The notes under the pieces are model-generated. The model was not told the DNA's origin. It searched no databases and saw nothing but the letters and a program-made list of their open reading frames with translations. Positions 1-64,000 of a stretch of 64,000 bases of DNA are shown one piece after another. The stretch is from an uncultured Bacteroidota bacterium (GTDB lineage: Bacteria > Bacteroidota > Bacteroidia > UKL13-3), in assembly GCA_903850915.1 (NCBI GenBank), contig CAINMV010000015.1, positions 1-64,000 of the forward strand, read 5' to 3'. How positions within the stretch are numbered: position 1 is the stretch's first letter; each line of letters opens with the position of its first letter. The translations under genes and the position numbers were made by a program.

Positions 1-20
1 ATGAAAACTTAAGAAATGTT

Positions 21-52
21 AAAAAACAAAACCCTTACTAGTGAAGGGTTTT
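21..52 (-). terminator. Intrinsic terminator of ssrA
   Basis: A 9-bp perfect stem (AAAACCCTT at 28-36 with AAGGGTTTT at 44-52, 7-nt loop) is followed on the minus strand by a T-rich run (complement of the A-tract at 21-26). It lies just beyond the 3' end of the tmRNA gene and is well placed to end its transcription. Confidence 0.8.
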
Positions 53-84
53 GAAATTTTGTGAAAGAACCTGAAGGTTAAAAG

Positions 85-449
85 TGGAGCTGTCGGGAGT
101 CGAACCCGAGTCCGAAACAGGAACTCAAATGTTTTCTACATGCTTAGCTGTACTTGATTGTCGGAAGATGCCAGGCGTGCCGCGTACCGAACATCAACTT
201 AGGTTTTATATAATCATTCAGCTATTAAAACCCACTTCGCTAAAAGATACCCTACTGAGTGAACCCACTATACAAGCTCCCGTAAGGCAGAAGAACTTAG
301 TGAGTGCGGGCGGGTTAATCTATCCAGATTAAGCGGCCAATGCGTAGTTGTTGCCAACTAAAAGTTGAATGTATTGATTAAAGAGAACGCAAACAAATCT
401 CTGCATGCTTACACCTGCGCTACACTGCCCGTCAAAACCGGTCAGCCCC
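85..449 (-). ncRNA. ssrA: tmRNA (transfer-messenger RNA)
   Basis: tmRNA rescues ribosomes stalled on broken mRNAs and adds a degradation tag. On the minus strand the 5' end (449) reads GGGGCTG and pairs with CAGCTCC near the 3' end; the encoded CCA ends at 85. The T-arm (TCGGGAGTCGAACCCGA on minus) is at about 93-109, and the 5' region has the tRNA-like GGTTTTGACGGG. The mRNA-like part encodes the tag: after TAGTT, the codons at 355-329 read GNNYALAA and then TAA. The hydrophobic LAA end is the usual protease signal. Length (365 nt) and one-piece organisation are typical. The tag is one residue shorter than the G-E-NNYALAA form I know from related bacteria (see findings). The boundaries follow from acceptor-stem pairing, so they should be accurate to a base or two. 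Confidence 0.96.
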
Positions 450-465
450 TCGCTTATTAGCACTG

Positions 466-473
466 CAAAGGTA
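466..473 (-). promoter_or_regulatory. -7 box of ssrA promoter
   Basis: On the minus strand this reads TACCTTTG, a perfect match to the Bacteroidota sigma-ABfrA -7 consensus TAnnTTTG. It lies 17 nt upstream of the mature tmRNA 5' end, giving a short precursor leader. I see no good TTG at -33. Confidence 0.6.
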
Positions 474-629
474 CGGAAAATTAAACTCGATAGTGGAGCG
501 TCCGTCGGTTTTATAAAAATCATTCTACATCGATTGATATCGAAGGTCTTATTCATGGTGACTTTTAAATAAAATTTAAGCTTGGTAATAAACTATATAT
601 TTGACAAAATTATGGCGGTAACATAACCA

Positions 630-1433
630 ATGAAACAATTCTTTATATCCTTAATCCCAAAATCATTTTTACCAATTGTAAAATGGGCTTTCCAAAAAAG
701 ATTAGTGTATTGGAAGGGTAATTACACAACTTGGGCGAAAGCTGAAAGTGAAACCGACGGGTATAATACTGATGTTATATTAAATGCAGTAATAGATGCC
801 GTTAGAAAGGTAAAACGAGGAGAAGCTTTATATGAAAGGGATTCTGTGCTGTTTTATCTGCCTGAAAAGAAAAATGCCTTGTACGAAATCATTCAACAGG
901 TAGCAACGCAAAATTCAGGAAAAATTCGTGTCATTGATTTTGGCGGGTCACTTGGATCAACTTATTTCCAGCATAAAAAATACCTAGATACACTGCCTGG
1001 AGTAGAATGGAACGTAATTGAACAAGCAAAATTTGTGTCGTTTGCGAAAATGGAACTTGAGGACGAAAAGTTAAAATTCCATTATAAGATTGAAGAATGT
1101 AAATTAGATTCCGAATTTAACCTATTAGTTTTTTCGAGTGTATTGCAATATCTCGAACACGGAATTGTATCCTTGGATGCATTGCTGAAATTACAAATTC
1201 AGTATTGCGTTATTGATAGAACTAACTTTACTTTCGAACCAAATGACATCATAACAAAGCAAACGGTACCTTCTAGTATCTACAAAGCTTCTTATCCATG
1301 TTGGTTTTTTAACCCCGATAAAATGGTGCAAAAATTTCAGTCTTATTCGTATTCCTTAGTTAATCAATGGACTAATGACACCTTAAATATTGGATATCAA
1401 GGTGGATTTTTATTTGAAATTGACAAAAAATAA
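630..1433 (+). CDS. Putative methyltransferase, TIGR04325-like
   Basis: This 267-residue protein is probably an S-adenosylmethionine-dependent methyltransferase acting on a sugar or surface glycan. A motif-I-like glycine-rich segment VIDFGGSLGS is at residues 101-110, following an N-terminal helical region with basic residues. The overall layout (W-rich N-terminus, YxxRD-like stretch, then the GGSLGS motif) is what I recognise from the TIGR04325 family, which occurs in polysaccharide and O-antigen loci. The next gene, a glycosyltransferase, starts 1 bp after the stop codon, so the two are almost certainly co-transcribed and share a pathway. A TATATTTG box at 596-603 may drive the pair. The substrate cannot be read from sequence. 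The family assignment is from memory of motifs, not a search. Confidence 0.7.
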   Translation: MKQFFISLIPKSFLPIVKWAFQKRLVYWKGNYTTWAKAESETDGYNTDVILNAVIDAVRKVKRGEALYERDSVLFYLPEKKNALYEIIQQVATQNSGKIRVIDFGGSLGSTYFQHKKYLDTLPGVEWNVIEQAKFVSFAKMELEDEKLKFHYKIEECKLDSEFNLLVFSSVLQYLEHGIVSLDALLKLQIQYCVIDRTNFTFEPNDIITKQTVPSSIYKASYPCWFFNPDKMVQKFQSYSYSLVNQWTNDTLNIGYQGGFLFEIDKK

Positions 1434-1434
1434 T

Positions 1435-2454
1435 ATGCTTCATTTTGCCACAATATTCGATAGCAACTATTTGCCGCAAGCAGAAAGCATGATAGACTCC
1501 TTGATGTCGAATACATTGAAATCGATGGTATATATAATTGCCCTCGATGAGAAGGTTATTGAATACTACTATAACCGCGATGGCGTGATATGCATTCCAT
1601 TGAATGACTTAGAAGATTCATTCTCGGAACTTCAAGCACTTAAAAAATCGCGATCATACATAGAATATATTTTTACATTAAGTCCTTTTATTCCTCTCTA
1701 TATTTTAAATAAATACCCTGAAATCGATATTATTACAACCTTGGATGCTGACCTTTACTTTTTCTCGGATCCAACAACGCTATTTCAAGAAATGGGGGAG
1801 CACTCGGTAATGATTTCACCTCATCGATTCGGATTAAATCATGCATATCTTGAAAGATATGGCCAGTTTAATGTTAGTTTTCAAAGTTTTAGGAATGATA
1901 ATCGGGCCATGATATGTCTTAATAAATGGCGCAATGAATGCATTACGTATGTTTCGGATTTTCTATATGAAGGGAAATATGCAGAACAAAAATACTTGAA
2001 TACATGGTGTGAAGAATTGGAGGGCGTTTATGTGATCAAAAATAAAGGTGCATGCGTTGCTCCATGGAATATACAAAATTGGGCCATTGAGTTGGTGGAT
2101 AAAAATATTTTTTATGGTGATTCAAAATTGATTTTTTTTCATTTTCATGGATTTAGAATAAATGACGAAAACACAATTTATAGTGGCTTGCACCACTATG
2201 GGTTGGATATTCGAAAACACAACTATCATATTATTTATGGGCATTACCTGAATGCTTTTTTGCCTTTTGCAAAAAAAATAAAAACTCCGGGTAAGTTAAC
2301 ACGAAATGCAAAAATGAAGAAACTATTTACGCCTGATATTCACCTTCATTCATTACCTTTCAGATTCAATAACGACCTTTTGAACAGATTAAAACTTAAA
2401 ATCATATTGTTTGCTTTTGCCGTGGCATCAAGGTTAAAATTCGCTTATAAATAG
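1435..2454 (+). CDS. Glycosyltransferase, GT8-like
   Basis: Predicted cytoplasmic nucleotide-sugar-dependent glycosyltransferase of 339 residues. The N-terminus (MLHFATIFDSNYLPQA) resembles the first Rossmann strand of GT-A enzymes. The metal-binding DxD motif is DAD at residues 104-106 in a TTLDADLYFF context, typical of the GT8/nucleotide-diphospho-sugar transferase fold. A later HFHGFR segment may be the second metal-binding His. I chose ATG 1435 because it directly follows the stop of the methyltransferase gene; an in-frame ATG at 1390 would overlap that gene. It probably acts with the upstream methyltransferase on a cell-surface glycan. No membrane segment is evident apart from a hydrophobic C-terminal stretch. 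The exact sugar and acceptor are unknown. Confidence 0.75.
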   Translation: MLHFATIFDSNYLPQAESMIDSLMSNTLKSMVYIIALDEKVIEYYYNRDGVICIPLNDLEDSFSELQALKKSRSYIEYIFTLSPFIPLYILNKYPEIDIITTLDADLYFFSDPTTLFQEMGEHSVMISPHRFGLNHAYLERYGQFNVSFQSFRNDNRAMICLNKWRNECITYVSDFLYEGKYAEQKYLNTWCEELEGVYVIKNKGACVAPWNIQNWAIELVDKNIFYGDSKLIFFHFHGFRINDENTIYSGLHHYGLDIRKHNYHIIYGHYLNAFLPFAKKIKTPGKLTRNAKMKKLFTPDIHLHSLPFRFNNDLLNRLKLKIILFAFAVASRLKFAYK

Positions 2455-2582
2455 CTAAAAATTTTAAAAAAGAATTCACGCTTTTTATTTGAATTGGATT
2501 AAAGCTAAACAATGCAAACTAAACAATACGCTTTCCACAATTTCATCTTTGTTGTCTTAATTTAAATCGCAAACGCTTAGAA

Positions 2583-3701
2583 CTAGGTAGTTTTTTTGTA
2601 ATTAAGAATAGCCCAAGTATTTAGCACAAGGGCAAACAACATAACTTTGATTAAATGTGGCAAAATATCGCGAAGGCGAGAACCTTTGAGTATTACCATA
2701 CGCATTACCTCTATAAAATAAGTGGCAGGATTAAATTTGGCAATCACCTGTGCCCAACTTGGCATGGCATCAATAGAAGTGAAAAGTCCGCCCATAAGGA
2801 TAAAAAGCATCATAAAGAAAAACATAATAAACATGGCCTGCTGCTGTGTTTCGCAATAGGTGGAGATGAGCAATCCGAAACCCAAAATTGCAAACAAATA
2901 CACCCAAATAAAAACATACAATACGCTCAAATTACCTAACGGAACGATACCATAAATAAGCCACGAAATGAACAAACCAATAGTGAATACGACGTTACCT
3001 AATATCCAAAATGGAATAAGCTTGCCTAATACAAAATGATACTTCTTTATGGGTGTAACATTAATCTGCTCTATGGTACCTACTTCTTTTTCTTTTACAA
3101 TGTTTAAGGCAGATAAAAATCCACCAATCATGGTAACCAAAATGGCTAATATCCCTGGCACCATAAACACTTTATAATTCATATAGGCATTAAACCAATT
3201 TGAGGCTGTTATCTCAATAGTTGGCGACGGATTTAACTTTGTATTGCCGATTAATTTCAAGCGCAAATCAGCATTAAAGTTGCGCAATATTCCAGCCAAA
3301 TAGGCTCCCCCAAGGTTGGCTTTGGTACCATTAATGGCGTTTACAGCAATAAAAACATGCTGCTTATTCTCACGTATTAAGTTACGCTCAAAATTTTGCG
3401 GTATCTCTAAAATAAGATCAGCCTTATCGGATTCGATGTATTGAAATGCTTCGTGAAAGGAATTATCATATCCAGATAATTTGAAGTAACCAGAAGAAGT
3501 AATTTTGGTGATTAATTGCTGAGAATAGGTAGAATGATCTTGATCGATTATGGCAAGATTAATATTCTTCACTTCATAGTCGGCAGCCATAGGCAGTATA
3601 ATAAGCTGCATCACTGGCATAACCATAATTAGCGCTAAGATGGATTTATTTCTAAATATCTGGCTAAACTCTTTGAGTAACAAAAATCGTAATATTCTCA
3701 T
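2583..3701 (-). CDS. ABC-2 type permease (distal)
   Basis: Inner-membrane subunit of an ABC exporter, 372 residues. It has one N-terminal membrane helix (about 20-40), a large extracytoplasmic domain (about 45-175), then five hydrophobic helices, which is the usual ABC-2/YhhJ-YbhR topology. The segment KEKEVGTIEQINVTPIK before the second helix is the coupling-helix region typical of this family (compare KEKELGTMEILLVSPF in the adjacent permease). The start codon overlaps the stop of the upstream permease by 4 bp, implying translational coupling. It is last in a seven-gene minus-strand operon (TetR, TolC, HlyD, two ATPases, two permeases) resembling the E. coli YbhGFSR tripartite efflux system. 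Its substrate is probably an amphipathic drug or cation, by analogy only. Confidence 0.88.
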   Translation of the reverse strand: MRILRFLLLKEFSQIFRNKSILALIMVMPVMQLIILPMAADYEVKNINLAIIDQDHSTYSQQLITKITSSGYFKLSGYDNSFHEAFQYIESDKADLILEIPQNFERNLIRENKQHVFIAVNAINGTKANLGGAYLAGILRNFNADLRLKLIGNTKLNPSPTIEITASNWFNAYMNYKVFMVPGILAILVTMIGGFLSALNIVKEKEVGTIEQINVTPIKKYHFVLGKLIPFWILGNVVFTIGLFISWLIYGIVPLGNLSVLYVFIWVYLFAILGFGLLISTYCETQQQAMFIMFFFMMLFILMGGLFTSIDAMPSWAQVIAKFNPATYFIEVMRMVILKGSRLRDILPHLIKVMLFALVLNTWAILNYKKTT

Positions 3702-4804
3702 GCCAAACGAATTTTAAAATTTTTCCAACTTAAACCTAATAGTAAAAGGGTCATGCCAACCAGCACTAGAGTTGGTTTCCAAATAGCTGCAAAACCTACT
3801 CCTTTAATCATAATTGATTTTACAATAATATAAAACCATTTGGCGGGCACAATATTTGAAATGACTTGTAACGGCATAGGCATATTCTCGATAGGGAACA
3901 TAAATCCTGAAAATAATACCGTTGGCAACATCATACCCATAAGCGAAATTAACATGGCTACTTGCTGTGAGTTGGTGCGTATGGAAATAAAAATACCTAA
4001 GGTGAGGTTGGTAATAATAAAGAGTGTGCTCTCTGCAAAAAGCAAGGCAATGCTTCCATTAATAGGCAAGTCGAGAACAAAAACGCTTAACAATAAAATA
4101 GAAATGACGTTAATTAACGATAAAAATAAATACGGAACGGCTTTTGAAATAATAATTAGCAACGGCCTAAAAGGCGATACCAAAAGTATCTCCATGGTAC
4201 CCAACTCTTTTTCGCGCACAATAGAAATAGAGGTCATCATAACGCATACCAACATCAATACCAACGCCATTACGCCAGGCACAAAATTTGGAGCGCCTTT
4301 AAGCTGCGGATTGTAGAGCATTCTTATCTCGGGCACGATAGCATATGGAATTGCATTGGCTTCATTCAACTGCACCTGTTGATCTTGAATAATACTACTC
4401 ACATAATTACTCAGCATATTCGCTGTATTGGGGTCAGAAGCATCGGCAATAATTTGAACTTGCGCCCGATTGATGTGCATGAGATTATCGGTAAAATGCG
4501 CTGGAAAAATTACGGCCAACCTTATCTTTCCTTCTTTAAAAGCAGCCTCTATTTGCTCCGGATCCATCACTGCCTTTTCTATTTCAAAATATCGGCTCGC
4601 TTCTATTCGATTTATAATTTGCTGAGAAATTAGGTCTTTCGACTGATCGACAACCACAAGCTTTGCATTTTTCACCTCGTTGGTTAACGCAAAACCAAAA
4701 ATTAAAATCTGCACCACAGGCATACCAAATAAAATAAACAATGTTTTTCTATCGCGCAAAACGTGGGCAAATTCTTTGGTGACAAAAGCAAAAAACTGTT
4801 TCAT
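3698..4804 (-). CDS. ABC-2 type permease (proximal)
   Basis: Second ABC-2 permease of the efflux operon, 368 residues. It has the same architecture as its downstream paralogue: a first helix at about 23-43 (FILFGMPVVQILIFGFAL), a periplasmic domain to about residue 170, and five C-terminal helices. The coupling motif KELGTMEILLVSPFR precedes the second helix. The two permeases most likely form a heterodimer, matching the two distinct ATPases encoded upstream. The gene starts 9 bp after the stop of the second ATPase gene and overlaps the next permease by 4 bp. Homology to YbhS/YbhR or YhhJ-type subunits is by architecture and motifs. Confidence 0.88.
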   Translation of the reverse strand: MKQFFAFVTKEFAHVLRDRKTLFILFGMPVVQILIFGFALTNEVKNAKLVVVDQSKDLISQQIINRIEASRYFEIEKAVMDPEQIEAAFKEGKIRLAVIFPAHFTDNLMHINRAQVQIIADASDPNTANMLSNYVSSIIQDQQVQLNEANAIPYAIVPEIRMLYNPQLKGAPNFVPGVMALVLMLVCVMMTSISIVREKELGTMEILLVSPFRPLLIIISKAVPYLFLSLINVISILLLSVFVLDLPINGSIALLFAESTLFIITNLTLGIFISIRTNSQQVAMLISLMGMMLPTVLFSGFMFPIENMPMPLQVISNIVPAKWFYIIVKSIMIKGVGFAAIWKPTLVLVGMTLLLLGLSWKNFKIRLA

Positions 4805-4813
4805 GGTATTGAG

Positions 4814-5554
4814 TTATTCTTTACGTTTGGCGCCCCTCGCGAGTTGATAAAAAACATCGTCCATAGAATTGGTATTGAAGACCTTCTTCAAATTTGTTGG
4901 ACTATCTAAGGCCTCTATTTTCCCATCCACCATGATACAAATACGATTGCAATATTCGGCCTCATCCATATAATGCGTTGTAACAAAAATTGTTATTCCT
5001 TTATCGGAAGCTTTATAAATTAAGTCCCAGAACTGCCTACGTGTTAATGGATCTACTCCTCCTGTGGGTTCATCCAAAAAAACAATTTTAGGCTCATGAA
5101 TAATGGCAACGGAAAAGGAAAGTTTCTGTTTCCAACCCAAGGGTAAGGAACCAACAAGCTTTTTGGCTTCCTTATCTAATCCTAACTCTGTAACCAAAGC
5201 TTCACTTTTACTTTTTAACTGAGCGTTGCTTAAGCCATATATACCTCCAAAAAACCGAATATTTTCTAAGACGGTTAAATCTTCATACAAAGAAAATTTC
5301 TGGCTCATATAGCCAATGTTCTTTTTTATTTCTTCAGTTTTTTTGTAGATGTCGAAACCAGCTATGGTAGCTTTTCCACTTGAGGGTAATGATAAACCAC
5401 ATAACATACGCATAGCCGTTGTTTTACCGGCACCATTCGCGCCTAAAAATCCAAAAATCTCGCCTTTTGTAACATCAAAAGTAATTTCATTGGTGGCAAT
5501 AAAATCTCCAAACCGCTTGGTTAGTTTTTCCGTTTGAATTACAACTTCTTTCAT
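4814..5554 (-). CDS. ABC transporter ATPase with atypical signature
   Basis: Cytoplasmic ATPase subunit, 246 residues, of the tripartite efflux pump. Walker A is GANGAGKTT at 38-46, Walker B VFLDEP at 158-163, D-loop GGVDP, and the switch histidine is H194 in VTTHYMDEAE. The signature motif is not LSGGQ but LPLGWKQ at 137-143, so this subunit should form a weak or non-canonical composite site. The partner ATPase upstream has a good LSGGMKQ signature but lacks the switch histidine. The gene is separated by 1 bp from the upstream ATPase. In E. coli the two halves of YbhF or RbbA/YhiH are fused in one chain; here they are separate genes. The degenerate motif looks like a family feature rather than decay. 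Confidence 0.92.
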   Translation of the reverse strand: MKEVVIQTEKLTKRFGDFIATNEITFDVTKGEIFGFLGANGAGKTTAMRMLCGLSLPSSGKATIAGFDIYKKTEEIKKNIGYMSQKFSLYEDLTVLENIRFFGGIYGLSNAQLKSKSEALVTELGLDKEAKKLVGSLPLGWKQKLSFSVAIIHEPKIVFLDEPTGGVDPLTRRQFWDLIYKASDKGITIFVTTHYMDEAEYCNRICIMVDGKIEALDSPTNLKKVFNTNSMDDVFYQLARGAKRKE

Positions 5555-5555
5555 C

Positions 5556-6464
5556 TTAGTTTTTTAAGAAACCAATAAAACAATCCTCTATACTAGCATC
5601 AATTTTTTGGTACGCTTCCATTTCAATACTTTTTGATTTTAAATAATCGCGCATCTCTTGTGCCGAAATGGCATGGGCATAAAAAGCAGCATGGGCAAAT
5701 TCACCAAAAGCATACGCTGTTTTAATTTTGGAAAAGGAATTTAATGCTGTTAGCAACGACGACATTTTATCGCCTTTAACAGCAAACAACTCGTGCGGAT
5801 AAGAAGCTGTAATTGCTGCTGGTGTGTCGATAGACAAGATTACCCCTTCCTGTATTAAAGCAATGCGATCACATAAAGTGGCCTCATCCATATAAGGCGT
5901 AGAAACAACTATGGTGATATTTTGCGCTTTAAGGCGTTTCAACATTTCCCAAAATTCTTTTCTAGAAACGGGGTCAACTCCCGTTGTAGGTTCGTCTAAA
6001 AACAATACCGTCGGCTTATGTATCAGTGCGCAGCAGAGGGCCAATTTCTGTTTCATGCCTCCAGAAAGCTTTCCAGCTCTTCGTTTTTTAAAGGGCTCTA
6101 TCTGAATATAAATATCCTTTATTAAATGATAATTCTCGTTTACTGTGGTATTAAAAACAGTTGCAAAAAAGTTTATATTTTCCTCAATCGTAAGATCCTG
6201 ATATAAGGAAAACTTACCGGGCATATACCCCACTGAATTTCTTATTTTTCTAAAATCCTTTACAACGTCGAAACCATTTACGGTAGCACTTCCACCGTCG
6301 GGCAAGAGCAATGTGGTAAGCATCCTAAAAATGCTCGTTTTACCTGCACCATCGGGTCCAATCAAGCCAAACAACTCCCCTTCTTTTACCGAAAAAGAAA
6401 CGTGATCTACGGCAACTGTTTTTTCCTTTCCGTAAACTTTGGTGATGTTATTAACTTGAATCAT
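5556..6464 (-). CDS. ABC transporter ATPase lacking switch histidine
   Basis: First ATPase of the efflux operon, 302 residues. Walker A is GPDGAGKTS at 36-44, the signature LSGGMKQ at 133-139, and Walker B LFLDEP at 154-159. The H-loop position is a proline (P190 in VVSTPYMDEA) instead of histidine. A C-terminal extension of about 90 residues after the ATPase core is typical of YbhF-like subunits. It is flanked by the HlyD lipoprotein gene (3-bp gap) and the second ATPase (1-bp gap). Pairing with the LPLG-type ATPase would give one competent composite site, as in asymmetric ABC dimers. That asymmetry is inferred from motifs. Confidence 0.92.
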   Translation of the reverse strand: MIQVNNITKVYGKEKTVAVDHVSFSVKEGELFGLIGPDGAGKTSIFRMLTTLLLPDGGSATVNGFDVVKDFRKIRNSVGYMPGKFSLYQDLTIEENINFFATVFNTTVNENYHLIKDIYIQIEPFKKRRAGKLSGGMKQKLALCCALIHKPTVLFLDEPTTGVDPVSRKEFWEMLKRLKAQNITIVVSTPYMDEATLCDRIALIQEGVILSIDTPAAITASYPHELFAVKGDKMSSLLTALNSFSKIKTAYAFGEFAHAAFYAHAISAQEMRDYLKSKSIEMEAYQKIDASIEDCFIGFLKN

Positions 6465-6467
6465 CTT

Positions 6468-7358
6468 CTAGAATTTTACTTCTCCGTAAGCTCCTATCTT
6501 GAGCAACCCATAATTATTTACTTTTACCTTTACAGCATAAACCAAATTTGCACGCTCCTCTTTAGTTTGAATAGTTTTCGGCGTAAACTCAGCTTTGTCG
6601 CTAATCCATTCCAACACACCAGCATATTCTTTGTAATTGCCTTCACTCGAATCTACAAATACAGTAACAGGCTGATTTAATTTAATTTGCGATAATTGGT
6701 CCCCGGTTACATATGCTCGTAAGATAATAGTAGAGAGATCAGCTATTTTATAAAGTGGCTTTCCTGCGATGGCGACTTCATTTTTCTCGGCATATTTCGT
6801 GAGTACCGTTCCTTTAACCGGATTCACTAAGCGACATTTCTGTAATTGATCGCTAAGCTGTTCAATTTGAATTCCAAGGGGCGTTGCTTCTTCATTGATA
6901 CTTCCTGAGCTAATCCCTAAGTTAGATTCCAAGGCTTCGCGTTGCTTATTTAAAATTGCAATTTGTGAGTTAATATCATCCCACTGTTTCTGCGTGGCAG
7001 CATCTGCTTTTAATAATTCCGTTACTCTCTTTTGCTCATGCTCTGCTTGCTTTATTTGTTCCTGAATGGCGGCAATTTGAACAGCGATATCAGGCCTTTT
7101 ACTTAAGAGAGCTTTAATTTGTGCTTGTAGTTGCTTGCGCTTTAAATACAATTGCAAACTATCTATATAGCCTACATATTCGTTTTCGTTCAATACTTGG
7201 CCTTCGTCAAGCTTCAACTCCTTTATAGTGCCTGTGACTTCCGCACTGATCATAGTTTCAACAGCTTCGAAAGTGCCGCTTGCATCGAATTTATTTTTAC
7301 CACTTTTACATGCCGCTAGGCATAATGCCAAAAGGAATAGTATAATTACATTCTTCAT
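6468..7358 (-). CDS. HlyD-family periplasmic adaptor lipoprotein
   Basis: Membrane fusion protein of 296 residues that should bridge the ABC permeases to the outer-membrane channel. A lipoprotein signal with lipobox LAAC (Cys17) is visible, so it is probably anchored by lipid. The biotinyl-lipoyl half motif (GTIKELKLDEGQVLNENEYV) is at about 44-63, followed by a long coiled-coil hairpin (about 70-170, rich in K, Q, E and L heptads), then the second lipoyl half (VNPVKGTVLTKYAEKNEVAIAGKPLY) and a beta-barrel domain. This order matches YbhG/EmrA/HlyD adaptors. It sits between the TolC-like gene and the ATPases, which fixes its role in a tripartite pump. Confidence 0.9.
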   Translation of the reverse strand: MKNVIILFLLALCLAACKSGKNKFDASGTFEAVETMISAEVTGTIKELKLDEGQVLNENEYVGYIDSLQLYLKRKQLQAQIKALLSKRPDIAVQIAAIQEQIKQAEHEQKRVTELLKADAATQKQWDDINSQIAILNKQREALESNLGISSGSINEEATPLGIQIEQLSDQLQKCRLVNPVKGTVLTKYAEKNEVAIAGKPLYKIADLSTIILRAYVTGDQLSQIKLNQPVTVFVDSSEGNYKEYAGVLEWISDKAEFTPKTIQTKEERANLVYAVKVKVNNYGLLKIGAYGEVKF

Positions 7359-7388
7359 TTTTATAGATGTTTTAAAAATTGTTGTTTG

Positions 7389-8654
7389 TTATTCTCCGGT
7401 GGTGATTTGTTGGGTATATTCAGCCATCAGCAATTGTATCTCATGTGTAATTTTTGTTTCTTTGGCTTGATCTTCAGCATTGAGCTCTCGAACAAAATCA
7501 TTACTACTTATCACACCATTATTCAACTGCACACTGCTTGTGCTTTTAATTTGAGAACGTAACGAAATTATTTCATCATCTGTACGAATTAAGGCGCTAA
7601 GTTTTTGAACCTCTATGCTTTGTTGATCCAAAGTAATGGTGATGTTGTAAAGAAAAAGCTCTTTTTGCAAATCAATATTTTTCCGTGTAATGTCGAGCAA
7701 AGCTTTGTCGGTTTTAAGGGTATAAAAACCATTCAAAGACCAATTGAGGCGAATGCCTCCGATATAATATCCGCCGAAAGTATTACTTAGCATATTTAAA
7801 CCCGGTCGGCCATAACCAGCTTGCAAAAAGAGATTACATTTAGGATTAATTCTTACGCGCAGAATTTCTTGCTGTAAATCAATATTTCGCTTTTGCTGCT
7901 CAAAAAAAGAGAGTTCAGGTCGGGTTATTACGTGAGTTACAACTTTATGATATGGCTTCACAAATATCGTCATCGTATCAATTTTTAAATTAAGAAACAA
8001 CCCTAACATTTGTATATAAGCCTGGCGATTGGATGTGAACTCGATCTCCCGTTGCTCTAATTTTAATTTCTCGACTTTCAATACATCACGATTGCTTTTA
8101 AATGCCGTTCCATTGGTAATTGAAGCCTCCATTTTATTCAACGCGTTTTGCAAATCGCTCTTCATGAGTTCTAACTGCTTCAACTGCTCTTCGGCCAACA
8201 AAATTCCAAAAAACAACTGATTGATGCGATCCTTTAATTTATACATTTCAATATCCAAGCGCTGCATCTCCACACTCGCATTGACCTCCTGAGCCTTCTT
8301 TTGCAGTTTCACCATACCACCATCGTACACCGGTTGGTTAATTTCCGCATAAAGCTTATACTGATCTTTATTTAAAGACGGGATATTTAGGTTGGGAAGG
8401 TGGATGGGGAGTTCTGTTACAGCCGATTGATAGCTAACCTGACCGTTGATATTTATTTGTGGTAGATATCCTTTACCTGCATTTTCAATGGAATAATCTT
8501 TACTCTTTTCGATGAGTTCGTATTGCTTTACCAAAGGGTAATTTTGCTTGGCCAATGTATTACATTCTTCCAAAGTAATACGCATTGGATTTTGCGATTG
8601 AATTGGTAACACAAACATACAAAGCAAGAAGGCAACAATCAATTGAATTTTCAT
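7389..8654 (-). CDS. TolC-family outer-membrane efflux protein
   Basis: Outer-membrane channel of the tripartite pump, 421 residues including a signal peptide (MKIQLIVAFLLCMFVLPIQSQ). The sequence has the long alternating coiled-coil helices of the OEP family in two halves. MRITLEECNTLAKQNYPLVK near the mature N-terminus matches the usual first helix, and repeated KLQKKAQE/LEQREIEF-type heptads occur in the helical barrel. It lies 36 bp downstream of the TetR gene and 30 bp upstream of the HlyD gene, all on the minus strand, supporting one transcript. Confidence 0.88.
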   Translation of the reverse strand: MKIQLIVAFLLCMFVLPIQSQNPMRITLEECNTLAKQNYPLVKQYELIEKSKDYSIENAGKGYLPQININGQVSYQSAVTELPIHLPNLNIPSLNKDQYKLYAEINQPVYDGGMVKLQKKAQEVNASVEMQRLDIEMYKLKDRINQLFFGILLAEEQLKQLELMKSDLQNALNKMEASITNGTAFKSNRDVLKVEKLKLEQREIEFTSNRQAYIQMLGLFLNLKIDTMTIFVKPYHKVVTHVITRPELSFFEQQKRNIDLQQEILRVRINPKCNLFLQAGYGRPGLNMLSNTFGGYYIGGIRLNWSLNGFYTLKTDKALLDITRKNIDLQKELFLYNITITLDQQSIEVQKLSALIRTDDEIISLRSQIKSTSSVQLNNGVISSNDFVRELNAEDQAKETKITHEIQLLMAEYTQQITTGE

Positions 8655-8690
8655 AGTGCGATTGGTTAAATTTTTGACTTACTCCATTTT

Positions 8691-9302
8691 TTATTTCGTT
8701 CTCAGCATGGCACTGACCCATTTAGGAATAAGCGCCCTTCGTTCATTTATTATAATTTCAAATGCTTTTTCGCTACCAATTGCTTTTTTGAATATGGGCT
8801 TGGCTATAAAAGGAAAAATAATCATCCCTAAGATGCTAATTAGAAACTGCAATGGATTCTCATCAGGGCGTTTTTCTTTCAGTTGTTTTACAAAGAAAGA
8901 ATCACTGAGCATTTTGTGTGGATGAAAACCAGATCCAAAAGCCTCACTATTTAAGTTTAACTCTCGTAAAACAAAAATGGGTAGATCTGGATTCTTGATT
9001 AGCATATCGGCGTATAGATTAACAATTAACGTTACCTTCTGCTCCAAGGTGGTATTGGCGTCGTTGAGTGCTGGTGAAATTACCCCAAATAGTTTCTGCA
9101 TTTTCTCAATCATCACCACTTTGAAAAGCTTCTCTTTACTTCGGAAATAATAATTTAAAAGTGCCAAGTTAATACCAGATAATTCAGCAATATCACGGGT
9201 TCGAGTGCCTGCAAAACCTTTTTTGGTGAAAACCACACGTGCCGCTTCCAATATTTTCTCCTCCGTGGAGGAGGTAATGATGTCCTTGTCTTTTTTTGCC
9301 AT
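8691..9302 (-). CDS. TetR/AcrR-family regulator of efflux operon
   Basis: DNA-binding repressor of 203 residues, first gene of the efflux operon. The TetR helix-turn-helix is at about 14-60: EKILEAARVVFTKKGFAGTR, then TRDIAELSGINLALLNYYFRSKEKLF. The C-terminal ligand domain is divergent, as usual. I chose ATG 9302 (MAKKDKD); an upstream TTG at 9329 would lie inside the -7 promoter box. Position at the head of the operon suggests autorepression, relieved by a transported compound. E. coli YbiH (CecR), which heads the ybh efflux operon, is the closest analogy. Confidence 0.9.
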   Translation of the reverse strand: MAKKDKDIITSSTEEKILEAARVVFTKKGFAGTRTRDIAELSGINLALLNYYFRSKEKLFKVVMIEKMQKLFGVISPALNDANTTLEQKVTLIVNLYADMLIKNPDLPIFVLRELNLNSEAFGSGFHPHKMLSDSFFVKQLKEKRPDENPLQFLISILGMIIFPFIAKPIFKKAIGSEKAFEIIINERRALIPKWVSAMLRTK

Positions 9303-9318
9303 GAGAAATAATACGCGA

Positions 9319-9326
9319 CAAAAATA
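9319..9326 (-). promoter_or_regulatory. -7 box of efflux operon promoter
   Basis: On the minus strand it reads TATTTTTG, fitting TAnnTTTG. It lies 17 nt upstream of the TetR start at 9302, giving a leader of roughly 10 nt. The flanking TACAACTAAT at 9325-9334 could be part of an operator. Confidence 0.5.
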
Positions 9327-9603
9327 CAACTAATTTTTGTTTTTAATCATTATTTTTAATCATTTGTTTAAATAAATTAAAAAAACAACTTTTAATTAAA
9401 TTTTAAATGCTTATAACCTAACGACATTTACGCAGTTAGACTAAGAATTTAGTCTATTGGTAACGTAAATCATAACAGTCATTATTTTTAGCATGATTTG
9501 AAGTAAATACTATATTTTGACTCTAAAAATGAATTTAATTAATCATACCAATTGAGAATATATTTAAGTATACTTGCTTTAGTTTTTACTCTTACTATTT
9601 TTT
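9327..9603. other. Intergenic region between divergent operons
   Basis: This AT-rich stretch separates the minus-strand efflux operon from the plus-strand threonine aldolase gene. It contains several TTAATCATT-like and TTTTTAATCATT repeats at about 9341-9365 that could be binding sites. No convincing -7 box for the aldolase gene and no small ORF were found. Confidence 0.4.
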
Positions 9604-10620
9604 ATGATTATTGATCTTAGAAGTGACACGGTAACCAAACCAACAGGCGCAATGCTCGAAGCAATGCTGAAAGCCGACGTTGGCGATAATGTATTTAATG
9701 ATGACCCTACAGTTTTGCAATTGGAGCAAAAGGCCGCAGCCATGTTTGGCATGGAGTCGGCCTTGTTTTGCGTTTCGGGCACCATGACAAATCAGCTAGC
9801 CATTAGAATTCATTGTTCGCCAGGAAGTGAAGTAATTTGTGATAAGCTCTCGCATGTTTATTTATACGAAGGTGGCGGTATTGCCTTGAATGCCTTTTCG
9901 TCCACCAAGACTTTGGAGGGTGATAGAGGAAGAATTACAGCAGCTCAGGTAGAAGAAGCCATTAACAATAAAAATGACATTCATTTGCCAGTGTCACGTA
10001 TGGTTTCGTTAGAGAACACGATGAACAAAGGTGGCGGGAGTATTTATAATTTTAAAGAGATAGAAAATATAAAAGAGGTATGTACCCAAAATAAGTTAAA
10101 ACTTCATTTAGATGGCGCTCGTATTTTTAATGCTTTGGTAGAAACGAACGATTCGCCTTTGTCGTATGGTAAGGTGTTCGACACCATTTCTATTTGTTTA
10201 TCCAAAGGATTAGGGTGTCCGGTGGGCTCTTTGCTTTTGGGCTCAGAAGAGTTAATAACACAAGCACGAAGGTTTCGTAAAGTGATGGGCGGAGGTTGGC
10301 GTCAAGCCGGCTTTTTAGCGGCCTGTGGCATCTATGCGTTAGACCACCAAATTGAACGCTTAAAGGAAGATCATAAACGGGCAAAAGAAATCGGAAGCCT
10401 ACTTTCGAAGCAGGAGTTTGTGGCTAATGTTTACCCCATTGAAACCAATATCGTTATTTTTGAGTTGGCAAATAAAATGCATGCTTCGGATTTTGTTGCA
10501 CAAATGTCGGCCCGTGGGTTGCTATGTTCCGGATTTGGAAAACATCTGGTTCGTTTTGTCACGCACCTCGATTTTACCGATGTCCAAATGGAAGCTTTAG
10601 AAGAGGTATTTAGAAAATAA
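9604..10620 (+). CDS. ltaE: Low-specificity L-threonine aldolase
   Basis: PLP enzyme of 338 residues that cleaves L-threonine or allo-threonine to glycine and acetaldehyde. The N-terminus IDLRSDTVTKPT is the hallmark of the family. The Schiff-base lysine is K201 in SICLSKGLGCPVGS, and the phosphate/cofactor region is FCVSGTMTNQLAIRIH. LHLDGARIFNA supplies the Asp that contacts the pyridine nitrogen. VMGGGWRQAGFLAA is also typical. Length matches the family (330-345). It stands alone, with the divergent efflux operon on the left and a T9SS protein on the right. The final segment (ALEEVFRK) is intact, so I see no truncation. Serine hydroxymethyltransferase-like side activity is possible. Confidence 0.95.
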   Translation: MIIDLRSDTVTKPTGAMLEAMLKADVGDNVFNDDPTVLQLEQKAAAMFGMESALFCVSGTMTNQLAIRIHCSPGSEVICDKLSHVYLYEGGGIALNAFSSTKTLEGDRGRITAAQVEEAINNKNDIHLPVSRMVSLENTMNKGGGSIYNFKEIENIKEVCTQNKLKLHLDGARIFNALVETNDSPLSYGKVFDTISICLSKGLGCPVGSLLLGSEELITQARRFRKVMGGGWRQAGFLAACGIYALDHQIERLKEDHKRAKEIGSLLSKQEFVANVYPIETNIVIFELANKMHASDFVAQMSARGLLCSGFGKHLVRFVTHLDFTDVQMEALEEVFRK

Positions 10621-10650
10621 CTATATTACGAAAAAATGGTAGTGCGTTTT

Positions 10651-10666
10651 TTGTTTTGCAAAACAA
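10651..10666. repeat. 16-bp perfect palindrome
   Basis: TTGTTTTG followed by its reverse complement CAAAACAA. It sits 31 bp after the threonine aldolase stop and follows a T-tract. It could be a weak transcription terminator or an operator. No loop is present if fully paired, so a hairpin would open to about 6 bp. Confidence 0.4.
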
Positions 10667-10827
10667 TAATTCATTGATTACTTGCTAGTTATAGTACTGC
10701 GTAAAATAGGGTGAATTCAACATACCGTTATATCTTAATACTCCCCATTTTTCAGGTTTGCATCTACAATAATTCATCAACTTTTAGTATTATTGCATGT
10801 ATCAATACTAACTATTTCTAACTATTT

Positions 10828-13569
10828 ATGAAGCACCTATTTACGTTAATTGCATCGCTTTTTTTAATTCAAACTTTCGGTCAGTTGAGCCGCACTCCGC
10901 TTGGCGCACAAGGTAATGTTGGTATTCCCTTATCCCCTGCCGAACAATTAAAACTACAATTACGCACCAAATCATTTCGAAGTACACCCTTGCCAGAGGC
11001 TGGCACCACGCATACTGGATGGTATGATAATGCTGATGCTTTAGGTATTTCTGGTTATGGAAGCCCTAATTTTTTTGTAACCACATTATTCAACGATTCG
11101 CTTGCGGTGGAACTTGATCAAGATCCAAATAACTTTGGGAGTATTATTACTAGACCTGTTTATTTTTATCATTTAGGATCAATTGTTGATCCGCGCAGTT
11201 TGATTTATGATAACTATCCTTATAAGTCAAACAACTCTTCTACTTACACTGTCGATTCGATTTCTATACCCTATATTTATAAACGCCACAATAAAAGCAA
11301 TACCATTGTCGATACTTTGATTATCGAAATTTATCCATCCACACAAATTAGAAAATATTATTTTCCAACTAAAAGTGGACAGGTAACGGGCACTATTCCT
11401 TACGACTACACCTCAAACCTTGGCAATCTGCCTTTTAAAACTATCAAGTTCCCATTAACAAAAACTGATACCGCGTCAACCATTACTTTTAAATCCTTTG
11501 GATTAAATCCAGTTCTAAACGTACCTGCTAGAGGGCAAATTATTGCTTCCTATAAATATGTTTCTGGACAAACCTACAATGCTCGCGACACCATTAATTT
11601 TAACACCTTCGATACTATTAACTATCCTGTAAAACGCAGGCTAAATGAATTTAAAGCATTACTTGGGTATGATCCAAATGGCTGGTACGAATCAACTATA
11701 AACGATTCTCCGATGTTTCGTATTTATGACAATGGAATGCTTGTTGAAAAAGCTGTAAGATATAATCAATCCAGCACTGGTTGGAATGGATATTTTGTTT
11801 CGGGTAACGCATTCACTAATTCATACTACCCTGTAATGGAGTTTAAAATTACTTCTACAGATGGACCGAGTGCAGATTGCAGTTTATTAAATTACAGCTT
11901 CACCAGTCCATCAGCCACGGGCACTATCAACCAAACCAGTTCAGGAGGTAGTGTTGCCATCAGCGTCCCATACGGAACCAATTTAAACGCGTTAATAGCT
12001 AGTTTTAATATTAGCGATAGCGCCAACGCGTATGTCGTCGGGGTGAAGCAAATTTCAGGAGTTACCTCAAATAATTTCACCGCCACTATTAATTATAAAA
12101 TTGTAGCACAGGATACCAACTACTCAAAAATTTATACTGTTACTGTAACCGTACAGCAAAATATCGCTTGCGATTTACTAACCTATAAATTTAACAATCC
12201 ACTCGCAAATGCAGTGATTACGCCCAAATCATATGGTGGACTAGTTGAATTAACTGTTCCGAATGGCACCAATCCAAATGGTCTTATTGCCTCATTTACA
12301 CTTAGCGATAGCGCCATGGCTTTTGTAGGAACTAACAAACAATTTTCAGGAGTTACAGCCAATAACTTTACGGATACTATAATTTATTATGTGGTTTCGC
12401 AAAACACCTCCTTTGTGAAAATTTACAAAGTGTATGTTACCGTTTCCAAGTGCAATTTAAAAGTTACATCGCCTCCTCAAAATCAATCTATTGCCGAAAC
12501 AAAAAATGCTCAGTTTATCGTATCCTCGTCCGACGCCTCTGCAACGTTTCAATGGCAAACCAATCAAGGTATTGGATGGCAAAATCTTTTTAATGCCGGA
12601 CAATATACAGGGAGCAATGATGACACACTAAAAGTATCGAACACAACAATGCTCAACCAAGGCCAACTCTTTCGCTGCATTCTTTCAAATACCACTTGTA
12701 AAGACACGAGTGCTTCCGCCGTATTAACCATTACGTGCAAAGTATTGCTTAGCGCAAGTCCTCAAAATAAAGCGGTAACGATAGCTCAAAATGCCACTTT
12801 TGCAACATCGACAACAGATATTAGTGCAACCATACAATGGCAAACCAATGTTGGGGCTGGATGGCAAAATGTATTTAATGCAGGACAATATTCCGGTGCT
12901 AACACAAATACCCTTACGGTATCGAATGTAAGTTTTCTAAACAACAGCCAACTCTTCCGTTCGATTATTGGTTTAGGTTCGTGCAAGGACACTAGCGCTG
13001 TTGCCACTTTAACGGTGAATTGCAATGTAAATATTGGTACACAGCCAACCAATCAAAGCGTAAATGTTGGAAGTACAGCACAGTTTACCACATCGAGTAC
13101 AGACGTGAGCTCGTCCTTTCAGTGGCAAACAAATTTGGGTTTAGGATGGCAGAACATTTTTAATGCGGGTCAATTTTCAGGCGCTACCAATAGTACACTT
13201 CTCATTAGTAATGTATCTATAGCAAACAACAATAACCAAATTTTTAGATGCGTGATAAACACTGGAAGCTGCAAGGATACCAGCTCCACAGCTACTTTAA
13301 CAGTTAAGGCTGGAGGTAATGGCATTGTCTCTACCATCAGCCCGTTCTTCCTTCTTTTCCCTAATCCTGCTTCCACTAAAATAAATATTAGCATGCCAAT
13401 AGCATGGTCGGGTAGCATATGTTCAATTTTAGATGCTTCGGGACGAAAAATTTGGAGTGGTATCATCAACGAACAAAACTCAACATTAGAATTATCACAT
13501 TATGCTGAAGGAATTTATCTGTTCCAGGTAGAAGGGAAATATAGCACTATATTTAACCTCGTTCGCTAA
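10828..13569 (+). CDS. T9SS-secreted protein with Ig-like repeats
   Basis: Large exported protein of 913 residues. A signal peptide (MKHLFTLIASLFLIQTFGQ) is followed by an unrecognised beta-rich N-terminal region (20-350). Next come two copies of a beta module of about 90 residues that begins CSLLNYSFTSP / CDLLTYKFNNP and contains SDSA-A-V and the FSGV/ISGV-T-NNF motif, then three Ig-like domains each carrying QWQTN..GWQNxFNAGQ. The last 70 residues (FPNPASTKINISMPI to YSTIFNLVR) form a type A T9SS sorting domain. The protein should therefore be exported through the outer membrane and attached or released. It is probably an adhesin-like surface protein; no catalytic motif is seen. The region after the stop contains a strong hairpin. 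Confidence 0.85.
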   Translation: MKHLFTLIASLFLIQTFGQLSRTPLGAQGNVGIPLSPAEQLKLQLRTKSFRSTPLPEAGTTHTGWYDNADALGISGYGSPNFFVTTLFNDSLAVELDQDPNNFGSIITRPVYFYHLGSIVDPRSLIYDNYPYKSNNSSTYTVDSISIPYIYKRHNKSNTIVDTLIIEIYPSTQIRKYYFPTKSGQVTGTIPYDYTSNLGNLPFKTIKFPLTKTDTASTITFKSFGLNPVLNVPARGQIIASYKYVSGQTYNARDTINFNTFDTINYPVKRRLNEFKALLGYDPNGWYESTINDSPMFRIYDNGMLVEKAVRYNQSSTGWNGYFVSGNAFTNSYYPVMEFKITSTDGPSADCSLLNYSFTSPSATGTINQTSSGGSVAISVPYGTNLNALIASFNISDSANAYVVGVKQISGVTSNNFTATINYKIVAQDTNYSKIYTVTVTVQQNIACDLLTYKFNNPLANAVITPKSYGGLVELTVPNGTNPNGLIASFTLSDSAMAFVGTNKQFSGVTANNFTDTIIYYVVSQNTSFVKIYKVYVTVSKCNLKVTSPPQNQSIAETKNAQFIVSSSDASATFQWQTNQGIGWQNLFNAGQYTGSNDDTLKVSNTTMLNQGQLFRCILSNTTCKDTSASAVLTITCKVLLSASPQNKAVTIAQNATFATSTTDISATIQWQTNVGAGWQNVFNAGQYSGANTNTLTVSNVSFLNNSQLFRSIIGLGSCKDTSAVATLTVNCNVNIGTQPTNQSVNVGSTAQFTTSSTDVSSSFQWQTNLGLGWQNIFNAGQFSGATNSTLLISNVSIANNNNQIFRCVINTGSCKDTSSTATLTVKAGGNGIVSTISPFFLLFPNPASTKINISMPIAWSGSICSILDASGRKIWSGIINEQNSTLELSHYAEGIYLFQVEGKYSTIFNLVR
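12460..13310 (+). repeat. Three Ig-like coding repeats
   Basis: The three Ig-like domains of the secreted protein are direct repeats at a spacing of about 285 bp; QWQTN begins at about 12550, 12835 and 13121. Each contains GWQN, FNAGQ, a TL-VSN strand and a closing SCKDTS or TCKDTS cysteine. They look like internal duplication within the gene. Confidence 0.75.
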
Positions 13570-13577
13570 AAAAAAAA

Positions 13578-13607
13578 TTCTCCTCGCAATAAAAAGAGCG
13601 AGGAGAA
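13578..13607. terminator. Strong hairpin after T9SS gene
   Basis: A perfect 10-bp stem (TTCTCCTCGC at 13578-13587 with GCGAGGAGAA at 13598-13607) starts 9 bp after the stop codon. An A-tract precedes it, so a T-tract follows it only on the minus strand; on the plus strand it could still act as a 3' stabilising hairpin or weak terminator. Confidence 0.55.
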
Positions 13608-13645
13608 CTAACCTCAAATTCTTTATTTTGAATTTACTTGTAAGA

Positions 13646-13662
13646 TACAACTATTACTTGTA
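13646..13662. promoter_or_regulatory. Candidate operator upstream of helicase-retron
   Basis: Inverted repeat TACAA-N7-TTGTA with sequence TACAACTATTACTTGTA. A further half-site TTGTA is at 13638-13642. The same 17-mer with only the centre base changed occurs at 29460-29476, directly upstream of an XRE regulator gene. It lies about 220 bp before the likely promoter of the DnaB-like gene. A 14-bp palindrome, AACCATATATGGTT, follows at 13667-13680. The function is inferred, not shown. Confidence 0.4.
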
Positions 13663-13861
13663 ATTTAACCATATATGGTTGATTTTCAAGTTATTGTCCG
13701 TTCTGAAAACAGAAATAAAATTAAAAACTGAGGCGACTGCATTGAGAAATAATTTTCTTAGTCCTTTTCAAAACATCAAGTCTAACAGCACTTTCATCGT
13801 CGTGTGCAAAAGTTGATTGTTCAACTTATAAACAAAACAAGAAAACGAAATTGGGAAGCAA

Positions 13862-13869
13862 TATTTTTG
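13862..13869 (+). promoter_or_regulatory. -7 box before DnaB-like gene
   Basis: TATTTTTG matches TAnnTTTG and lies 32 bp upstream of the ATG at 13902. This favours 13902 over the in-frame ATG at 13851, which would be upstream of the promoter. No clear -33 TTG at the ideal distance. Confidence 0.45.
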
Positions 13870-13901
13870 TTCTCCATTTAACACTACTTGAAATAAAAAA
13901 C

Positions 13902-14966
13902 ATGAAAGATATATTAATAAGAAACATCCAAGCCATTTTCGAAGATCCTTCTATCGATGAACATGAAATTACAATTCGAGTTAAAAAATTAATTTACGAA
14001 AACGAAAATCATCAGGCGAATTTGGCGGCTTCCAAACGATTTGCAGTGCTACTACCTGAATTTTTAAAAAGCATGGAGAAGAGCGAAGAAAAGACCACAA
14101 TGTTTCCGTCTGGATTTAATCAGATGGACAATGAATTTGGAGGATTTGTTGGCGGCGAGTTGGCGATAATTGGCGCTAGGCCAGGCATGGGTAAAACACA
14201 ATTGATGGTAAATCTAGCACTTCAGATGGCCAAGTCAAAGCCGGTGCTTTATTGCAGTTGCGACCTATCGGAGTCTCTCTTATTAAGTCGTTTTATTGCC
14301 TCTCTCTCAAAAATTTCTATGCGCACCTTGTTGCAGAAAAAATTCCTACCCGAAGAGATAAAACAATTGCAAGAAGTAGAGAAGCAAGTTTTCACAAACG
14401 ACCTTTTCATCAACGCTGACATAACATCGATTGGTGATTTAAAAGCAGTATGCAAAAAACACATTGAAGAAGATGGCGTGCATGTTATTTTTGTGGATTA
14501 TCTGCAACTCTTAGGCACATCAAAATATAAAAATAACAGGGAGCAAGAAATTAGTATAATAAGCCGTGAACTTAAAAACATCGCCAAGGAATATAATGTA
14601 TGCATGATTGTAGCAAGTCAATTAAGTCGTGCCGTTGAAACCCGCACTATGTCGCGAAGGCCTATACTATCTGACTTACGTGATAGTGGCGCTATTGAAC
14701 AAGATGCCGACAAGGTAATCTTTCTATATCGTCCGGAATACTATGGCTTAACAACTTATGAAGATGGATCGCCATCGCATTGCATTGCTACTCTAATTAT
14801 TGCAAAAAACAGAAATGGCTCGCTTGGAGAGATGCAACTCGAACGCGATGAAAACTTCACATTCTTTAAGGAGATAATACCTGAGGATGTTAAATTCGAA
14901 ATATCCAGTGCGGCCACCATAACTTTTAGTCAAAAAATATCACCCCTCGACGATTTCGATTTTTAA
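13902..14966 (+). CDS. DnaB-helicase-like ATPase, truncated form, retron-adjacent
   Basis: A 354-residue RecA-fold ATPase matching the C-terminal motor of the replicative helicase DnaB. Walker A is GARPGMGKT (91-99), Walker B VIFVDYLQL (195-203), the sensor segment IVASQLSRAVETR (237-249), the family hallmark LSDLRDSGAIEQDADKV (256-272), and the arginine-finger segment KNRNGSLG (302-309). The normal N-terminal primase-binding domain is absent: only about 65 helical, unrelated-looking residues precede the motor. The usual catalytic Glu of SLEM appears replaced by Asp121 (SCDLSE). It ends 6 bp before the retron RNA and lies on the same strand as the reverse transcriptase, so co-transcription is likely. 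It is unlikely to be the housekeeping helicase; a role as retron effector or partner is inference. Confidence 0.85.
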   Translation: MKDILIRNIQAIFEDPSIDEHEITIRVKKLIYENENHQANLAASKRFAVLLPEFLKSMEKSEEKTTMFPSGFNQMDNEFGGFVGGELAIIGARPGMGKTQLMVNLALQMAKSKPVLYCSCDLSESLLLSRFIASLSKISMRTLLQKKFLPEEIKQLQEVEKQVFTNDLFINADITSIGDLKAVCKKHIEEDGVHVIFVDYLQLLGTSKYKNNREQEISIISRELKNIAKEYNVCMIVASQLSRAVETRTMSRRPILSDLRDSGAIEQDADKVIFLYRPEYYGLTTYEDGSPSHCIATLIIAKNRNGSLGEMQLERDENFTFFKEIIPEDVKFEISSAATITFSQKISPLDDFDF

Positions 14967-14972
14967 GTATAG

Positions 14973-15141
14973 ATGAGCCGTTGCATACAAATTATGAGGT
15001 CAAACATGACGACTTAAGGACTGTGTTCCTGCAGCCCATGTGAAGGTGAACGAAAAGGATCGTTGTCTGTTGACGCGCATCTCACTTCGTATCGCCTTGC
15101 ATCAACAGATTTAAGTTCAAAGATAATTAGCAACGGCTCAT
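14973..15141 (+). ncRNA. Retron msr-msd RNA
   Basis: Template/primer RNA for the adjacent reverse transcriptase. Its ends are a perfect 12-bp inverted repeat: ATGAGCCGTTGC at 14973-14984 (a1) and GCAACGGCTCAT at 15130-15141 (a2), the standard retron a1/a2 arrangement. Between them are short msr-type hairpins (AGGTC/GACTT at 14997-15015, AGGA/TCCT at 15017-15030, AACGA/TCGTT at 15049-15064) and a longer stem TCTGTTGA (15066-15073) with TCAACAGA (15102-15109) enclosing 28 nt, the likely msd stem. The RT start codon is 11 bp after a2. Size (169 nt) fits known retron RNAs. The branching guanosine cannot be fixed; G14983 at the end of a1 is one candidate. Exact transcript ends are unknown. Confidence 0.85.
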
Positions 15142-15152
15142 TTTTTAATTCG

Positions 15153-16268
15153 ATGAAAACAGCAAAAGAAATCCATACGCTAGCGCAATTAGAGCAACGA
15201 AATTTAGTTCGATACTTTAACACACCCGACAACAAACCCAATAAATATTTAGAAAAATACCCATTGCATGTGCGCAATGCCTTATATTTACTTACCCTTT
15301 CAAACCCATATAAATTATGCGTTTTCATGAAACGAAAACCACAAGTGTTGCAGCATTTGTTTAATAACCCTGAATATAAAGAATATACTATACCGAAGAA
15401 AAAAGGAGGTGAGCGCTTAATCTGCGAACCGAATAAACAACTAAAATTAGCACAAAAAAGATTGGGGTATTTTCTACAAGCCTATTATCTTTTAATTAAG
15501 CCAGAGGAAGTGCATGGATTTGTTGTAAATCCACATTACTTGGGCACTTATTGCAATATTGCTGAAAACGCAAGGCCACATCTTGGAAAACAAAAGGTAC
15601 TTAATATCGACCTCAAAGATTTCTTTCCGAGTATCACTGCGCAAAGGGTGCAGCAACTTTTTCGATCTTTTATTTTTAACTATAATGAAGAAGTTGCTAC
15701 CGCACTCGCTTTGCTTACAACCTATGAAGGGCGGCTTCCTATTGGTGCACCAACTTCACCAATAATATCCAATTTTATATGTTTACCTTTAGACCGCGAT
15801 CTTAAAATATACTGTCAAGAAAAAGGACTTACTTACACACGTTATGCTGATGATTTAACATTCTCATCAAATGAATTAATTACAAAAGAAGATATCAACT
15901 CCATCAATTCTATTATTAAAAAAAATCACTTTGAAATAAACCACAAAAAGTTACGTCTTCAAAGTGCGCACCAAAGGCAAACAGTAACAGGCTTAACAGT
16001 CAATAAAATACTCAACGTTGATCGCAATTTATTAAAGCATATACGTGCTATGCTATTCGATCTAAATAAAAACGGTCTTTCTGATGCTGTGAAAAACCAT
16101 TATAAATTTAGCTTTGATCCAGACAAAAAACAATCAGACCTCTTTGTAAGTAGACTTCGAGGCTATATAAATTTTGTAGGTCAGATTAAAGGTAAACAAG
16201 ACCCCCATTACATAAAATTCAAGACAGCATTTAATAGCTGCTTACCGATTAAAAACACTTCAAGTTAA
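15153..16268 (+). CDS. Retron-type reverse transcriptase
   Basis: A 371-residue reverse transcriptase that should copy the adjacent RNA into branched msDNA. Palm motifs are visible: first catalytic Asp153 in LNIDLKDFFPSI, GAPTSPIISNF, and YADD at 231-234. The two retron-specific marks are also present: VHGF at 120-123 (the NxxH-type region X) and VTG at 278-280 (region Y). An in-frame ATG at 15063 would run through the msd and a2, so ATG 15153 (MKTAKEIHTL), 11 bp after a2, is chosen. No fused effector domain is evident; about 60 residues precede the RT core and about 75 follow VTG. Retrons are anti-phage systems whose msDNA-RT complex restrains an effector, so the adjacent DnaB-like ATPase is the prime candidate partner. 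Confidence 0.95.
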   Translation: MKTAKEIHTLAQLEQRNLVRYFNTPDNKPNKYLEKYPLHVRNALYLLTLSNPYKLCVFMKRKPQVLQHLFNNPEYKEYTIPKKKGGERLICEPNKQLKLAQKRLGYFLQAYYLLIKPEEVHGFVVNPHYLGTYCNIAENARPHLGKQKVLNIDLKDFFPSITAQRVQQLFRSFIFNYNEEVATALALLTTYEGRLPIGAPTSPIISNFICLPLDRDLKIYCQEKGLTYTRYADDLTFSSNELITKEDINSINSIIKKNHFEINHKKLRLQSAHQRQTVTGLTVNKILNVDRNLLKHIRAMLFDLNKNGLSDAVKNHYKFSFDPDKKQSDLFVSRLRGYINFVGQIKGKQDPHYIKFKTAFNSCLPIKNTSS

Positions 16269-16271
16269 TTT

Positions 16272-16290
16272 CGCATTTTCAGCGTATGCG
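16272..16290. terminator. Weak hairpin between convergent genes
   Basis: CGCAT (16272-16276) pairs with ATGCG (16286-16290) across a 9-nt loop, and flanking ATTTC/GAAAT could extend it with a bulge. It lies 4 bp after the RT stop and before the convergent small gene. No clear T-tract, so a terminator role is tentative. Confidence 0.35.
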
Positions 16291-16329
16291 TTGAAATAAA
16301 AGCAAGCTGTTGGGTAATAAAGATTTCCG

Positions 16330-16548
16330 CTATTCATCAATGCCAGTGCCATAAAGTGAAATATACGATTGAGGATTGCTATACAAATATTCCCTTTCGG
16401 CGATAAACATTCGCGAAAGTAATTTAGACAATTCAAAAGCTTCGGTTTTATTTAGTTTATTGGAATCATTTTTCCTGAAGAAATCAATGGCTTGATTACA
16501 TAATTCCTCCATAAGATTCAATTGTTCCAATGCTTCGTTTGCTTTCAT
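16330..16548 (-). CDS. Small protein of unknown function
   Basis: A 72-residue, mainly helical, acidic protein (MKANEALEQLNLMEELCNQ at the start). No signal peptide, membrane segment or known motif is recognised. It begins 4 bp after the stop codon of the vWA gene on the same strand, so it is very probably co-expressed and may be a partner of that protein. It converges with the retron reverse transcriptase gene (61-bp gap). Coding potential is supported by tight packing in the operon, not by recognised homology. Confidence 0.65.
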   Translation of the reverse strand: MKANEALEQLNLMEELCNQAIDFFRKNDSNKLNKTEAFELSKLLSRMFIAEREYLYSNPQSYISLYGTGIDE

Positions 16549-16552
16549 TTTC

Positions 16553-17710
16553 TTATTTTTTGAATCGTACTTGCTGTCCTACTTTTAATGTTTTTACCCC
16601 TTTACGAATCAAATCTCTATTTATTCGATTTAAAGTGAAACCCACTTCAAGAAAATTATACGCTTCGGCCACCTCATATACTTCCTCGAGAAAATAGTGC
16701 TCTGCGTTTCTTCGTCCTACTTCAGAATTAAAGTCAACTTTAGCAAAGCAATTATCTTCAGCTAATTCCACTTCTGTATTCGATGTAAATTTTACGGGAT
16801 GTTGTATAGGATGAAACTTCCATCGTGCTTCTGAAAAATTCCAATAAATACAATCAGGACTATAATAATAAGGCGCCATTAAACCGCTTAGCATCACTTT
16901 CACGGTTTCCTTTGGCAAGGCTGTTATAAATCTTAAACCTCGCAAGAAAGTGAATTCTGCCTTTTGCAAAGGCGAAACTATTTTATCCCAACTGGGCTTC
17001 CACGATAGAAAGCCTTCTTCGAAAAGCACCGATGCCTGATAAAAAGTAAATCCTTGATTTAAGAGGTCCTGCCACGATTCGTCGGGTCCTTCCTTCGAAT
17101 CAAAGCACCAAGGTAATGGAGCGTTGATATTTAATCTTGAATTGACTAAAGCCATTCTCAAATCCAGACGCATCGTCTCATCGCTTGTTCTGCCAGGTGT
17201 TCCTACGGAGAAGGAAGTGGCCCCAATATAATTACCAAAAATATTGAGGTTGTTTTGCGTTACAGCGTTATCAACTGCAAACTGCATTAACAAAACATTC
17301 CACTCTTTTATCCATTTACGAGCATTTTCATCAATAATCTCATCCATCGGAATATTACATGTATCGCCGCCATCCGTTAACACAAAAATAAAATTCTCAT
17401 CAGCCTTCACCACCTTACAAGCAATAACGGCATCCTGCACGGTTTGATAAAGAGGCGTTCCACCATCGGCATAAATTAGGTTAATGGCATTCATAATTTT
17501 CTTAGGGTCGTTGGGAAGCATTATACCCTTAGAAGCTGCATTGCACGAACTTCGAAGCGTACGCAAAACAATAGTGTCGCCAGCGAATGCGATTGTAGGA
17601 AGTATTTCTGTTTCAAAGAGTTTTTTAGCAACATCTATCCTACGTTGGTCATTATCGAGATAGTTCTCCATACTTCCGCTGTTGTCAAATACAATTTCAA
17701 TGTAACGCAT
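16553..17710 (-). CDS. vWA-domain protein with intact MIDAS
   Basis: A 385-residue cytoplasmic protein with an N-terminal von Willebrand factor A domain (about 1-190). The metal-ion-dependent adhesion site is complete: D9-x-S11-x-S13 (DNSGS), T85 in DGGTPLY and D113 in LTDGGD. The C-terminal half (about 200-385) is unrecognised, rich in aromatic residues, and ends KVGQQVRFKK. No signal peptide is seen, so it probably acts inside the cell. Such proteins often scaffold metal-dependent complexes with ATPases, and vWA genes recur in ternary conflict systems, but no MoxR-type ATPase lies next to it here. It is followed by a small protein gene (4-bp gap) and preceded, 58 bp away, by a membrane-protein gene. 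Confidence 0.8.
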   Translation of the reverse strand: MRYIEIVFDNSGSMENYLDNDQRRIDVAKKLFETEILPTIAFAGDTIVLRTLRSSCNAASKGIMLPNDPKKIMNAINLIYADGGTPLYQTVQDAVIACKVVKADENFIFVLTDGGDTCNIPMDEIIDENARKWIKEWNVLLMQFAVDNAVTQNNLNIFGNYIGATSFSVGTPGRTSDETMRLDLRMALVNSRLNINAPLPWCFDSKEGPDESWQDLLNQGFTFYQASVLFEEGFLSWKPSWDKIVSPLQKAEFTFLRGLRFITALPKETVKVMLSGLMAPYYYSPDCIYWNFSEARWKFHPIQHPVKFTSNTEVELAEDNCFAKVDFNSEVGRRNAEHYFLEEVYEVAEAYNFLEVGFTLNRINRDLIRKGVKTLKVGQQVRFKK

Positions 17711-17768
17711 AATTATAATTTTTAAAGAATTTTTTAATAGATTTAAAGTGCTCGAATTATTAGCAATT

Positions 17769-18269
17769 TTAATAAGACTGCATTTTTTGTTTTACGTTAT
17801 TGTTTATTTTAAGATTTACATTTAATAGATGGGTTATCGCATCATGATTTGCGTAATAAAATAAAATGAGGTCAATAAAGAGAATGATTGTTAAAAACAG
17901 AAAAACCAGTCCAGAAAATAAAAATATCAAGAGATTAGGCGTAACGATAAGGCAGTCGTGAAACATAATTGTAGTGAACGAAAATATGATCAATAAAATA
18001 AGTAGTTGCGACATCCCCTCTTCGGCTATTTCATTAAAATCGCTTATTTTATAACTACAATACAAAAGTGAAAAAAGTCCACTATTGCTAACAATAATGC
18101 TTAAAAGAAGCGAAGGAGGAATATGATCTCGTTGTGAAAGGTTACATTGAAAAAAATAAAAATATATAAATACTGCCCAAATAAAAGACAAAACGGTGAT
18201 GTATTTAATTTTTTGTTTACTGTTTTGGTGCATCATTATTAAAATATTTAAGGCTACAAACATAAACAT
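17769..18269 (-). CDS. Hypothetical multi-pass membrane protein
   Basis: A 166-residue, very hydrophobic protein with about five predicted membrane helices (about 1-15, 25-42, 53-72, 85-103 and 111-137) and a short basic C-terminal tail (NNVKQKMQSY). I recognise no family. It is divergent from the histidine kinase gene and shares with it a 50-bp gap holding a perfect 10-bp inverted repeat. It is also the upstream neighbour of the vWA gene on the same strand (58-bp gap). It could be a target or partner of the two-component system, or part of the vWA unit. Start at ATG 18269 is likely; an ATG two codons in is possible. Confidence 0.6.
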   Translation of the reverse strand: MFMFVALNILIMMHQNSKQKIKYITVLSFIWAVFIYFYFFQCNLSQRDHIPPSLLLSIIVSNSGLFSLLYCSYKISDFNEIAEEGMSQLLILLIIFSFTTIMFHDCLIVTPNLLIFLFSGLVFLFLTIILFIDLILFYYANHDAITHLLNVNLKINNNVKQKMQSY

Positions 18270-18270
18270 G

Positions 18271-18295
18271 TTAAACGCATTGAATATGCGTTTAA
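18271..18295. promoter_or_regulatory. Perfect 10-bp dyad between divergent genes
   Basis: TTAAACGCAT (18271-18280) and ATGCGTTTAA (18286-18295) form a perfect inverted repeat with a 5-nt spacer in the 50-bp gap between the membrane-protein gene and the histidine kinase gene. Its position right at the minus-strand start codon suggests an operator or a 5'-UTR hairpin that could control both genes. Confidence 0.5.
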
Positions 18296-18319
18296 ATTTT
18301 TAATTACACAATTTTAAAT

Positions 18320-19096
18320 GTGGTAAATTGTAGTCATACAGAAATTCGATTTAGAAAACTTAAACGCCCCATTCGGAAATTCATTTTGGCAATTCCGTTG
18401 TTTTGTGGTTTCTTCGATGTTGGTATGATAGAAGCCATAATTAAATTTACTACCGACCCGGTGGTAATATTTCTCGCCCTTTTTATCCTTTTATTGGGGG
18501 CTACACAAAAGAACAAACGATATAAATTTTATTTAAATGGAAGATTAGCGAATCAGCATGCAATCCATAATCTACTATTTAATAGTATTGCTATTAGTGT
18601 TCCTGAGAAACAAGCAGATTACCTTCAAATGGTGAGTAGGCTTGTCAAATATAGTTTTGATTATCAAGATAAACATGTGGTACCTGTTTCCCATGAACTT
18701 GAGCAATGCAACACCATGATTAGCGCTCATGCCATTGCCAATGAAATAGAAATTAATTTCCAAATACAAAATGAGCTTTCATCAAAAGAGCTAGAGATAC
18801 CACCATTTACCTTCCTTACCATAATTGAAAATGCACTCAAACATGGCATGCAAGGAAACCAGCCGAATTTAATATCACTGAGGATATTTTCCTTTAATGA
18901 GAATTGCTACTGCGCATCATTTAAAGACTATCCACTTCCTTCCGAACTTGAACTTCGTAGAGCAAAAGAACGCCACGGTTTGTATTTATTAAAAAAGAGA
19001 CTAGACTACCTTCACGAAGATAAAAGAACACATATAGGCATGAAAAAACAAATTTACCGCAAAGATGACATCTTGAACATAATAATACCACGATGA
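18320..19096 (+). CDS. LytS/YehU-like sensor histidine kinase
   Basis: A 258-residue kinase of the class paired with LytTR regulators. Two hydrophobic segments (about 21-36 and 45-60) anchor it in the membrane. The phospho-acceptor region is ANQHAIHNLLFNSI (77-90), a variant of the usual NPHFLFNSL with an extra residue, so H80 or H83 may be the acceptor. The ATPase N-box is IIENALKHGM with N171. The C-terminal region RHGLYLLKKRLDYL (about 215-228) matches the usual G-box region only loosely. There is no large sensor domain. Its stop overlaps the start of the LytTR regulator gene by 4 bp. The start is uncertain: GTG 18320 is the first plausible codon in frame after a stop, and no ATG occurs until residue 36. 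Confidence 0.8.
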   Translation: MVNCSHTEIRFRKLKRPIRKFILAIPLFCGFFDVGMIEAIIKFTTDPVVIFLALFILLLGATQKNKRYKFYLNGRLANQHAIHNLLFNSIAISVPEKQADYLQMVSRLVKYSFDYQDKHVVPVSHELEQCNTMISAHAIANEIEINFQIQNELSSKELEIPPFTFLTIIENALKHGMQGNQPNLISLRIFSFNENCYCASFKDYPLPSELELRRAKERHGLYLLKKRLDYLHEDKRTHIGMKKQIYRKDDILNIIIPR

Positions 19097-19851
19097 GAAT
19101 TTTACTAATTGAAGATGAATTGGCCCAGTTAAAAAGGCTGAAAAAGACAATAACAGAAGCTTACCCTAAAGATACGATAACTACAGCCTCTAACTTTGAA
19201 GAGGCCCGATTGCGTATTTCAGAATCAGAATTCGACATCGGTATTTTTGATGTAATGATTGGAACACAATCTATTTTCGAAATCCTTAAAGGTATTAAAT
19301 TACAGAATAAACAATTGATTTTTCTAACCGGCAACAATAGCTTTGCCATACAAGCCTTCGAATGCTATGCGGTAGATTATATTTTAAAACCCTTCTCAGA
19401 GGAGCGTTTGCACCAAAGCATACAAATAGCTAATAAGCGATTGTTAAAAGACAGTCAAATTCAGAATGATAGCCAATATAATACCCTCGTTCAATCCATC
19501 GTAAACCAAAGTATTGATAGTATTTCGTTGCCAAACATCAGCGGAATGAAACTAGTCCTATTAAAAGATATTGTAGCTATTGAGGCTGAACGAAGCTATT
19601 GCACATTTCACCTGAGTAACCGTGAAACAATTACAATAAGTAAAAGTTTAGCTTGGGTAGAACAAAAGTTATTGCCATTAGGATTCTTTCGATGTCATCG
19701 GTCGTGGTTGGTGAATCAGAAGCACGTTACAGAATTTTTGAAGCAAAATGGGTATTCATTAAAGATGACATCCGGATTAATCGTATCCGTTACGGAGCGC
19801 GCGCGTGTTAAAGTGATGGATTGGATTCGAAGCTTCTCCATATCCGATTAA
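19093..19851 (+). CDS. LytTR-family response regulator
   Basis: A 252-residue transcription factor with an N-terminal receiver domain (1-120: acidic pocket E7-D8-E9, phospho-acceptor D53 in IGIFDVMIG, Lys in YILKPFSEERL) and a C-terminal LytTR DNA-binding domain (about 150-250: SLPNISGMKLVLLKDIVAIEAE, YCTFHL, LPLGFFRCHRSWLVNQKHV). This matches LytR/AlgR/AgrA-type regulators, which bind pairs of direct repeats. The partner kinase gene overlaps by 4 bp. A 12-nt direct repeat pair 42 bp apart lies just downstream in front of a lipoprotein gene and is a candidate target. Confidence 0.93.
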   Translation: MRILLIEDELAQLKRLKKTITEAYPKDTITTASNFEEARLRISESEFDIGIFDVMIGTQSIFEILKGIKLQNKQLIFLTGNNSFAIQAFECYAVDYILKPFSEERLHQSIQIANKRLLKDSQIQNDSQYNTLVQSIVNQSIDSISLPNISGMKLVLLKDIVAIEAERSYCTFHLSNRETITISKSLAWVEQKLLPLGFFRCHRSWLVNQKHVTEFLKQNGYSLKMTSGLIVSVTERARVKVMDWIRSFSISD

Positions 19852-19901
19852 TACCCAAGAGCTGGCTTTCCAGTATCTCGATTTTTTTCTTAGGTATTTC
19901 C

Positions 19902-19955
19902 CGGAAATCACAACTACACTTTTGGAAGTTTAACAATCCTATTCGGAAATTACAA
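19902..19955 (+). promoter_or_regulatory. Direct repeat pair, candidate LytTR sites
   Basis: CGGAAATCACAA at 19902-19913 and CGGAAATTACAA at 19944-19955 differ at one base and are 42 bp apart (four helical turns). They lie between the LytTR regulator gene and the lipoprotein gene at 20027. LytTR proteins bind paired direct repeats on one DNA face, so regulation of the lipoprotein gene is a reasonable inference. Confidence 0.45.
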
Positions 19956-20026
19956 TTGATATCCGTAGTAGATAACGATAGATTTGAGCCACTATAATAC
20001 CAATATAATTTTCAACTACCAAAGTT

Positions 20027-20791
20027 ATGAAACTAAAATTATCTATCATCAATGTTGCTTTTGTTTTGTTTTTGTTTACTTTTCTTGTTTCCTGCTCGAT
20101 TCAAAAAAGGGTATATAAATCAGGTTTTTATTTTGAAACAACAGGTAAAACATCCAGCATTAAATCAAATGCGAATAGCCACATTTTAAATAACGATAAG
20201 AAACCTGTTTATATAGATATTCTCAGAGCTAATGAACAAGAAAATTTGTTTCCCAATGCGTCGCAAATAAATACGACCCAATCGAAATTAAATTACACTT
20301 TCATCAATCCTTCGTCAACACCATTTCCTTCAAATTCAAAATCTAAGAGTGTGAAATCTGAATTCGGAAAAGAAAACAGCATTTCTGAGAACTTTAAAAA
20401 GTTAGATGATCGCCAGAATATTGAAGAAGATAAAGATTCTGACTCCGGATTAATCCTACGCGTTTTCGGTTGGATTATTTGGTCGATTGGAATATTGGCC
20501 ATGTTATTTTCATCGACACTAATAGGAACTCTGATTGCTTGTATTGGTTTGATATTCATTTTTTGGGGAGGTAAGAGCAAAAAGAAAAATAATAGTGGAC
20601 AAAAAAACGAAAAAACAAATGTGCAAACAGAATCGATTGACGTAGTTTATTTAAAAAATGGGAGTGTTATTAAAGGAACAATTATTGAACAAATACCTAA
20701 TGTTTCAATAAAAATAAAAACAAAAGATGGCAATGTTTTTGTTTATAAAATGGAAGAAATAGAGAAAACAACAAGAGAAGAACTCAAATAA
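20027..20791 (+). CDS. Hypothetical lipoprotein with membrane hairpin
   Basis: A 254-residue protein. The N-terminus is a lipoprotein signal with lipobox LVSC (Cys23). Residues about 30-135 are hydrophilic and low in recognisable structure (Asn/Ser/Lys-rich). Two adjacent hydrophobic segments at about 142-182 (LILRVFGWIIWSIGILAML and a second rich in I, G and F) form a membrane hairpin. The C-terminal 50 residues (VVYLKNGSVIKGTIIEQIP, then a VYKMEEIEK strand) resemble the small beta domain often seen in Bacteroidota proteins of unknown function. Placed after the LytTR pair and preceded by the direct repeats, it may be that system's target. A good terminator follows. Confidence 0.6.
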   Translation: MKLKLSIINVAFVLFLFTFLVSCSIQKRVYKSGFYFETTGKTSSIKSNANSHILNNDKKPVYIDILRANEQENLFPNASQINTTQSKLNYTFINPSSTPFPSNSKSKSVKSEFGKENSISENFKKLDDRQNIEEDKDSDSGLILRVFGWIIWSIGILAMLFSSTLIGTLIACIGLIFIFWGGKSKKKNNSGQKNEKTNVQTESIDVVYLKNGSVIKGTIIEQIPNVSIKIKTKDGNVFVYKMEEIEKTTREELK

Positions 20792-20812
20792 AGAAACAAA
20801 AAACTCATGAAT

Positions 20813-20842
20813 AAATCCTGGTGGTAACATCAGGATTTTTTT
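20813..20842 (+). terminator. Intrinsic terminator
   Basis: AAATCCTG (20813-20820) pairs with CAGGATTT (20831-20838) across a 10-nt loop and is followed by further T residues. It ends the lipoprotein transcription unit. Confidence 0.85.
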
Positions 20843-20888
20843 GTTTCTAAGCGATATGGAATTTTTTATTTTAAATCGCTATTTTGAA

Positions 20889-20896
20889 TATCTTTG
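20889..20896 (+). promoter_or_regulatory. -7 box before first WYL gene
   Basis: TATCTTTG matches TAnnTTTG, 44 bp upstream of the WYL-protein start at 20940. No TTG at ideal spacing. Confidence 0.45.
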
Positions 20897-20939
20897 TTAT
20901 AATAAATAGCTTTGCAATCAATCTAGGTTGCCCTAATTT

Positions 20940-21950
20940 ATGCCACTAAACAAAGAAGCTCAAATTCGCTACCTTACCATAGATGCGTGTCTGTGCGATA
21001 AAAGAAAGCCATTTCCAAGCATGGCACTTTTAATTGCGGTAATCGAAGAGAAAATAGGGAAATCGTTTACAGTATCTACCATTCAAAAGGACTTAAAGGC
21101 ACTTAAAGAAGATGAGGCGTTAGGGTATTTAGCGCCTATTAAATTTAGTAAAAGCAAAAACGGATATTACTATAGCGACCCGAATTACACCCTTCGTTCG
21201 GTTCCTTTAAATAGCGCTGAAATTGAGTCGCTCCTAGCAGCAACAGATCTACTTCGAACCTTTAGTGGGGATCGTGTTGGTCATAATTTCAATACCGCAG
21301 TCGACAAAATATTGGCTTCTGTTCGAGAGAAATTCGACACCACTAGCGACAAGCGTGTTTTAATTCAGACCGAAAACCCGCCACGAATGCGAGGATGGGA
21401 ATATTTTGAATTGCTATTTCAAGCTGCGAAAGATAAAACTGTCGTTTCGTTTATCCATTATTCGTATTCAAAACGCGTATTTAATGCCATCGTATTGCAT
21501 CCCTATCTGCTTAAAGAATTTCAAAACCGTTGGTATATCGTAGGTTATTCCGAAAAACATCGAGCGATACGCAACTTTGGACTAGACCGTGTAATTGAGC
21601 CATTATTAATAAATAAAAAATTCAATACGCAGCTAAATTTCAATCCTGAAAGCTATTATAAGGATACTTTTGGCTTATACCCCATCGGTAAAAAAAAGGA
21701 ACAAATTCACTTTCGAGTTAGTCCTTTGATGGGTAATTACCTCCTCTCCCAACCTTTGCACGAAAGCCAAAGCGTTGTAAACCACTACGCTTATGGACAC
21801 CTGTTGCTTCAACTAGATATTATCCCAAGTGTCGAGCTTATCAATCAATTTGTGATGCTTAGTAATCATATAACTATAATAAAACCTCAGTGGGTAAGAA
21901 AGGAAGTCCAAGAACAATTAAAAACTAGTGCCATTAATGCGAAACATTAG
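20940..21950 (+). CDS. WYL-domain transcriptional regulator
   Basis: A 336-residue DNA-binding regulator. The N-terminus (1-70: KEAQIRYLTIDACLCDKRKPFP, then TVSTIQKDLKALKED) is a winged helix-turn-helix. The middle (about 140-220) is a WYL domain with KTVVSFIHYSYSKRVFNAIVLHPYLLKEFQNRWYIVGY, in which the conserved RWYIVGYS strand and the LHPYLL strand are clear, followed by a WCX-type C-terminal domain. WYL regulators sense nucleic-acid-like ligands and control DNA repair and phage-defence genes in several bacteria. Its 3' end overlaps the next small gene by 14 bp. A second WYL protein of a different subtype follows 600 bp on. Confidence 0.88.
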   Translation: MPLNKEAQIRYLTIDACLCDKRKPFPSMALLIAVIEEKIGKSFTVSTIQKDLKALKEDEALGYLAPIKFSKSKNGYYYSDPNYTLRSVPLNSAEIESLLAATDLLRTFSGDRVGHNFNTAVDKILASVREKFDTTSDKRVLIQTENPPRMRGWEYFELLFQAAKDKTVVSFIHYSYSKRVFNAIVLHPYLLKEFQNRWYIVGYSEKHRAIRNFGLDRVIEPLLINKKFNTQLNFNPESYYKDTFGLYPIGKKKEQIHFRVSPLMGNYLLSQPLHESQSVVNHYAYGHLLLQLDIIPSVELINQFVMLSNHITIIKPQWVRKEVQEQLKTSAINAKH

Positions 21951-22359
21951 TCAATCTTATTTATATAATTCGCCAAAACATGCTGTTCGAAATGATAACC
22001 TTCAGCTATTGCGAATAATACGTAGCACTGCTTTTTTGCGTATCGATTTTGGATATCATGCCACCGACTTCTATTCCCGCGGTGGTTGGGTGGATATTAG
22101 TCCTGACACTTTTATTAGAGATACTAAAACAAAGGTCTGCTTTACAATGTTACGCGCGGAAAATATTCCATTGGCACCGCAACATTTGCACTTTAAAAGT
22201 ACCAATGAGTGGCTTTACTTTAGTTTGTATTTCGAGCCATTGCCCGAGAGTACACTACAAATTGACCTTATTGAATCAGAACCAGGCAAGACAACAGATT
22301 TTAATTTTTATAAAATACAGTTGAATAAATTAAATCAACTATCATTGAAAGCAATTTAG
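21937..22359 (+). CDS. Small protein of unknown function
   Basis: A 140-residue protein, soluble, beta-rich by appearance (LLRIIRSTAFLRIDFGYH, SRGGWVDISPDTFIRD, WLYFSLYFEPLP). I recognise no family. ATG 21937 (MRNISQSYLYNS) is preferred to the GTG at 21928; it overlaps the end of the WYL gene by 14 bp in another frame, suggesting translational coupling. It may be the regulated partner of the WYL protein. The following region contains a strong terminator. Confidence 0.65.
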   Translation: MRNISQSYLYNSPKHAVRNDNLQLLRIIRSTAFLRIDFGYHATDFYSRGGWVDISPDTFIRDTKTKVCFTMLRAENIPLAPQHLHFKSTNEWLYFSLYFEPLPESTLQIDLIESEPGKTTDFNFYKIQLNKLNQLSLKAI

Positions 22360-22410
22360 ATGAAGACGATTAAATGAACACAGTCAATGCGAAAAAAAAT
22401 CCCCATGGTT

Positions 22411-22434
22411 ACGCAGCCTTTCGGCTGCGTTTTC
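22411..22434 (+). terminator. Intrinsic terminator
   Basis: ACGCAGCC (22411-22418) pairs perfectly with GGCTGCGT (22423-22430) over a 4-nt loop and is followed by TTTT. It ends the WYL plus small-protein unit. Confidence 0.9.
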
Positions 22435-22515
22435 AAGAGGGCGACTTCTCTTTCATAAATAAATCTTAAGTAGCTGCGAATCTAAAATCTAAGTTTGCAA
22501 TGCCATTGCATAGTA

Positions 22516-22523
22516 TATATTTG
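22516..22523 (+). promoter_or_regulatory. Strong promoter, near-leaderless WYL transcript
   Basis: TATATTTG, with TTTG at 22494-22497 spaced 18 bp, is close to the full Bacteroidota consensus (TTTG, about 19 bp, TAnnTTTG). The ATG at 22528 is only 4 bp after the box, so the transcript probably starts at or next to the start codon. Confidence 0.6.
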
Positions 22524-22527
22524 TAAT

Positions 22528-23610
22528 ATGGAAACTTCATCAAACGAAAAAGAAATTCGCATCCGTTTCATCCATGAGTTCCTTATAAAAGGAGGTGGTA
22601 ACTTCGTTAAAATGCTTAATTATGTAAACGAAAAATCGCAGGAAGCCGGCATTGGTGAAATTAAAGAAAGAATGCTTCGCGAGCACCTCGCCGATTTGCG
22701 CAGAGGCAATTTCACACACCTAGAAGTAAATCATGAACGTGATAAAAATGGACATCTGTTTGATATCGTCTTTGATAAATTAATTTATACATACAAAGAG
22801 AGTTCACCATTACCTTCTTTTGGAGACTTAGATGAGGAAGAACGAATATCGTTACCCTTTTTATTAGGAATACTTAGCCCTTATGCTAGCATACCTGCTG
22901 TTTCTAAAGTACTCGAAGATATTAAACAACGCTTTAAATTAGACCAACTTGAATTAAGTTCTGCAAAAGCGGTTGTAGTACATAAGCCACTTCTAAAAGA
23001 AGAAAAAAAGGTGGTTGAACTTACAATAAAAATACTTGGCCATATTAAAAGAGAAGAATGTATTGAGTTTGACTATCTAAGGGTAGATACACTCGCTCCA
23101 AAAAAGAATTCTAACATTCGAAAGGTGATGCCGCTGCAGATTCGGATTTACGAGAATATATATTACCTCACGGCAGTAACCATAGAAAAAGAGGCGAAAT
23201 TAGCCAACTACCGCATCGATAAGATTGATCGCCTCAAAGTGGATGTTTTATGCGAGAATGACACGGATACTATAGTTCATTTTAATTATAAAAAATATCA
23301 GAAGGAATATAATTTGAGCAAACGCTTTGAAAATAGTATTGGCATCTGGATTCACGACAAAGATGATCCTATTGAAACCGTACGAATTTGTTTCTGGGGA
23401 TGGGCTGCCTCTTACGTTCAATCGCTTCCACTGCATAAATCACAGAAAATAAAGCAAGAAGATATTGATCACACAAACAATACGTTAATTGCCGAAATTA
23501 GCATTCAGCTAGAACCACGTGCCAAGGGTAAAAACACCGCTATCGAACGATCCAAGGAACTTTCATTTCTTTTGGGGCGATTTAGTGGCTTCTATAAATT
23601 ACTAACGTAA
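22528..23610 (+). CDS. Second WYL-domain regulator
   Basis: A 360-residue DNA-binding regulator of a different subtype from the gene at 20940. The N-terminal helix-turn-helix (about 5-65) is followed by a linker and a WYL domain (about 170-240) with LGHIKREECIEFDYLRVD and VMPLQIRIYENIYYLTAVT, in place of the canonical W-Y-L the strand reads IYYLTAV. The C-terminal domain contains IWIHDKDDPIETVRICFWGW. Start ATG 22528 (METSSNEKEIR) is chosen because the promoter box lies just before it; an in-frame ATG at 22495 would be upstream of the promoter. It probably regulates itself or the repeat protein 32 bp downstream. Confidence 0.85.
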   Translation: METSSNEKEIRIRFIHEFLIKGGGNFVKMLNYVNEKSQEAGIGEIKERMLREHLADLRRGNFTHLEVNHERDKNGHLFDIVFDKLIYTYKESSPLPSFGDLDEEERISLPFLLGILSPYASIPAVSKVLEDIKQRFKLDQLELSSAKAVVVHKPLLKEEKKVVELTIKILGHIKREECIEFDYLRVDTLAPKKNSNIRKVMPLQIRIYENIYYLTAVTIEKEAKLANYRIDKIDRLKVDVLCENDTDTIVHFNYKKYQKEYNLSKRFENSIGIWIHDKDDPIETVRICFWGWAASYVQSLPLHKSQKIKQEDIDHTNNTLIAEISIQLEPRAKGKNTAIERSKELSFLLGRFSGFYKLLT

Positions 23611-23642
23611 TAATAACAACTAAATAATTTATTCTACTAATT

Positions 23643-24032
23643 ATGAAACCTCTTTTAATTCTAAGTTTTCTATTTCTCAATTTCGTTATAGTACACGCCC
23701 AATACATGTATGATGGCTCCGGTCACCAAGTAGGAAGAATCAACGGAAATTATTATTATAGCGGTTCCGGACATCAAATAGGAAGAGTTGATGGGAATTA
23801 TATTTATGATGGCAGCGGTCATCAAATCGGGCGAATGGATGGAAATTATGTTTATGATGGCTCCGGACACCAAATGGGACGAATTGATGGAAACTATCTT
23901 TATAGCAGCGCTGGCCGGCAGATTGGCCGACTTGATGGCATCTATCTCTATGATGGATCAGGTCATCAAATTGGGCGATCAGATGGCTTACGAAGAATGC
24001 AGATAATAATATTCTTTTTCTTTTTTATGTGA
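23643..24032 (+). CDS. Secreted tandem-repeat beta protein
   Basis: A 129-residue protein with a signal peptide (MKPLLILSFLFLNFVIVHAQ) and six copies of a 16-residue unit of the form Y-x-Y-D-G-S-G-H-Q-x-G-R-x-D-G-N. This fits a small repeated beta-sheet fold of the 4-fold beta-flower type known from Bacteroidota, a comparison from memory. The C-terminus is unusual: MQIII followed by five Phe and Met. The unit is probably periplasmic or surface-exposed. It starts 32 bp after the second WYL gene on the same strand. The function is unknown; the conserved His, Arg and Asp could bind a ligand. Confidence 0.75.
   Translation: MKPLLILSFLFLNFVIVHAQYMYDGSGHQVGRINGNYYYSGSGHQIGRVDGNYIYDGSGHQIGRMDGNYVYDGSGHQMGRIDGNYLYSSAGRQIGRLDGIYLYDGSGHQIGRSDGLRRMQIIIFFFFFM
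23703..23990 (+). repeat. Six tandem 48-bp coding repeats
   Basis: Units start at 23703, 23751, 23799, 23847, 23895 and 23943. All are in frame and encode the 16-residue motif of the protein above; copies 1, 3, 4 and 6 contain YDGSGHQ, copy 2 YSGSGHQ, copy 5 the divergent YSSAGRQ. Not a CRISPR: there are no spacers and the repeat is coding throughout. Confidence 0.95.
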
Positions 24033-24208
24033 CCTTACTAAACGCATTAAAGCAAGAGAATTTAGATGTGATATTCCTTTTTGCGTTTCGATGCTAGCGC
24101 ATTGTTTTTTCATTTTTTTCGCATTCATTAGTAAAAATGAGCCCAAGAATTGAAAATAAAATGACGCTTCTCTAATCTCAATTTTTTCTATCTTCGAATT
24201 CTTATTTG

Positions 24209-27200
24209 ATGATGATGAAAAACCACTACCTTGTTCTTCTTCTTTTGGGTTTTACTTTTTCATTGCATGCACAAACTATAACAATAAATGCAAACTATTC
24301 TGGGAGTACCACTAGCCTTCAAAAAACCATTGGAGATATTGACTCTATAGGCGATGGCTCAAAACGAGGTTTTATTAAATTCGACTTAACTACCTTACCT
24401 ACTAATGCCATTGTAACCGCAGCCACGCTTCAATATTATTACTACAATGGAACAGGAGTAAGCATGCCCAACGGTGTTTATGCACTTTCTAACGATCCGG
24501 TCACTGCAGCGGCTTCGGTGTTATACAACGACTGCGCCGATAATAGCCCGGCAACAGCGAAACTTGCTACAGTATATTGGAGTAGCCCAGTTCAAACTTA
24601 TTTCTACAATACGTTTACCTCCGTAGGTATTAACTACATCAATAGCCGCATAGGAACTTGGGTGGGCATGGCCTTAACCCGAGATCCTGGAGCAAGCTCT
24701 ACTTATTATTTTAGAGGTTACACCAACACGCTTTACCCCCCTAAATTACAATTAACATATTTTGTTCCTGCTCCTTGCAGTGGCATACCCACACCTGGAA
24801 CTATTATTGCAAACAAACTCTTCCCATGTAATGGCGAGAATGTAACTTTAAGCTTATCGGGTACCACCGTAGCCACAGGTTTAGGATATCAGTGGCAAAA
24901 AAAAGCCATCGCCTCCACCACCTGGGCCAATATTATAGGAGCTAACACATCGAGTTACTCTTTTGTCTCCTTAAGCAGCGCAAATTATCGTTGTGTAGTT
25001 TCATGCACAACCCTTTCTCTCGATAGCATCTCCAATATCGTAACCATTAGTTCTTCGGGTGTAAATATGGTGCCCTTTACCGAAAATTTTGAAGCTAACG
25101 ATGGCGGTTGGAAAGGAGTGAATATCGGAAATGGCACTAGCGATTGGGTTTGGGGCAGTCCCAATAAATTAAAAATTACCGGATCCGCCAATGGTTTAAA
25201 TTGCTGGACAACACAAATTACAAACAACTATTCTAGCAAATCCAACTGTGCATTAGAGTCGCCGTGCCTCGACTTCACGAATGTGACATTGCCGCGTATT
25301 GTCTTCTCCATGCGCTACCGCACAGAAGCAGATCATGATTGTGTTTTCCTAGAAACAAGTATTAATGGTGGTGCATCTTGGACTAAAGTACTTTACAGCG
25401 CTATCGTTGTAAACCCATACAATAGCATATCCAACTTCGGTATTTTTACACCCCCCGTTTGGTGTGGAGATAATGAAACATGGAAACGCTATGTGGTTTC
25501 TTTACCATCACTTTCAGGCATAGGCACAGCCAAATTTAGAGTTCATTTTCAAAGCGATAGCCTTTTTAATGATGAAGGTGTGGCGTTCGATAGCGTATCT
25601 ATTACCAATTCATTTTTCGATGTGAATCTAGCATCACTAGTATCTCCATCAAACATGTGCTATGGTGTTGCCTCTGCGCCCGTTAAAATAAACATTACCA
25701 ACCTCGGACTGAAACTAGTGGCTGGATCAAAAATTATTGCTTCCTATCAAATAAATAACAATGCTATTGTAACGGACACCATAACACTGAACACGGATAA
25801 ATTAATTCGTGATACAATTGCATATACATTCCTTACCAATGCCTCACTTCTGAATGCTGGAACCTATATATTAAAAACTTGGGCAACCATTGCAAACGAT
25901 TCAGACAGAAGTAACGACACCTTGCAAAAAGTTATTTCAATCCGAAATATTAATGCAATTCCTTATTGGGAAAATTTCGAAAGCAATGACGGCGCATGGA
26001 CACCAAAAATAATTAAAGGTACATCCAACGATTTTATCTGGGGAACACCAACAAAAACATACATTTCAAAAGCCAACAGTGGTAAGCAATGTTGGGTTAC
26101 AAAATACAATAGTGAATATGAACCTAATGCTGATTTTGCATTAGAGTCGCCATGCATCAATATCGCCAATGGGGTTGCACCTGTATTGCACTTTGCCTTA
26201 AATTATAAAACAGAAAAAAACTATGACGGCTGCATTCTAGAATCAAGTGTTAATGGAGGAAGCTTATGGACTAAGGTAACAAACATTGCTTATGGTATAT
26301 ACAACAATAGCACCACTACAGGTGTTTTTTCACCGCCATTTTGGAGTGGAAATAGCAATGGGTGGCAACATGTAAAAGTGCCACTAATTTCTTATCTAGG
26401 ACAGCCTAATGTAAAATTTCGCTTGCATTTTAGCAGTGATGCTTATATAAACGATGAAGGCGTTGCTATTGATAGCATACTCATCATCGACGTATTAAAT
26501 AAAGATGTAGGAATAGCAGGAATTATTAGCCCCAAAGGAGGGTGCGGCATGACATCTTCAACATCACTTGCTGTAAAAATAAAAAACTATGGAAAAGCAT
26601 TGGGCATTGGAACAAAAATACCTCTCACCTTTAAATTATATAACGATAGTAACATCTTAATTTCAACTGGCAGTGACACACTTAACATATCCTCAAATTT
26701 CAACTACAAAGACTCCCTTGATTTTATTTTTAACCCGACGCTTAATCTTGCAAAAGCGGGAATTTACACATTACGTTGTAGTACGAATTTAGCTCAAGAT
26801 AGCGATGCAACCAACGACAGCATTATAAACTACACCATAGTTTCAAAGGCCTCAATTACCAATTTTCCGTACTACGAAGATTTTGAGCTTAGCGATGGAA
26901 ATTGGTACGGTGAAGGTATTAATGGAAAGCTTATTAATGAATGGGGATGGAATTATCCTTCCAAAACCATTATTAATTTCACCCCAAATGGCAGGCAATG
27001 CTGGATGTTAAACCCATTCAATTTTTATGCCAACAACACCCACAATGCCCTGTATTCTCCTTGCTTCGATTTCTCCAACCTCCCGAATCCTGTGATTGGA
27101 TTTTTACTGCGATTTCGAATTCAATATTTAGATGCCATGGTTCTAGAGGCAAGCGTTAACAATGGTTTTAGCTGGCAACGCGTAGATTCTTCCAACCTGC

Positions 27201-29044
27201 AATTAACTTACAATACCTTCACCTCGAATGCTGGAGGTATTACACCACCCAAATGGAGTGGAGATAATTTAAAATGGACAACATACAGAATAAGCCTTAA
27301 TAGCCTAGGCGGACAAAGCAATGTTCAATTTCGATTCCGATTTTTAAGTGATCCTGGTGGCAGCGACGAGGGCGTATTTATAGATAGTTTGGTGGTTAGT
27401 GATAGTGTCTTTAACGACATAAGCATAACTAATATTGATGCTCCATTTGCAAAATGCAACCTCAATGCGAATGAAATGTTACGCATCATTATAAAAAATA
27501 CTGGTAACACAATATTACCTAGTACTACGAAAATTCCTGTTGCATACCGACTTAATAATGGAAATCCGGTTAATGAATTAATCACGCTTTCGACACCACT
27601 GATTCCTGGCGCTTCAATGAATTATACCTTTATCCAAACAGCCGATTTAAGCCTTCTTCCAAGTTATAACTTGGTCGTTTATAACGCATTTCTTTTGGAC
27701 CGCAATCGCTTGAATGACACGATTAACTTTTCAATCACGAAAAAAACATCAATTACTAACTACCCATATCACGAAGGATTTGAAATGGGAATAAAGGATT
27801 GGACTTGGACCGGCGAAAAAAATGAGATTTGGAAAACGGCGAACTCACTCTCAAATCCAAATATATCGGCACATTCAGGAATTACATTATGTGCTTTTAA
27901 TGCTAAATTTTTCAGCTCCAATGCTATATCAAGATTAATTTCACCTTGCTTTAATTTTACATCCTTAAAAACTCGTCCTACCCTATCGTTTTTTGGTACT
28001 TGGGATAATAGCAGCCCTTCTCAACCCGATTCAATTAATGTATTCGTTTCCACTAATGACGGAGCCTCGTGGGTAAAACTCGCTGCACTATCACGCTATA
28101 ATGCAAAAGCCTTAGCTGCTAAATGGAATCGTTACGATATTAACTTAAGCGCCTATGCATCGCAACCTCAAGTAATAATTGCGATTGAAGCCATTGGTTT
28201 ACAAGGAGCAAATTTTGCTGTTGATGATATTTCAATCTATTCTTCTGAGCTTCGGTTAACTCAAGATGCTTATTGGGGAACAATTAATTGCCCAATTTTA
28301 GGTAACAACGATTGGATTGATTTAAGAGATTCCTCTAACAAACTTATTGCACAATTAAATCCCAATGGCAATAATTTGGGCGACGTATGTTTTGGTGTAA
28401 ACATCGTTAATTACCCATTGCGTGTGGAATTAATGCAACTGAATCAGAATAGAACAAACAATTACTATTTCCCACGCAACCTATGGTTGCAGTCTTCAAT
28501 AATACCTAACAATCCAATTGCACTTAGATTTTATTATTTACCCGAAGAATTTAATCTCAGTTTTGATAGTATTTTCAAACGAACAGGCAATACTATTGCT
28601 ATTGAAAATTTTGATGTTTTGAACTATTCAAACAGCGCACAACCCGACGATTTAAATGTGCTAAACAACGATTATACAAGCGGCATCACAACCATAATAA
28701 AACCAAAAGATTCGCTAATAAATAACTTACTGTGTTTTACATTTAATGCCGATAAGTTGGGTGAGATGAATTTAGTATATCGCCGTTTTTTATCTGGTAT
28801 TAACTACAATAAAGACGCTTATTTATTTACCTTATTTCCTAATCCAGCGAGTCGTGTAATTACAATTTCATATCCGACATATTCTTTTGAAAATATTCCA
28901 TTCAAAATTTTTAATACCATTGGAGAAGTTGCTTTAGAAGGAAGTATCAAATCGTGCCAAACCCAAATTGACATTTCAAATTGGAATCCAAGTGTTTATT
29001 TGATAAAGATTGGCAATAGCATTCGTAAATTTGTGAAGGAATAA
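24209..29044 (+). CDS. Giant modular T9SS surface protein
   Basis: A secreted protein of 1,611 residues. A signal peptide ending at about LHAQ precedes an N-terminal beta domain (about 25-190), then an Ig-like domain, then a four-fold repeated module of about 300 residues. Each begins with FTENFEANDGGW, YWENFESNDGAW, YYEDFELSDGNW or a divergent YHEGFEMGIKDW, carries a carbohydrate-binding-like jelly-roll with an aromatic WxSPCxDF strand, and (first three) is followed by a CARDB-like beta domain. The last 75 residues are a type A T9SS sorting signal (LFPNPASRVITISYPT to SIRKFVKE). No protease or glycosidase active site is visible, so an adhesin or glycan-binding role is likely. Start may be any of the three ATGs at 24209-24215. 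Confidence 0.87.
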   Translation: MMMKNHYLVLLLLGFTFSLHAQTITINANYSGSTTSLQKTIGDIDSIGDGSKRGFIKFDLTTLPTNAIVTAATLQYYYYNGTGVSMPNGVYALSNDPVTAAASVLYNDCADNSPATAKLATVYWSSPVQTYFYNTFTSVGINYINSRIGTWVGMALTRDPGASSTYYFRGYTNTLYPPKLQLTYFVPAPCSGIPTPGTIIANKLFPCNGENVTLSLSGTTVATGLGYQWQKKAIASTTWANIIGANTSSYSFVSLSSANYRCVVSCTTLSLDSISNIVTISSSGVNMVPFTENFEANDGGWKGVNIGNGTSDWVWGSPNKLKITGSANGLNCWTTQITNNYSSKSNCALESPCLDFTNVTLPRIVFSMRYRTEADHDCVFLETSINGGASWTKVLYSAIVVNPYNSISNFGIFTPPVWCGDNETWKRYVVSLPSLSGIGTAKFRVHFQSDSLFNDEGVAFDSVSITNSFFDVNLASLVSPSNMCYGVASAPVKINITNLGLKLVAGSKIIASYQINNNAIVTDTITLNTDKLIRDTIAYTFLTNASLLNAGTYILKTWATIANDSDRSNDTLQKVISIRNINAIPYWENFESNDGAWTPKIIKGTSNDFIWGTPTKTYISKANSGKQCWVTKYNSEYEPNADFALESPCINIANGVAPVLHFALNYKTEKNYDGCILESSVNGGSLWTKVTNIAYGIYNNSTTTGVFSPPFWSGNSNGWQHVKVPLISYLGQPNVKFRLHFSSDAYINDEGVAIDSILIIDVLNKDVGIAGIISPKGGCGMTSSTSLAVKIKNYGKALGIGTKIPLTFKLYNDSNILISTGSDTLNISSNFNYKDSLDFIFNPTLNLAKAGIYTLRCSTNLAQDSDATNDSIINYTIVSKASITNFPYYEDFELSDGNWYGEGINGKLINEWGWNYPSKTIINFTPNGRQCWMLNPFNFYANNTHNALYSPCFDFSNLPNPVIGFLLRFRIQYLDAMVLEASVNNGFSWQRVDSSNLQLTYNTFTSNAGGITPPKWSGDNLKWTTYRISLNSLGGQSNVQFRFRFLSDPGGSDEGVFIDSLVVSDSVFNDISITNIDAPFAKCNLNANEMLRIIIKNTGNTILPSTTKIPVAYRLNNGNPVNELITLSTPLIPGASMNYTFIQTADLSLLPSYNLVVYNAFLLDRNRLNDTINFSITKKTSITNYPYHEGFEMGIKDWTWTGEKNEIWKTANSLSNPNISAHSGITLCAFNAKFFSSNAISRLISPCFNFTSLKTRPTLSFFGTWDNSSPSQPDSINVFVSTNDGASWVKLAALSRYNAKALAAKWNRYDINLSAYASQPQVIIAIEAIGLQGANFAVDDISIYSSELRLTQDAYWGTINCPILGNNDWIDLRDSSNKLIAQLNPNGNNLGDVCFGVNIVNYPLRVELMQLNQNRTNNYYFPRNLWLQSSIIPNNPIALRFYYLPEEFNLSFDSIFKRTGNTIAIENFDVLNYSNSAQPDDLNVLNNDYTSGITTIIKPKDSLINNLLCFTFNADKLGEMNLVYRRFLSGINYNKDAYLFTLFPNPASRVITISYPTYSFENIPFKIFNTIGEVALEGSIKSCQTQIDISNWNPSVYLIKIGNSIRKFVKE
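25071..28250 (+). repeat. Four long internal coding modules
   Basis: The repeated jelly-roll modules start near 25071, 25963, 26866 and 27770, a spacing of about 900 bp. Shared marks are the opening E-x-F-E motif, WGSP/WGTP, the ESPCxD strand and the NDEGVAxDS segment. The fourth is the most diverged and lacks the trailing CARDB-like part. Confidence 0.75.
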
Positions 29045-29076
29045 CCATTCTAATTTGAAAATTGCTTACATAACAA

Positions 29077-29430
29077 TCATTTCAACTTCTTCAACTCCAA
29101 AATCTCGTTTTGCAGATCATAAATTCGCATTTCATAGGCCGACTTTTCTGCTTCTGATAAGAAGATGATTAATGGCCATTTGTCTGATTCGCTGATATCT
29201 GTATCCAACCGAACTTCAGAGAAATCATTGTGATGTAGAAATAGCGTTCCGATGCTGATACCCAGCACCCTACAAAGTTCTTTTAAACGATCAACCTTCA
29301 CATTTTCCGGGTTACTTTCGATAGAAGAATATGCCTGCTGTGTTAAATTAAGTTTCTTTGCAACATATTCTTGACTGAACCCTCTTCCTTCCCTAATCAA
29401 CCTGATTTTTTCTTTGATATTCGATTCCAT
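29077..29430 (-). CDS. XRE-family helix-turn-helix regulator
   Basis: A 117-residue protein with an N-terminal Cro/CI-type helix-turn-helix (about 6-60: KIRLIREGRGFSQEYVAKKL, NLTQQAYSSIESNPE, LKELCRVLGISIGTLF) and a C-terminal coiled-coil helix (about 88-117, EAEKSAYEMRIYDLQNEILE) that should dimerise it. It stands alone, convergent with the T9SS gene. A TACAA-N7-TTGTA palindrome 30 bp before its start is a likely autoregulatory operator. A one-base variant of that sequence precedes the retron-linked gene at 13646, so it may regulate that locus too, which is inference only. Confidence 0.9.
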   Translation of the reverse strand: MESNIKEKIRLIREGRGFSQEYVAKKLNLTQQAYSSIESNPENVKVDRLKELCRVLGISIGTLFLHHNDFSEVRLDTDISESDKWPLIIFLSEAEKSAYEMRIYDLQNEILELKKLK

Positions 29431-29459
29431 ATTATTTTTAGTAAAAATAATTTTTTAAC

Positions 29460-29476
29460 TACAACTAATACTTGTA
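29460..29476. promoter_or_regulatory. Candidate operator of XRE gene
   Basis: TACAACTAATACTTGTA, an inverted repeat of TACAA with a 7-nt spacer, is 30 bp upstream of the XRE gene (minus strand). It differs from the site at 13646-13662 only in the centre base. Confidence 0.45.
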
Positions 29477-29746
29477 GGTCACAAGCAAAACTGCAATTTG
29501 CTGAAAATCTGATAGTTAGCTTATATTAAATAACATAAATTTTAAATTATTATTTAATCGTGAAAACTACTTCCAGAAGCAAAAATTCTTATCTTAAAGT
29601 CACCTTATAAATTATTTGGGTTAAAGTTAAGGACTTCGTTCTTTAGAATTAATATGAATTTGAATTCGTTGGGTTTTGGAGGGGATTCGCTGACTTTGGC
29701 CTTGAATTCGCAAAAAAGACAACCAATAACACCTAGTGTATTTTTA

Positions 29747-30898
29747 CTAATTAAGTAACTTCGTAATCAAGGAAAAAAGAAATGGGAGCTTCTCCACCGA
29801 ATTTAAAACTGAAAGGTCTTGCATAATTGAAGACTCTTCATTTAAGAACGCAAGTAAATTCTCAATTTTGTTCTTTTTGAATAGTGTTGCAAACAAAATA
29901 TCTGAAGAGATCCTGTTTTTATCCATCACATCTAAAAGCACTTTATCGTAAAGTTTGTAGTGTCGTTTAGCCTTCTTGGTATCCAGCGATTCCCCCCTTT
30001 CAAGATGATCTACAATAGATTGCACCTGCTTTTGAATAAAATAAAACGTATATCCAGTGCTCGTTTTGCTGTTACCTCCCGCAGTACCTATATTTGTGAT
30101 ACGCACTCCGTATGGATTTACAAACGGACTTTCCATCATCGGAATCTGGCCTATCTCTGTTTCAATAACGGTATAGGTTTCTAATTTTAAGTCCTTTTCG
30201 ATATATTCCTTAATTTTAGCATCGTAAGCCTCGGATGCAATAGAAGAGCGAGAGAAACCTGTGTATTCGATTAACGCCTTTTTTTTCGAGAATGGTATAA
30301 CATAGAAAAAACGGCAGTCATTATTTTGAGCTGTTTTAAAATCCATAAAAATAGGACAGCTATCATCAAAAAAATCTTGCTCCGTGGTAATCACCCATCC
30401 TTTAAAATGCTGCACGAAATTGACATGCTGTTTCTTGACTTCGGCGTTTCGAAAAGCGCTATTAAAAACTTGCGAAGCTTGATAAGTTGAATTCACTGTT
30501 TCAACTATTCCATAAGCACCGTCTGACCTTAAGGCTTTGATTTCTTCAGTTACTATTTCAAATCTGGAATCAACTTGTAATTGCTGCAAACAAAATGAAT
30601 AGAAATCAATGCCACGTATCAACTGATATCTATAGGGAGATATAGTAAATTTCTTTTCAAATGTATCGCTCTTAAACTCAATACAATCCCATTGCCTCGT
30701 TACCGCTTCCTGATACCAAGCTTGCGTGTCGCGTGTCCAAAAGCACCACGTTCGATCGTTGGTGTTTTTAAGTTGTTTATCTAATATAAGGACACGGCTA
30801 AATTTAACACTTGAATTTTTTAGTTGCATGGCAAGCGACAAGCCCGCCGCGCCCATTCCAGCGATGATAAAATCATAAGAATCAATAGATGATTTCAA
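29747..30898 (-). CDS. crtY: Lycopene beta-cyclase, CrtY type
   Basis: FAD-binding enzyme of 383 residues that closes a beta-ionone ring on lycopene. The N-terminus has the dinucleotide motif FIIAGMGAAGLSLAMQL, then the typical NDRTWCFWT motif of CrtY cyclases, and later VRITNIGTAGGNSKTSTGYTF. It is the last gene of the operon LLM oxidoreductase-crtI-cruF-crtZ-crtY, 6 bp after crtZ. With CruF in the same operon the pathway may put a ring on one end and a hydroxyl on the other, as in saproxanthin- or flexixanthin-type pigments. The length fits the CrtY family. Confidence 0.93.
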   Translation of the reverse strand: MKSSIDSYDFIIAGMGAAGLSLAMQLKNSSVKFSRVLILDKQLKNTNDRTWCFWTRDTQAWYQEAVTRQWDCIEFKSDTFEKKFTISPYRYQLIRGIDFYSFCLQQLQVDSRFEIVTEEIKALRSDGAYGIVETVNSTYQASQVFNSAFRNAEVKKQHVNFVQHFKGWVITTEQDFFDDSCPIFMDFKTAQNNDCRFFYVIPFSKKKALIEYTGFSRSSIASEAYDAKIKEYIEKDLKLETYTVIETEIGQIPMMESPFVNPYGVRITNIGTAGGNSKTSTGYTFYFIQKQVQSIVDHLERGESLDTKKAKRHYKLYDKVLLDVMDKNRISSDILFATLFKKNKIENLLAFLNEESSIMQDLSVLNSVEKLPFLFSLITKLLN

Positions 30899-30904
30899 TA
30901 GTAT

Positions 30905-31375
30905 TTATTTTTGGGATTTTTTATTTGCCTCGGCATCTCTAAAATACTTGGGCTTAATTAATAGCATTCCAAAATTTTGACTTTCTTCTTTTCCGATGTT
31001 TTTATGATGTATTTTATGCGCACGACGCAAGGCTAAAACATACGTATTAGAAGATTTTGTTAATATTTTAAAGCGCTGATGAATAATTACATCATGCACA
31101 AAAAAATATGCTAGTCCATAAAGCGCAATGCCAAAGCCAACCCAAGTATACCAGGCATAATCGTGCATCATACCAAACATAATAAGAAGCCAACTTGGAA
31201 TAGCATAAATTAAAAAGAAGACATCGTTTCTTTCAAACCAACTATCGTGATCCTTTTTATGATGATCTGCGTGAAAATACCACATGACACCATGCATTAA
31301 AAATTTATGATTTGCCCAAGCGGATAACTCGGTGAGAAAAAAGGTAAATAAAACAATACCTACATTAACAAGCAT
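30905..31375 (-). CDS. crtZ: Beta-carotene 3-hydroxylase
   Basis: Membrane di-iron hydroxylase of 156 residues that adds hydroxyls to the beta-ionone ring. Four histidine motifs of the fatty-acid hydroxylase/CrtZ family are visible: HKFLMHG (23-29), HADHHKKDH (35-43), HDVIIH (about 108-113) and HKIHHKN (about 135-141). Four hydrophobic helices surround them. The gene is 12 bp from cruF and 6 bp from crtY, so all are co-transcribed. Confidence 0.95.
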   Translation of the reverse strand: MLVNVGIVLFTFFLTELSAWANHKFLMHGVMWYFHADHHKKDHDSWFERNDVFFLIYAIPSWLLIMFGMMHDYAWYTWVGFGIALYGLAYFFVHDVIIHQRFKILTKSSNTYVLALRRAHKIHHKNIGKEESQNFGMLLIKPKYFRDAEANKKSQK

Positions 31376-31387
31376 TTGGATAAAGAA

Positions 31388-32008
31388 TTAAATAAAAAGT
31401 ATAATACTGATAAAAAAAATGAGTTGCAAAAATAATATAATAATAGCGGGTTTTGCGGCACCGTTGCGCAAGATTGGATAAAATAAAAAACCAGAGAAAC
31501 CGGCAATAGCAAACCACCCTAAATAATTATGAAGTGTAGGCATCCCAGCATCAAAAACCCAGAAATCAAGTCGTGGTGCAATCTGCTCTAAGAGCACATC
31601 AAAAACTGTAGCTAAAAGCGCCCCACTTAGAACAACGCTCCATCGCTGCTTTAAAAAATAGGTAGCAATGCTTATGCTTGCAGTGATTACCAAGGCCCAA
31701 TTTAATGATATTATGAGCGGCACCTCCAGAAGCTTTGCCCCTAAGGCCGCTCCATAATGATATGCCCCAAACACCAATCCCGTTTGAACACCTATCACCT
31801 CAGCCGAAAATCCGAGTATTGCAACAGCCAAATATGCAAGTATAAAACTCTTCACCTCATATTGATGCAGTAAAAATACAATACTCGTAAGCAACAACGT
31901 AAATGGCGTAAAAGGCTGGAAGAACTCCGGATTTAACACAAAGCCAATGGAGCCGGATAAATAAACTAAAATTAAAAAGTACAGATTATATTTTTTAAAT
32001 GACTGCAT
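31388..32008 (-). CDS. cruF: Carotenoid 1',2'-hydratase, CruF type
   Basis: A multi-pass membrane protein of 206 residues with about seven helices (PF04240-like). FSAEVIGVQTGLVFGAYHYG and the acidic FDVLLEQIAPRLDFWVFDAG segment are the marks I associate with CruF/bisanhydrobacterioruberin hydratase, which adds water to a linear carotenoid end. Its start overlaps the end of crtI by 14 bp. A hydratase beside a lycopene cyclase suggests a monocyclic hydroxylated carotenoid, which is inference. Confidence 0.85.
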   Translation of the reverse strand: MQSFKKYNLYFLILVYLSGSIGFVLNPEFFQPFTPFTLLLTSIVFLLHQYEVKSFILAYLAVAILGFSAEVIGVQTGLVFGAYHYGAALGAKLLEVPLIISLNWALVITASISIATYFLKQRWSVVLSGALLATVFDVLLEQIAPRLDFWVFDAGMPTLHNYLGWFAIAGFSGFLFYPILRNGAAKPAIIILFLQLIFFISIILFI

Positions 32009-33479
32009 ACGTCGATTCTTTATCTGAAATTAATTGGGTGGCAATTTTCGCACTCAACAAACATAACGGGATACCTCCACCGGGATGCACACTACCACCT
32101 ACAAAATACAACCCTTTTATTTTACTACTATAGTTTGCATGCCTTAGAAATGCGGAGAACATATTGTTGCTAGAGTTCCCATACAACGAACCACCATATG
32201 ACGATGTTTGCTTCTCAATATCAATTGGGTCGAGTTTCGATTCCACTACAATATGCTTCTCAATATCCACTTGGAGCATACGATTAACCTTCGCAATCAC
32301 ATTTTTCCGAACCTCACTTGCATAATTTACTACTGTTCCTTGATGGTGCGGAACATTCACCATAACAAACCAATTCTCTGAATTCTCTGGAGCATCCTTT
32401 TTACAATATTTCGAGGTGATATTAATATAAATGGTGGGATCGACATCGGGTTTATCTGTATTGAAAATACAATCGAATTCTCTTTTATAATTATCGCTAA
32501 ATAAAATATTGTGCAATCCTAATGCTGGAAACGAGCCTTTAATTCCCCAATAAAAAACATACGCGCTGCTCGATTTTTCTTGGTTCAATAATTTGCGAGG
32601 ATAGTATTTCTTTGGTAACAAACGATTGTAGATGGTATGAATATCAGCATCACTTATTACAATATCACTTTTAAATACGACATCATCACTTTTAACCCCA
32701 ATAGCACAATCTTTCTCAATAATAATTTCTGATACAGTGGCATTATACTGAATTTCCACGCCCACAAATGCAGCTAAATTTAGAAGATGGCTTGTAATTT
32801 GATGCATGCCCTCTTGGGGAAGAAAAGCACCTTGTCCAAATTCGAGATGTGGAATAATATTTAATAACGCTGGAGCTTTATAGGGGTTTGAGCCATTGTA
32901 AGTAGCATACCGATCGAAAAGTTGTACTGTTTTTTTATTTTTAAATGTGGCTGCATTTTTTTTATGCATTGTGCTCGTCAATCCTAATCGTGGAGCTCTT
33001 ATTATTCCCCTGAATGTTTTTAGGTTTAAAAAGTTTTTAATTTGACTTAGCGACTGAGTTAAAAACAGATCGGCGGTAGTATCGTAATAGTATTTACTTC
33101 TTTTAAGATGCTTATAAACTTGAACTTCCTCCTCTTCAAGTTTCACATATATTTCGTGTGCAAATTTTGAAATGTCGGCCGAGGCATTAACACGCGTACC
33201 ATCTTCATAAAAATAATGCGTGATGGTATCTAATTTAAAATAATTAAATTGCTTTGGATATTCTACCAACGCTGTTAACTCATCAATTAGGTTGGGGAGG
33301 GTAAATAAAGAAGGGCCTTTATCGAATCGGAAAGCATCCAAATAGAACTCACTTAATTTTCCACCTCCATAGCTATTTTTTTCAAGAACTGTAACTTTAT
33401 ATCCTTTTTTCGCAAGTCGAATAGCAACCGCTAATCCACCGATACCAGAGCCTATTACAATTGCCTTTTTGGGATTCAT
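31995..33479 (-). CDS. crtI: Phytoene desaturase
   Basis: FAD-dependent desaturase of 494 residues that converts phytoene to lycopene. The N-terminal dinucleotide fold KAIVIGSGIGGLAVAIRLAK, the R/DKGPSLFTLPNLID motif and the C-terminal GLYFVGGSVHPGGGIPLCLLSAKIA signature are all present. It overlaps cruF by 14 bp and starts 8 bp after the LLM oxidoreductase stop. A phytoene synthase gene (crtB), often adjacent, is not in the window. Carotenoid 3,4-desaturase (CrtD) is a related alternative, but the position and length support CrtI. Confidence 0.9.
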   Translation of the reverse strand: MNPKKAIVIGSGIGGLAVAIRLAKKGYKVTVLEKNSYGGGKLSEFYLDAFRFDKGPSLFTLPNLIDELTALVEYPKQFNYFKLDTITHYFYEDGTRVNASADISKFAHEIYVKLEEEEVQVYKHLKRSKYYYDTTADLFLTQSLSQIKNFLNLKTFRGIIRAPRLGLTSTMHKKNAATFKNKKTVQLFDRYATYNGSNPYKAPALLNIIPHLEFGQGAFLPQEGMHQITSHLLNLAAFVGVEIQYNATVSEIIIEKDCAIGVKSDDVVFKSDIVISDADIHTIYNRLLPKKYYPRKLLNQEKSSSAYVFYWGIKGSFPALGLHNILFSDNYKREFDCIFNTDKPDVDPTIYINITSKYCKKDAPENSENWFVMVNVPHHQGTVVNYASEVRKNVIAKVNRMLQVDIEKHIVVESKLDPIDIEKQTSSYGGSLYGNSSNNMFSAFLRHANYSSKIKGLYFVGGSVHPGGGIPLCLLSAKIATQLISDKESTYAVI

Positions 33480-33487
33480 CGTACGTA

Positions 33488-34528
33488 CTAATTTTTAACA
33501 TCGTTAACAAGTGGGATAACTTTTTTTCCGATCAGTTCAATCGATCTCATCAACTGATGGTGCGGAATTCCAGCGTTATCCATTTGAAAGGTAAACCTCG
33601 AGATGCCACCTAATGCTTCGGCATGCCGAACAATCTTTTCGGCAACGTCTTCAGGCTCGCCTACAAGCAAAGCCCCAAGCGGTCCATTCTGCATATCGAA
33701 ACGCGATCGCGTTACAGGGGGCCATCCCCGCTCCTTGCCTATACGTGTGAAAGTTTCGGCATAGCCTTCATAATATTGCTCGATGGCTTCTTCTTGGGTA
33801 TCGGCAACAAAGCCTAACGAATGTAAGCCAACTTTAAGTTGTTCTGGCTTAAAACCAGCCTGGGCTCCTGCCCTTCGGTAAAGATCGATAAGCGGGCGAA
33901 AACGGTGCGTTTCTCCCCCAATTACAGCTACCATAAGAGGTAAGCCAAGCTGTCCGGCCCTGATAAAAGACTCAGGTGTACCACCAACACCAAGCCAAAT
34001 AGGAAGTTGCGCTTGCACCGGCCGAGGATACACCGACTGATTGTGTAGTGGTGCACGAAATTTTCCAGACCAATTGAGAATTTCCTCATCACGAATTTGA
34101 AGCAAAAGCAGCAGATTTTCGATAAATAATTCGTCATAGTCCTTCAACTGATGGCCAAAGAGCGGAAAAGCTTCGGTAAAAGATCCACGTCCTGCCACAA
34201 TCTCTGCGCGACCATTAGAAATTAAATCCAACGTAGCAAAACCTTGAAAAACACGCACAGGATCGGCAGCACTAATTACCGTTACTGCACTATTTAAAAT
34301 TATATTCTTAGTTCGAGAGGCTGCGGCAGCAAGTATTACCGTTGTTGCCGAATCCATAAATTCTTTACGATGATGCTCGCCTATGCCAAATACATGGAGC
34401 CCCATTGCATCCGCATGCTCTATCCTTTCGAGTAACTCAGCCATAGCCTTTACGCGCAATATAGCCGCATCAGCACCAACATGCACTGTAGCTGAAGCAA
34501 AGCTATCGATTCCTATTTCTATCGCCAT
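33488..34528 (-). CDS. LLM-class flavin-dependent oxidoreductase
   Basis: A 346-residue bacterial luciferase-like monooxygenase. Typical strands are GEHHRKEFMDSATTVILAAAASRTKNI, TISAADPVRVFQGFATLDLI, SNGRAEIVAGRGSFTEAFPLFG and YPRPVQAQLPIWLGVGGTPESF. The substrate is unknown; the family uses FMN or F420. Its stop is 8 bp before crtI on the same strand, so it is probably the first gene of the carotenoid operon. That association may be incidental. Start ATG 34528 (MAIEIGIDSF) is the usual family start. Confidence 0.88.
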   Translation of the reverse strand: MAIEIGIDSFASATVHVGADAAILRVKAMAELLERIEHADAMGLHVFGIGEHHRKEFMDSATTVILAAAASRTKNIILNSAVTVISAADPVRVFQGFATLDLISNGRAEIVAGRGSFTEAFPLFGHQLKDYDELFIENLLLLLQIRDEEILNWSGKFRAPLHNQSVYPRPVQAQLPIWLGVGGTPESFIRAGQLGLPLMVAVIGGETHRFRPLIDLYRRAGAQAGFKPEQLKVGLHSLGFVADTQEEAIEQYYEGYAETFTRIGKERGWPPVTRSRFDMQNGPLGALLVGEPEDVAEKIVRHAEALGGISRFTFQMDNAGIPHHQLMRSIELIGKKVIPLVNDVKN

Positions 34529-34735
34529 TATATTTATGTGATTGCAGTTATGTTACAAAAAAAATCAAATTTTATTGGAATTGATAAAATTAAAGATTCA
34601 AATTAACACAATTAATTTAAGTCATTATAATACACAAGATTAGATACTATAATTTGGATATTGACATTAAGAAAATTAACTTCGCCTAACACTTTAGACA
34701 CCTACAATCCAAGTGTATTAATTAAGACTATTGAC

Positions 34736-35980
34736 ATGAAAATACTGCATACTGCCGACTGGCATTTAGGGGTAAATCTTTACAATGAATCATTAGAAGA
34801 GGATCATCATTTGTTTCTTGAATGGCTAATAAAAACATGCATTCCAGAGCATCAGCCCGACGTAATTATAATTTCCGGAGATGTTTTTGACAAAGCCAAC
34901 CCAAGCACCAATGCACGCCGTCAATATTATCGTTTTCTGTCACAACTTTTGCATCTCGGAATCAAAGAAGTTATTATAACGGCCGGGAATCACGATTCGC
35001 CATCGATGCTTGAGGCACCGCGAGAGCTACTACATCAATTAAATATCCATGTGATTGGCACCCCAACGGAGAACATTGAAGAAATGCTAATTCCAATTGT
35101 GGATACTGCAGATGGGAAAACAAAGGTAGTTATCGCGGCCGTTCCTTTTGTACGAGATCAGGATGTACGCTTTTCACAAACTGGCGATAACCAAGATATG
35201 CGCGAAGATGCTTTAAGAAAAGGAATTTATAATTATTTTGAGGCAATCGCGAAAGCTGCAGAACCATATCGTTTAAACAAGGTTCCCGTAATTTGCATGG
35301 CGCACCTCTTTGCTTCGGGTGTTACACTATCCGACTCAGAACGTCCTGTTCAAATTGGCAATTTAGCCGATGTGGGTGCCGACTGTTTTCCGAAAGAGCA
35401 TTTTGATTATGTAGCTTTAGGGCATATCCATGGCATGCAAAATGTGGAAGGCAACAATTATATTTGGTACAGCGGTTCGCCTATTGCACTTAGCTTTTCA
35501 GAATGGAAGCAAATGAAATACTTACGCTTGGTTACCATTGAATCTAGTAAATTACAAAGCATCGAGATTGAAATTCCTCACTTCCGAAAACTACTTCGCA
35601 TAGACGGTGACTTTCTCTCGGTGAAAGCAAAAGTGAAGAATTTAACAAGAAAAGAGGTGCTGCCATCATTACTCGAAATTACTATTTTGGAAGAGCATTA
35701 TAATCCATTATTGGGCAGGGAAGTTGCACAGTGGATTGAAGAAGTTACAAGACTCGAAAAAGAACAATTTAAAATTGCTTCATACCGTTATCATTTTAGT
35801 AATGCGCCTAAAAAACTTTCCTCGTTAACATCGAGCCAATCCGTTGCCGAACTAAAGCCAGAAGAAGTTTTCATCAATAAATTGGATAACGCAGCAATTT
35901 CTAATGTCGAAGAACGAGAGTTAATCCTAGAATCATTTTATAAAATTTTAGCAGAGACACAAACAGAGGAACAAGAATAA
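34736..35980 (+). CDS. sbcD: Nuclease SbcCD, SbcD subunit
   Basis: Mre11-family exonuclease/endonuclease of 414 residues that, with SbcC, processes DNA hairpins and double-strand ends. The metallophosphoesterase motifs are complete: HTADWHLG (5-12), ISGDVFDKANP, TAGNHDSPSML, MAHLF and ALGHIHG. The C-terminal domain is the usual SbcC-binding cap. I chose ATG 34736 (MKILHTADWHLG); an in-frame start at 34661 adds 25 residues without family resemblance. The sbcC gene follows after 4 bp. Confidence 0.96.
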   Translation: MKILHTADWHLGVNLYNESLEEDHHLFLEWLIKTCIPEHQPDVIIISGDVFDKANPSTNARRQYYRFLSQLLHLGIKEVIITAGNHDSPSMLEAPRELLHQLNIHVIGTPTENIEEMLIPIVDTADGKTKVVIAAVPFVRDQDVRFSQTGDNQDMREDALRKGIYNYFEAIAKAAEPYRLNKVPVICMAHLFASGVTLSDSERPVQIGNLADVGADCFPKEHFDYVALGHIHGMQNVEGNNYIWYSGSPIALSFSEWKQMKYLRLVTIESSKLQSIEIEIPHFRKLLRIDGDFLSVKAKVKNLTRKEVLPSLLEITILEEHYNPLLGREVAQWIEEVTRLEKEQFKIASYRYHFSNAPKKLSSLTSSQSVAELKPEEVFINKLDNAAISNVEERELILESFYKILAETQTEEQE

Positions 35981-35984
35981 TAAC

Positions 35985-38900
35985 ATGAAAATACTTGGCA
36001 TTTTTATAAAAAACTTAAACTCCTTGGCCGGCGAGCACACTATCGACTTTACGGTAAAGCCGCTTTCTAACGCTGCTTTGTTCGCCATAACTGGGCCTAC
36101 TGGAGCAGGGAAAAGCACCATTCTCGATGCGATTTGCTTGGCGCTTTACGACTATTCGCCACGCATAAACAAAGCTTCAAAAAGTGCTATTGAGCAAAGT
36201 GGTGCACTAATTAGCCGAGGATGCTTGGAGACAGAGGCTATGGTGGAATATGAGCAATCGGATAAAAAATACAGAAGCCGATGGAGCATAAAATATGCGA
36301 GCACCGGAGCCTTAAGTGAAAGGCAAATGGAGTTGTCTTATTTTGATGTAGATGCCAATACTTGGCCCGTTATTAGCTCCAAATTTTCGGAAGTTCCAAT
36401 TAAAAATGGTGAAATTACGAAACTCGACTATGGTCAGTTTACACGAAGTATATTACTAGCTCAAGGCGAATTTGCTAAGTTACTCACAGCCAAAAAGGAG
36501 GAGCGCTATGCTTTAATGGAAAAGATAACTGGAGATGATTTGTATCGAAGAATTGGAAAAAGAACATATGAGAAGGCTTCGAAATTACAAGCTGAAATAA
36601 ATTTGTTAGAGGCTGACATGAAGGGCATTACATTCTTAAAAGAAGAAGAAAGATCAGACATAAACACACAATTAGCAAATATTGAAATTGAATTATCCCA
36701 AAAGAATAAAGAACTCAAAGAAATAACGGACTTACTTAATGTCAAAAAAAGTCGTGCTAAAAAACAAGAAGATAAGAAAGCAACGGAGCTAAAATTTGCT
36801 TCCTGGAAATCGCATAGTGATGCTTTTCAACCAAACCTAATCCGCCTTGATAGATTTGAGAAAGCCCGACCTGTTTTTGCGAAATTATTTCAACTACAGG
36901 AACATAAAAATCAATACTTAATAAAATTCAATAGCTGCAAAGCTGAAGAAAAAAATATCGCTGTATTGGAACAAAACATAAAACCCAAGCTTGCACTTTG
37001 GTCAGAGACACTAAAATTGAACTTAACCGAAGATAACTTCACAACACTTTTTACCAAAGAGCTCAACAATATTGCAGAAAAACAAGAGAAAAAAAGACAA
37101 ACAGATTCCGACTTCGAAAACGCATTGAAGGAATGGGAAAATGAAAAAACAAGGTTCACAAACAACACAAAAGAACTTGATATAACTAAAAAACAGATAA
37201 AAATAAAAAATGAAGAGATAGAAAAAATAACAGCATCGTTGCTTATTTTACAACCTCTTCAAGATTCTTTTAATCATCTTGATGGTTGGGTGGTGCAAGA
37301 AAATGGATTGCGAAAAACAGCAGCACGATTATCGGAAGAGATTAATATCAATATCATGCACAATGTATCAGGGGCTTTGGAAGATTTACGAGCAAGATAC
37401 AGGGCAGCCGCTGAAAATATAAAAGAAATAACAAGCCTGGGAATGTTGCCAGAAATTGAAGAAAGGCAATCAGCAATACGTCATAGAATAAATGAGCTTA
37501 CTTTGGCAAAGTCGGATAGTAAATTACTTTTAAAATACAAAAATGAGAAAAAAGAAATAACCGAAAATAACCTTAAATTAAACGATAAGATAACTGAAAC
37601 AACTAAAATTTTAAGCGAAACAACCGCAAAAATAAAGCAGTTGATGGATGCGTTACTGCTATCTTCAAAAAAGACAAAATTTGCGGGGGCAGCAATAGAA
37701 TTAGAAATGCTACGAAAAGATTTGGACGAAGGAGATGCTTGTCCACTCTGCGGCTCAATTGAACATCCTGGTATTATACCACAGCAATATGAACTCCTAA
37801 AAAAGCAGGAAGCCGATTTAGAGGACACCTTGGAAGAAGCACGATTGGAAGAAAGAAAATTGGAGTTTGAAATGGAATCAGCAAAGTCCAAATTACTTAA
37901 TAATGCAGATCGACTTGGTGTATTGACCAAAGAAATTAAGTTGATAATTGCATCAAGAATAACCGAAGTATGTTTGGTGGAATCGTGCAATGCAGATTCC
38001 TTTGATGAAATTTTCGCCGAGAGCAAGATAAAACTTCTTGACGAAGAGGTAAAAGTACTAAACGACATTAAAATTAAGATAGGTAGTCTAGCATCATTAA
38101 GTGTGATGCAAGAACAATTAAAGGGTCAAGCTGATAGGTTAAAAGCGTGGGAACTCGATTGGAAGAAATTGGCTTCTGATATTGGGAGTGGAAACGAAAA
38201 CGAAACCCCCGACTCATTGCTTGAATTTCTTAAAAATATAAACGTAAAAAAGACTGATTATCGAGAACTAGAAAGCTATTTAAATAAAAATTCGATTGAA
38301 TTAAATAGCCTCAAAGCCACTTCCATTAGTCAAACTCAAAATCTGGAAATCATAGAAAATTTAGTTGCAGAGAGATTAGCAAGTAAAAAAAATATCGAAA
38401 AAATAAAAATTGAAGTTGATCTTGAAGTAACAAAAATTCCTGTTGTTAATGACCCAAGAAATGTGGTACAAAACGAAAACAATTTGATGACACGTTGGTT
38501 CAGTGAAATTAAAGCAAAACGTGTTGAAGTTGAAAAACTATGTGTTGACGGAAAGACGTTGAACACACAAATCGAAGAAGATGAAAAGGCAATTATAGAA
38601 GCTGGGCGCATCCAAAATTTTGAAAGTATAGAGGCGATTTTAGCAGCTAATTTGCAGCCAGAAGAAGAGAAGAAATTAATTGCACAAAGAGATGAGCTAA
38701 CAATCCAAAACACCAGATTAACAACCGAATTAAATTTAGTTACCACGGAATTAGAAATGCTTGCTTTAAAGGATAATGAAAATAAAACGATTGAGGATAT
38801 TGAAAATTCGCAAGGTACGTGCAGTAAATTAGTTAGCGCCTTGCTAGAAAAAAAAGGGGCTTTGAACTTGAAAATCTATCAAGATAGTGACGCGCAAAAA

Positions 38901-39461
38901 AATTATGCAGTTAAAATAAAAGAGATAGAAAATAAAAAAACAGCCGCTTCGCCTTATTTTATGCTCAACGATATGATTGGTGATTCGCAAGGAAAACGAT
39001 TTAACGAATATGCGCAGGAGCTTACGCTTCGTCGTTTGCTTTTAGCTGCTAATTCAAATTTAGCCGGTATGCATTCGCGTTACGAACTCGATATGCCTGA
39101 GCCAAAAGAAGATGGTAATTCACTTTACGTTATTGATCGTGACTTGGGCAATACGCGCAGAGCAGCAGACATCACCCTTTCTGGTGGCGAGTCGTTTATG
39201 GTTTCGTTGGCACTGGCATTGGGGCTTAGCGACCTTGCAGCAGGCAAAGCAGAATTAGGGAATCTTTTTATCGATGAGGGTTTTGGAAGTCTCGATCCGG
39301 ACACCTTAGAATTAGCCATTGGCGTACTTGAAGAGATTCAACACAAACGAGGAAGAGTGATTGGTATTATTAGCCATGTTACAGAATTAAAAGATCGCAT
39401 CAACACTCAAATTCGTATTGAGAAAAAAGCTGGTGGTATGAGTTCGATTATAGTTGCGTAG
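35985..39461 (+). CDS. sbcC: Nuclease SbcCD, SbcC subunit
   Basis: Rad50-type ATPase of 1,158 residues. N-terminal Walker A GPTGAGKST (about 38-46) and Q-loop are followed by long coiled coils with a zinc hook CPLC at 586-589 in the centre, and a C-terminal ATPase half with LSGGESFMVSLALALGLSDL and LFIDEGFGSLDPDTLE. It tethers DNA ends and drives SbcD. It is complete and adjacent to sbcD. Confidence 0.97.
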   Translation: MKILGIFIKNLNSLAGEHTIDFTVKPLSNAALFAITGPTGAGKSTILDAICLALYDYSPRINKASKSAIEQSGALISRGCLETEAMVEYEQSDKKYRSRWSIKYASTGALSERQMELSYFDVDANTWPVISSKFSEVPIKNGEITKLDYGQFTRSILLAQGEFAKLLTAKKEERYALMEKITGDDLYRRIGKRTYEKASKLQAEINLLEADMKGITFLKEEERSDINTQLANIEIELSQKNKELKEITDLLNVKKSRAKKQEDKKATELKFASWKSHSDAFQPNLIRLDRFEKARPVFAKLFQLQEHKNQYLIKFNSCKAEEKNIAVLEQNIKPKLALWSETLKLNLTEDNFTTLFTKELNNIAEKQEKKRQTDSDFENALKEWENEKTRFTNNTKELDITKKQIKIKNEEIEKITASLLILQPLQDSFNHLDGWVVQENGLRKTAARLSEEININIMHNVSGALEDLRARYRAAAENIKEITSLGMLPEIEERQSAIRHRINELTLAKSDSKLLLKYKNEKKEITENNLKLNDKITETTKILSETTAKIKQLMDALLLSSKKTKFAGAAIELEMLRKDLDEGDACPLCGSIEHPGIIPQQYELLKKQEADLEDTLEEARLEERKLEFEMESAKSKLLNNADRLGVLTKEIKLIIASRITEVCLVESCNADSFDEIFAESKIKLLDEEVKVLNDIKIKIGSLASLSVMQEQLKGQADRLKAWELDWKKLASDIGSGNENETPDSLLEFLKNINVKKTDYRELESYLNKNSIELNSLKATSISQTQNLEIIENLVAERLASKKNIEKIKIEVDLEVTKIPVVNDPRNVVQNENNLMTRWFSEIKAKRVEVEKLCVDGKTLNTQIEEDEKAIIEAGRIQNFESIEAILAANLQPEEEKKLIAQRDELTIQNTRLTTELNLVTTELEMLALKDNENKTIEDIENSQGTCSKLVSALLEKKGALNLKIYQDSDAQKNYAVKIKEIENKKTAASPYFMLNDMIGDSQGKRFNEYAQELTLRRLLLAANSNLAGMHSRYELDMPEPKEDGNSLYVIDRDLGNTRRAADITLSGGESFMVSLALALGLSDLAAGKAELGNLFIDEGFGSLDPDTLELAIGVLEEIQHKRGRVIGIISHVTELKDRINTQIRIEKKAGGMSSIIVA

Positions 39462-39820
39462 CCTTTTTAGGCAAAACAAAAAAGACTTGATAATCATCAA
39501 TACATCAAGGCCTATTTTATAATTAATTCATTATGAAATTCCAACTAAGTGATTTGCGAACACCAGCACAAAGTCGAAAAAATTGGCTGAGCTTGCGCAT
39601 TTAACATTGAAATACAATACTTATTTCTTTATAAATGAAGAATTTCAATTTAATTAAATGAACGAAACATTTTTAAGCAAAGCAAGAAAAAACGCTTAAA
39701 TTTAAATCACAAAAAAAGGTTGTTTGTTTATAATTATTATTTATCTTTGTTTTGAGACAAAGAATTTGTTACGAGAAATTTAAAACAATTTGAAGGTACA
39801 ATTATATAATTAAAACCACA
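39462..39820. promoter_or_regulatory. Intergenic region with consensus promoter
   Basis: This 359-bp gap has no gene. Near its right end is the best match to the Bacteroidota promoter in the window: TTG at 39720-39722, 19 bp, then TATCTTTG at 39742-39749, directing the secreted protein gene at 39821 with a leader of about 65 nt. The rest is AT-rich, without a clear terminator. Confidence 0.7.
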
Positions 39821-41230
39821 ATGAAATTAAACCCTAAAAAAACAATCAGCACTTTTGTTATTCTTTTTATTTTTTGTTCAGTTCAAAATATTGCTTCCAC
39901 CTTACCAATCATTTGGGGAGAAGAAAAAACCGATAGTTTAGGGCCAAATTCGAGCAGCGTTGGTAATTTATATCATAGCACATTTCATTACGACTTAGTT
40001 AAACTACTAGCTATTAAGGCAGGATTTTCTAAGGACACTGCGGAAATTATTGCACGTTATTCTACTCTTACCGATCAGATAAACCCCAAAATGGGCTACC
40101 CAAACGATTCAGGATCATTAAAATTTTCTTCGATTTTTCCTTCATGGAGCCAAAGTATTGCAGGAACGGAACGATTCTCATCTAAAATAAATAATTTCGG
40201 AGAGTTCTCTGGGGTTTATTGGCATAGTGCTTTTCGCGATAAAATGGATTCCCTCGCAGGTGCCTATGTTTATGCTCCATTTGGCTACCCCATAGTTACC
40301 GATACAAAATATCACGCAGATGCCTATTATTGGCGAATTCCTTTTTCCTTTACGCTAACACCTATAGAAAAATGGGCTTTATATGGTACAAATGGAGTCG
40401 ATGGACTTCCTCAGGATGCTCCTGATACAGTTCGCTATTTCGATGTCGCTTCATCAAAATATAAACCTGTGCCCAAAGGCAGTTTAATTGCATTGGCCAT
40501 TTTTCTTCATTCATTGGCCGATAGTTATTCGCACGAAAAATGTATGATGGAAGATACCCTTCGCGGGCATCCAGCACCTCCATCATTATGTGGTATTTTA
40601 TGGCATTGGTCCGAAATTCCATACACCAATCCTACATACGCTTTTAACCATACCGAAAAAGCGGCCCAGGCAACTTGGCGTGTTCTACGCGAATACAAAA
40701 GAATTCACAATATAAACACTCCTGCTATTTGGACTACTGACAATAATGGCTTTGAGGATGGTGATGGTATACCCGATGAACTTGAAGATAATTACAACGC
40801 TGACCATACGGAAAGTTTTATTGAAAAATGGAAATCACCTGCGGTAATAAATCTTAATCCCACTTTTGATACTATTATCAATCATTTCGACCATACAACT
40901 TTAAGAATACAATTAGTGGAAAAAGAACTTGCGTTCTCTGCAGGAATAGAACCATTAAACAATATTGATAATTATTTTCAAATTGTGTCTCTTTTTCCAA
41001 ACCCTGCAGAAAATTCCATTGAACTAAATTTCTCGATGGCAAAGCCAGGAAAAGTTGTTGCTAAAATTTATGACATTACGGGCAAAACCGTTTTTACAAA
41101 AAACGTTTTTATTTCAGATCAAAACAATTCAAAGTTAATCTTTGATTTAAAGGAATTCACTGTCGGAACTTATTCTCTCTCGCTTGAATCAAGAGGTGTA
41201 TCAACTAGCATGGCATTTATTAAAAAATAA
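39821..41230 (+). CDS. T9SS-secreted putative metal-dependent hydrolase
   Basis: A 469-residue secreted protein: signal peptide (MKLNPKKTISTFVILFIFC), a helical domain with LYHSTFHYDLVKLLA (H52, H56) and FLHSLADSYSH (H230, D234, H238), and a C-terminal T9SS type A sorting domain (VSLFPNPAENSIELNF to the end). The HxxxDxxxH pattern recalls zinc-dependent phospholipase C-like proteins, whose active site is built from such helices, but I cannot name a family. A calcium-like DGDGIPDELED segment precedes the sorting domain. It is transcribed from a consensus promoter. Catalytic activity is inference. Confidence 0.65.
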   Translation: MKLNPKKTISTFVILFIFCSVQNIASTLPIIWGEEKTDSLGPNSSSVGNLYHSTFHYDLVKLLAIKAGFSKDTAEIIARYSTLTDQINPKMGYPNDSGSLKFSSIFPSWSQSIAGTERFSSKINNFGEFSGVYWHSAFRDKMDSLAGAYVYAPFGYPIVTDTKYHADAYYWRIPFSFTLTPIEKWALYGTNGVDGLPQDAPDTVRYFDVASSKYKPVPKGSLIALAIFLHSLADSYSHEKCMMEDTLRGHPAPPSLCGILWHWSEIPYTNPTYAFNHTEKAAQATWRVLREYKRIHNINTPAIWTTDNNGFEDGDGIPDELEDNYNADHTESFIEKWKSPAVINLNPTFDTIINHFDHTTLRIQLVEKELAFSAGIEPLNNIDNYFQIVSLFPNPAENSIELNFSMAKPGKVVAKIYDITGKTVFTKNVFISDQNNSKLIFDLKEFTVGTYSLSLESRGVSTSMAFIKK

Positions 41231-41751
41231 TGCAGTTTAGATTGACTGAAATTTTAGATAGTTTCTAACCGAAAGTTTTAAAGATTTATTCGGTAAGAGA
41301 CATTATCTGTTAAATTCACACAACATTGTTTTATAATAAGTGTAAAAAATAATCGTTGGCTTTTCTTCTCTATATTTCTTGATCGTTAATATATCGCCAA
41401 ACAACTTTATATTGGTTATGGATTGTCTGGGTATAGTTAAGATATTATACAAACATTAAACCCCTGCTTTAATCCTTTATTAACCAACTATTAAATTGTT
41501 TTTTAACGCGCAACCCATTGTTTTAATGATCAGTAAATTTCGATTTTATGCGTTAGTGGAGTTGCGATATTAAAAGAATGACTTCAAATGTTAAAACTAA
41601 ATAGCATTAAAACAACTTGGCTTGGTATGGACTGTTTTTTCATAAATAAATAAAAAGTGTTTGCTAAAATATTGGTCAACTCTAATCTATGCGATATAAT
41701 ATTGATGTAGGATACTAAAAGTAGTGCGTAACTTTGTATTTTTACATTTTT
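41231..41751. other. 521-bp intergenic region, mostly unexplained
   Basis: No convincing gene or RNA is seen. A TAACTTTG -7 box at 41729-41736 lies 15 bp before the GH20 start and probably drives the glycosidase pair with a leader of about 10 nt. The remaining 490 bp are AT-rich; no hairpin is strong enough to call a terminator. Confidence 0.5.
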
Positions 41752-43338
41752 ATGAAACCAATTCTATCCTTATTAAAAACAGCACTTGTTTTTACGCTTT
41801 GCTTACTTCCAATTTTAGAATTAAATGCGCAATTGGCATTAATTCCCTATCCACAGAAAGTTATTGTTAAAGGTGATTCGTTGTCAATTGTTGGATTAAC
41901 ACTTAACCCATCTATTTATAATGCAGCATTAAAGATAAATACACCAGCCTTCGAATCGCATTCAGCCAAGAATAAAAAAACCGCAATCATCCAATGTAAT
42001 ATTCAGCAACAAGCAAGTTTAAAGTTACAAGGTGAAAAAGAAGGATATGTGCTATATGTTTTAAAAAACAAAATTGAAATAACTGCGAACTCACGAGAAG
42101 GACTTTTTCGAGCTACGCAAACCTTACAACAACTAATGCACCAATTTGCGACTGTTGGAAAGATACCATGCCTTGAAATTACCGATTACCCAAAATTTTC
42201 ATGGAGAGGGATGCATCTTGATTGCTGCCGTCATTTCTTCAGTAAAGAAGAGGTAAAACAATATATCGATATGATTGCCATGTACAAGATGAATACTTTT
42301 CATTGGCATCTTACTGATGATCAGGGATGGCGAATAGAAATTAAAAAATATCCGCTATTAACTAAAATCGGGGGCTCACGCAAAAGCTCTATGATTGGCC
42401 CTTACAAGAACCATGAGTTCGACAGCATTGTATACGGTGGCTATTATTCGCAAAACGACATTAAAGAAGTAGTGGCTTATGCTGCATCGAAATATATTAA
42501 TGTAATTCCTGAAATTGAAATGCCGGGACACAGCGTTGCGGCGCTTACTGCTTATCCGCAATATGCTTGTTTCCCGCGTGCTTTTGAAGTAGAAAAGGAA
42601 TGGGGCGTATTCGATGATGTATTTTGCACTAAAGATTCGACTCTGCAATTTTTAAAAGATATTCTTGATGAGGTGTGTGCTTTATTCCCCTCAAATTATA
42701 TTCATATTGGAGGCGACGAATGTCCGAAAACAAGATGGAAGACATGCATGCAATGCCAAGGCAAAATGAAAAAACTCGCCCTTAAAGACGAAAATGAACT
42801 ACAAAGTTGGTTTGTTCAAGACATTGAAAAACATTTGAATGCTAAAGGGAAAAAAATAATCGGTTGGGACGAAATATTAGAAGGAGGACTGGCTCCTAAT
42901 GCGGCTGTAATGAGTTGGAGAGGCGAAGAAGGAGGCACCGCGGCTGCTAATCTTTCACATGCTGTAGTGATGACTCCTGGCGGCTACTGCTATTTTGATC
43001 ACTATCAAGATACACCTATTACAAAAGAACCACTGGCTATAGGTGGTTACACCTCACTTTCCAAAGTTTACAATTACCAACCCATTCCCAAGAATTTACC
43101 AGCGGATAAAACGAGCTATATTTTAGGTGCGCAAGGCAATGTATGGACAGAATATATCACTACATTTAAACAAGTGCAATATATGAGTAATCCAAGAATA
43201 TGTGCCTTAGCGGAGATACTCTGGACGGCTAATGAAATAAAAGATTTTAATGGTTTTAAAGAACGACTGAAACTACATAGCCAACTGCTTGATGCCTTAG
43301 GAATCAATTATTGTCCTAACTTTCTCACCGAAAATTGA
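41752..43338 (+). CDS. Beta-N-acetylhexosaminidase, GH20
   Basis: Secreted glycoside hydrolase of 528 residues releasing terminal GlcNAc/GalNAc from chitin-like or glycoprotein glycans. After a signal peptide (MKPILSLLKTALVFTLCLLPILELNAQ) come the GH20b small domain (about 28-140) and the TIM-barrel with FHWHLTDDQGWRIEIK and the catalytic pair Asp322-Glu323 in HIGGDECPKTRW. The polar/neighbouring-group residue (D322) stabilises the substrate acetamido group. I chose ATG 41752; the earlier in-frame codon at 41734 is TTG and overlaps the -7 box. Its stop overlaps the ATG of the GH2 gene (ATGA), so the two are translationally coupled. Confidence 0.95.
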   Translation: MKPILSLLKTALVFTLCLLPILELNAQLALIPYPQKVIVKGDSLSIVGLTLNPSIYNAALKINTPAFESHSAKNKKTAIIQCNIQQQASLKLQGEKEGYVLYVLKNKIEITANSREGLFRATQTLQQLMHQFATVGKIPCLEITDYPKFSWRGMHLDCCRHFFSKEEVKQYIDMIAMYKMNTFHWHLTDDQGWRIEIKKYPLLTKIGGSRKSSMIGPYKNHEFDSIVYGGYYSQNDIKEVVAYAASKYINVIPEIEMPGHSVAALTAYPQYACFPRAFEVEKEWGVFDDVFCTKDSTLQFLKDILDEVCALFPSNYIHIGGDECPKTRWKTCMQCQGKMKKLALKDENELQSWFVQDIEKHLNAKGKKIIGWDEILEGGLAPNAAVMSWRGEEGGTAAANLSHAVVMTPGGYCYFDHYQDTPITKEPLAIGGYTSLSKVYNYQPIPKNLPADKTSYILGAQGNVWTEYITTFKQVQYMSNPRICALAEILWTANEIKDFNGFKERLKLHSQLLDALGINYCPNFLTEN

Positions 43339-45908
43339 TGATACTTCGTTCGATATTTGCTATGACTTTACGACTTATAAAATGTTTTTTTTTCTTAATT
43401 GCCATCTTCTTTAAATCGGAACTAATTGGGCAGTCGTTACGTATACCGCTATCCAAATGGGAATTTAAAAACACCAACGAAACCGTGTGGATGGGCGCAG
43501 AAGTGCCGGGTTGTGTGCATCTCGATTTATTAAATAATAAAAAGATTGTAGATCCACTTTACGGAAGCAATGAAAAAGAAGTGCAGTGGATTGAGAATGA
43601 ATCGTGGGAATACCGTACTTATTTTCGTTTTGATAACAGCTACGATTCTGTGCGCCTCTGTTTCGATGGGCTTGATACCTATGCCGAAATTTTCGTGAAC
43701 AAGAAAAAAGTGTTGAAAACAGAGAATATGTTTCTTCACTATGAAGTAATGCTAAAACGCAGTGAACTAAGAGCTGAAGAAAATGAGTTGCATGTGGTAT
43801 TTACTCCGTCATTAGCACACGACGCAGTGCAAAAAAAAGCACTGAAGTTGGAGCTTCCCGGCGCTTATGCCTATACCCGAAAGGCAGCCTACAACTATGG
43901 ATGGGATTGGGGTCCAAGGCTTCTCACGTGTGGGATTTGGAAACATGCTTTTCTTCAATACGATGCTTTACCTGAAGTTATGGGTTGGAGTTTGAATCAA
44001 AAAGAGTTGACAAACGAAGAGGCGACCTTGAACTTGCAATTTCAACTAAGGCAACAAAAACATCGTATATATCAAATACAGGTGGAAGATCGAACGCATC
44101 ATCAAACACTAGTATCAACAGATATTTCAGCATCAGCGAATACAATATCAGGGGGGAAAGACATCGATAATTACACAACAATATTTAAAATAAAAAATCC
44201 CAAATTATGGTGGTGTCATGGCTATGGCGAAGCATTCATGTATGACTTCCATATTACTATTAACGCAGATGACGGCACTGTAATATTAGACACCTCAGCA
44301 CAGCTAGGGCTAAGAAACATAGCATTGATTCAGGAAAAAGAAAGTCAAGGGAAATCTTTTATGTTTCGCCTCAATGGAGTTCCGATTTTTTGCAAAGGCG
44401 CCAATTTAATACCGGTACAAAGTTATGCTTGTAACGAGCGTGATTCGCAGTATCGTAGGCTAATTGACGATGCCGTTGCCGTGAATATGAATATGCTTAG
44501 GGTTTGGGGTGGTGGTATTTATCCTGACGATTATTTTTATCGATATTGCAATGAAAAGGGAATACTCGTTTGGCAAGATTTGATGTTTTCCTGCTCCGTT
44601 TATCCAACAAATAAAGAGTTTATTAATTCTGTGAAAGAAGAGATTTCACAACAAGTAAAACGAATTGGCAATAATACATGCATCGCATTATGGTGTGGCA
44701 ATAATGAAGTAACAGAGGGATGGAATAATTGGGGTTGGCAAAAACAATTACATTACAGTTCCAATGATTCTAGCAATCTTTGGCGTATCAATAAAAATCT
44801 TTTTGAAACTATAATTCCCAATCTCATTCATAGTCAATTTCCTAACGCCAACTATTGGGCCTCGTCGCCTAGTATTGGGTGGGGCCATAAAGAGGCGATG
44901 AAAACTGGCGATATGCATTATTGGGGAGTGTGGTGGGGCATGGAGCCCTTCGAAAGTTATATTCAACACACCGGTAGGTTTATGAGTGAATATGGATTTC
45001 AGTCGCTACCAGAGATGAATTCATTGCGACGTTTTTTACCTGCTGATTCATTAACTCTAGCTTCATCCGCAATAAAAACACACCAAAAGCATCCTACCGG
45101 CTTTGAAACTATAAACACATATATGTCGAGATTGGCTGATTCGCCTAATAAACTTGAGCAATACAGCTACTTCTCGCAATACATACAAGCAGAAGGCATG
45201 CGCATTGGCATTGAAGCACATCGTCGTCAGAAACCTTATTGCATGGGAACATTATACTGGCAACTCAACGATTGCTGGCCTTCAATCTCTTGGAGTAGTA
45301 TCGATTATTATGGCCATTGGAAAAAACTCCATTACGACTTAAAACATCTTTACAATACTTTTTTACTAAGTCCATTGATACAATCGGATACAATCGCTGT
45401 TTATGTAATATCCGATTCCATACATGAGGTAAATGCAATTCTAAACTTACAATATAAGAACAAAGATGGTTTGGTGTTATATTCATCTTACGATACCATT
45501 ACAGTTGAGCCATTAAGTTCCAATATTAAAATTTTCAGATCCCTAAAATCGATGGGTGCCACCAACGAAGGATATTTTACTGCGACCTTAAAGTCGAACC
45601 AAGCCAACCTATCACAATTTTTGTTGCCTGTGGAAGACAAAAAATTCATACACACCTTAAAACCATCCAAACTTACTACCCGTTTTATTTCGATTGGCGA
45701 TCAGCATTTTTTAAAAATAAAAAACGAAGGAAGCATTGTGCGTGATATATTCTTGGCTTTTGATGATACAACGATTATTCCTGAGGAGAATTATTTTGAT
45801 TTAGAAGGTGGAGAAGAAAAACTTGTATTACTAAAAGGCTGGAACATATTGCATGGTATTCAGTTTCATTTTAATACCTTAAACGACGATATTGTTAATT
45901 ACAATTAA
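43338..45908 (+). CDS. Beta-mannosidase, GH2
   Basis: Secreted GH2 enzyme of 856 residues, probably cleaving the beta-1,4-mannose of N-glycan cores or mannans. A hydrophobic leader with LFFLIAIFFKSELIGQ precedes the N-terminal sugar-binding domain; then an Ig-like domain, and the TIM-barrel with acid/base E457 (CGNNEVTEGW) and nucleophile E551 (SEYGFQS). WNYGWDWGPRL and RVWGGGIYPDDYFY are family marks. It starts at the ATG overlapping the GH20 stop. The pair suits degradation of N-glycans (GlcNAc2-Man core), an inference from the two activities together. Confidence 0.92.
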   Translation: MILRSIFAMTLRLIKCFFFLIAIFFKSELIGQSLRIPLSKWEFKNTNETVWMGAEVPGCVHLDLLNNKKIVDPLYGSNEKEVQWIENESWEYRTYFRFDNSYDSVRLCFDGLDTYAEIFVNKKKVLKTENMFLHYEVMLKRSELRAEENELHVVFTPSLAHDAVQKKALKLELPGAYAYTRKAAYNYGWDWGPRLLTCGIWKHAFLQYDALPEVMGWSLNQKELTNEEATLNLQFQLRQQKHRIYQIQVEDRTHHQTLVSTDISASANTISGGKDIDNYTTIFKIKNPKLWWCHGYGEAFMYDFHITINADDGTVILDTSAQLGLRNIALIQEKESQGKSFMFRLNGVPIFCKGANLIPVQSYACNERDSQYRRLIDDAVAVNMNMLRVWGGGIYPDDYFYRYCNEKGILVWQDLMFSCSVYPTNKEFINSVKEEISQQVKRIGNNTCIALWCGNNEVTEGWNNWGWQKQLHYSSNDSSNLWRINKNLFETIIPNLIHSQFPNANYWASSPSIGWGHKEAMKTGDMHYWGVWWGMEPFESYIQHTGRFMSEYGFQSLPEMNSLRRFLPADSLTLASSAIKTHQKHPTGFETINTYMSRLADSPNKLEQYSYFSQYIQAEGMRIGIEAHRRQKPYCMGTLYWQLNDCWPSISWSSIDYYGHWKKLHYDLKHLYNTFLLSPLIQSDTIAVYVISDSIHEVNAILNLQYKNKDGLVLYSSYDTITVEPLSSNIKIFRSLKSMGATNEGYFTATLKSNQANLSQFLLPVEDKKFIHTLKPSKLTTRFISIGDQHFLKIKNEGSIVRDIFLAFDDTTIIPEENYFDLEGGEEKLVLLKGWNILHGIQFHFNTLNDDIVNYN

Positions 45909-45918
45909 TGGCCATACA

Positions 45919-46024
45919 GGGTTTGTCTTTATATGAAATGACCAAACCATAAATTAGCTCCGCGAAGTCATACAAAAACTTGAAGCAATTAAACGGGGGT
46001 ATTCGCGGAGTAATAACTTTTTTT
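45919..46024 (+). terminator. Two tandem hairpins after the glycosidases
   Basis: The first hairpin pairs GGTTTG (45919-45924) with CAAACC (45943-45948). The second is a 9-bp GC-rich inverted repeat, CTCCGCGAA (45958-45966) and TTCGCGGAG (46002-46010), separated by 35 nt and followed by a T7 run at 46018-46024. The second looks like an intrinsic terminator with an unusually long loop. Confidence 0.5.
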
Positions 46025-46095
46025 GCCAATTTGTTAATAAACGTGTTTTTACCTTACTATAGCTTTTGAATTCAGCTTAAGGCGGAATATAACGT

Positions 46096-46103
46096 TACCT
46101 TTG
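46096..46103 (+). promoter_or_regulatory. -7 box before T9SS gene
   Basis: TACCTTTG is a perfect TAnnTTTG match, 23 bp before the start at 46127. No ideal -33 TTG is seen. Confidence 0.5.
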
Positions 46104-46126
46104 CAAATCATTTTTATTGGATTCTC

Positions 46127-47701
46127 ATGCGGTTTTTTATTCTTTGCTTTTTGCTTTTTTTTCTACTTACAATGTTGCCTGCACAACAGGTTAAAATTCT
46201 ATTTGATGCCACAAAAGCAGAAACAGCGAACAATGCGGATTGGGTAATTGATGAAGATTTAAATAACCTTGGTTGGAATCCGAATGGCGTTACTGGTGGT
46301 GGAAGTGAGGGCAATGCACAACAAATACCTTCGCCGGTGCAAAGTGGCATTACCGCAGCTACTGCCGAAACCTATTGGAAAGGTGCGATTTCTGCCTGGG
46401 GAGTAGACTGTGTAAAAAAAGGATATTGGGTAGAAACACTTCCCTATAATGGAAACATCACCTATGGCAACACCTCAAACCTGCAGGATTTAAGTAATTA
46501 TAAAGTATTCGTTGTATGCGAACCCAATATACTGTTCACCACTTCCGAAAAAACAGCAATGCTAAACTTCGTTCAAAATGGAGGAAGTCTATTTATGGTT
46601 TCTGACCATCTCAATTCCGACCGCAATGGCGATGGTAAAGATTCGCCACAAATCTGGAACGATTTAATGAGTACCAACAGTGTTAAAACTAATCCCTTTG
46701 GTATTACCTTCGATTTACTCGACATTTCCCCAAACAGCTATAATATACCTTCGCTTCCTAACGATTCCTTGTTGCATGGGCCAATGGGTAATGTAACCCA
46801 GGCACAATGGTTCAACGGTACCTCCATGACCCTGAACACCACAGCCAATGCTTCGGTAAAAGGTGTGGTATATATTCCTGGCTCTTCGTTTGGAAGCACC
46901 GGCGTAATGGCAGCTTATGCCCGTTTTGGAAAAGGTAAGGTGGCTGCCATTGGCGATAGTTCACCCTGCGATGATGGCACTGGTGATAGTGGTGATGCTT
47001 TATATAATGGCTGGACTAACGATGCTGCTGGCAATCACGAAAGACTTATTATGAATGCTACTATTTGGCTGGCAACTAAAGACTCTACCATCGCTCTGCC
47101 GCCACCGCCAACCTTGGTAAAAGATTTGAAATTAGATTCAATACTTTCGCCTATAACCTTTAATAAAGGAAATAATACCATAGCTGTAAGAATCAAAAAT
47201 ACAGGCACCGCGACCGTTGATAGTGCCGTTGTATCCTATCAATTAAACAACAATGCAAGGGTAAACGCATCATTGGTTGGAATGCAACTAGCGCCCAATA
47301 ATATACTAAACTACACTTTCACTTTGCCACTTAATATAACAGCAGACGGAACGTATAGCTTTTGCGCAAGAATAAAGACCGCCAAAGACACGCTGCCATC
47401 CAATGATAGTATTTGTAATACGTTTAACATTACTAGCGCTGGATTAATTACAACCGAAGAAAACGGCGCTGATGTGCGTATTTACCCCAACCCAATTTAT
47501 GGTAACACATTGCATATTTTAAATCCAACCAACGAAGTACTCGATTTAAAAATTACAGATATACATGGAAAGACAATAGCGGCATATTTCAAACAAAAAA
47601 ACATCCTTGACATTTCGTTAACCGAATTACAACCAGGTATCTATTACCTTTATTGTACTTCGCGTCAAAACTCCACCATCGTGCGTTTCATAGTGCAATA
47701 G
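46127..47701 (+). CDS. T9SS-secreted protein with GATase-like domain
   Basis: A 524-residue exported protein. After the signal peptide (MRFFILCFLLFFLLTMLPAQ) there is a domain (about 21-325) with YKVFVVCEPNILFTTSEKTAMLNFVQNGGSLFMVSDH, which resembles the DUF4350/glutamine-amidotransferase-like fold, and GKVAAIGDSSPCDDGTGDSGDALY. A CARDB-like beta domain (about 330-430) and a T9SS type A sorting domain (about 450-524) complete it. The function is unknown; sugar or peptide binding is possible. It faces gcvP with a shared terminator. Confidence 0.75.
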   Translation: MRFFILCFLLFFLLTMLPAQQVKILFDATKAETANNADWVIDEDLNNLGWNPNGVTGGGSEGNAQQIPSPVQSGITAATAETYWKGAISAWGVDCVKKGYWVETLPYNGNITYGNTSNLQDLSNYKVFVVCEPNILFTTSEKTAMLNFVQNGGSLFMVSDHLNSDRNGDGKDSPQIWNDLMSTNSVKTNPFGITFDLLDISPNSYNIPSLPNDSLLHGPMGNVTQAQWFNGTSMTLNTTANASVKGVVYIPGSSFGSTGVMAAYARFGKGKVAAIGDSSPCDDGTGDSGDALYNGWTNDAAGNHERLIMNATIWLATKDSTIALPPPPTLVKDLKLDSILSPITFNKGNNTIAVRIKNTGTATVDSAVVSYQLNNNARVNASLVGMQLAPNNILNYTFTLPLNITADGTYSFCARIKTAKDTLPSNDSICNTFNITSAGLITTEENGADVRIYPNPIYGNTLHILNPTNEVLDLKITDIHGKTIAAYFKQKNILDISLTELQPGIYYLYCTSRQNSTIVRFIVQ

Positions 47702-47718
47702 TTCCAATCAAAAAAAAA

Positions 47719-47752
47719 CCAAGAACCTGAATCAATTCATTCAAGCTCTTGG
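47719..47752. terminator. Bidirectional terminator
   Basis: CCAAGA (47719-47724) pairs with TCTTGG (47747-47752), continuing through CTGAAT/ATTCA with an internal mismatch. Flanking A- and T-rich runs fit termination of both convergent genes (46127 plus, gcvP minus). Confidence 0.75.
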
Positions 47753-47783
47753 ATTGTAATTTTGTTTCTATTAGTTTGCTCGA

Positions 47784-50681
47784 CTAGCTCGCGCGTTGCC
47801 CGATAGTATCTTCAGCATACGATGCCGTTGGTGCACATGTGCATATAAGCACACGATCACCATGGGTATTATTTATACGCGCCACACTTGGCCAGAATTT
47901 ACGTTCGGAAACAAATGGCAATGGAAATGCCGCTTGTTCACGCGTATATGGATGACTCCACTCCGATGAAGTAATTACCGCCGCGGTATGTGGCGCATTT
48001 TTTAAGAAGTTATCTACTTTATCGCTTATACCATTTTCAATAGCACTAATTTCGTTACGAATAGCAATGAGAGCGTCACAGAATTTATCCAATTCGGCTT
48101 TGCTTTCACTTTCGGTAGGCTCAATCATTAACGTACCTGCAACCGGGAATGAAACTGTAGGAGCATGAAACCCATAATCCATAAGGCGTTTTGCAATGTC
48201 TTCAACCTCAACACCACTAGCCTGTTTAAAGATACGTGTATCTAAAATCATTTCATGTGCACAACGACCATTTTCTCCGGTATATAATATCTTATAGGAA
48301 TCTTTAAGGCGTGATGCTATATAGTTAGCCTTTAGGATTGCAAATTTTGTAGCTTCCGTTAATCCTTCTCCACCCATCATTTTAATGTACGCATAGCTAA
48401 TCAACAAGATGCTTGCGCTACCCCATGGTGCCGCGCTTACTGCATGTATCGCGTTAGTACCTCCTGTTTTTATAACTGCGTGTCCTGGTAGAAAAGGAAC
48501 CAAATGTTCAGCAACACAAATGGGACCAACGCCTGGACCTCCGCCTCCATGCGGGATACAAAAAGTCTTATGTAGGTTAATATGATTTACATCGGCACCA
48601 ATTTCGGCTGGCGAGGTAAGTCCAACCTGAGCATTCATATTGGCTCCATCCATATATACCTGGCCACCATATTCATGAATTAATGCGGTAATTTCTTTGA
48701 TTTCGGTTTCAAAAATACCATGTGTAGATGGATAGGTAACCATCAAGCAAGCAAGGTTATCTTTGTATTGTGCAGCTTTGGCTTTCATATCCTCCAAATC
48801 TACGTTACCGTTTTCATCGCACTTCGTTACCACCACCTTCATGCCCGCCATCACCGCGGATGCCGGATTGGTACCGTGGGCTGACGAAGGTATTAATGCA
48901 ATATTGCGATGACCTTGTCCGATGCTTTTTAGATATTCACGGATTACTAGCAAGCCGGCGTATTCACCTTGTGCACCGGCATTGGGTTGCAACGATGTGC
49001 CTGCGAATCCCGTAATTGTCGCTAAATCTTTTTCCAACTCAGCAAAAATCTCGGCATATCCAGCAGTCTGATCTACAGGGCAAAATGGATGCAAGCCATT
49101 AAATTCGGGCCAAGTAACAGGCACCATTTCCGTGGTGGCATTAAGTTTCATTGTGCAGCTGCCTAAAGAAATCATACTGTGAGCCATACTCAAATCTTTC
49201 GCCTCCAATCGTTTAATATAACGTAACATATCGTGCTCTGTATGGTATAAATTAAATACATCTTCTTGCATGTATTTCGAAGTTCGAACAAATTTAGCAT
49301 CCCAGTTTAATTCCAACCCTTCGGCTAAAGCATCTATGTTTCCGGGGGTAGATTTATTCGCTTTGCAAAAAATAGCCACAAGATCTTTTACATCTTGAAG
49401 CGTTGTTGTTTCATCGAAAGAAACACCGATATGAGAGTCGTCAAAATAACGCAAGTTAATTTCTGCTTGAACTGCCAATTCTTTAATTGTTTCTATGGCA
49501 AATTGCGCAGGAATACGCAAGGTATCAAAATACGTTTGATTCTCTGTTGTATAACCCGCATCGACAATAGCTTTAGCAAATACGCGTGTTAAGCCATGAA
49601 TTCGGGATGCTATTTTCTTCAAGCCTTCTGGTCCGTGATACACGGCATACATCGAAGCCATAATACTAAGTAGCACTTGAGCTGTGCAAATATTACTTGT
49701 TGCCTTATCTCTACGAATATGTTGCTCACGCGTTTGAAGCGCCATACGCAAAGCACGATTTCCTTGAGCGTCGATACTTACTCCAATAATTCTACCTGGC
49801 ATACTTCGCTTAAAGTCGTCTTTAGTAGCTAAGAAGGCTGCATGAGGGCCTCCATATCCTAATGGCACACCAAAACGCTGCGATGATCCCGTAACGATAT
49901 CAGCGCCAAATTCGCCTGGAGGCGTTAGCAACGTTAATGACATTAAATCTGCACCAACGCATACTTTAGCTCCAACCGAGTGAGCATGTTCTATGAAGCT
50001 GCGATAATCTTCTACAGTACCTGAGTTATTGGGATATTGTAGAAAAACACCAAAGAAGGATTCATCTAATTTTGTTTCTTTAAAATTACCTATCACGAGT
50101 TCAACACCAATCGGCTCACAACGTGTTCTTAAAATATCTAGTGTTTGAGCAAAAGTGCTTTCATCAACAAACAATTTATCGCCTTGATTTTTCAATTTCA
50201 AATCCTCCATCATGTGCATAGCTTCTGCAGCAGCAGTACCTTCATCTAGCAACGAGGCATTTGAAATCTCCATCCCTGTAAGTTCTACAATCATGGTTTG
50301 AAAGTTCAAAAGCGCCTCAAGGCGTCCTTGCGCTATCTCCGCCTGATATGGAGTATATTGCGTGTACCATCCTGGATTCTCTGTAATATTTCGAAGAATT
50401 ACCCCTGGTACATAGGTATTGTAATATCCTTGACCGAGATACTGTTTAAATACTTTATTCTTAGATGCGATTTTCTTCAGATTAATCAAAAACTGCTCCT
50501 CGCTAACAGGCGCTCCGATATTAAGCGGGGCCTTTAATCGGATACTATCCGGAATTGTTTCATTAATGAGGGCATCCACGCTGGCTGCTCCGATTATTTT
50601 CAGCATAGCTTCAGTTTCCCGAACATCAGCCCCTGTATGGCGACTACTGAACTTTTGATTGTAATTAACGTTTAATTTCAT
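47784..50681 (-). CDS. gcvP: Glycine dehydrogenase (decarboxylating), P-protein
   Basis: PLP enzyme of 965 residues that decarboxylates glycine in the cleavage system. It is the fused, long form. The Schiff-base lysine is K705 in [18 protein letters not shown]. The N-terminal half has [19 protein letters not shown], and the C-terminal half [11 protein letters not shown] and [16 protein letters not shown] chose ATG 50681 ([17 protein letters not shown]), which gives the standard length; an in-frame start at 50735 adds 18 residues. No gcvT or gcvH is in the window. Confidence 0.97.
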
Positions 50682-50983
50682 GGGTGAAGAAGAAATAAAA
50701 GATAAGATAGTGTGCTCTATTAAAAAGCGATGCAAAAGTAAATAAAAAATAGGGAATAGATTGTCATGAATGCAGATGGAAAAGTGGCGTTAGCACCACC
50801 AAAACTAAATTAATGAAGTATCGTACAAAAAAGAGTTAAAAAGAAAGAAAACTCCATGTTTTGGATCATTAAAATTGAATTACAATTGGAAAATTTATTT
50901 CTATGGACTTAACACTATATATTTGAAAACTGCTTCCGAAAATTTCTATTTTAGAAGCTATTAATGATCTGTCATCCTAAACT
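50682..50983. promoter_or_regulatory. Divergent gap with -7 box
   Basis: The 302-bp gap between gcvP and the aminotransferase-fold gene holds TATATTTG at 50918-50925 (plus), 58 bp before the start at 50984. I see no glycine-riboswitch fold or other RNA element. Confidence 0.45.
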
Positions 50984-52465
50984 ATGAATAATTATTTCGA
51001 CGCATTTAGAAAAAACATCATTGGCATCGATCAACGAATTAAAACACCGTACCATGATGCAATAGCAATTTTATATGCTGACTGGACTGCGAGCGGGCGA
51101 GGCTACCTTCCTATTGAACAGAAGATGGTTAACGAAATAATGCCTTTCGTAGCCAATACTCATACCGATACCAATACCACAGGAATGACCATGACATATT
51201 CCTACCATAAGGCGCAGTCCATAATAAAAAACCATGTTAATGCTGGAGATGACGATATATTAATTTCATCAAATGCTGGAATGACAGGGGTGGTGAATAA
51301 ATTTCAGCGAATCTTAGGACTTAAAATTCATGAGACGTTTAAAGACGAAATTAGCATCACGGAAAACGAACGGCCCATTGTTTTTATCACCCATATGGAG
51401 CATCACTCCAACCAAACAAGCTGGCTTGAAACGATTGCCGATGTTGAGATTATCCCACCATCATCCGATGGGTTGGTTTCAGTAAAGAATTTTATTGAAT
51501 TACTTGAAAAGTATAAGCATAGAACAAGGAAAATTGCAGCCATCACCTCTTGCTCCAATGTAACAGGCATTATGACTCCCTATTTAGAAATAGCACGTGC
51601 CATACATAATGTTGGAGGACTTTGCTTTGTTGACTTTGCTTGTTCAGCACCCTATGTTACTATTGATATGCATCGTAATGATAGCGAAGGGGAATACCTC
51701 GATGCAATTTATTTCTCGCCACACAAATTCCTTGGCGGGCCAGGCAGCACTGGTATTCTTATCTTTAATCACCAGCTTTACACCAATAAAATTCCTGATG
51801 AACCAGGTGGAGGAACGGTAGATTGGACCAATCCATGGGGAGGACGAAAATATGTTGATAATATAGAAGCTCGAGAAGATGGCGGCACACCCGCGTTTTT
51901 ACAAACTATTAAGGCTGCCATGTGTTTGAAGTTGAAAGAGGAAATGGGAGTTGAGAATATTTTAAAACGAGAGCATGAAATTCTAGATATCATTTGGGAA
52001 GGACTCTCTGAAATAACGAATCTTCATATATTGGCAGAGAAACACAAAGATAGACTTGGTGTTATTTCATTTTATATCGACAACCTTCATTACAATGTTG
52101 GAGTGAAATTACTCAATGACAAATTTGGAATTCAAACGCGAGGAGGTTGTTCCTGTGCTGGTACTTATGGCCATTATCTTTTAAATGTTGATACGGAAAC
52201 ATCACGACGTATTACCACTTCCATTAGCTCGGGCGATTGCTCCGACAAGCCTGGATGGATAAGGATGTCGATCCATCCTACACATACCGACATTGAAATT
52301 AAATTTTTGATTGACGGAATTCGACAACTCGCTACTAATTTTGAAGAATGGAGTAAAGACTATAACATCAATCTTGCTATTGGAAGTATTCGATCTAAAA
52401 ACACGGAGATTGAAAAGGGCATTGAATCGGCCATTGATCATTGCTTAACAAAGGACTTTATTTAA
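50984..52465 (+). CDS. Aminotransferase class V-fold PLP enzyme
   Basis: A 493-residue PLP-dependent protein of the cysteine desulfurase/NifS-like superfamily. The Schiff-base lysine is K248 in IYFSPHKFLGGPGSTG. NTHTDTNTTGMTMTYSYHKAQ and DDDILISSNAGMTG match the cofactor-binding N-terminal part. A C-terminal RGGCSCAGTYGHYLL segment carries a cysteine pair. I recognise a long subfamily of unknown reaction, so desulfurase activity is only possible. No isc/suf genes are near. Confidence 0.8.
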   Translation: MNNYFDAFRKNIIGIDQRIKTPYHDAIAILYADWTASGRGYLPIEQKMVNEIMPFVANTHTDTNTTGMTMTYSYHKAQSIIKNHVNAGDDDILISSNAGMTGVVNKFQRILGLKIHETFKDEISITENERPIVFITHMEHHSNQTSWLETIADVEIIPPSSDGLVSVKNFIELLEKYKHRTRKIAAITSCSNVTGIMTPYLEIARAIHNVGGLCFVDFACSAPYVTIDMHRNDSEGEYLDAIYFSPHKFLGGPGSTGILIFNHQLYTNKIPDEPGGGTVDWTNPWGGRKYVDNIEAREDGGTPAFLQTIKAAMCLKLKEEMGVENILKREHEILDIIWEGLSEITNLHILAEKHKDRLGVISFYIDNLHYNVGVKLLNDKFGIQTRGGCSCAGTYGHYLLNVDTETSRRITTSISSGDCSDKPGWIRMSIHPTHTDIEIKFLIDGIRQLATNFEEWSKDYNINLAIGSIRSKNTEIEKGIESAIDHCLTKDFI

Positions 52466-52530
52466 AATCCTTTTATTCTCGACACTACGGTGCTATGACA
52501 TATTCATTATTTTGAGCGTCGAAATATCAT

Positions 52531-52538
52531 TACTTTTG
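52531..52538 (+). promoter_or_regulatory. -7 box of Crp/Fnr gene
   Basis: TACTTTTG fits TAnnTTTG, 27 bp before ATG 52566. TTTG at 52511-52514 is at a short spacing (16 bp). Confidence 0.45.
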
Positions 52539-52565
52539 TAAATGCATTGCATTATGCTCTAGTCC

Positions 52566-53162
52566 ATGAAATCCTTTTTAGAGACACTTTCGGAATACCC
52601 CATTTTATCTTCAGAGGAGATGCAATCGATATCCACGAAGGTGCACATCAAAAAAGTAGCTAAAGGCGAAATCCTTCAGAAGAAAGGTGACCTTTCAAAT
52701 CGCATTTTTTTTGTTAAAAAGGGTCTGCTTCGTAGTTATTCTATTGATGAAAACGAGAAAGAACATATCTTTATGTTTGCGTCTGAAGATTGGATTATGT
52801 CCGATCTTTCATCACATGCTTTTAATGCACCACCTGAACTTTACATCGATGCTGTTGAAGATTCAGAAATCGAAATATGTCCTCAAGATTTCTTTGTGAA
52901 TGTAGTGCTTCAACATCCTGAATTCGGATTTTCTGGTACCGACAAACTTACAAAACGCGTGGCAGTGCTGCAAAAGCGTGTCATTATGCTTATGAGCGCA
53001 TCGGCACGGGAGCGTTATGAGAATTTTCTAGAAACCTATCCTAAGATCGCACAACGCGTTCCACAACGCATGATTGCTTCATATCTTGGCATAACACCTG
53101 AGGCGCTTAGTAAAATACGTGGTGAAATGTCGCGTAGAAAAACAACGGGACTTATAATTTGA
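52566..53162 (+). CDS. Crp/Fnr-family transcriptional regulator
   Basis: A 198-residue regulator. The N-terminal cyclic-nucleotide-binding-like domain (about 10-115: KVAKGEILQKKGDLSNRIFFVKKGLLR, then DENEKEHIFMFASEDW) is followed by a long helix and a winged helix-turn-helix (about 165-195: RMIASYLGITPEALSKIRGE). No Fe-S cysteines of Fnr type are seen. It converges with paaD (13-bp gap) and is not obviously linked to it. Confidence 0.9.
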   Translation: MKSFLETLSEYPILSSEEMQSISTKVHIKKVAKGEILQKKGDLSNRIFFVKKGLLRSYSIDENEKEHIFMFASEDWIMSDLSSHAFNAPPELYIDAVEDSEIEICPQDFFVNVVLQHPEFGFSGTDKLTKRVAVLQKRVIMLMSASARERYENFLETYPKIAQRVPQRMIASYLGITPEALSKIRGEMSRRKTTGLII

Positions 53163-53174
53163 TTTCCAGGCTTC

Positions 53175-53675
53175 TTAGAAGCACTTAAAATATTCGAACG
53201 GCTGTTCACACGTATCGCAATACCAGAGTGCCTTGCAGGGTGTTGAGCCAAATCTACTTACAAGTTTTGTTTCTTGCTTTCCGCAGTGTGGACATGTAAC
53301 TTGCTTTTGTCGAGCGAAACGCAATTCACTTTCAGGCTCCTTCTCTGGAGGGGCAATACCGTGGGCACGCATTTTTTCTTTTGCCACATCGCTCATCCAA
53401 TCGGTAGTCCAAGCTGGCGAAAGCGAAATTTTTATTTCCACTTCACAGAAGCCACTACTATTCAAGGCTGTGATGATGTCATCTTTAAAAACACCCATAG
53501 CAGGGCAACCAGAATAACTTGGCGTTAATGTCACAATTACGTTTGATTCACTTATCACCTCTACATCACGAACCAAACCTAACTCTACAATGCTAAGTAC
53601 AGGAATATCGGGATCCGGAATTTCGCTGAGGAGCTCCCAAACTTTCTCTTTAGAAACGATGTTGTTGATTACCAT
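53175..53675 (-). CDS. paaD: Phenylacetyl-CoA epoxidase subunit PaaD
   Basis: A 166-residue protein with a DUF59/MIP18-like domain (about 8-100: LLSEIPDPDIPVLSIVELG, TPSYSGCPAM) and a C-terminal zinc-binding domain with CPHC (128-131), C147 and CDTC (153-156). It is needed for assembly or iron-sulfur transfer for the PaaABCE epoxidase. It overlaps paaC by 7 bp. The order paaA-B-C-D is conserved in Paa operons. Confidence 0.94.
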   Translation of the reverse strand: MVINNIVSKEKVWELLSEIPDPDIPVLSIVELGLVRDVEVISESNVIVTLTPSYSGCPAMGVFKDDIITALNSSGFCEVEIKISLSPAWTTDWMSDVAKEKMRAHGIAPPEKEPESELRFARQKQVTCPHCGKQETKLVSRFGSTPCKALWYCDTCEQPFEYFKCF

Positions 53676-54427
53676 TTTGCGCCAGGATGTACACGTTGCA
53701 AGTATTGCATTTCGGAAAGCATATGTCCTAAATGTTCAGTGTGAATTCCATTACTGCCTCCTTTTATCACATTAAATCTTTCAGGAGTAAAGAGGTTTGC
53801 TTCACGCAATACCTCTTGCACGGCAAAGTTCCATTGTCCAAAAATATCATCCAAGCTAAAGCTAATACCTACTGAAATCAATTCGTGGTCAATATCATTC
53901 ATCACAAATAAATCATCGGTAAAACGCCATAATTCATTCAGTGCAAATTGAGCACGATTTTTGCTTTCTTCTGTGCCATTACCAAAACGTATAATCCATT
54001 CACTACTATGCCTAAAATGGTATTTCACTTCCTTCAAAGCCTTGGTGGCATAACCACTTAGGCTTTCATCATTACTATTCATTAATGCTTCACACATCAA
54101 GCGAGCGAAAGTTGAATATAAAAACTGCCTGACAATGGTAAACGCAAAATCTCCATTAGGCTGCTCTACAATTAAACTATTATAAAACTGCCTTTCGTTT
54201 CGTAAAAAAGCCAAATCATCCGCAGTAATATTGGCTTCTTTAAGTAATACTGCATATTCGTAAAGAGTTTCTGCTTGGCCAAAAAGATCAAGCGAAATGT
54301 TTGTCAAGGCAAGATCCTCTTCCAGTATAGGACCTCTGCTACACCACTCTGCCATACGCTGACCTAAAACTAAATTATTGTCGGCCAATCGCAAACAAAA
54401 ATTATATAAAGCATCTTTGGTTTTCAT
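53669..54427 (-). CDS. paaC: Phenylacetyl-CoA epoxidase subunit PaaC
   Basis: Ferritin-like structural partner of PaaA, 252 residues. It lies between paaB and paaD, overlapping paaD by 7 bp. Helical segments with LADNNLVLGQRMAEWCSRGPILEEDLALTNI and LGHMLSEMQYLQRVHPGAKW are typical. It forms the heterodimer that shapes the PaaA active site and has no complete metal site itself. Confidence 0.94.
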   Translation of the reverse strand: MKTKDALYNFCLRLADNNLVLGQRMAEWCSRGPILEEDLALTNISLDLFGQAETLYEYAVLLKEANITADDLAFLRNERQFYNSLIVEQPNGDFAFTIVRQFLYSTFARLMCEALMNSNDESLSGYATKALKEVKYHFRHSSEWIIRFGNGTEESKNRAQFALNELWRFTDDLFVMNDIDHELISVGISFSLDDIFGQWNFAVQEVLREANLFTPERFNVIKGGSNGIHTEHLGHMLSEMQYLQRVHPGAKW

Positions 54428-54435
54428 GAAATTTT

Positions 54436-54729
54436 TTAAAGATTATTAGTGCCTTTTGGCATTTTATAAAAATTTGGTTTTCGATATGTTTTATCTAAAG
54501 ATGGATCAAAGAATTCCTCCTCTTCGTCGCGCGTGGTAGCAACGATGCAATCTGTTGGAACTACCCATAAACTTCGACCTTCGTTTCGGCGCGTATACGT
54601 ATCACGCGCATTTTGGAGTGCCATCTTTTTATCTGCCGCATGCACACTGCCGGCATGCTCAAAGGGGCTGCCACTTTTAGTTTGTATAAATACTTCCCAT
54701 TGGGGAAACTGGTTATTGTTAATTTCCAT
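54436..54729 (-). CDS. paaB: Phenylacetyl-CoA epoxidase subunit PaaB
   Basis: A small 97-residue subunit with QWEVFIQTKSGSPFEHAGSVHA near the N-terminus and NARDTYTRRNEGRSLWVVP, both conserved PaaB segments. It helps assemble the PaaAC core. Gaps are 17 bp to paaA and 8 bp to paaC. Confidence 0.95.
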   Translation of the reverse strand: MEINNNQFPQWEVFIQTKSGSPFEHAGSVHAADKKMALQNARDTYTRRNEGRSLWVVPTDCIVATTRDEEEEFFDPSLDKTYRKPNFYKMPKGTNNL

Positions 54730-54746
54730 TGTCGTAATAATTAATG

Positions 54747-55691
54747 TTACTTAATTGTGGCTGGATTACTCATTTGTTTTGCTTCGAAGGCTAAAGCTGC
54801 TTCGCGAACCCACTGCCCTTCATTATGACATTTAATATGGTGACTTAAACGTTGATGATTACAAGGGCCATTTCCATTAACCACGTTTTTAAATTCTTCC
54901 CAGTTAATATCGCTAGTTTCCCAATGCAAGGTTTCCTTGTTGTATTTTAGATTGGCATCAGGAACTTTTAAACCAATATGATGGGCTTGCTCCACCGTAC
55001 GATCAATAAAGCGTTGACGAAGTCTATCGTTACTTTCTACTTTTATTTTCCATTGCATGGAATCCTTGCTATTGGGTGAATCTGTATCGTGTGGACCAAA
55101 CATCATTAAAGACGGCTCCCACCATCTATTCATGGCATCTTGTGCCATTTCCTTTTGCGCTTCAGTCCCATTCATCATTTTAGCCATTATCTCATAGCCT
55201 TGTCGTTGATGAAAGCCTTCTTCTTTGCATATGCGGAGCATTGCACGCGCGTATGGGCCATAGGAACATTTAGCAAGCATCGTTTGATTTACGATAGCTG
55301 CACCATCGACAAGCCAGCCAACGGCACCAATATCAGCCCAGGTAAGTACAGGGTAATTAAAGATACTAGAATATTTAGCTTTGCCTTTGTGAAGCATATC
55401 GATCATTTCAGATCGATCCAGACCCAAAGTTTCGGCAGCCGAATATAGATAAAGACCATGCCCTGCCTCATCTTGAATTTTGGCTAATAATATTTTCTTA
55501 GCACGGAGTGATGGAGCTCTAAGCACCCAATTTGCCTCCGGTTGCATACCAATTATTTCTGAATGCGCATGCTGCGAAATTTGTCTAAACAACGTTTTAT
55601 GATAGCCCTCTGGCATCCAATCCTTTGGTTCAATTTTCTCATCAGCATCTATACGTTGCTGAAATTTAATTAGTTTTTGATCTTCTGTCAT
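54747..55691 (-). CDS. paaA: Phenylacetyl-CoA epoxidase catalytic subunit PaaA
   Basis: Di-iron monooxygenase of 314 residues that epoxidises the ring of phenylacetyl-CoA. The conserved [19 protein letters not shown] and [17 protein letters not shown] segments carry di-iron ligands (EAGH), and [14 protein letters not shown] gives the second site. I chose ATG 55691 ([11 protein letters not shown]), 13 bp after the hpd stop; an upstream in-frame start would run into hpd. No paaE reductase gene is in the window. Confidence 0.95.
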
Positions 55692-55704
55692 TTTAATATA
55701 TGAA

Positions 55705-56865
55705 TTAAAGAGTTCCTCTTCTTGCTTGTTCTGCTTCAATACTTTCAAATAAAGCTTGAAAATTGCCTTTTCCAAACGACCGCGCTCCTTTACGTTGAAT
55801 AATCTCAAAAAATAGAGTAGGCCTATCTTCTACTGGTTTGGTAAAAATCTGCAACAAATATCCTTCCTCGTCTCGATCCACCATTATTCCCCATTTTTTT
55901 AATACTTCCATATCCTCGTCAATAATTCCAACACGATTTTTTACAGTGTCGTAATATGTTCCTGGAACAAATAAAAATTCAACACCACGTTTGCGCATCT
56001 CAGAAATGGTAAACACAATATCGTCAGTTGCCACAGCGATATGTTGGCATCCTGCCCCATTATAAAAATCCAAGTATTCTTCAACCTGTGATTTCTTTTT
56101 ACCTTTTGCTGGCTCGTTTATTGGAAACTTAATAAAGCCATTACCGTTGGTCATTACCTTGCTCATTAACGCCGTAAATTCTGTGGAGATATCGTTATCG
56201 TCGAAGGTAATAAGATTATAAAAACCCATTACTTCGGCATAAAATTTACTCCACACATTCATGTCCCCTAATTCTACATTACCTACCATATGGTCGATGT
56301 ACTTTAATCCAGTTGTGGCAGGTTGATATTCTGTTTTCAACTTCTCATAACCGGGAAGAAAGGCGCCGTTGTAATTTTTACGTTCAATAAAAACATGAAC
56401 AGTATCGCCATAGGTATGAATTCCTGAACGACGAATCTCACCGTTGGCATCGGTAATGGTTTCTGGCTGCAAATAAGGCTTTGCGCCTCGTTTTACAGTT
56501 TGTTCAAAAGCATCATAGGCATCATCCACCCAAAGTGCAATTACCTTAACACCATCGCCATGATTGTTAATATGGGAAGCAATGTCACTATCTTTTATGA
56601 GCGGCGTTGTAAGTATCAACCGTATCTTACCTTGTTGCAAAACATACGACGTGCGATCGCGAACACCAGTTTCTAAACCTGCATAGGCCAAATCCTGAAA
56701 CCCTAGTGCTGTTTTATAGTAGTGCGCCGACTGCTTGGCATTACCCACATAAAGTTCAACATAATCTGTTCCAAGCAAAGGTAAAAAATCCTGTGCTTTT
56801 TCGAAGATTTTTGTTGTTTCAGAATAATTGAAATTCTTAACGCCGGTGAGATCCTTGGTGTACAT
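55705..56865 (-). CDS. hpd: 4-Hydroxyphenylpyruvate dioxygenase
   Basis: Iron dioxygenase of 386 residues converting 4-hydroxyphenylpyruvate to homogentisate in tyrosine catabolism. Two vicinal-oxygen-chelate domains are seen; the iron ligands are in [23 protein letters not shown] and [13 protein letters not shown]. The upstream gene hmgA acts on its product, and paaA follows after 13 bp, an unusual coupling of two aromatic pathways. Confidence 0.96.
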
Positions 56866-57016
56866 TTTAATTAAAATTTATTTTTCGTAAAATTGTCGAG
56901 ATAGATAGCCTTGTTTTTGGCTTTGACTACTGACAATATGTTTTATTTTTAAAAGCGACTCGCTTTTTTGCCTTCAAATAAAATCATGATTGAGAATTTT
57001 TAATTATAGGGCAAAA

Positions 57017-58183
57017 TTAGGTGTTTTTTGTGAGCCATGAATGATAATAATCGGCATTTTCAATTTTTAATGCCTCTTTCGTAATCTTAACAGGATTAAA
57101 AGGGTCTATCATCACCGCCAATTCATTCGTTTCTTTCTTTCCTATACTGCGTTCTATGGCTCCGGGATGTGGCCCATGTGGTATTCCACCTGGATGTAGG
57201 GTAATTTGGCCCTTTTGAATGTTATTTCGGCTCATAAAATCACCATCTACGTAATACAATAATTCATCGCTATCGATATTGCTATGGTGATAGGGTGCCG
57301 GAATAGCATTTGGATGATAATCGTACAAACGAGGAACAAAGGAACAAACCACGAAATTACGAGCCTGAAACTGCTGATGAATCGGTGGTGGCATGTGAAT
57401 GCGGCCTGTGATAGGCTCAAAATTGAATATAGAAAAGGCATACGGATAGCAACATCCGTCATAGCCTACCAAATCGAAAGGATGGGTTTCATAGACATAC
57501 GGATAAATTAACCCTCGTTTTTTGATGTTTATTAAAAAATCGCCCTTTTCATCTCTCGTTTCCAAGGAGTGGGGGAACTTAAAATCACGTTCACAAAAGG
57601 GCGAGTTCTCCATAAACTGACCATATTGATTTCGATAACGCGCCGGGGTTTCAATAGCGCTATGCGATTCAATAAACAGCAACTTATTATCGGAGGTGTT
57701 AAAATGAATCTGATATATAGTGCCTCTTGGAATAATGATATAATCCCCATATTCAAAGTCAACGCTTCCATACATGCTTTTTAACACACCCGATCCCCTA
57801 TGCACAAATAGCATTTCATCGGCATCAGCATTTTTAAAAAAGTAGTCGGTTATGCTTTTACTTGGAGAGGCTAAACCAATATGAAGATCGTCATTAACAA
57901 AAAGCACCTTGCGACTCGCGATATAATCATCTTCCGGAGCAACTTCGAATCCAGAGAAACTTCGCGCTTGGAGATTGTCCTCAATTACAATTTCTGGACG
58001 AACACTATATGACTGACCATGTTCTTTAACTAAGGTGGGTGGATTCAGATGATAAACTAAAGATGATACTCCAGCAAAGCCTTCGGTTCCGAAGAGCTCC
58101 TCATGATATAATTTTCCATTGGGCTGACGATAAACAATATGGCGCTTGTTAGGGATTTTTCCTAAACGATGGTATAAGGGCAT
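57017..58183 (-). CDS. hmgA: Homogentisate 1,2-dioxygenase
   Basis: Cupin-type iron dioxygenase of 388 residues that opens the homogentisate ring to maleylacetoacetate. Conserved segments are HMPPPIHQQF (His ligand region), MFVHRGSGVL and the terminal ITLHPGGIPHGPHPG. ATG 58183 (MPLYHRLGKIPNKRH) fits the family start; the in-frame ATG at 58210 adds 9 residues. It is 151 bp upstream of hpd on the same strand and should share regulation. No fumarylacetoacetase gene is in the window. Confidence 0.94.
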   Translation of the reverse strand: MPLYHRLGKIPNKRHIVYRQPNGKLYHEELFGTEGFAGVSSLVYHLNPPTLVKEHGQSYSVRPEIVIEDNLQARSFSGFEVAPEDDYIASRKVLFVNDDLHIGLASPSKSITDYFFKNADADEMLFVHRGSGVLKSMYGSVDFEYGDYIIIPRGTIYQIHFNTSDNKLLFIESHSAIETPARYRNQYGQFMENSPFCERDFKFPHSLETRDEKGDFLINIKKRGLIYPYVYETHPFDLVGYDGCCYPYAFSIFNFEPITGRIHMPPPIHQQFQARNFVVCSFVPRLYDYHPNAIPAPYHHSNIDSDELLYYVDGDFMSRNNIQKGQITLHPGGIPHGPHPGAIERSIGKKETNELAVMIDPFNPVKITKEALKIENADYYHSWLTKNT

Positions 58184-58356
58184 GATTATTAATTTCCACA
58201 AATGAAACAACTACGTCGCCTATGTTTCATGACTTATATCATAAAGGGATATGACCTTTCTCATAAAAAGAATGAAAGAACTAAAACGGCAAAACCAGTC
58301 TAGGAATAAAGCCAAATATCAAGTATTATTTTCACTATGTGCACTTGCAATTTATT

Positions 58357-58364
58357 TACCTTTG
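58357..58364 (+). promoter_or_regulatory. -7 box before PhnB-like gene
   Basis: TACCTTTG matches TAnnTTTG, 55 bp before ATG 58420. No ideal -33 TTG is seen. Confidence 0.45.
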
Positions 58365-58419
58365 CATTATACTTTTTTTAATTCCTATTCTTTATTGCAT
58401 TCCATTATCAGCAAAATAG

Positions 58420-58908
58420 ATGTCTTTAATACTTAAAAAAAATAAAATTGTACCCTTCCTTTGGTTTGATAATAACCTAGAAGATGCATTAGACTTTTAT
58501 ACTACGGTTTTTACAAACTCCAAAGTGAGCAATGTTTCTCGGGTCGGGAAAACTACGGATAGTCCGGGAGCAATTACAAACGCCACATTTGAATTAGATG
58601 GCCAATGTTTTTATGCGTTAAATGGAGGGCCCATGTTTAAATTTACAGAAGCAGTTTCCTTTTTTGTTCACTGCGAAAACCAAGCAGATGTTGATTATTA
58701 TTGGGAGAAACTATCCGAAGGCGGTGTTACGTCACGATGTGGATGGCTAAAGGACAGATTCGGATTATCGTGGCAAATTATCCCAAATACCTTGGGAGAG
58801 TTGATGCGTGATTCTGATCGTGAAAAAGCGAATAGAGTAATGCAGGCCATGCTTAGCATGAGTAAGATAGATATTGCTGATTTACAACGAGCCTATCATG
58901 GGCATTAA
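58420..58908 (+). CDS. PhnB-like VOC-family protein
   Basis: A 162-residue single-domain vicinal-oxygen-chelate protein of the PhnB/3-demethylubiquinone-methyltransferase-like family. KIVPFLWFDNNLEDALDFYTTVF opens the domain, FELDGQCFYALNGGPMF and DRFGLSWQIIP follow, and the C-terminal helix AMLSMSKIDIADLQRAY is typical. Such small proteins are often annotated as glyoxalase-like; the reaction is unknown. Confidence 0.85.
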   Translation: MSLILKKNKIVPFLWFDNNLEDALDFYTTVFTNSKVSNVSRVGKTTDSPGAITNATFELDGQCFYALNGGPMFKFTEAVSFFVHCENQADVDYYWEKLSEGGVTSRCGWLKDRFGLSWQIIPNTLGELMRDSDREKANRVMQAMLSMSKIDIADLQRAYHGH

Positions 58909-58988
58909 AAATGCACTAACATTATCCGATGCACCAAAGCATTCGTCTTATCTTTGAGTTTTTTATTCGCCTTCAACGATACTTTTTT

Positions 58989-60662
58989 TTAAAACGTAAA
59001 AGCGACGCCTCCTAAAATTGCGAGTTTATATACTGGATAATTTAACCATCTGCGGTAAGCTTGATTGGTGAGGTTATTACCATTTAAAAACACAGCAATC
59101 ATTTTATTATAACGATACTCTAACGCAATATTTAAATCAATAATTGCTGGCAATTTAACTGCGTCATTATTTAATGAAACCTTCGTAGAATCGCGGTACT
59201 CGAAATTTTTACCGTAACGCTCTCCCAAATAATATCCAGTTACCTTGGCAGTAAATTTGTTTTTATAGTTGTACTGAAAATTTAGCTTTGCGTCGATATT
59301 TGGCATATTCCAATAATACTTCTGATCATCGGTATGATAATTATGATATCCAAATTCTAGAGTAGACTTAAAGGCTTCAGCCCATTGCAACTGTAATGTT
59401 GCCTTTACATTAAAGATATCTACGTTATCATATATAACTTTATATTTTCTTAGCACCGAAGTATCACCCAAAAACATTGGCATGTTAATATAATTACCCA
59501 AATCGGCCTCTACCCCAAAAGCAGCCTTAGAGCTAATGCTGCCCCAGATGCCTAAAAACAATCGACTCTTTACATTCGTATATTTCAAATCAATCGATGT
59601 ATCTATAAATGGATTTTGCTTGATAATCGAGGCATATGTATTTTGCATAAGTCCTCTTTCGATTCCCATGTGTGCAATTAATTTATTTTCGATAAGCTTT
59701 ACTTTGAAGTCCGCATAAGGGAACCAGTGCAATTTACCGCCAGTTGAATCGTGATATAATGTGCTATTAAATCCAACATTCAGCGTTAGCCTGCCATAAT
59801 CGAGAAACCACCTTGGGTTTAAGTCAACGAACAGGCGACTTGAAACAGTATCTTTTCCAAATGAGGTGGTAGTAATGCGCAAAGGGAGTGTTAATAAATG
59901 TGCCTTAACCATCTTCTTCACCTCTCCATTTAAACTCAAATAATTCTCTTTATTTCCAAATTTGTCGTTTTGAAAATAGTAATCCAAACCTCCACCATAC
60001 GTAAAGTCGTTTAATGCTTTTCCTTTTTTTACATAAGATCCACCAACACTAATATTATTATAAACATTTCGAGAAGTATCCATACCTACCTTGTTGCTAT
60101 CCGGACTAAAACCATACCAATTAATTCGATTGCGCAAATAACCACCATGTACGTTAATATTAGATAGTGGCGATATATTGTAGGTGAAGTGAGCCCCTGC
60201 ATCATGATCTGTAAACAGCTGATTCAGCGGCTTATACTCGCCACTTAAAAACTTATAACGCATCCCATAATCTAAATTTTTTGACCTCGTGTTGTTTAAA
60301 TATGTTTCGAACAATGGCATCTGATACATTCCAAAGCCAAGGCGTGTATAGTTTCCATACAATTTCTCATTTTCTTTAGTGTTGTAGGTTTGCGCTCGCG
60401 CAGGTATAATTTCTGGTTTCGTTTTATACTTCTTATCATCGAGCGGATAGGTAAGCGTTGGTGGATTTAATTTCGGTGGATCCACTTGGGGATTATAATC
60501 CACTTTAATTGCTTCTGTAAGTACAATATTTGCATCACCGAGTACTACGATTCTAACATCTTCAAGTGAATCCTGCGCATTAACATTACCTATGGTAAGC
60601 AAAAACGCTAATAATACTAACGTTTTAAATTTTATCTGATTACGTTTTAGCATACTTCTCAT
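58989..60662 (-). CDS. Outer-membrane beta-barrel protein
   Basis: A 557-residue outer-membrane protein. Signal peptide (up to VNAQ at about 30), a short N-terminal segment rich in Pro/Lys, then a beta-barrel with alternating aromatic strands and a C-terminal aromatic residue (VAFTF). NLTNQAYRRWLNYPVYK near the end is typical of the last strands of TonB-dependent receptors, but the N-terminal plug and TonB box are missing. Three bp downstream of a TPR gene, so the two are co-transcribed. Alternative start: ATG 60653. Confidence 0.75.
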   Translation of the reverse strand: MRSMLKRNQIKFKTLVLLAFLLTIGNVNAQDSLEDVRIVVLGDANIVLTEAIKVDYNPQVDPPKLNPPTLTYPLDDKKYKTKPEIIPARAQTYNTKENEKLYGNYTRLGFGMYQMPLFETYLNNTRSKNLDYGMRYKFLSGEYKPLNQLFTDHDAGAHFTYNISPLSNINVHGGYLRNRINWYGFSPDSNKVGMDTSRNVYNNISVGGSYVKKGKALNDFTYGGGLDYYFQNDKFGNKENYLSLNGEVKKMVKAHLLTLPLRITTTSFGKDTVSSRLFVDLNPRWFLDYGRLTLNVGFNSTLYHDSTGGKLHWFPYADFKVKLIENKLIAHMGIERGLMQNTYASIIKQNPFIDTSIDLKYTNVKSRLFLGIWGSISSKAAFGVEADLGNYINMPMFLGDTSVLRKYKVIYDNVDIFNVKATLQLQWAEAFKSTLEFGYHNYHTDDQKYYWNMPNIDAKLNFQYNYKNKFTAKVTGYYLGERYGKNFEYRDSTKVSLNNDAVKLPAIIDLNIALEYRYNKMIAVFLNGNNLTNQAYRRWLNYPVYKLAILGGVAFTF

Positions 60663-60665
60663 TTT

Positions 60666-63653
60666 TTATTTACCTTCTATGTCTTTAATTTTTTGATCTA
60701 CTATTGCTTTAATTTCAGCATCATCCGAATTCTCAAAAATACTTTGGTAGGTTGCTCGAGCTTGAAAATAATCCAACTGTGCCAAATAGCTATCACCCAA
60801 TACGATGAAAGCCTTGGCAGTCCATTTGTCGTAAGAAGAATATCTATCATTCATTTCCATCACCGCTTTTTTACATGCTTTATAATCCTTATTTTGATAA
60901 TAAATCCACGTGATATTATATTTTGCTTCAGCCCCCATCACATTTTTCGACACTTTAACCACACTTATAAATTCTTCGAGTGCCTTATTTAATTCATTAT
61001 TTGCTACATAGTTTCTGCCAAGGTAAAGATGCGCCTCTGTTTTTTGCTCCACGCTAGATTGCTCGTAGCTTAACAGTTTCTTGCATGCATCAGAAGTTTC
61101 TTGTTTTTTGCCAAGTATATTCGCGCAACGCATCTGGCCAAGATAACTTACCACTAAATTTTCTTTTCCGTTGGCATATTTTTCAAACTCAAGATAATAG
61201 CTAAATGCCTTTTCATAATCCTTGTTATTATAACATATAAATGCTGAGTTTCTGTAGCTTCGTTCTAAGTAATCGGCACGATTCGAAGTCATTAAAAACT
61301 CATAGGCACGGAGTGCTTTATCATATATTTTCTCCTTATAAGCACAGTCTGCTAGATAATAATTGGCTTTGATGATGAAGATCCCATTAGGAAATTTATT
61401 TGTGTAATTTTCGAAATCGGTAACGCTAATCTTACAATCATTTTTATTTAATCTGTTCAATGCAGCCTCATAGGTTATGGAGTCTTCGCGTGCGCTGCTA
61501 AAATCACCATTGTTTAACGACTTGATGTAGGCGATATATTCTTCACTCTCGCCATTTGCAATATAGATATCTTCGATACCATCCAAAGCCACTTTTGCAT
61601 AATCAGATCCAGGATATTTCTCAACAACAATTTTAAATTCATTCAATGCATCTGTATTATTTTTTGCACTTAAATATGAAGATGCTAAGTTTAAATGAGC
61701 TTTAGACAATAGAGGGCTTTTATTGAAGTTGTCCACCAAGTATTCATAGGCTTTAATGGCATTATCGTATTGCCCTTGGAGGTTTCGAGTATCCGCAATT
61801 TCAAATATAGCATCATCGTTGTAAGTGCTCTTCGGATATTCTTTCGCAATTCGTTTAAGTGCGTTTACTTTCTCCTCTTGCTTATTTTGTAAGCCGAGAA
61901 TCATCGCACGCTGAAATAATGCATAATCTGCCGCATTCGATTTTTTAGAGATGACATAATCGTAATTATCGAGGGCGTCATCATACTTTTTCAAAATGAA
62001 ATTACAATCAGCGCTTCGCATATTCGCATCCAAATAAACATCCGGAGTTTTATCATAATAATTATCTACCTGTAAATATTTTTTAAAGAAACCCAAGGCT
62101 GTTTTATAATCCTGCTTTTGAAAATAGCAATAGGCGAGGTTATAGTAGGAATTATTTCCAAAGATATTTTCTTGAGCTTCACCGATGGCCTGAAATTTCT
62201 TAATATTCGTTATCGCCTCATCATAATTTTTATTTTTAAAATTCATTTCACCCATATAATAAAAGCACCAAGCTTTGGTGGTTTTGTCAAAATCGTAGTT
62301 CAACGATTTTTTAAAGTAAACGAGAGCATCGGTATAGTTTTTATCTTCAAACAACTCCTGAGCACGATAGAAGGTAAGCTTTTGATAGGCTTGCTTTAAA
62401 GCCAAATTCTTAATTTTAATACTTTCTAGAAGGTCAATAGCCGCTTTATAGTTTTTTGTAGTTAAAAAGAGTTGACTAAGCAAACCTTTGGCTTCATCGT
62501 TGTAATCGCTAGAAGCATAGTCGTCGATAAACTGCTGTAATGCTTTTATGGCTTCATTTTGAAAGGCTGTTTCATACGATAATTTAGCGTAGTTAAATAC
62601 CGATTTCTCTTTTACTTTAGCATCGAAATCATATTTAGACGCATTCATAAATGCGATACGAGCATTCTCTTTTTTATTCAATGCCAAAAAGCAACTTCCA
62701 AGAATATAATTGGCTGTTTGCGCCATCTCTGTTTTTCCGCTACTCACCTTACTCAATTCTGGATATGCTTTTTCATATTCCTTGTTTTTAAAATAGGTAT
62801 AACCCAATTCAAAATAATCCTCATCTAATAGTTGAGTTCCGCTCAAATGATGTTCTTCGAGATATGGCTGCGCCTTTTCATAATCGCCTTTCTGATAGAA
62901 TGATTTACCAACGTAGGGAAGTAAGTCGTGCTTAATTTTCACATCCGAAATGGTATCGGCATAACGAATAACCTGGTCATACTTTTCTTGAGTATAATAA
63001 ATTTGAGCGATAAACACCGGAACTGTCTTTCCAAATTGTTTATTGTTGTGCAACGGAATAAAATATTTTAAAGCGGCATCGTATTTTTCCTCAGTGAAGT
63101 TGATGTAACCGATATAGTAATTTGAGGCTGCGCTATATTTGTTTCGAGAGGATGAAAGCTGCTGAAAATATGACTTTGCCTTACTAAATTCTTTTTGTTG
63201 GAAATTAGAGTATCCCGCCATAAATCGAAATTCTATAATTTGTTCATTAGAAAGCTGACCTATATCGGTGCTGTTAATATATTGAAGGGCCTTCTTTAAC
63301 TCCTTATTTTTAAAATAATACCTAGCCTGGTAATACGAAGCCAAGCCCATTTTCGGGCTTTCTGCATGTTCACGTTCAAAGTTGGCTAATAATTCTGCTG
63401 CATCAGTTCGACCGAGTTCGAGCGCACAAAGTGCATGATAAAATTCGGCATCCGTTTTAAGAACATTATCCGTGGTTTGAGCTTCCACAGCAATAAAGCG
63501 CTCCTGTGCCGATCCATATTTCTCCTTGCTAAACAGCTCCTCCGCATCATGATAAATTCTGAGAGGATCCGTATTGATCAAGGTTTTTTGAGCAACTGCA
63601 TTGCCTAAAAATATAAGTTGCAGAATAAAAATTATACCTGTGTATCTCTTCAT
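60666..63653 (-). CDS. Large TPR-repeat protein
   Basis: A 995-residue exported protein. Signal peptide (MKRYTGIIFILQLIFLGNAVAQ), then about 25 tetratricopeptide repeats across the whole length, with motifs such as YNLAYCYFQKQDYKTALGFFKKYL and YYMGEMNFKNKNYDEAITNIKKF. TPR arrays mediate protein-protein contacts, so this may scaffold an envelope complex with the outer-membrane protein encoded 3 bp downstream. The partner identity is unknown. Confidence 0.85.
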   Translation of the reverse strand: MKRYTGIIFILQLIFLGNAVAQKTLINTDPLRIYHDAEELFSKEKYGSAQERFIAVEAQTTDNVLKTDAEFYHALCALELGRTDAAELLANFEREHAESPKMGLASYYQARYYFKNKELKKALQYINSTDIGQLSNEQIIEFRFMAGYSNFQQKEFSKAKSYFQQLSSSRNKYSAASNYYIGYINFTEEKYDAALKYFIPLHNNKQFGKTVPVFIAQIYYTQEKYDQVIRYADTISDVKIKHDLLPYVGKSFYQKGDYEKAQPYLEEHHLSGTQLLDEDYFELGYTYFKNKEYEKAYPELSKVSSGKTEMAQTANYILGSCFLALNKKENARIAFMNASKYDFDAKVKEKSVFNYAKLSYETAFQNEAIKALQQFIDDYASSDYNDEAKGLLSQLFLTTKNYKAAIDLLESIKIKNLALKQAYQKLTFYRAQELFEDKNYTDALVYFKKSLNYDFDKTTKAWCFYYMGEMNFKNKNYDEAITNIKKFQAIGEAQENIFGNNSYYNLAYCYFQKQDYKTALGFFKKYLQVDNYYDKTPDVYLDANMRSADCNFILKKYDDALDNYDYVISKKSNAADYALFQRAMILGLQNKQEEKVNALKRIAKEYPKSTYNDDAIFEIADTRNLQGQYDNAIKAYEYLVDNFNKSPLLSKAHLNLASSYLSAKNNTDALNEFKIVVEKYPGSDYAKVALDGIEDIYIANGESEEYIAYIKSLNNGDFSSAREDSITYEAALNRLNKNDCKISVTDFENYTNKFPNGIFIIKANYYLADCAYKEKIYDKALRAYEFLMTSNRADYLERSYRNSAFICYNNKDYEKAFSYYLEFEKYANGKENLVVSYLGQMRCANILGKKQETSDACKKLLSYEQSSVEQKTEAHLYLGRNYVANNELNKALEEFISVVKVSKNVMGAEAKYNITWIYYQNKDYKACKKAVMEMNDRYSSYDKWTAKAFIVLGDSYLAQLDYFQARATYQSIFENSDDAEIKAIVDQKIKDIEGK

Positions 63654-63841
63654 GATAATGTAGTAACGATGGTGCTTTCGATTTATTTTGTAAAGGTTAA
63701 AAAAGCCTTACACTTACCAAAGAAGGCATTGGTGCAATTTTGTGTTGATAAGAGGTACTTTGTATAGTAAAATATCCTTTGCCAGATTGCCAAACGTTGA
63801 ATTTTAATTCACTAATATTGCAAGCTAAAGATTTGACCTCC

Positions 63842-64000
63842 ATGAATCAGCCGTTATCTTATGTTGACCCACAAGCCAAAGTCGCTAAAAACGTTGTGAT
63901 AGAGCCGTTTGTGAATATTGAGAAAAATGTAATTATCGAAGAAGGGACCTGGATTGGTTCACACGTGACGATCATGGAAGGTGCACGTATTGGTAAGAAC
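63842..64000 (+). CDS. lpxA: UDP-N-acetylglucosamine acyltransferase, 5' part
   Basis: The first 53 codons of a gene cut by the window edge. The hexapeptide repeats (VAKNVVIEPFVNIEKNVVIE, then WIGSHVTIMEGARIG) and the start MNQPLSYVDPQAKV match LpxA, which starts lipid A biosynthesis by acylating UDP-GlcNAc. It could also be another hexapeptide acyltransferase, but the N-terminal pattern favours LpxA. It is divergent from the TPR gene. Confidence 0.8.
   Translation, partial: MNQPLSYVDPQAKVAKNVVIEPFVNIEKNVIIEEGTWIGSHVTIMEGARIGKN

Follow-up and report, generated by a model that had tools for sequence, protein, structure and literature searches.

A reverse transcriptase (RT) gene preceded by a structured RNA invites comparison with the retrons, and the locus described here raises the question of what such a pair is doing directly behind a gene of the DnaB helicase family. 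The locus lies in a 64,000-nucleotide stretch of DNA from an uncultured Bacteroidota bacterium, referred to throughout as the window. An earlier note, made from the letters alone, had read the intergenic segment as a retron RNA with an unusual multi-hairpin layout and had suggested that it might define a class of its own. The analysis presented here indicates that the segment, the RT and the DnaB-like gene probably constitute a three-part retron of a type not yet described, in which the RT would prime at a conserved guanosine and copy the RNA, with the DnaB-like protein proposed as effector. In the following sections we detail the RNA, the RT, the relatives of the locus and the partner protein, and weigh the readings that compete with this one.

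Layout of the Locus

The DnaB-like gene, the non-coding RNA (ncRNA) and the RT gene follow one another in that order on one strand (Table 1). The RNA begins 4 nt past the stop codon of the DnaB-like gene (14966) and stops 9–11 nt short of the start codon of the RT gene (15153), and gaps this narrow lead us to treat the three as one unit. A scan of the 64-kb window at Rfam gathering thresholds returned a tmRNA alone and no retron family; the tmRNA gene (82–449, minus strand) has no relation to the retron. An empty-site comparison within the genus yielded no clean site, as the flanking VWA gene is missing from all four of the four congeners.

Table 1. Features of the retron locus, in window coordinates.
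Feature	Position	Strand	Evidence or remark
DnaB_C-family gene, 354 aa, proposed effector/partner	13902–14966	+	Pfam DnaB_C, E 2e-74
Retron ncRNA (msr-msd), including U-run 3' of a2	14971–15144	+	R1 match 14971–15143; covariation
a1 arm of terminal stem	14973–14984	+	Pairs with 15130–15141; covarying helix 1
Inner helix P2, 5' side, AAUUAU	14990–14995	+	Pairs with 15123–15128
Predicted branching guanosine, 2',5' link to msDNA	14996	+	Conserved G directly 3' of P2
msr hairpin 1, GUC..GAC type	about 14998–15014	+	Covarying helix 3
msr hairpin 2, GACUGUGUUCCUGCAGCC; family consensus GGUUGUGUUCCUGCAACC	15019–15036	+	Covarying helix 4
msd stem-loop, 8-bp stem and 28-nt top	15066–15109	+	DNA strand folds into same hairpin
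Predicted start of template, A (copied as dT1)	15121	+	A in 20/20 rows
Inner helix P2, 3' side, AUAAUU	15123–15128	+	Covariation
a2 arm of terminal stem	15130–15141	+	Pairs with a1; covariation
Retron reverse transcriptase, 371 aa, unfused	15153–16268	+	RVT_1, E 3e-20

A Conserved and Covarying RNA

The terminal inverted repeat reported in the earlier note is present exactly, as 12 perfect pairs between ATGAGCCGTTGC (14973–14984) and GCAACGGCTCAT (15130–15141), and can be lengthened by one G-U and one A-U pair. A lone 12-bp repeat at such spacing is unremarkable somewhere in 64 kb, and it is conservation across homologues that lifts this one above chance. The msd-type stem likewise stands as had been claimed, with 8-bp arms TCTGTTGA (15066–15073) and TCAACAGA (15102–15109) enclosing a 28-nt top (15074–15101), and the fold of the window RNA beats 200 of 200 dinucleotide shuffles (z −4.2).

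Alignment of 14 homologous RNAs by MAFFT, which is blind to structure, supports four helices: a1/a2, P2, the GUC/GAC hairpin and a GGUUGUG..GCAACC hairpin. Over 25 pairs, 96% of the cells in this alignment are paired, compared with 88% when shuffled and 33–56% when one side is slid, and compensatory (two-sided) cells number 26, where shuffles give 5.3±2.1 and sliding never more than 4. Two-sided changes occur at 12 pairs overall; the a1/a2 helix, itself 96% paired over the 14 homologues, contributes them in 6 of 10 pairs. A set of 20 sequences aligned to a covariance model, and thus leaning towards the model structure, carries two-sided changes in 35 of 40 pairs (138 versus 35 cells), P2 being 98% paired with such changes in 5 of its 6 pairs. 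The msd stem is the weakest helix (79% paired). The earlier note had also counted at least three short hairpins in the first half; the two msr hairpins are conserved, and no third conserved msr hairpin was found among the homologues.

The covariance model, R1, was trained on 8 sequences and matches the RNA at 12 DnaB-type loci on which it was not trained (E ≤ 0.002). Searched against 87 whole genomes, it finds matches in exactly the 5 that hold the RT. It also matches one viral contig, L096, where P2 reads ACCAU/AUGGU and so lends this helix independent support. Against the RNAs of Eco2 and of the other retron RTs tested, types XI and XII included, R1 gave no match. A simple pattern search places the GGUUGUG..GCAACC-type hairpin at 29 of 30 DnaB-type loci, and the segments UUAUG and AGAUAA are invariant. 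The ncRNA structure is under selection as RNA, and the covariance check over homologous loci that the earlier note had called for found the a1/a2 pairing and the hairpins conserved. This is a real retron template: the covarying RNA precedes an RT bearing the NAxxH, YADD and VTG signatures, and the note's reading as a retron RNA is supported.

A run of U residues lies 3' of a2 in most homologues (window 15138–15147), and together with the GC-rich a1/a2 stem it could mark a transcript end or an attenuation point before the RT gene. That the terminal stem and U-run are chiefly an intrinsic terminator or a leader for RT expression is nevertheless extremely unlikely, for the inner hairpins, the invariant UUAUG and AGAUAA and their covariation would then go unexplained, although termination or leader activity may be a second role of the stem.

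At the top of the msd, the tip CACUNCGYUC recurs in 7 of 20 RNAs (L002, L022–L025, L028 and L045) against 0.02 expected, a count inflated by related copies. It is kept while the stems below it differ, and possibly marks a site of recognition on the msDNA; the tip of the window's own RNA is CACUUCGUAU.

Predicted Branch Site and the Retron-Eco2 Plan

The earlier note had seen no UAGC-like motif after a1 and had left the branching guanosine unclear, with G14983 offered as one choice. G14983 is paired inside a1 and is rejected as a poor candidate, and a near-invariant G at 14996 stands instead at the end of P2, opposite G15122. This G is present in 14 of 14 homologues and in 18 of 20 rows of the larger alignment, where the two non-G rows (L015 and L017) seem misaligned and read UUGAUG by eye. 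The facing strand reads AG, with G15122 in 19 of the 20 rows and the preceding A in all of them. The motif at the predicted branch is UUAUGA rather than the commoner TAGC; the retron primer G may lie inside or right after the stem, and non-TAGC motifs occur (PMC6868368). In Retron-Eco2 (Ec67, type I-C), rG15 follows the stem and is linked to dT1 (PMC12405507), and the Eco2 sequence gives A as the template base. We predict G14996 and A15121 because a conserved G after P2 faces an A in the same geometry as in Eco2.

The likeness to Eco2, the closest solved relative of the RT, extends beyond the branch site to the msr hairpin (GGUUGUG..GCAACC here; the Eco2 RNA motif is GGUUGUGAAUCGCAACC) and to an msd that is a single long hairpin. 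The two differ in that Eco2 has one msr stem-loop whereas the window RNA has an extra small hairpin, and in that the a1/a2 stem of Eco2 is uninterrupted whereas an internal loop separates a1/a2 from P2 here. The suggestion of a distinct RNA class therefore holds in part: the RNAs form a definable family, with R1 matching DnaB-type loci only, but their core plan is that of Eco2.

A Retron Reverse Transcriptase without a Fused Effector

The RT carries NAxxH (residues 139–143), YADD (231–234) and VTG (278–280), all invariant in 24 homologues; the first and last are the region X and region Y signatures by which retron RTs have been defined (PMC6868368). Among solved structures it is closest to the Eco2 RT (E 4e-38), Drt2 following at only 2e-6. 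Other RT-ncRNA defence systems are known (PMC12483538, PMC12489045), and the RNA could in principle belong to a defence-associated RT (DRT) that uses a protein primer or yields long or repetitive cDNA instead of copying a 2',5'-primed template; the retron signatures, the structural match and an RNA built on the Eco2 plan make this very improbable.

Among PADLOC models, the RT is closest to RT_XI, I-C and XII, and aligns to their RT part alone. These matches, together with the Eco2-like msr hairpin, would fit an ordinary member of type XI, I-C or XII that has lost its fused effector and sits beside a dnaB by accident. To this we give almost no credence: the RT scores 329 bits where PADLOC members of the three types reach about 450 and more, it passes none of the NCBIfam retron cut-offs, it belongs to a clade of its own, and the DnaB link recurs at 29 loci in at least nine families with differing flanks. 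No effector domain is fused to the C-terminus of the RT of the kind seen in these types, namely the Toprim effector of Eco2 and the protease or TIR domain of types XI (RT-protease) and XII (RT-TIR); the window RT instead has a separate DnaB-like partner. Types XI and XII also occupy a separate RT branch, and their RNAs are missed by R1, although one XII-like RT (L038) likewise has an upstream hairpin, UUGUUGUUGAUACUGCAACAA.

Distribution and Linkage

Among roughly 950 Bacteroidota genomes and further collections searched, 29 loci, counting that of the window, place this RT behind a DnaB-family gene, and the viral contig L096 adds another. The loci span nine coded families and a Chitinophagaceae metagenome-assembled genome. 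Scans with a single RT sequence had returned nothing in viral contigs and one relative in genome contigs, and it was the whole-genome searches that succeeded. A DnaB-family gene lies directly upstream in 28 of 28 rows of the RT clade with enough upstream sequence, and the clade loci without a visible DnaB (L005, L008 and L033) run into the end of their contigs. These 3 truncated rows and the 28 DnaB rows together make up a single clade of the RT tree (support 96/91), and none of 14 other retron RTs has an upstream DnaB gene. Flanks vary between loci, and no gene besides the cassette is conserved. RNA, RT and DnaB-like gene are inherited together. The RT of the window clusters with those of other families and away from the majority from its own, a placement suggestive of horizontal transfer.

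On L096, a 43.8-kb IMG/VR contig, the DnaB-RNA-RT cassette occupies 2904–4891, and the Walker A Lys of its DnaB-like protein is replaced by Arg; the arrangement points to a (pro)phage carrier or else to a mislabelled island. An adjoining gene (1034–2104) resembles by eye the WYL-domain regulators that the window encodes at 20940–21950 and 22528–23610, ~5 kb downstream of the retron. At the L033 contig end (1–400), a same-clade retron RT on a long branch sits behind CRISPR-like repeats (~37 nt), with no DnaB gene and no RNA visible there.

A DnaB Paralogue as Partner

The partner protein shares with replicative DnaB its DnaB_C domain, its fold, Walker A and B motifs and the SQLSR region. An AlphaFold model (pLDDT 85.7), confident except in the C-terminal tail, retrieves DnaB by Foldseek (E 1.5e-28). 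It is nonetheless distinct from the replicative protein, scoring 259.8 bits where the NCBIfam DnaB equivalog requires 385, and a Pfam search detected no DnaB N-terminal domain (PF00772), whereas the host DnaB, L048, passes the cut-off and has that domain. The short subgroup to which the window's protein belongs (about 340–370 aa) is without the N-terminal domain, and a distant subgroup of about 440–500 aa retains a recognisable, weak one, which makes loss the likely direction. In an unrooted tree, retron and host DnaB proteins split at 100/100, and a recent copy of the local dnaB is rejected on this basis. The hosts have, or should have, their own full-length DnaB: a separate gene was present in 13 of 15 genomes checked and in the window's own genome.

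The active-site residues of the retron copies present a mixed picture. Walker A Lys is kept in 26 of 28, Walker B Asp in 27 and the Lys that follows in all 28. The catalytic Glu, a residue whose role is established for DnaB and T7 gp4, is taken to be the position aligned with SLEMS of host DnaB; it is Glu in 14 of 14 hosts but in only 6 of 28 retron copies, a column in which some divergent rows are possibly misaligned, and the window has Asp there. All 14 hosts retain the arginine finger, as do 14 of 28 retron copies, the window's among them. With Asp and the Arg finger, the window's protein may still hydrolyse ATP, and the overall pattern suggests that ATP binding and ring formation are needed while a fast motor is not.

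The protein ends in AATITFSQKISPLDDFDF (14915–14966) and the host DnaB (L048, 889–2421) in TITFSSKINEMDDEPF. An acidic stretch with a closing F, in many retron copies of the form ..PF, is found in 14 of 14 host DnaBs and in most short-subgroup retron copies, and resembles the C-terminal tip of SSB. Since host DnaB proteins have the same tail, the idea that it arose by mimicking SSB is weakened. In one genome (G843, locus L046) the DnaB-like gene has an in-frame TAG after GAI and before QDADK; this copy is evidently broken or misread, and the adjoining RT and RNA look intact.

PADLOC retron accessory models gave no match to the DnaB-like protein or six homologues. The MADS component mad8 matches it weakly (E 3e-4 to 1e-7), but over part of the P-loop domain alone, and the locus has no further MADS gene. 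The 13-type retron classification is not known to include a DnaB-partner type, as far as PADLOC reflects it, and the retron effectors described to date comprise nucleases, transferases, proteases and TIR, membrane and similar proteins. Neither PADLOC 2023 nor NCBIfam 2026 nor the open-access papers searched describe a retron with a DnaB paralogue as partner. It is the DnaB-family gene, which the earlier note did not mention, that makes the system new, and a retron type with such a partner is apparently undescribed.

A Proposed Mechanism

How these parts might work together can be outlined from homology and analogy. The RT would prime at the 2'-OH of the predicted branch G14996 and copy the msd backwards from A15121, giving an msDNA of very roughly 55–75 nt. 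By analogy with known retrons, RT-msDNA would probably both sense and restrain, and the effector could be the DnaB-like protein, an assignment we make tentatively. The DnaB-like protein would be an ATP-binding ring with a weakened motor, its N-terminal collar missing in the window's subgroup, and would be silent while bound to RT-msDNA. A phage that altered or displaced the msDNA would free it, and the freed protein would jam DNA replication in the manner of a dominant-negative DnaB, so that the infection aborts. Mutations that impair ATP turnover can make DnaB dominant-negative, and a replication poison is for this reason the simplest reading. The effector would then be a replicative helicase taken out of service, an old paralogue of DnaB stripped of the catalytic base and, in one branch, of the N-terminal collar as well, whose toxicity is kept in check by msDNA; this fuller account is possible, if doubtful. 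The acidic C-terminal tail, which is that of host DnaB itself, may serve to bring such a protein to the replisome.

The main rival reading keeps the same retron and assigns its partner another task. Here the DnaB-like protein is not a toxin but loads onto, unwinds or displays the msDNA, or senses replication forks with it, and the defence is carried out by some other process of the host. Rings of the DnaB family bind single-stranded DNA, the msDNA is such a strand, and the ATP-binding residues are retained, all of which would suit a handling role. We hold it to be rather unlikely, since the loci share no further conserved gene, so that no separate effector is visible, and since the co-encoded gene of characterised retrons is usually the effector (PMC12548924, PMC13405049).

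Implications

The compact Bacteroidota RT and RNA, for which a branch site is predicted and a covariance model is at hand, may be of use in DNA-production tools, and they offer an annotation route for systems that current classifiers leave unnamed. As retron cargo, a duplicate of the replication motor itself would be of a new kind, and it would link retron immunity directly to the replication fork.
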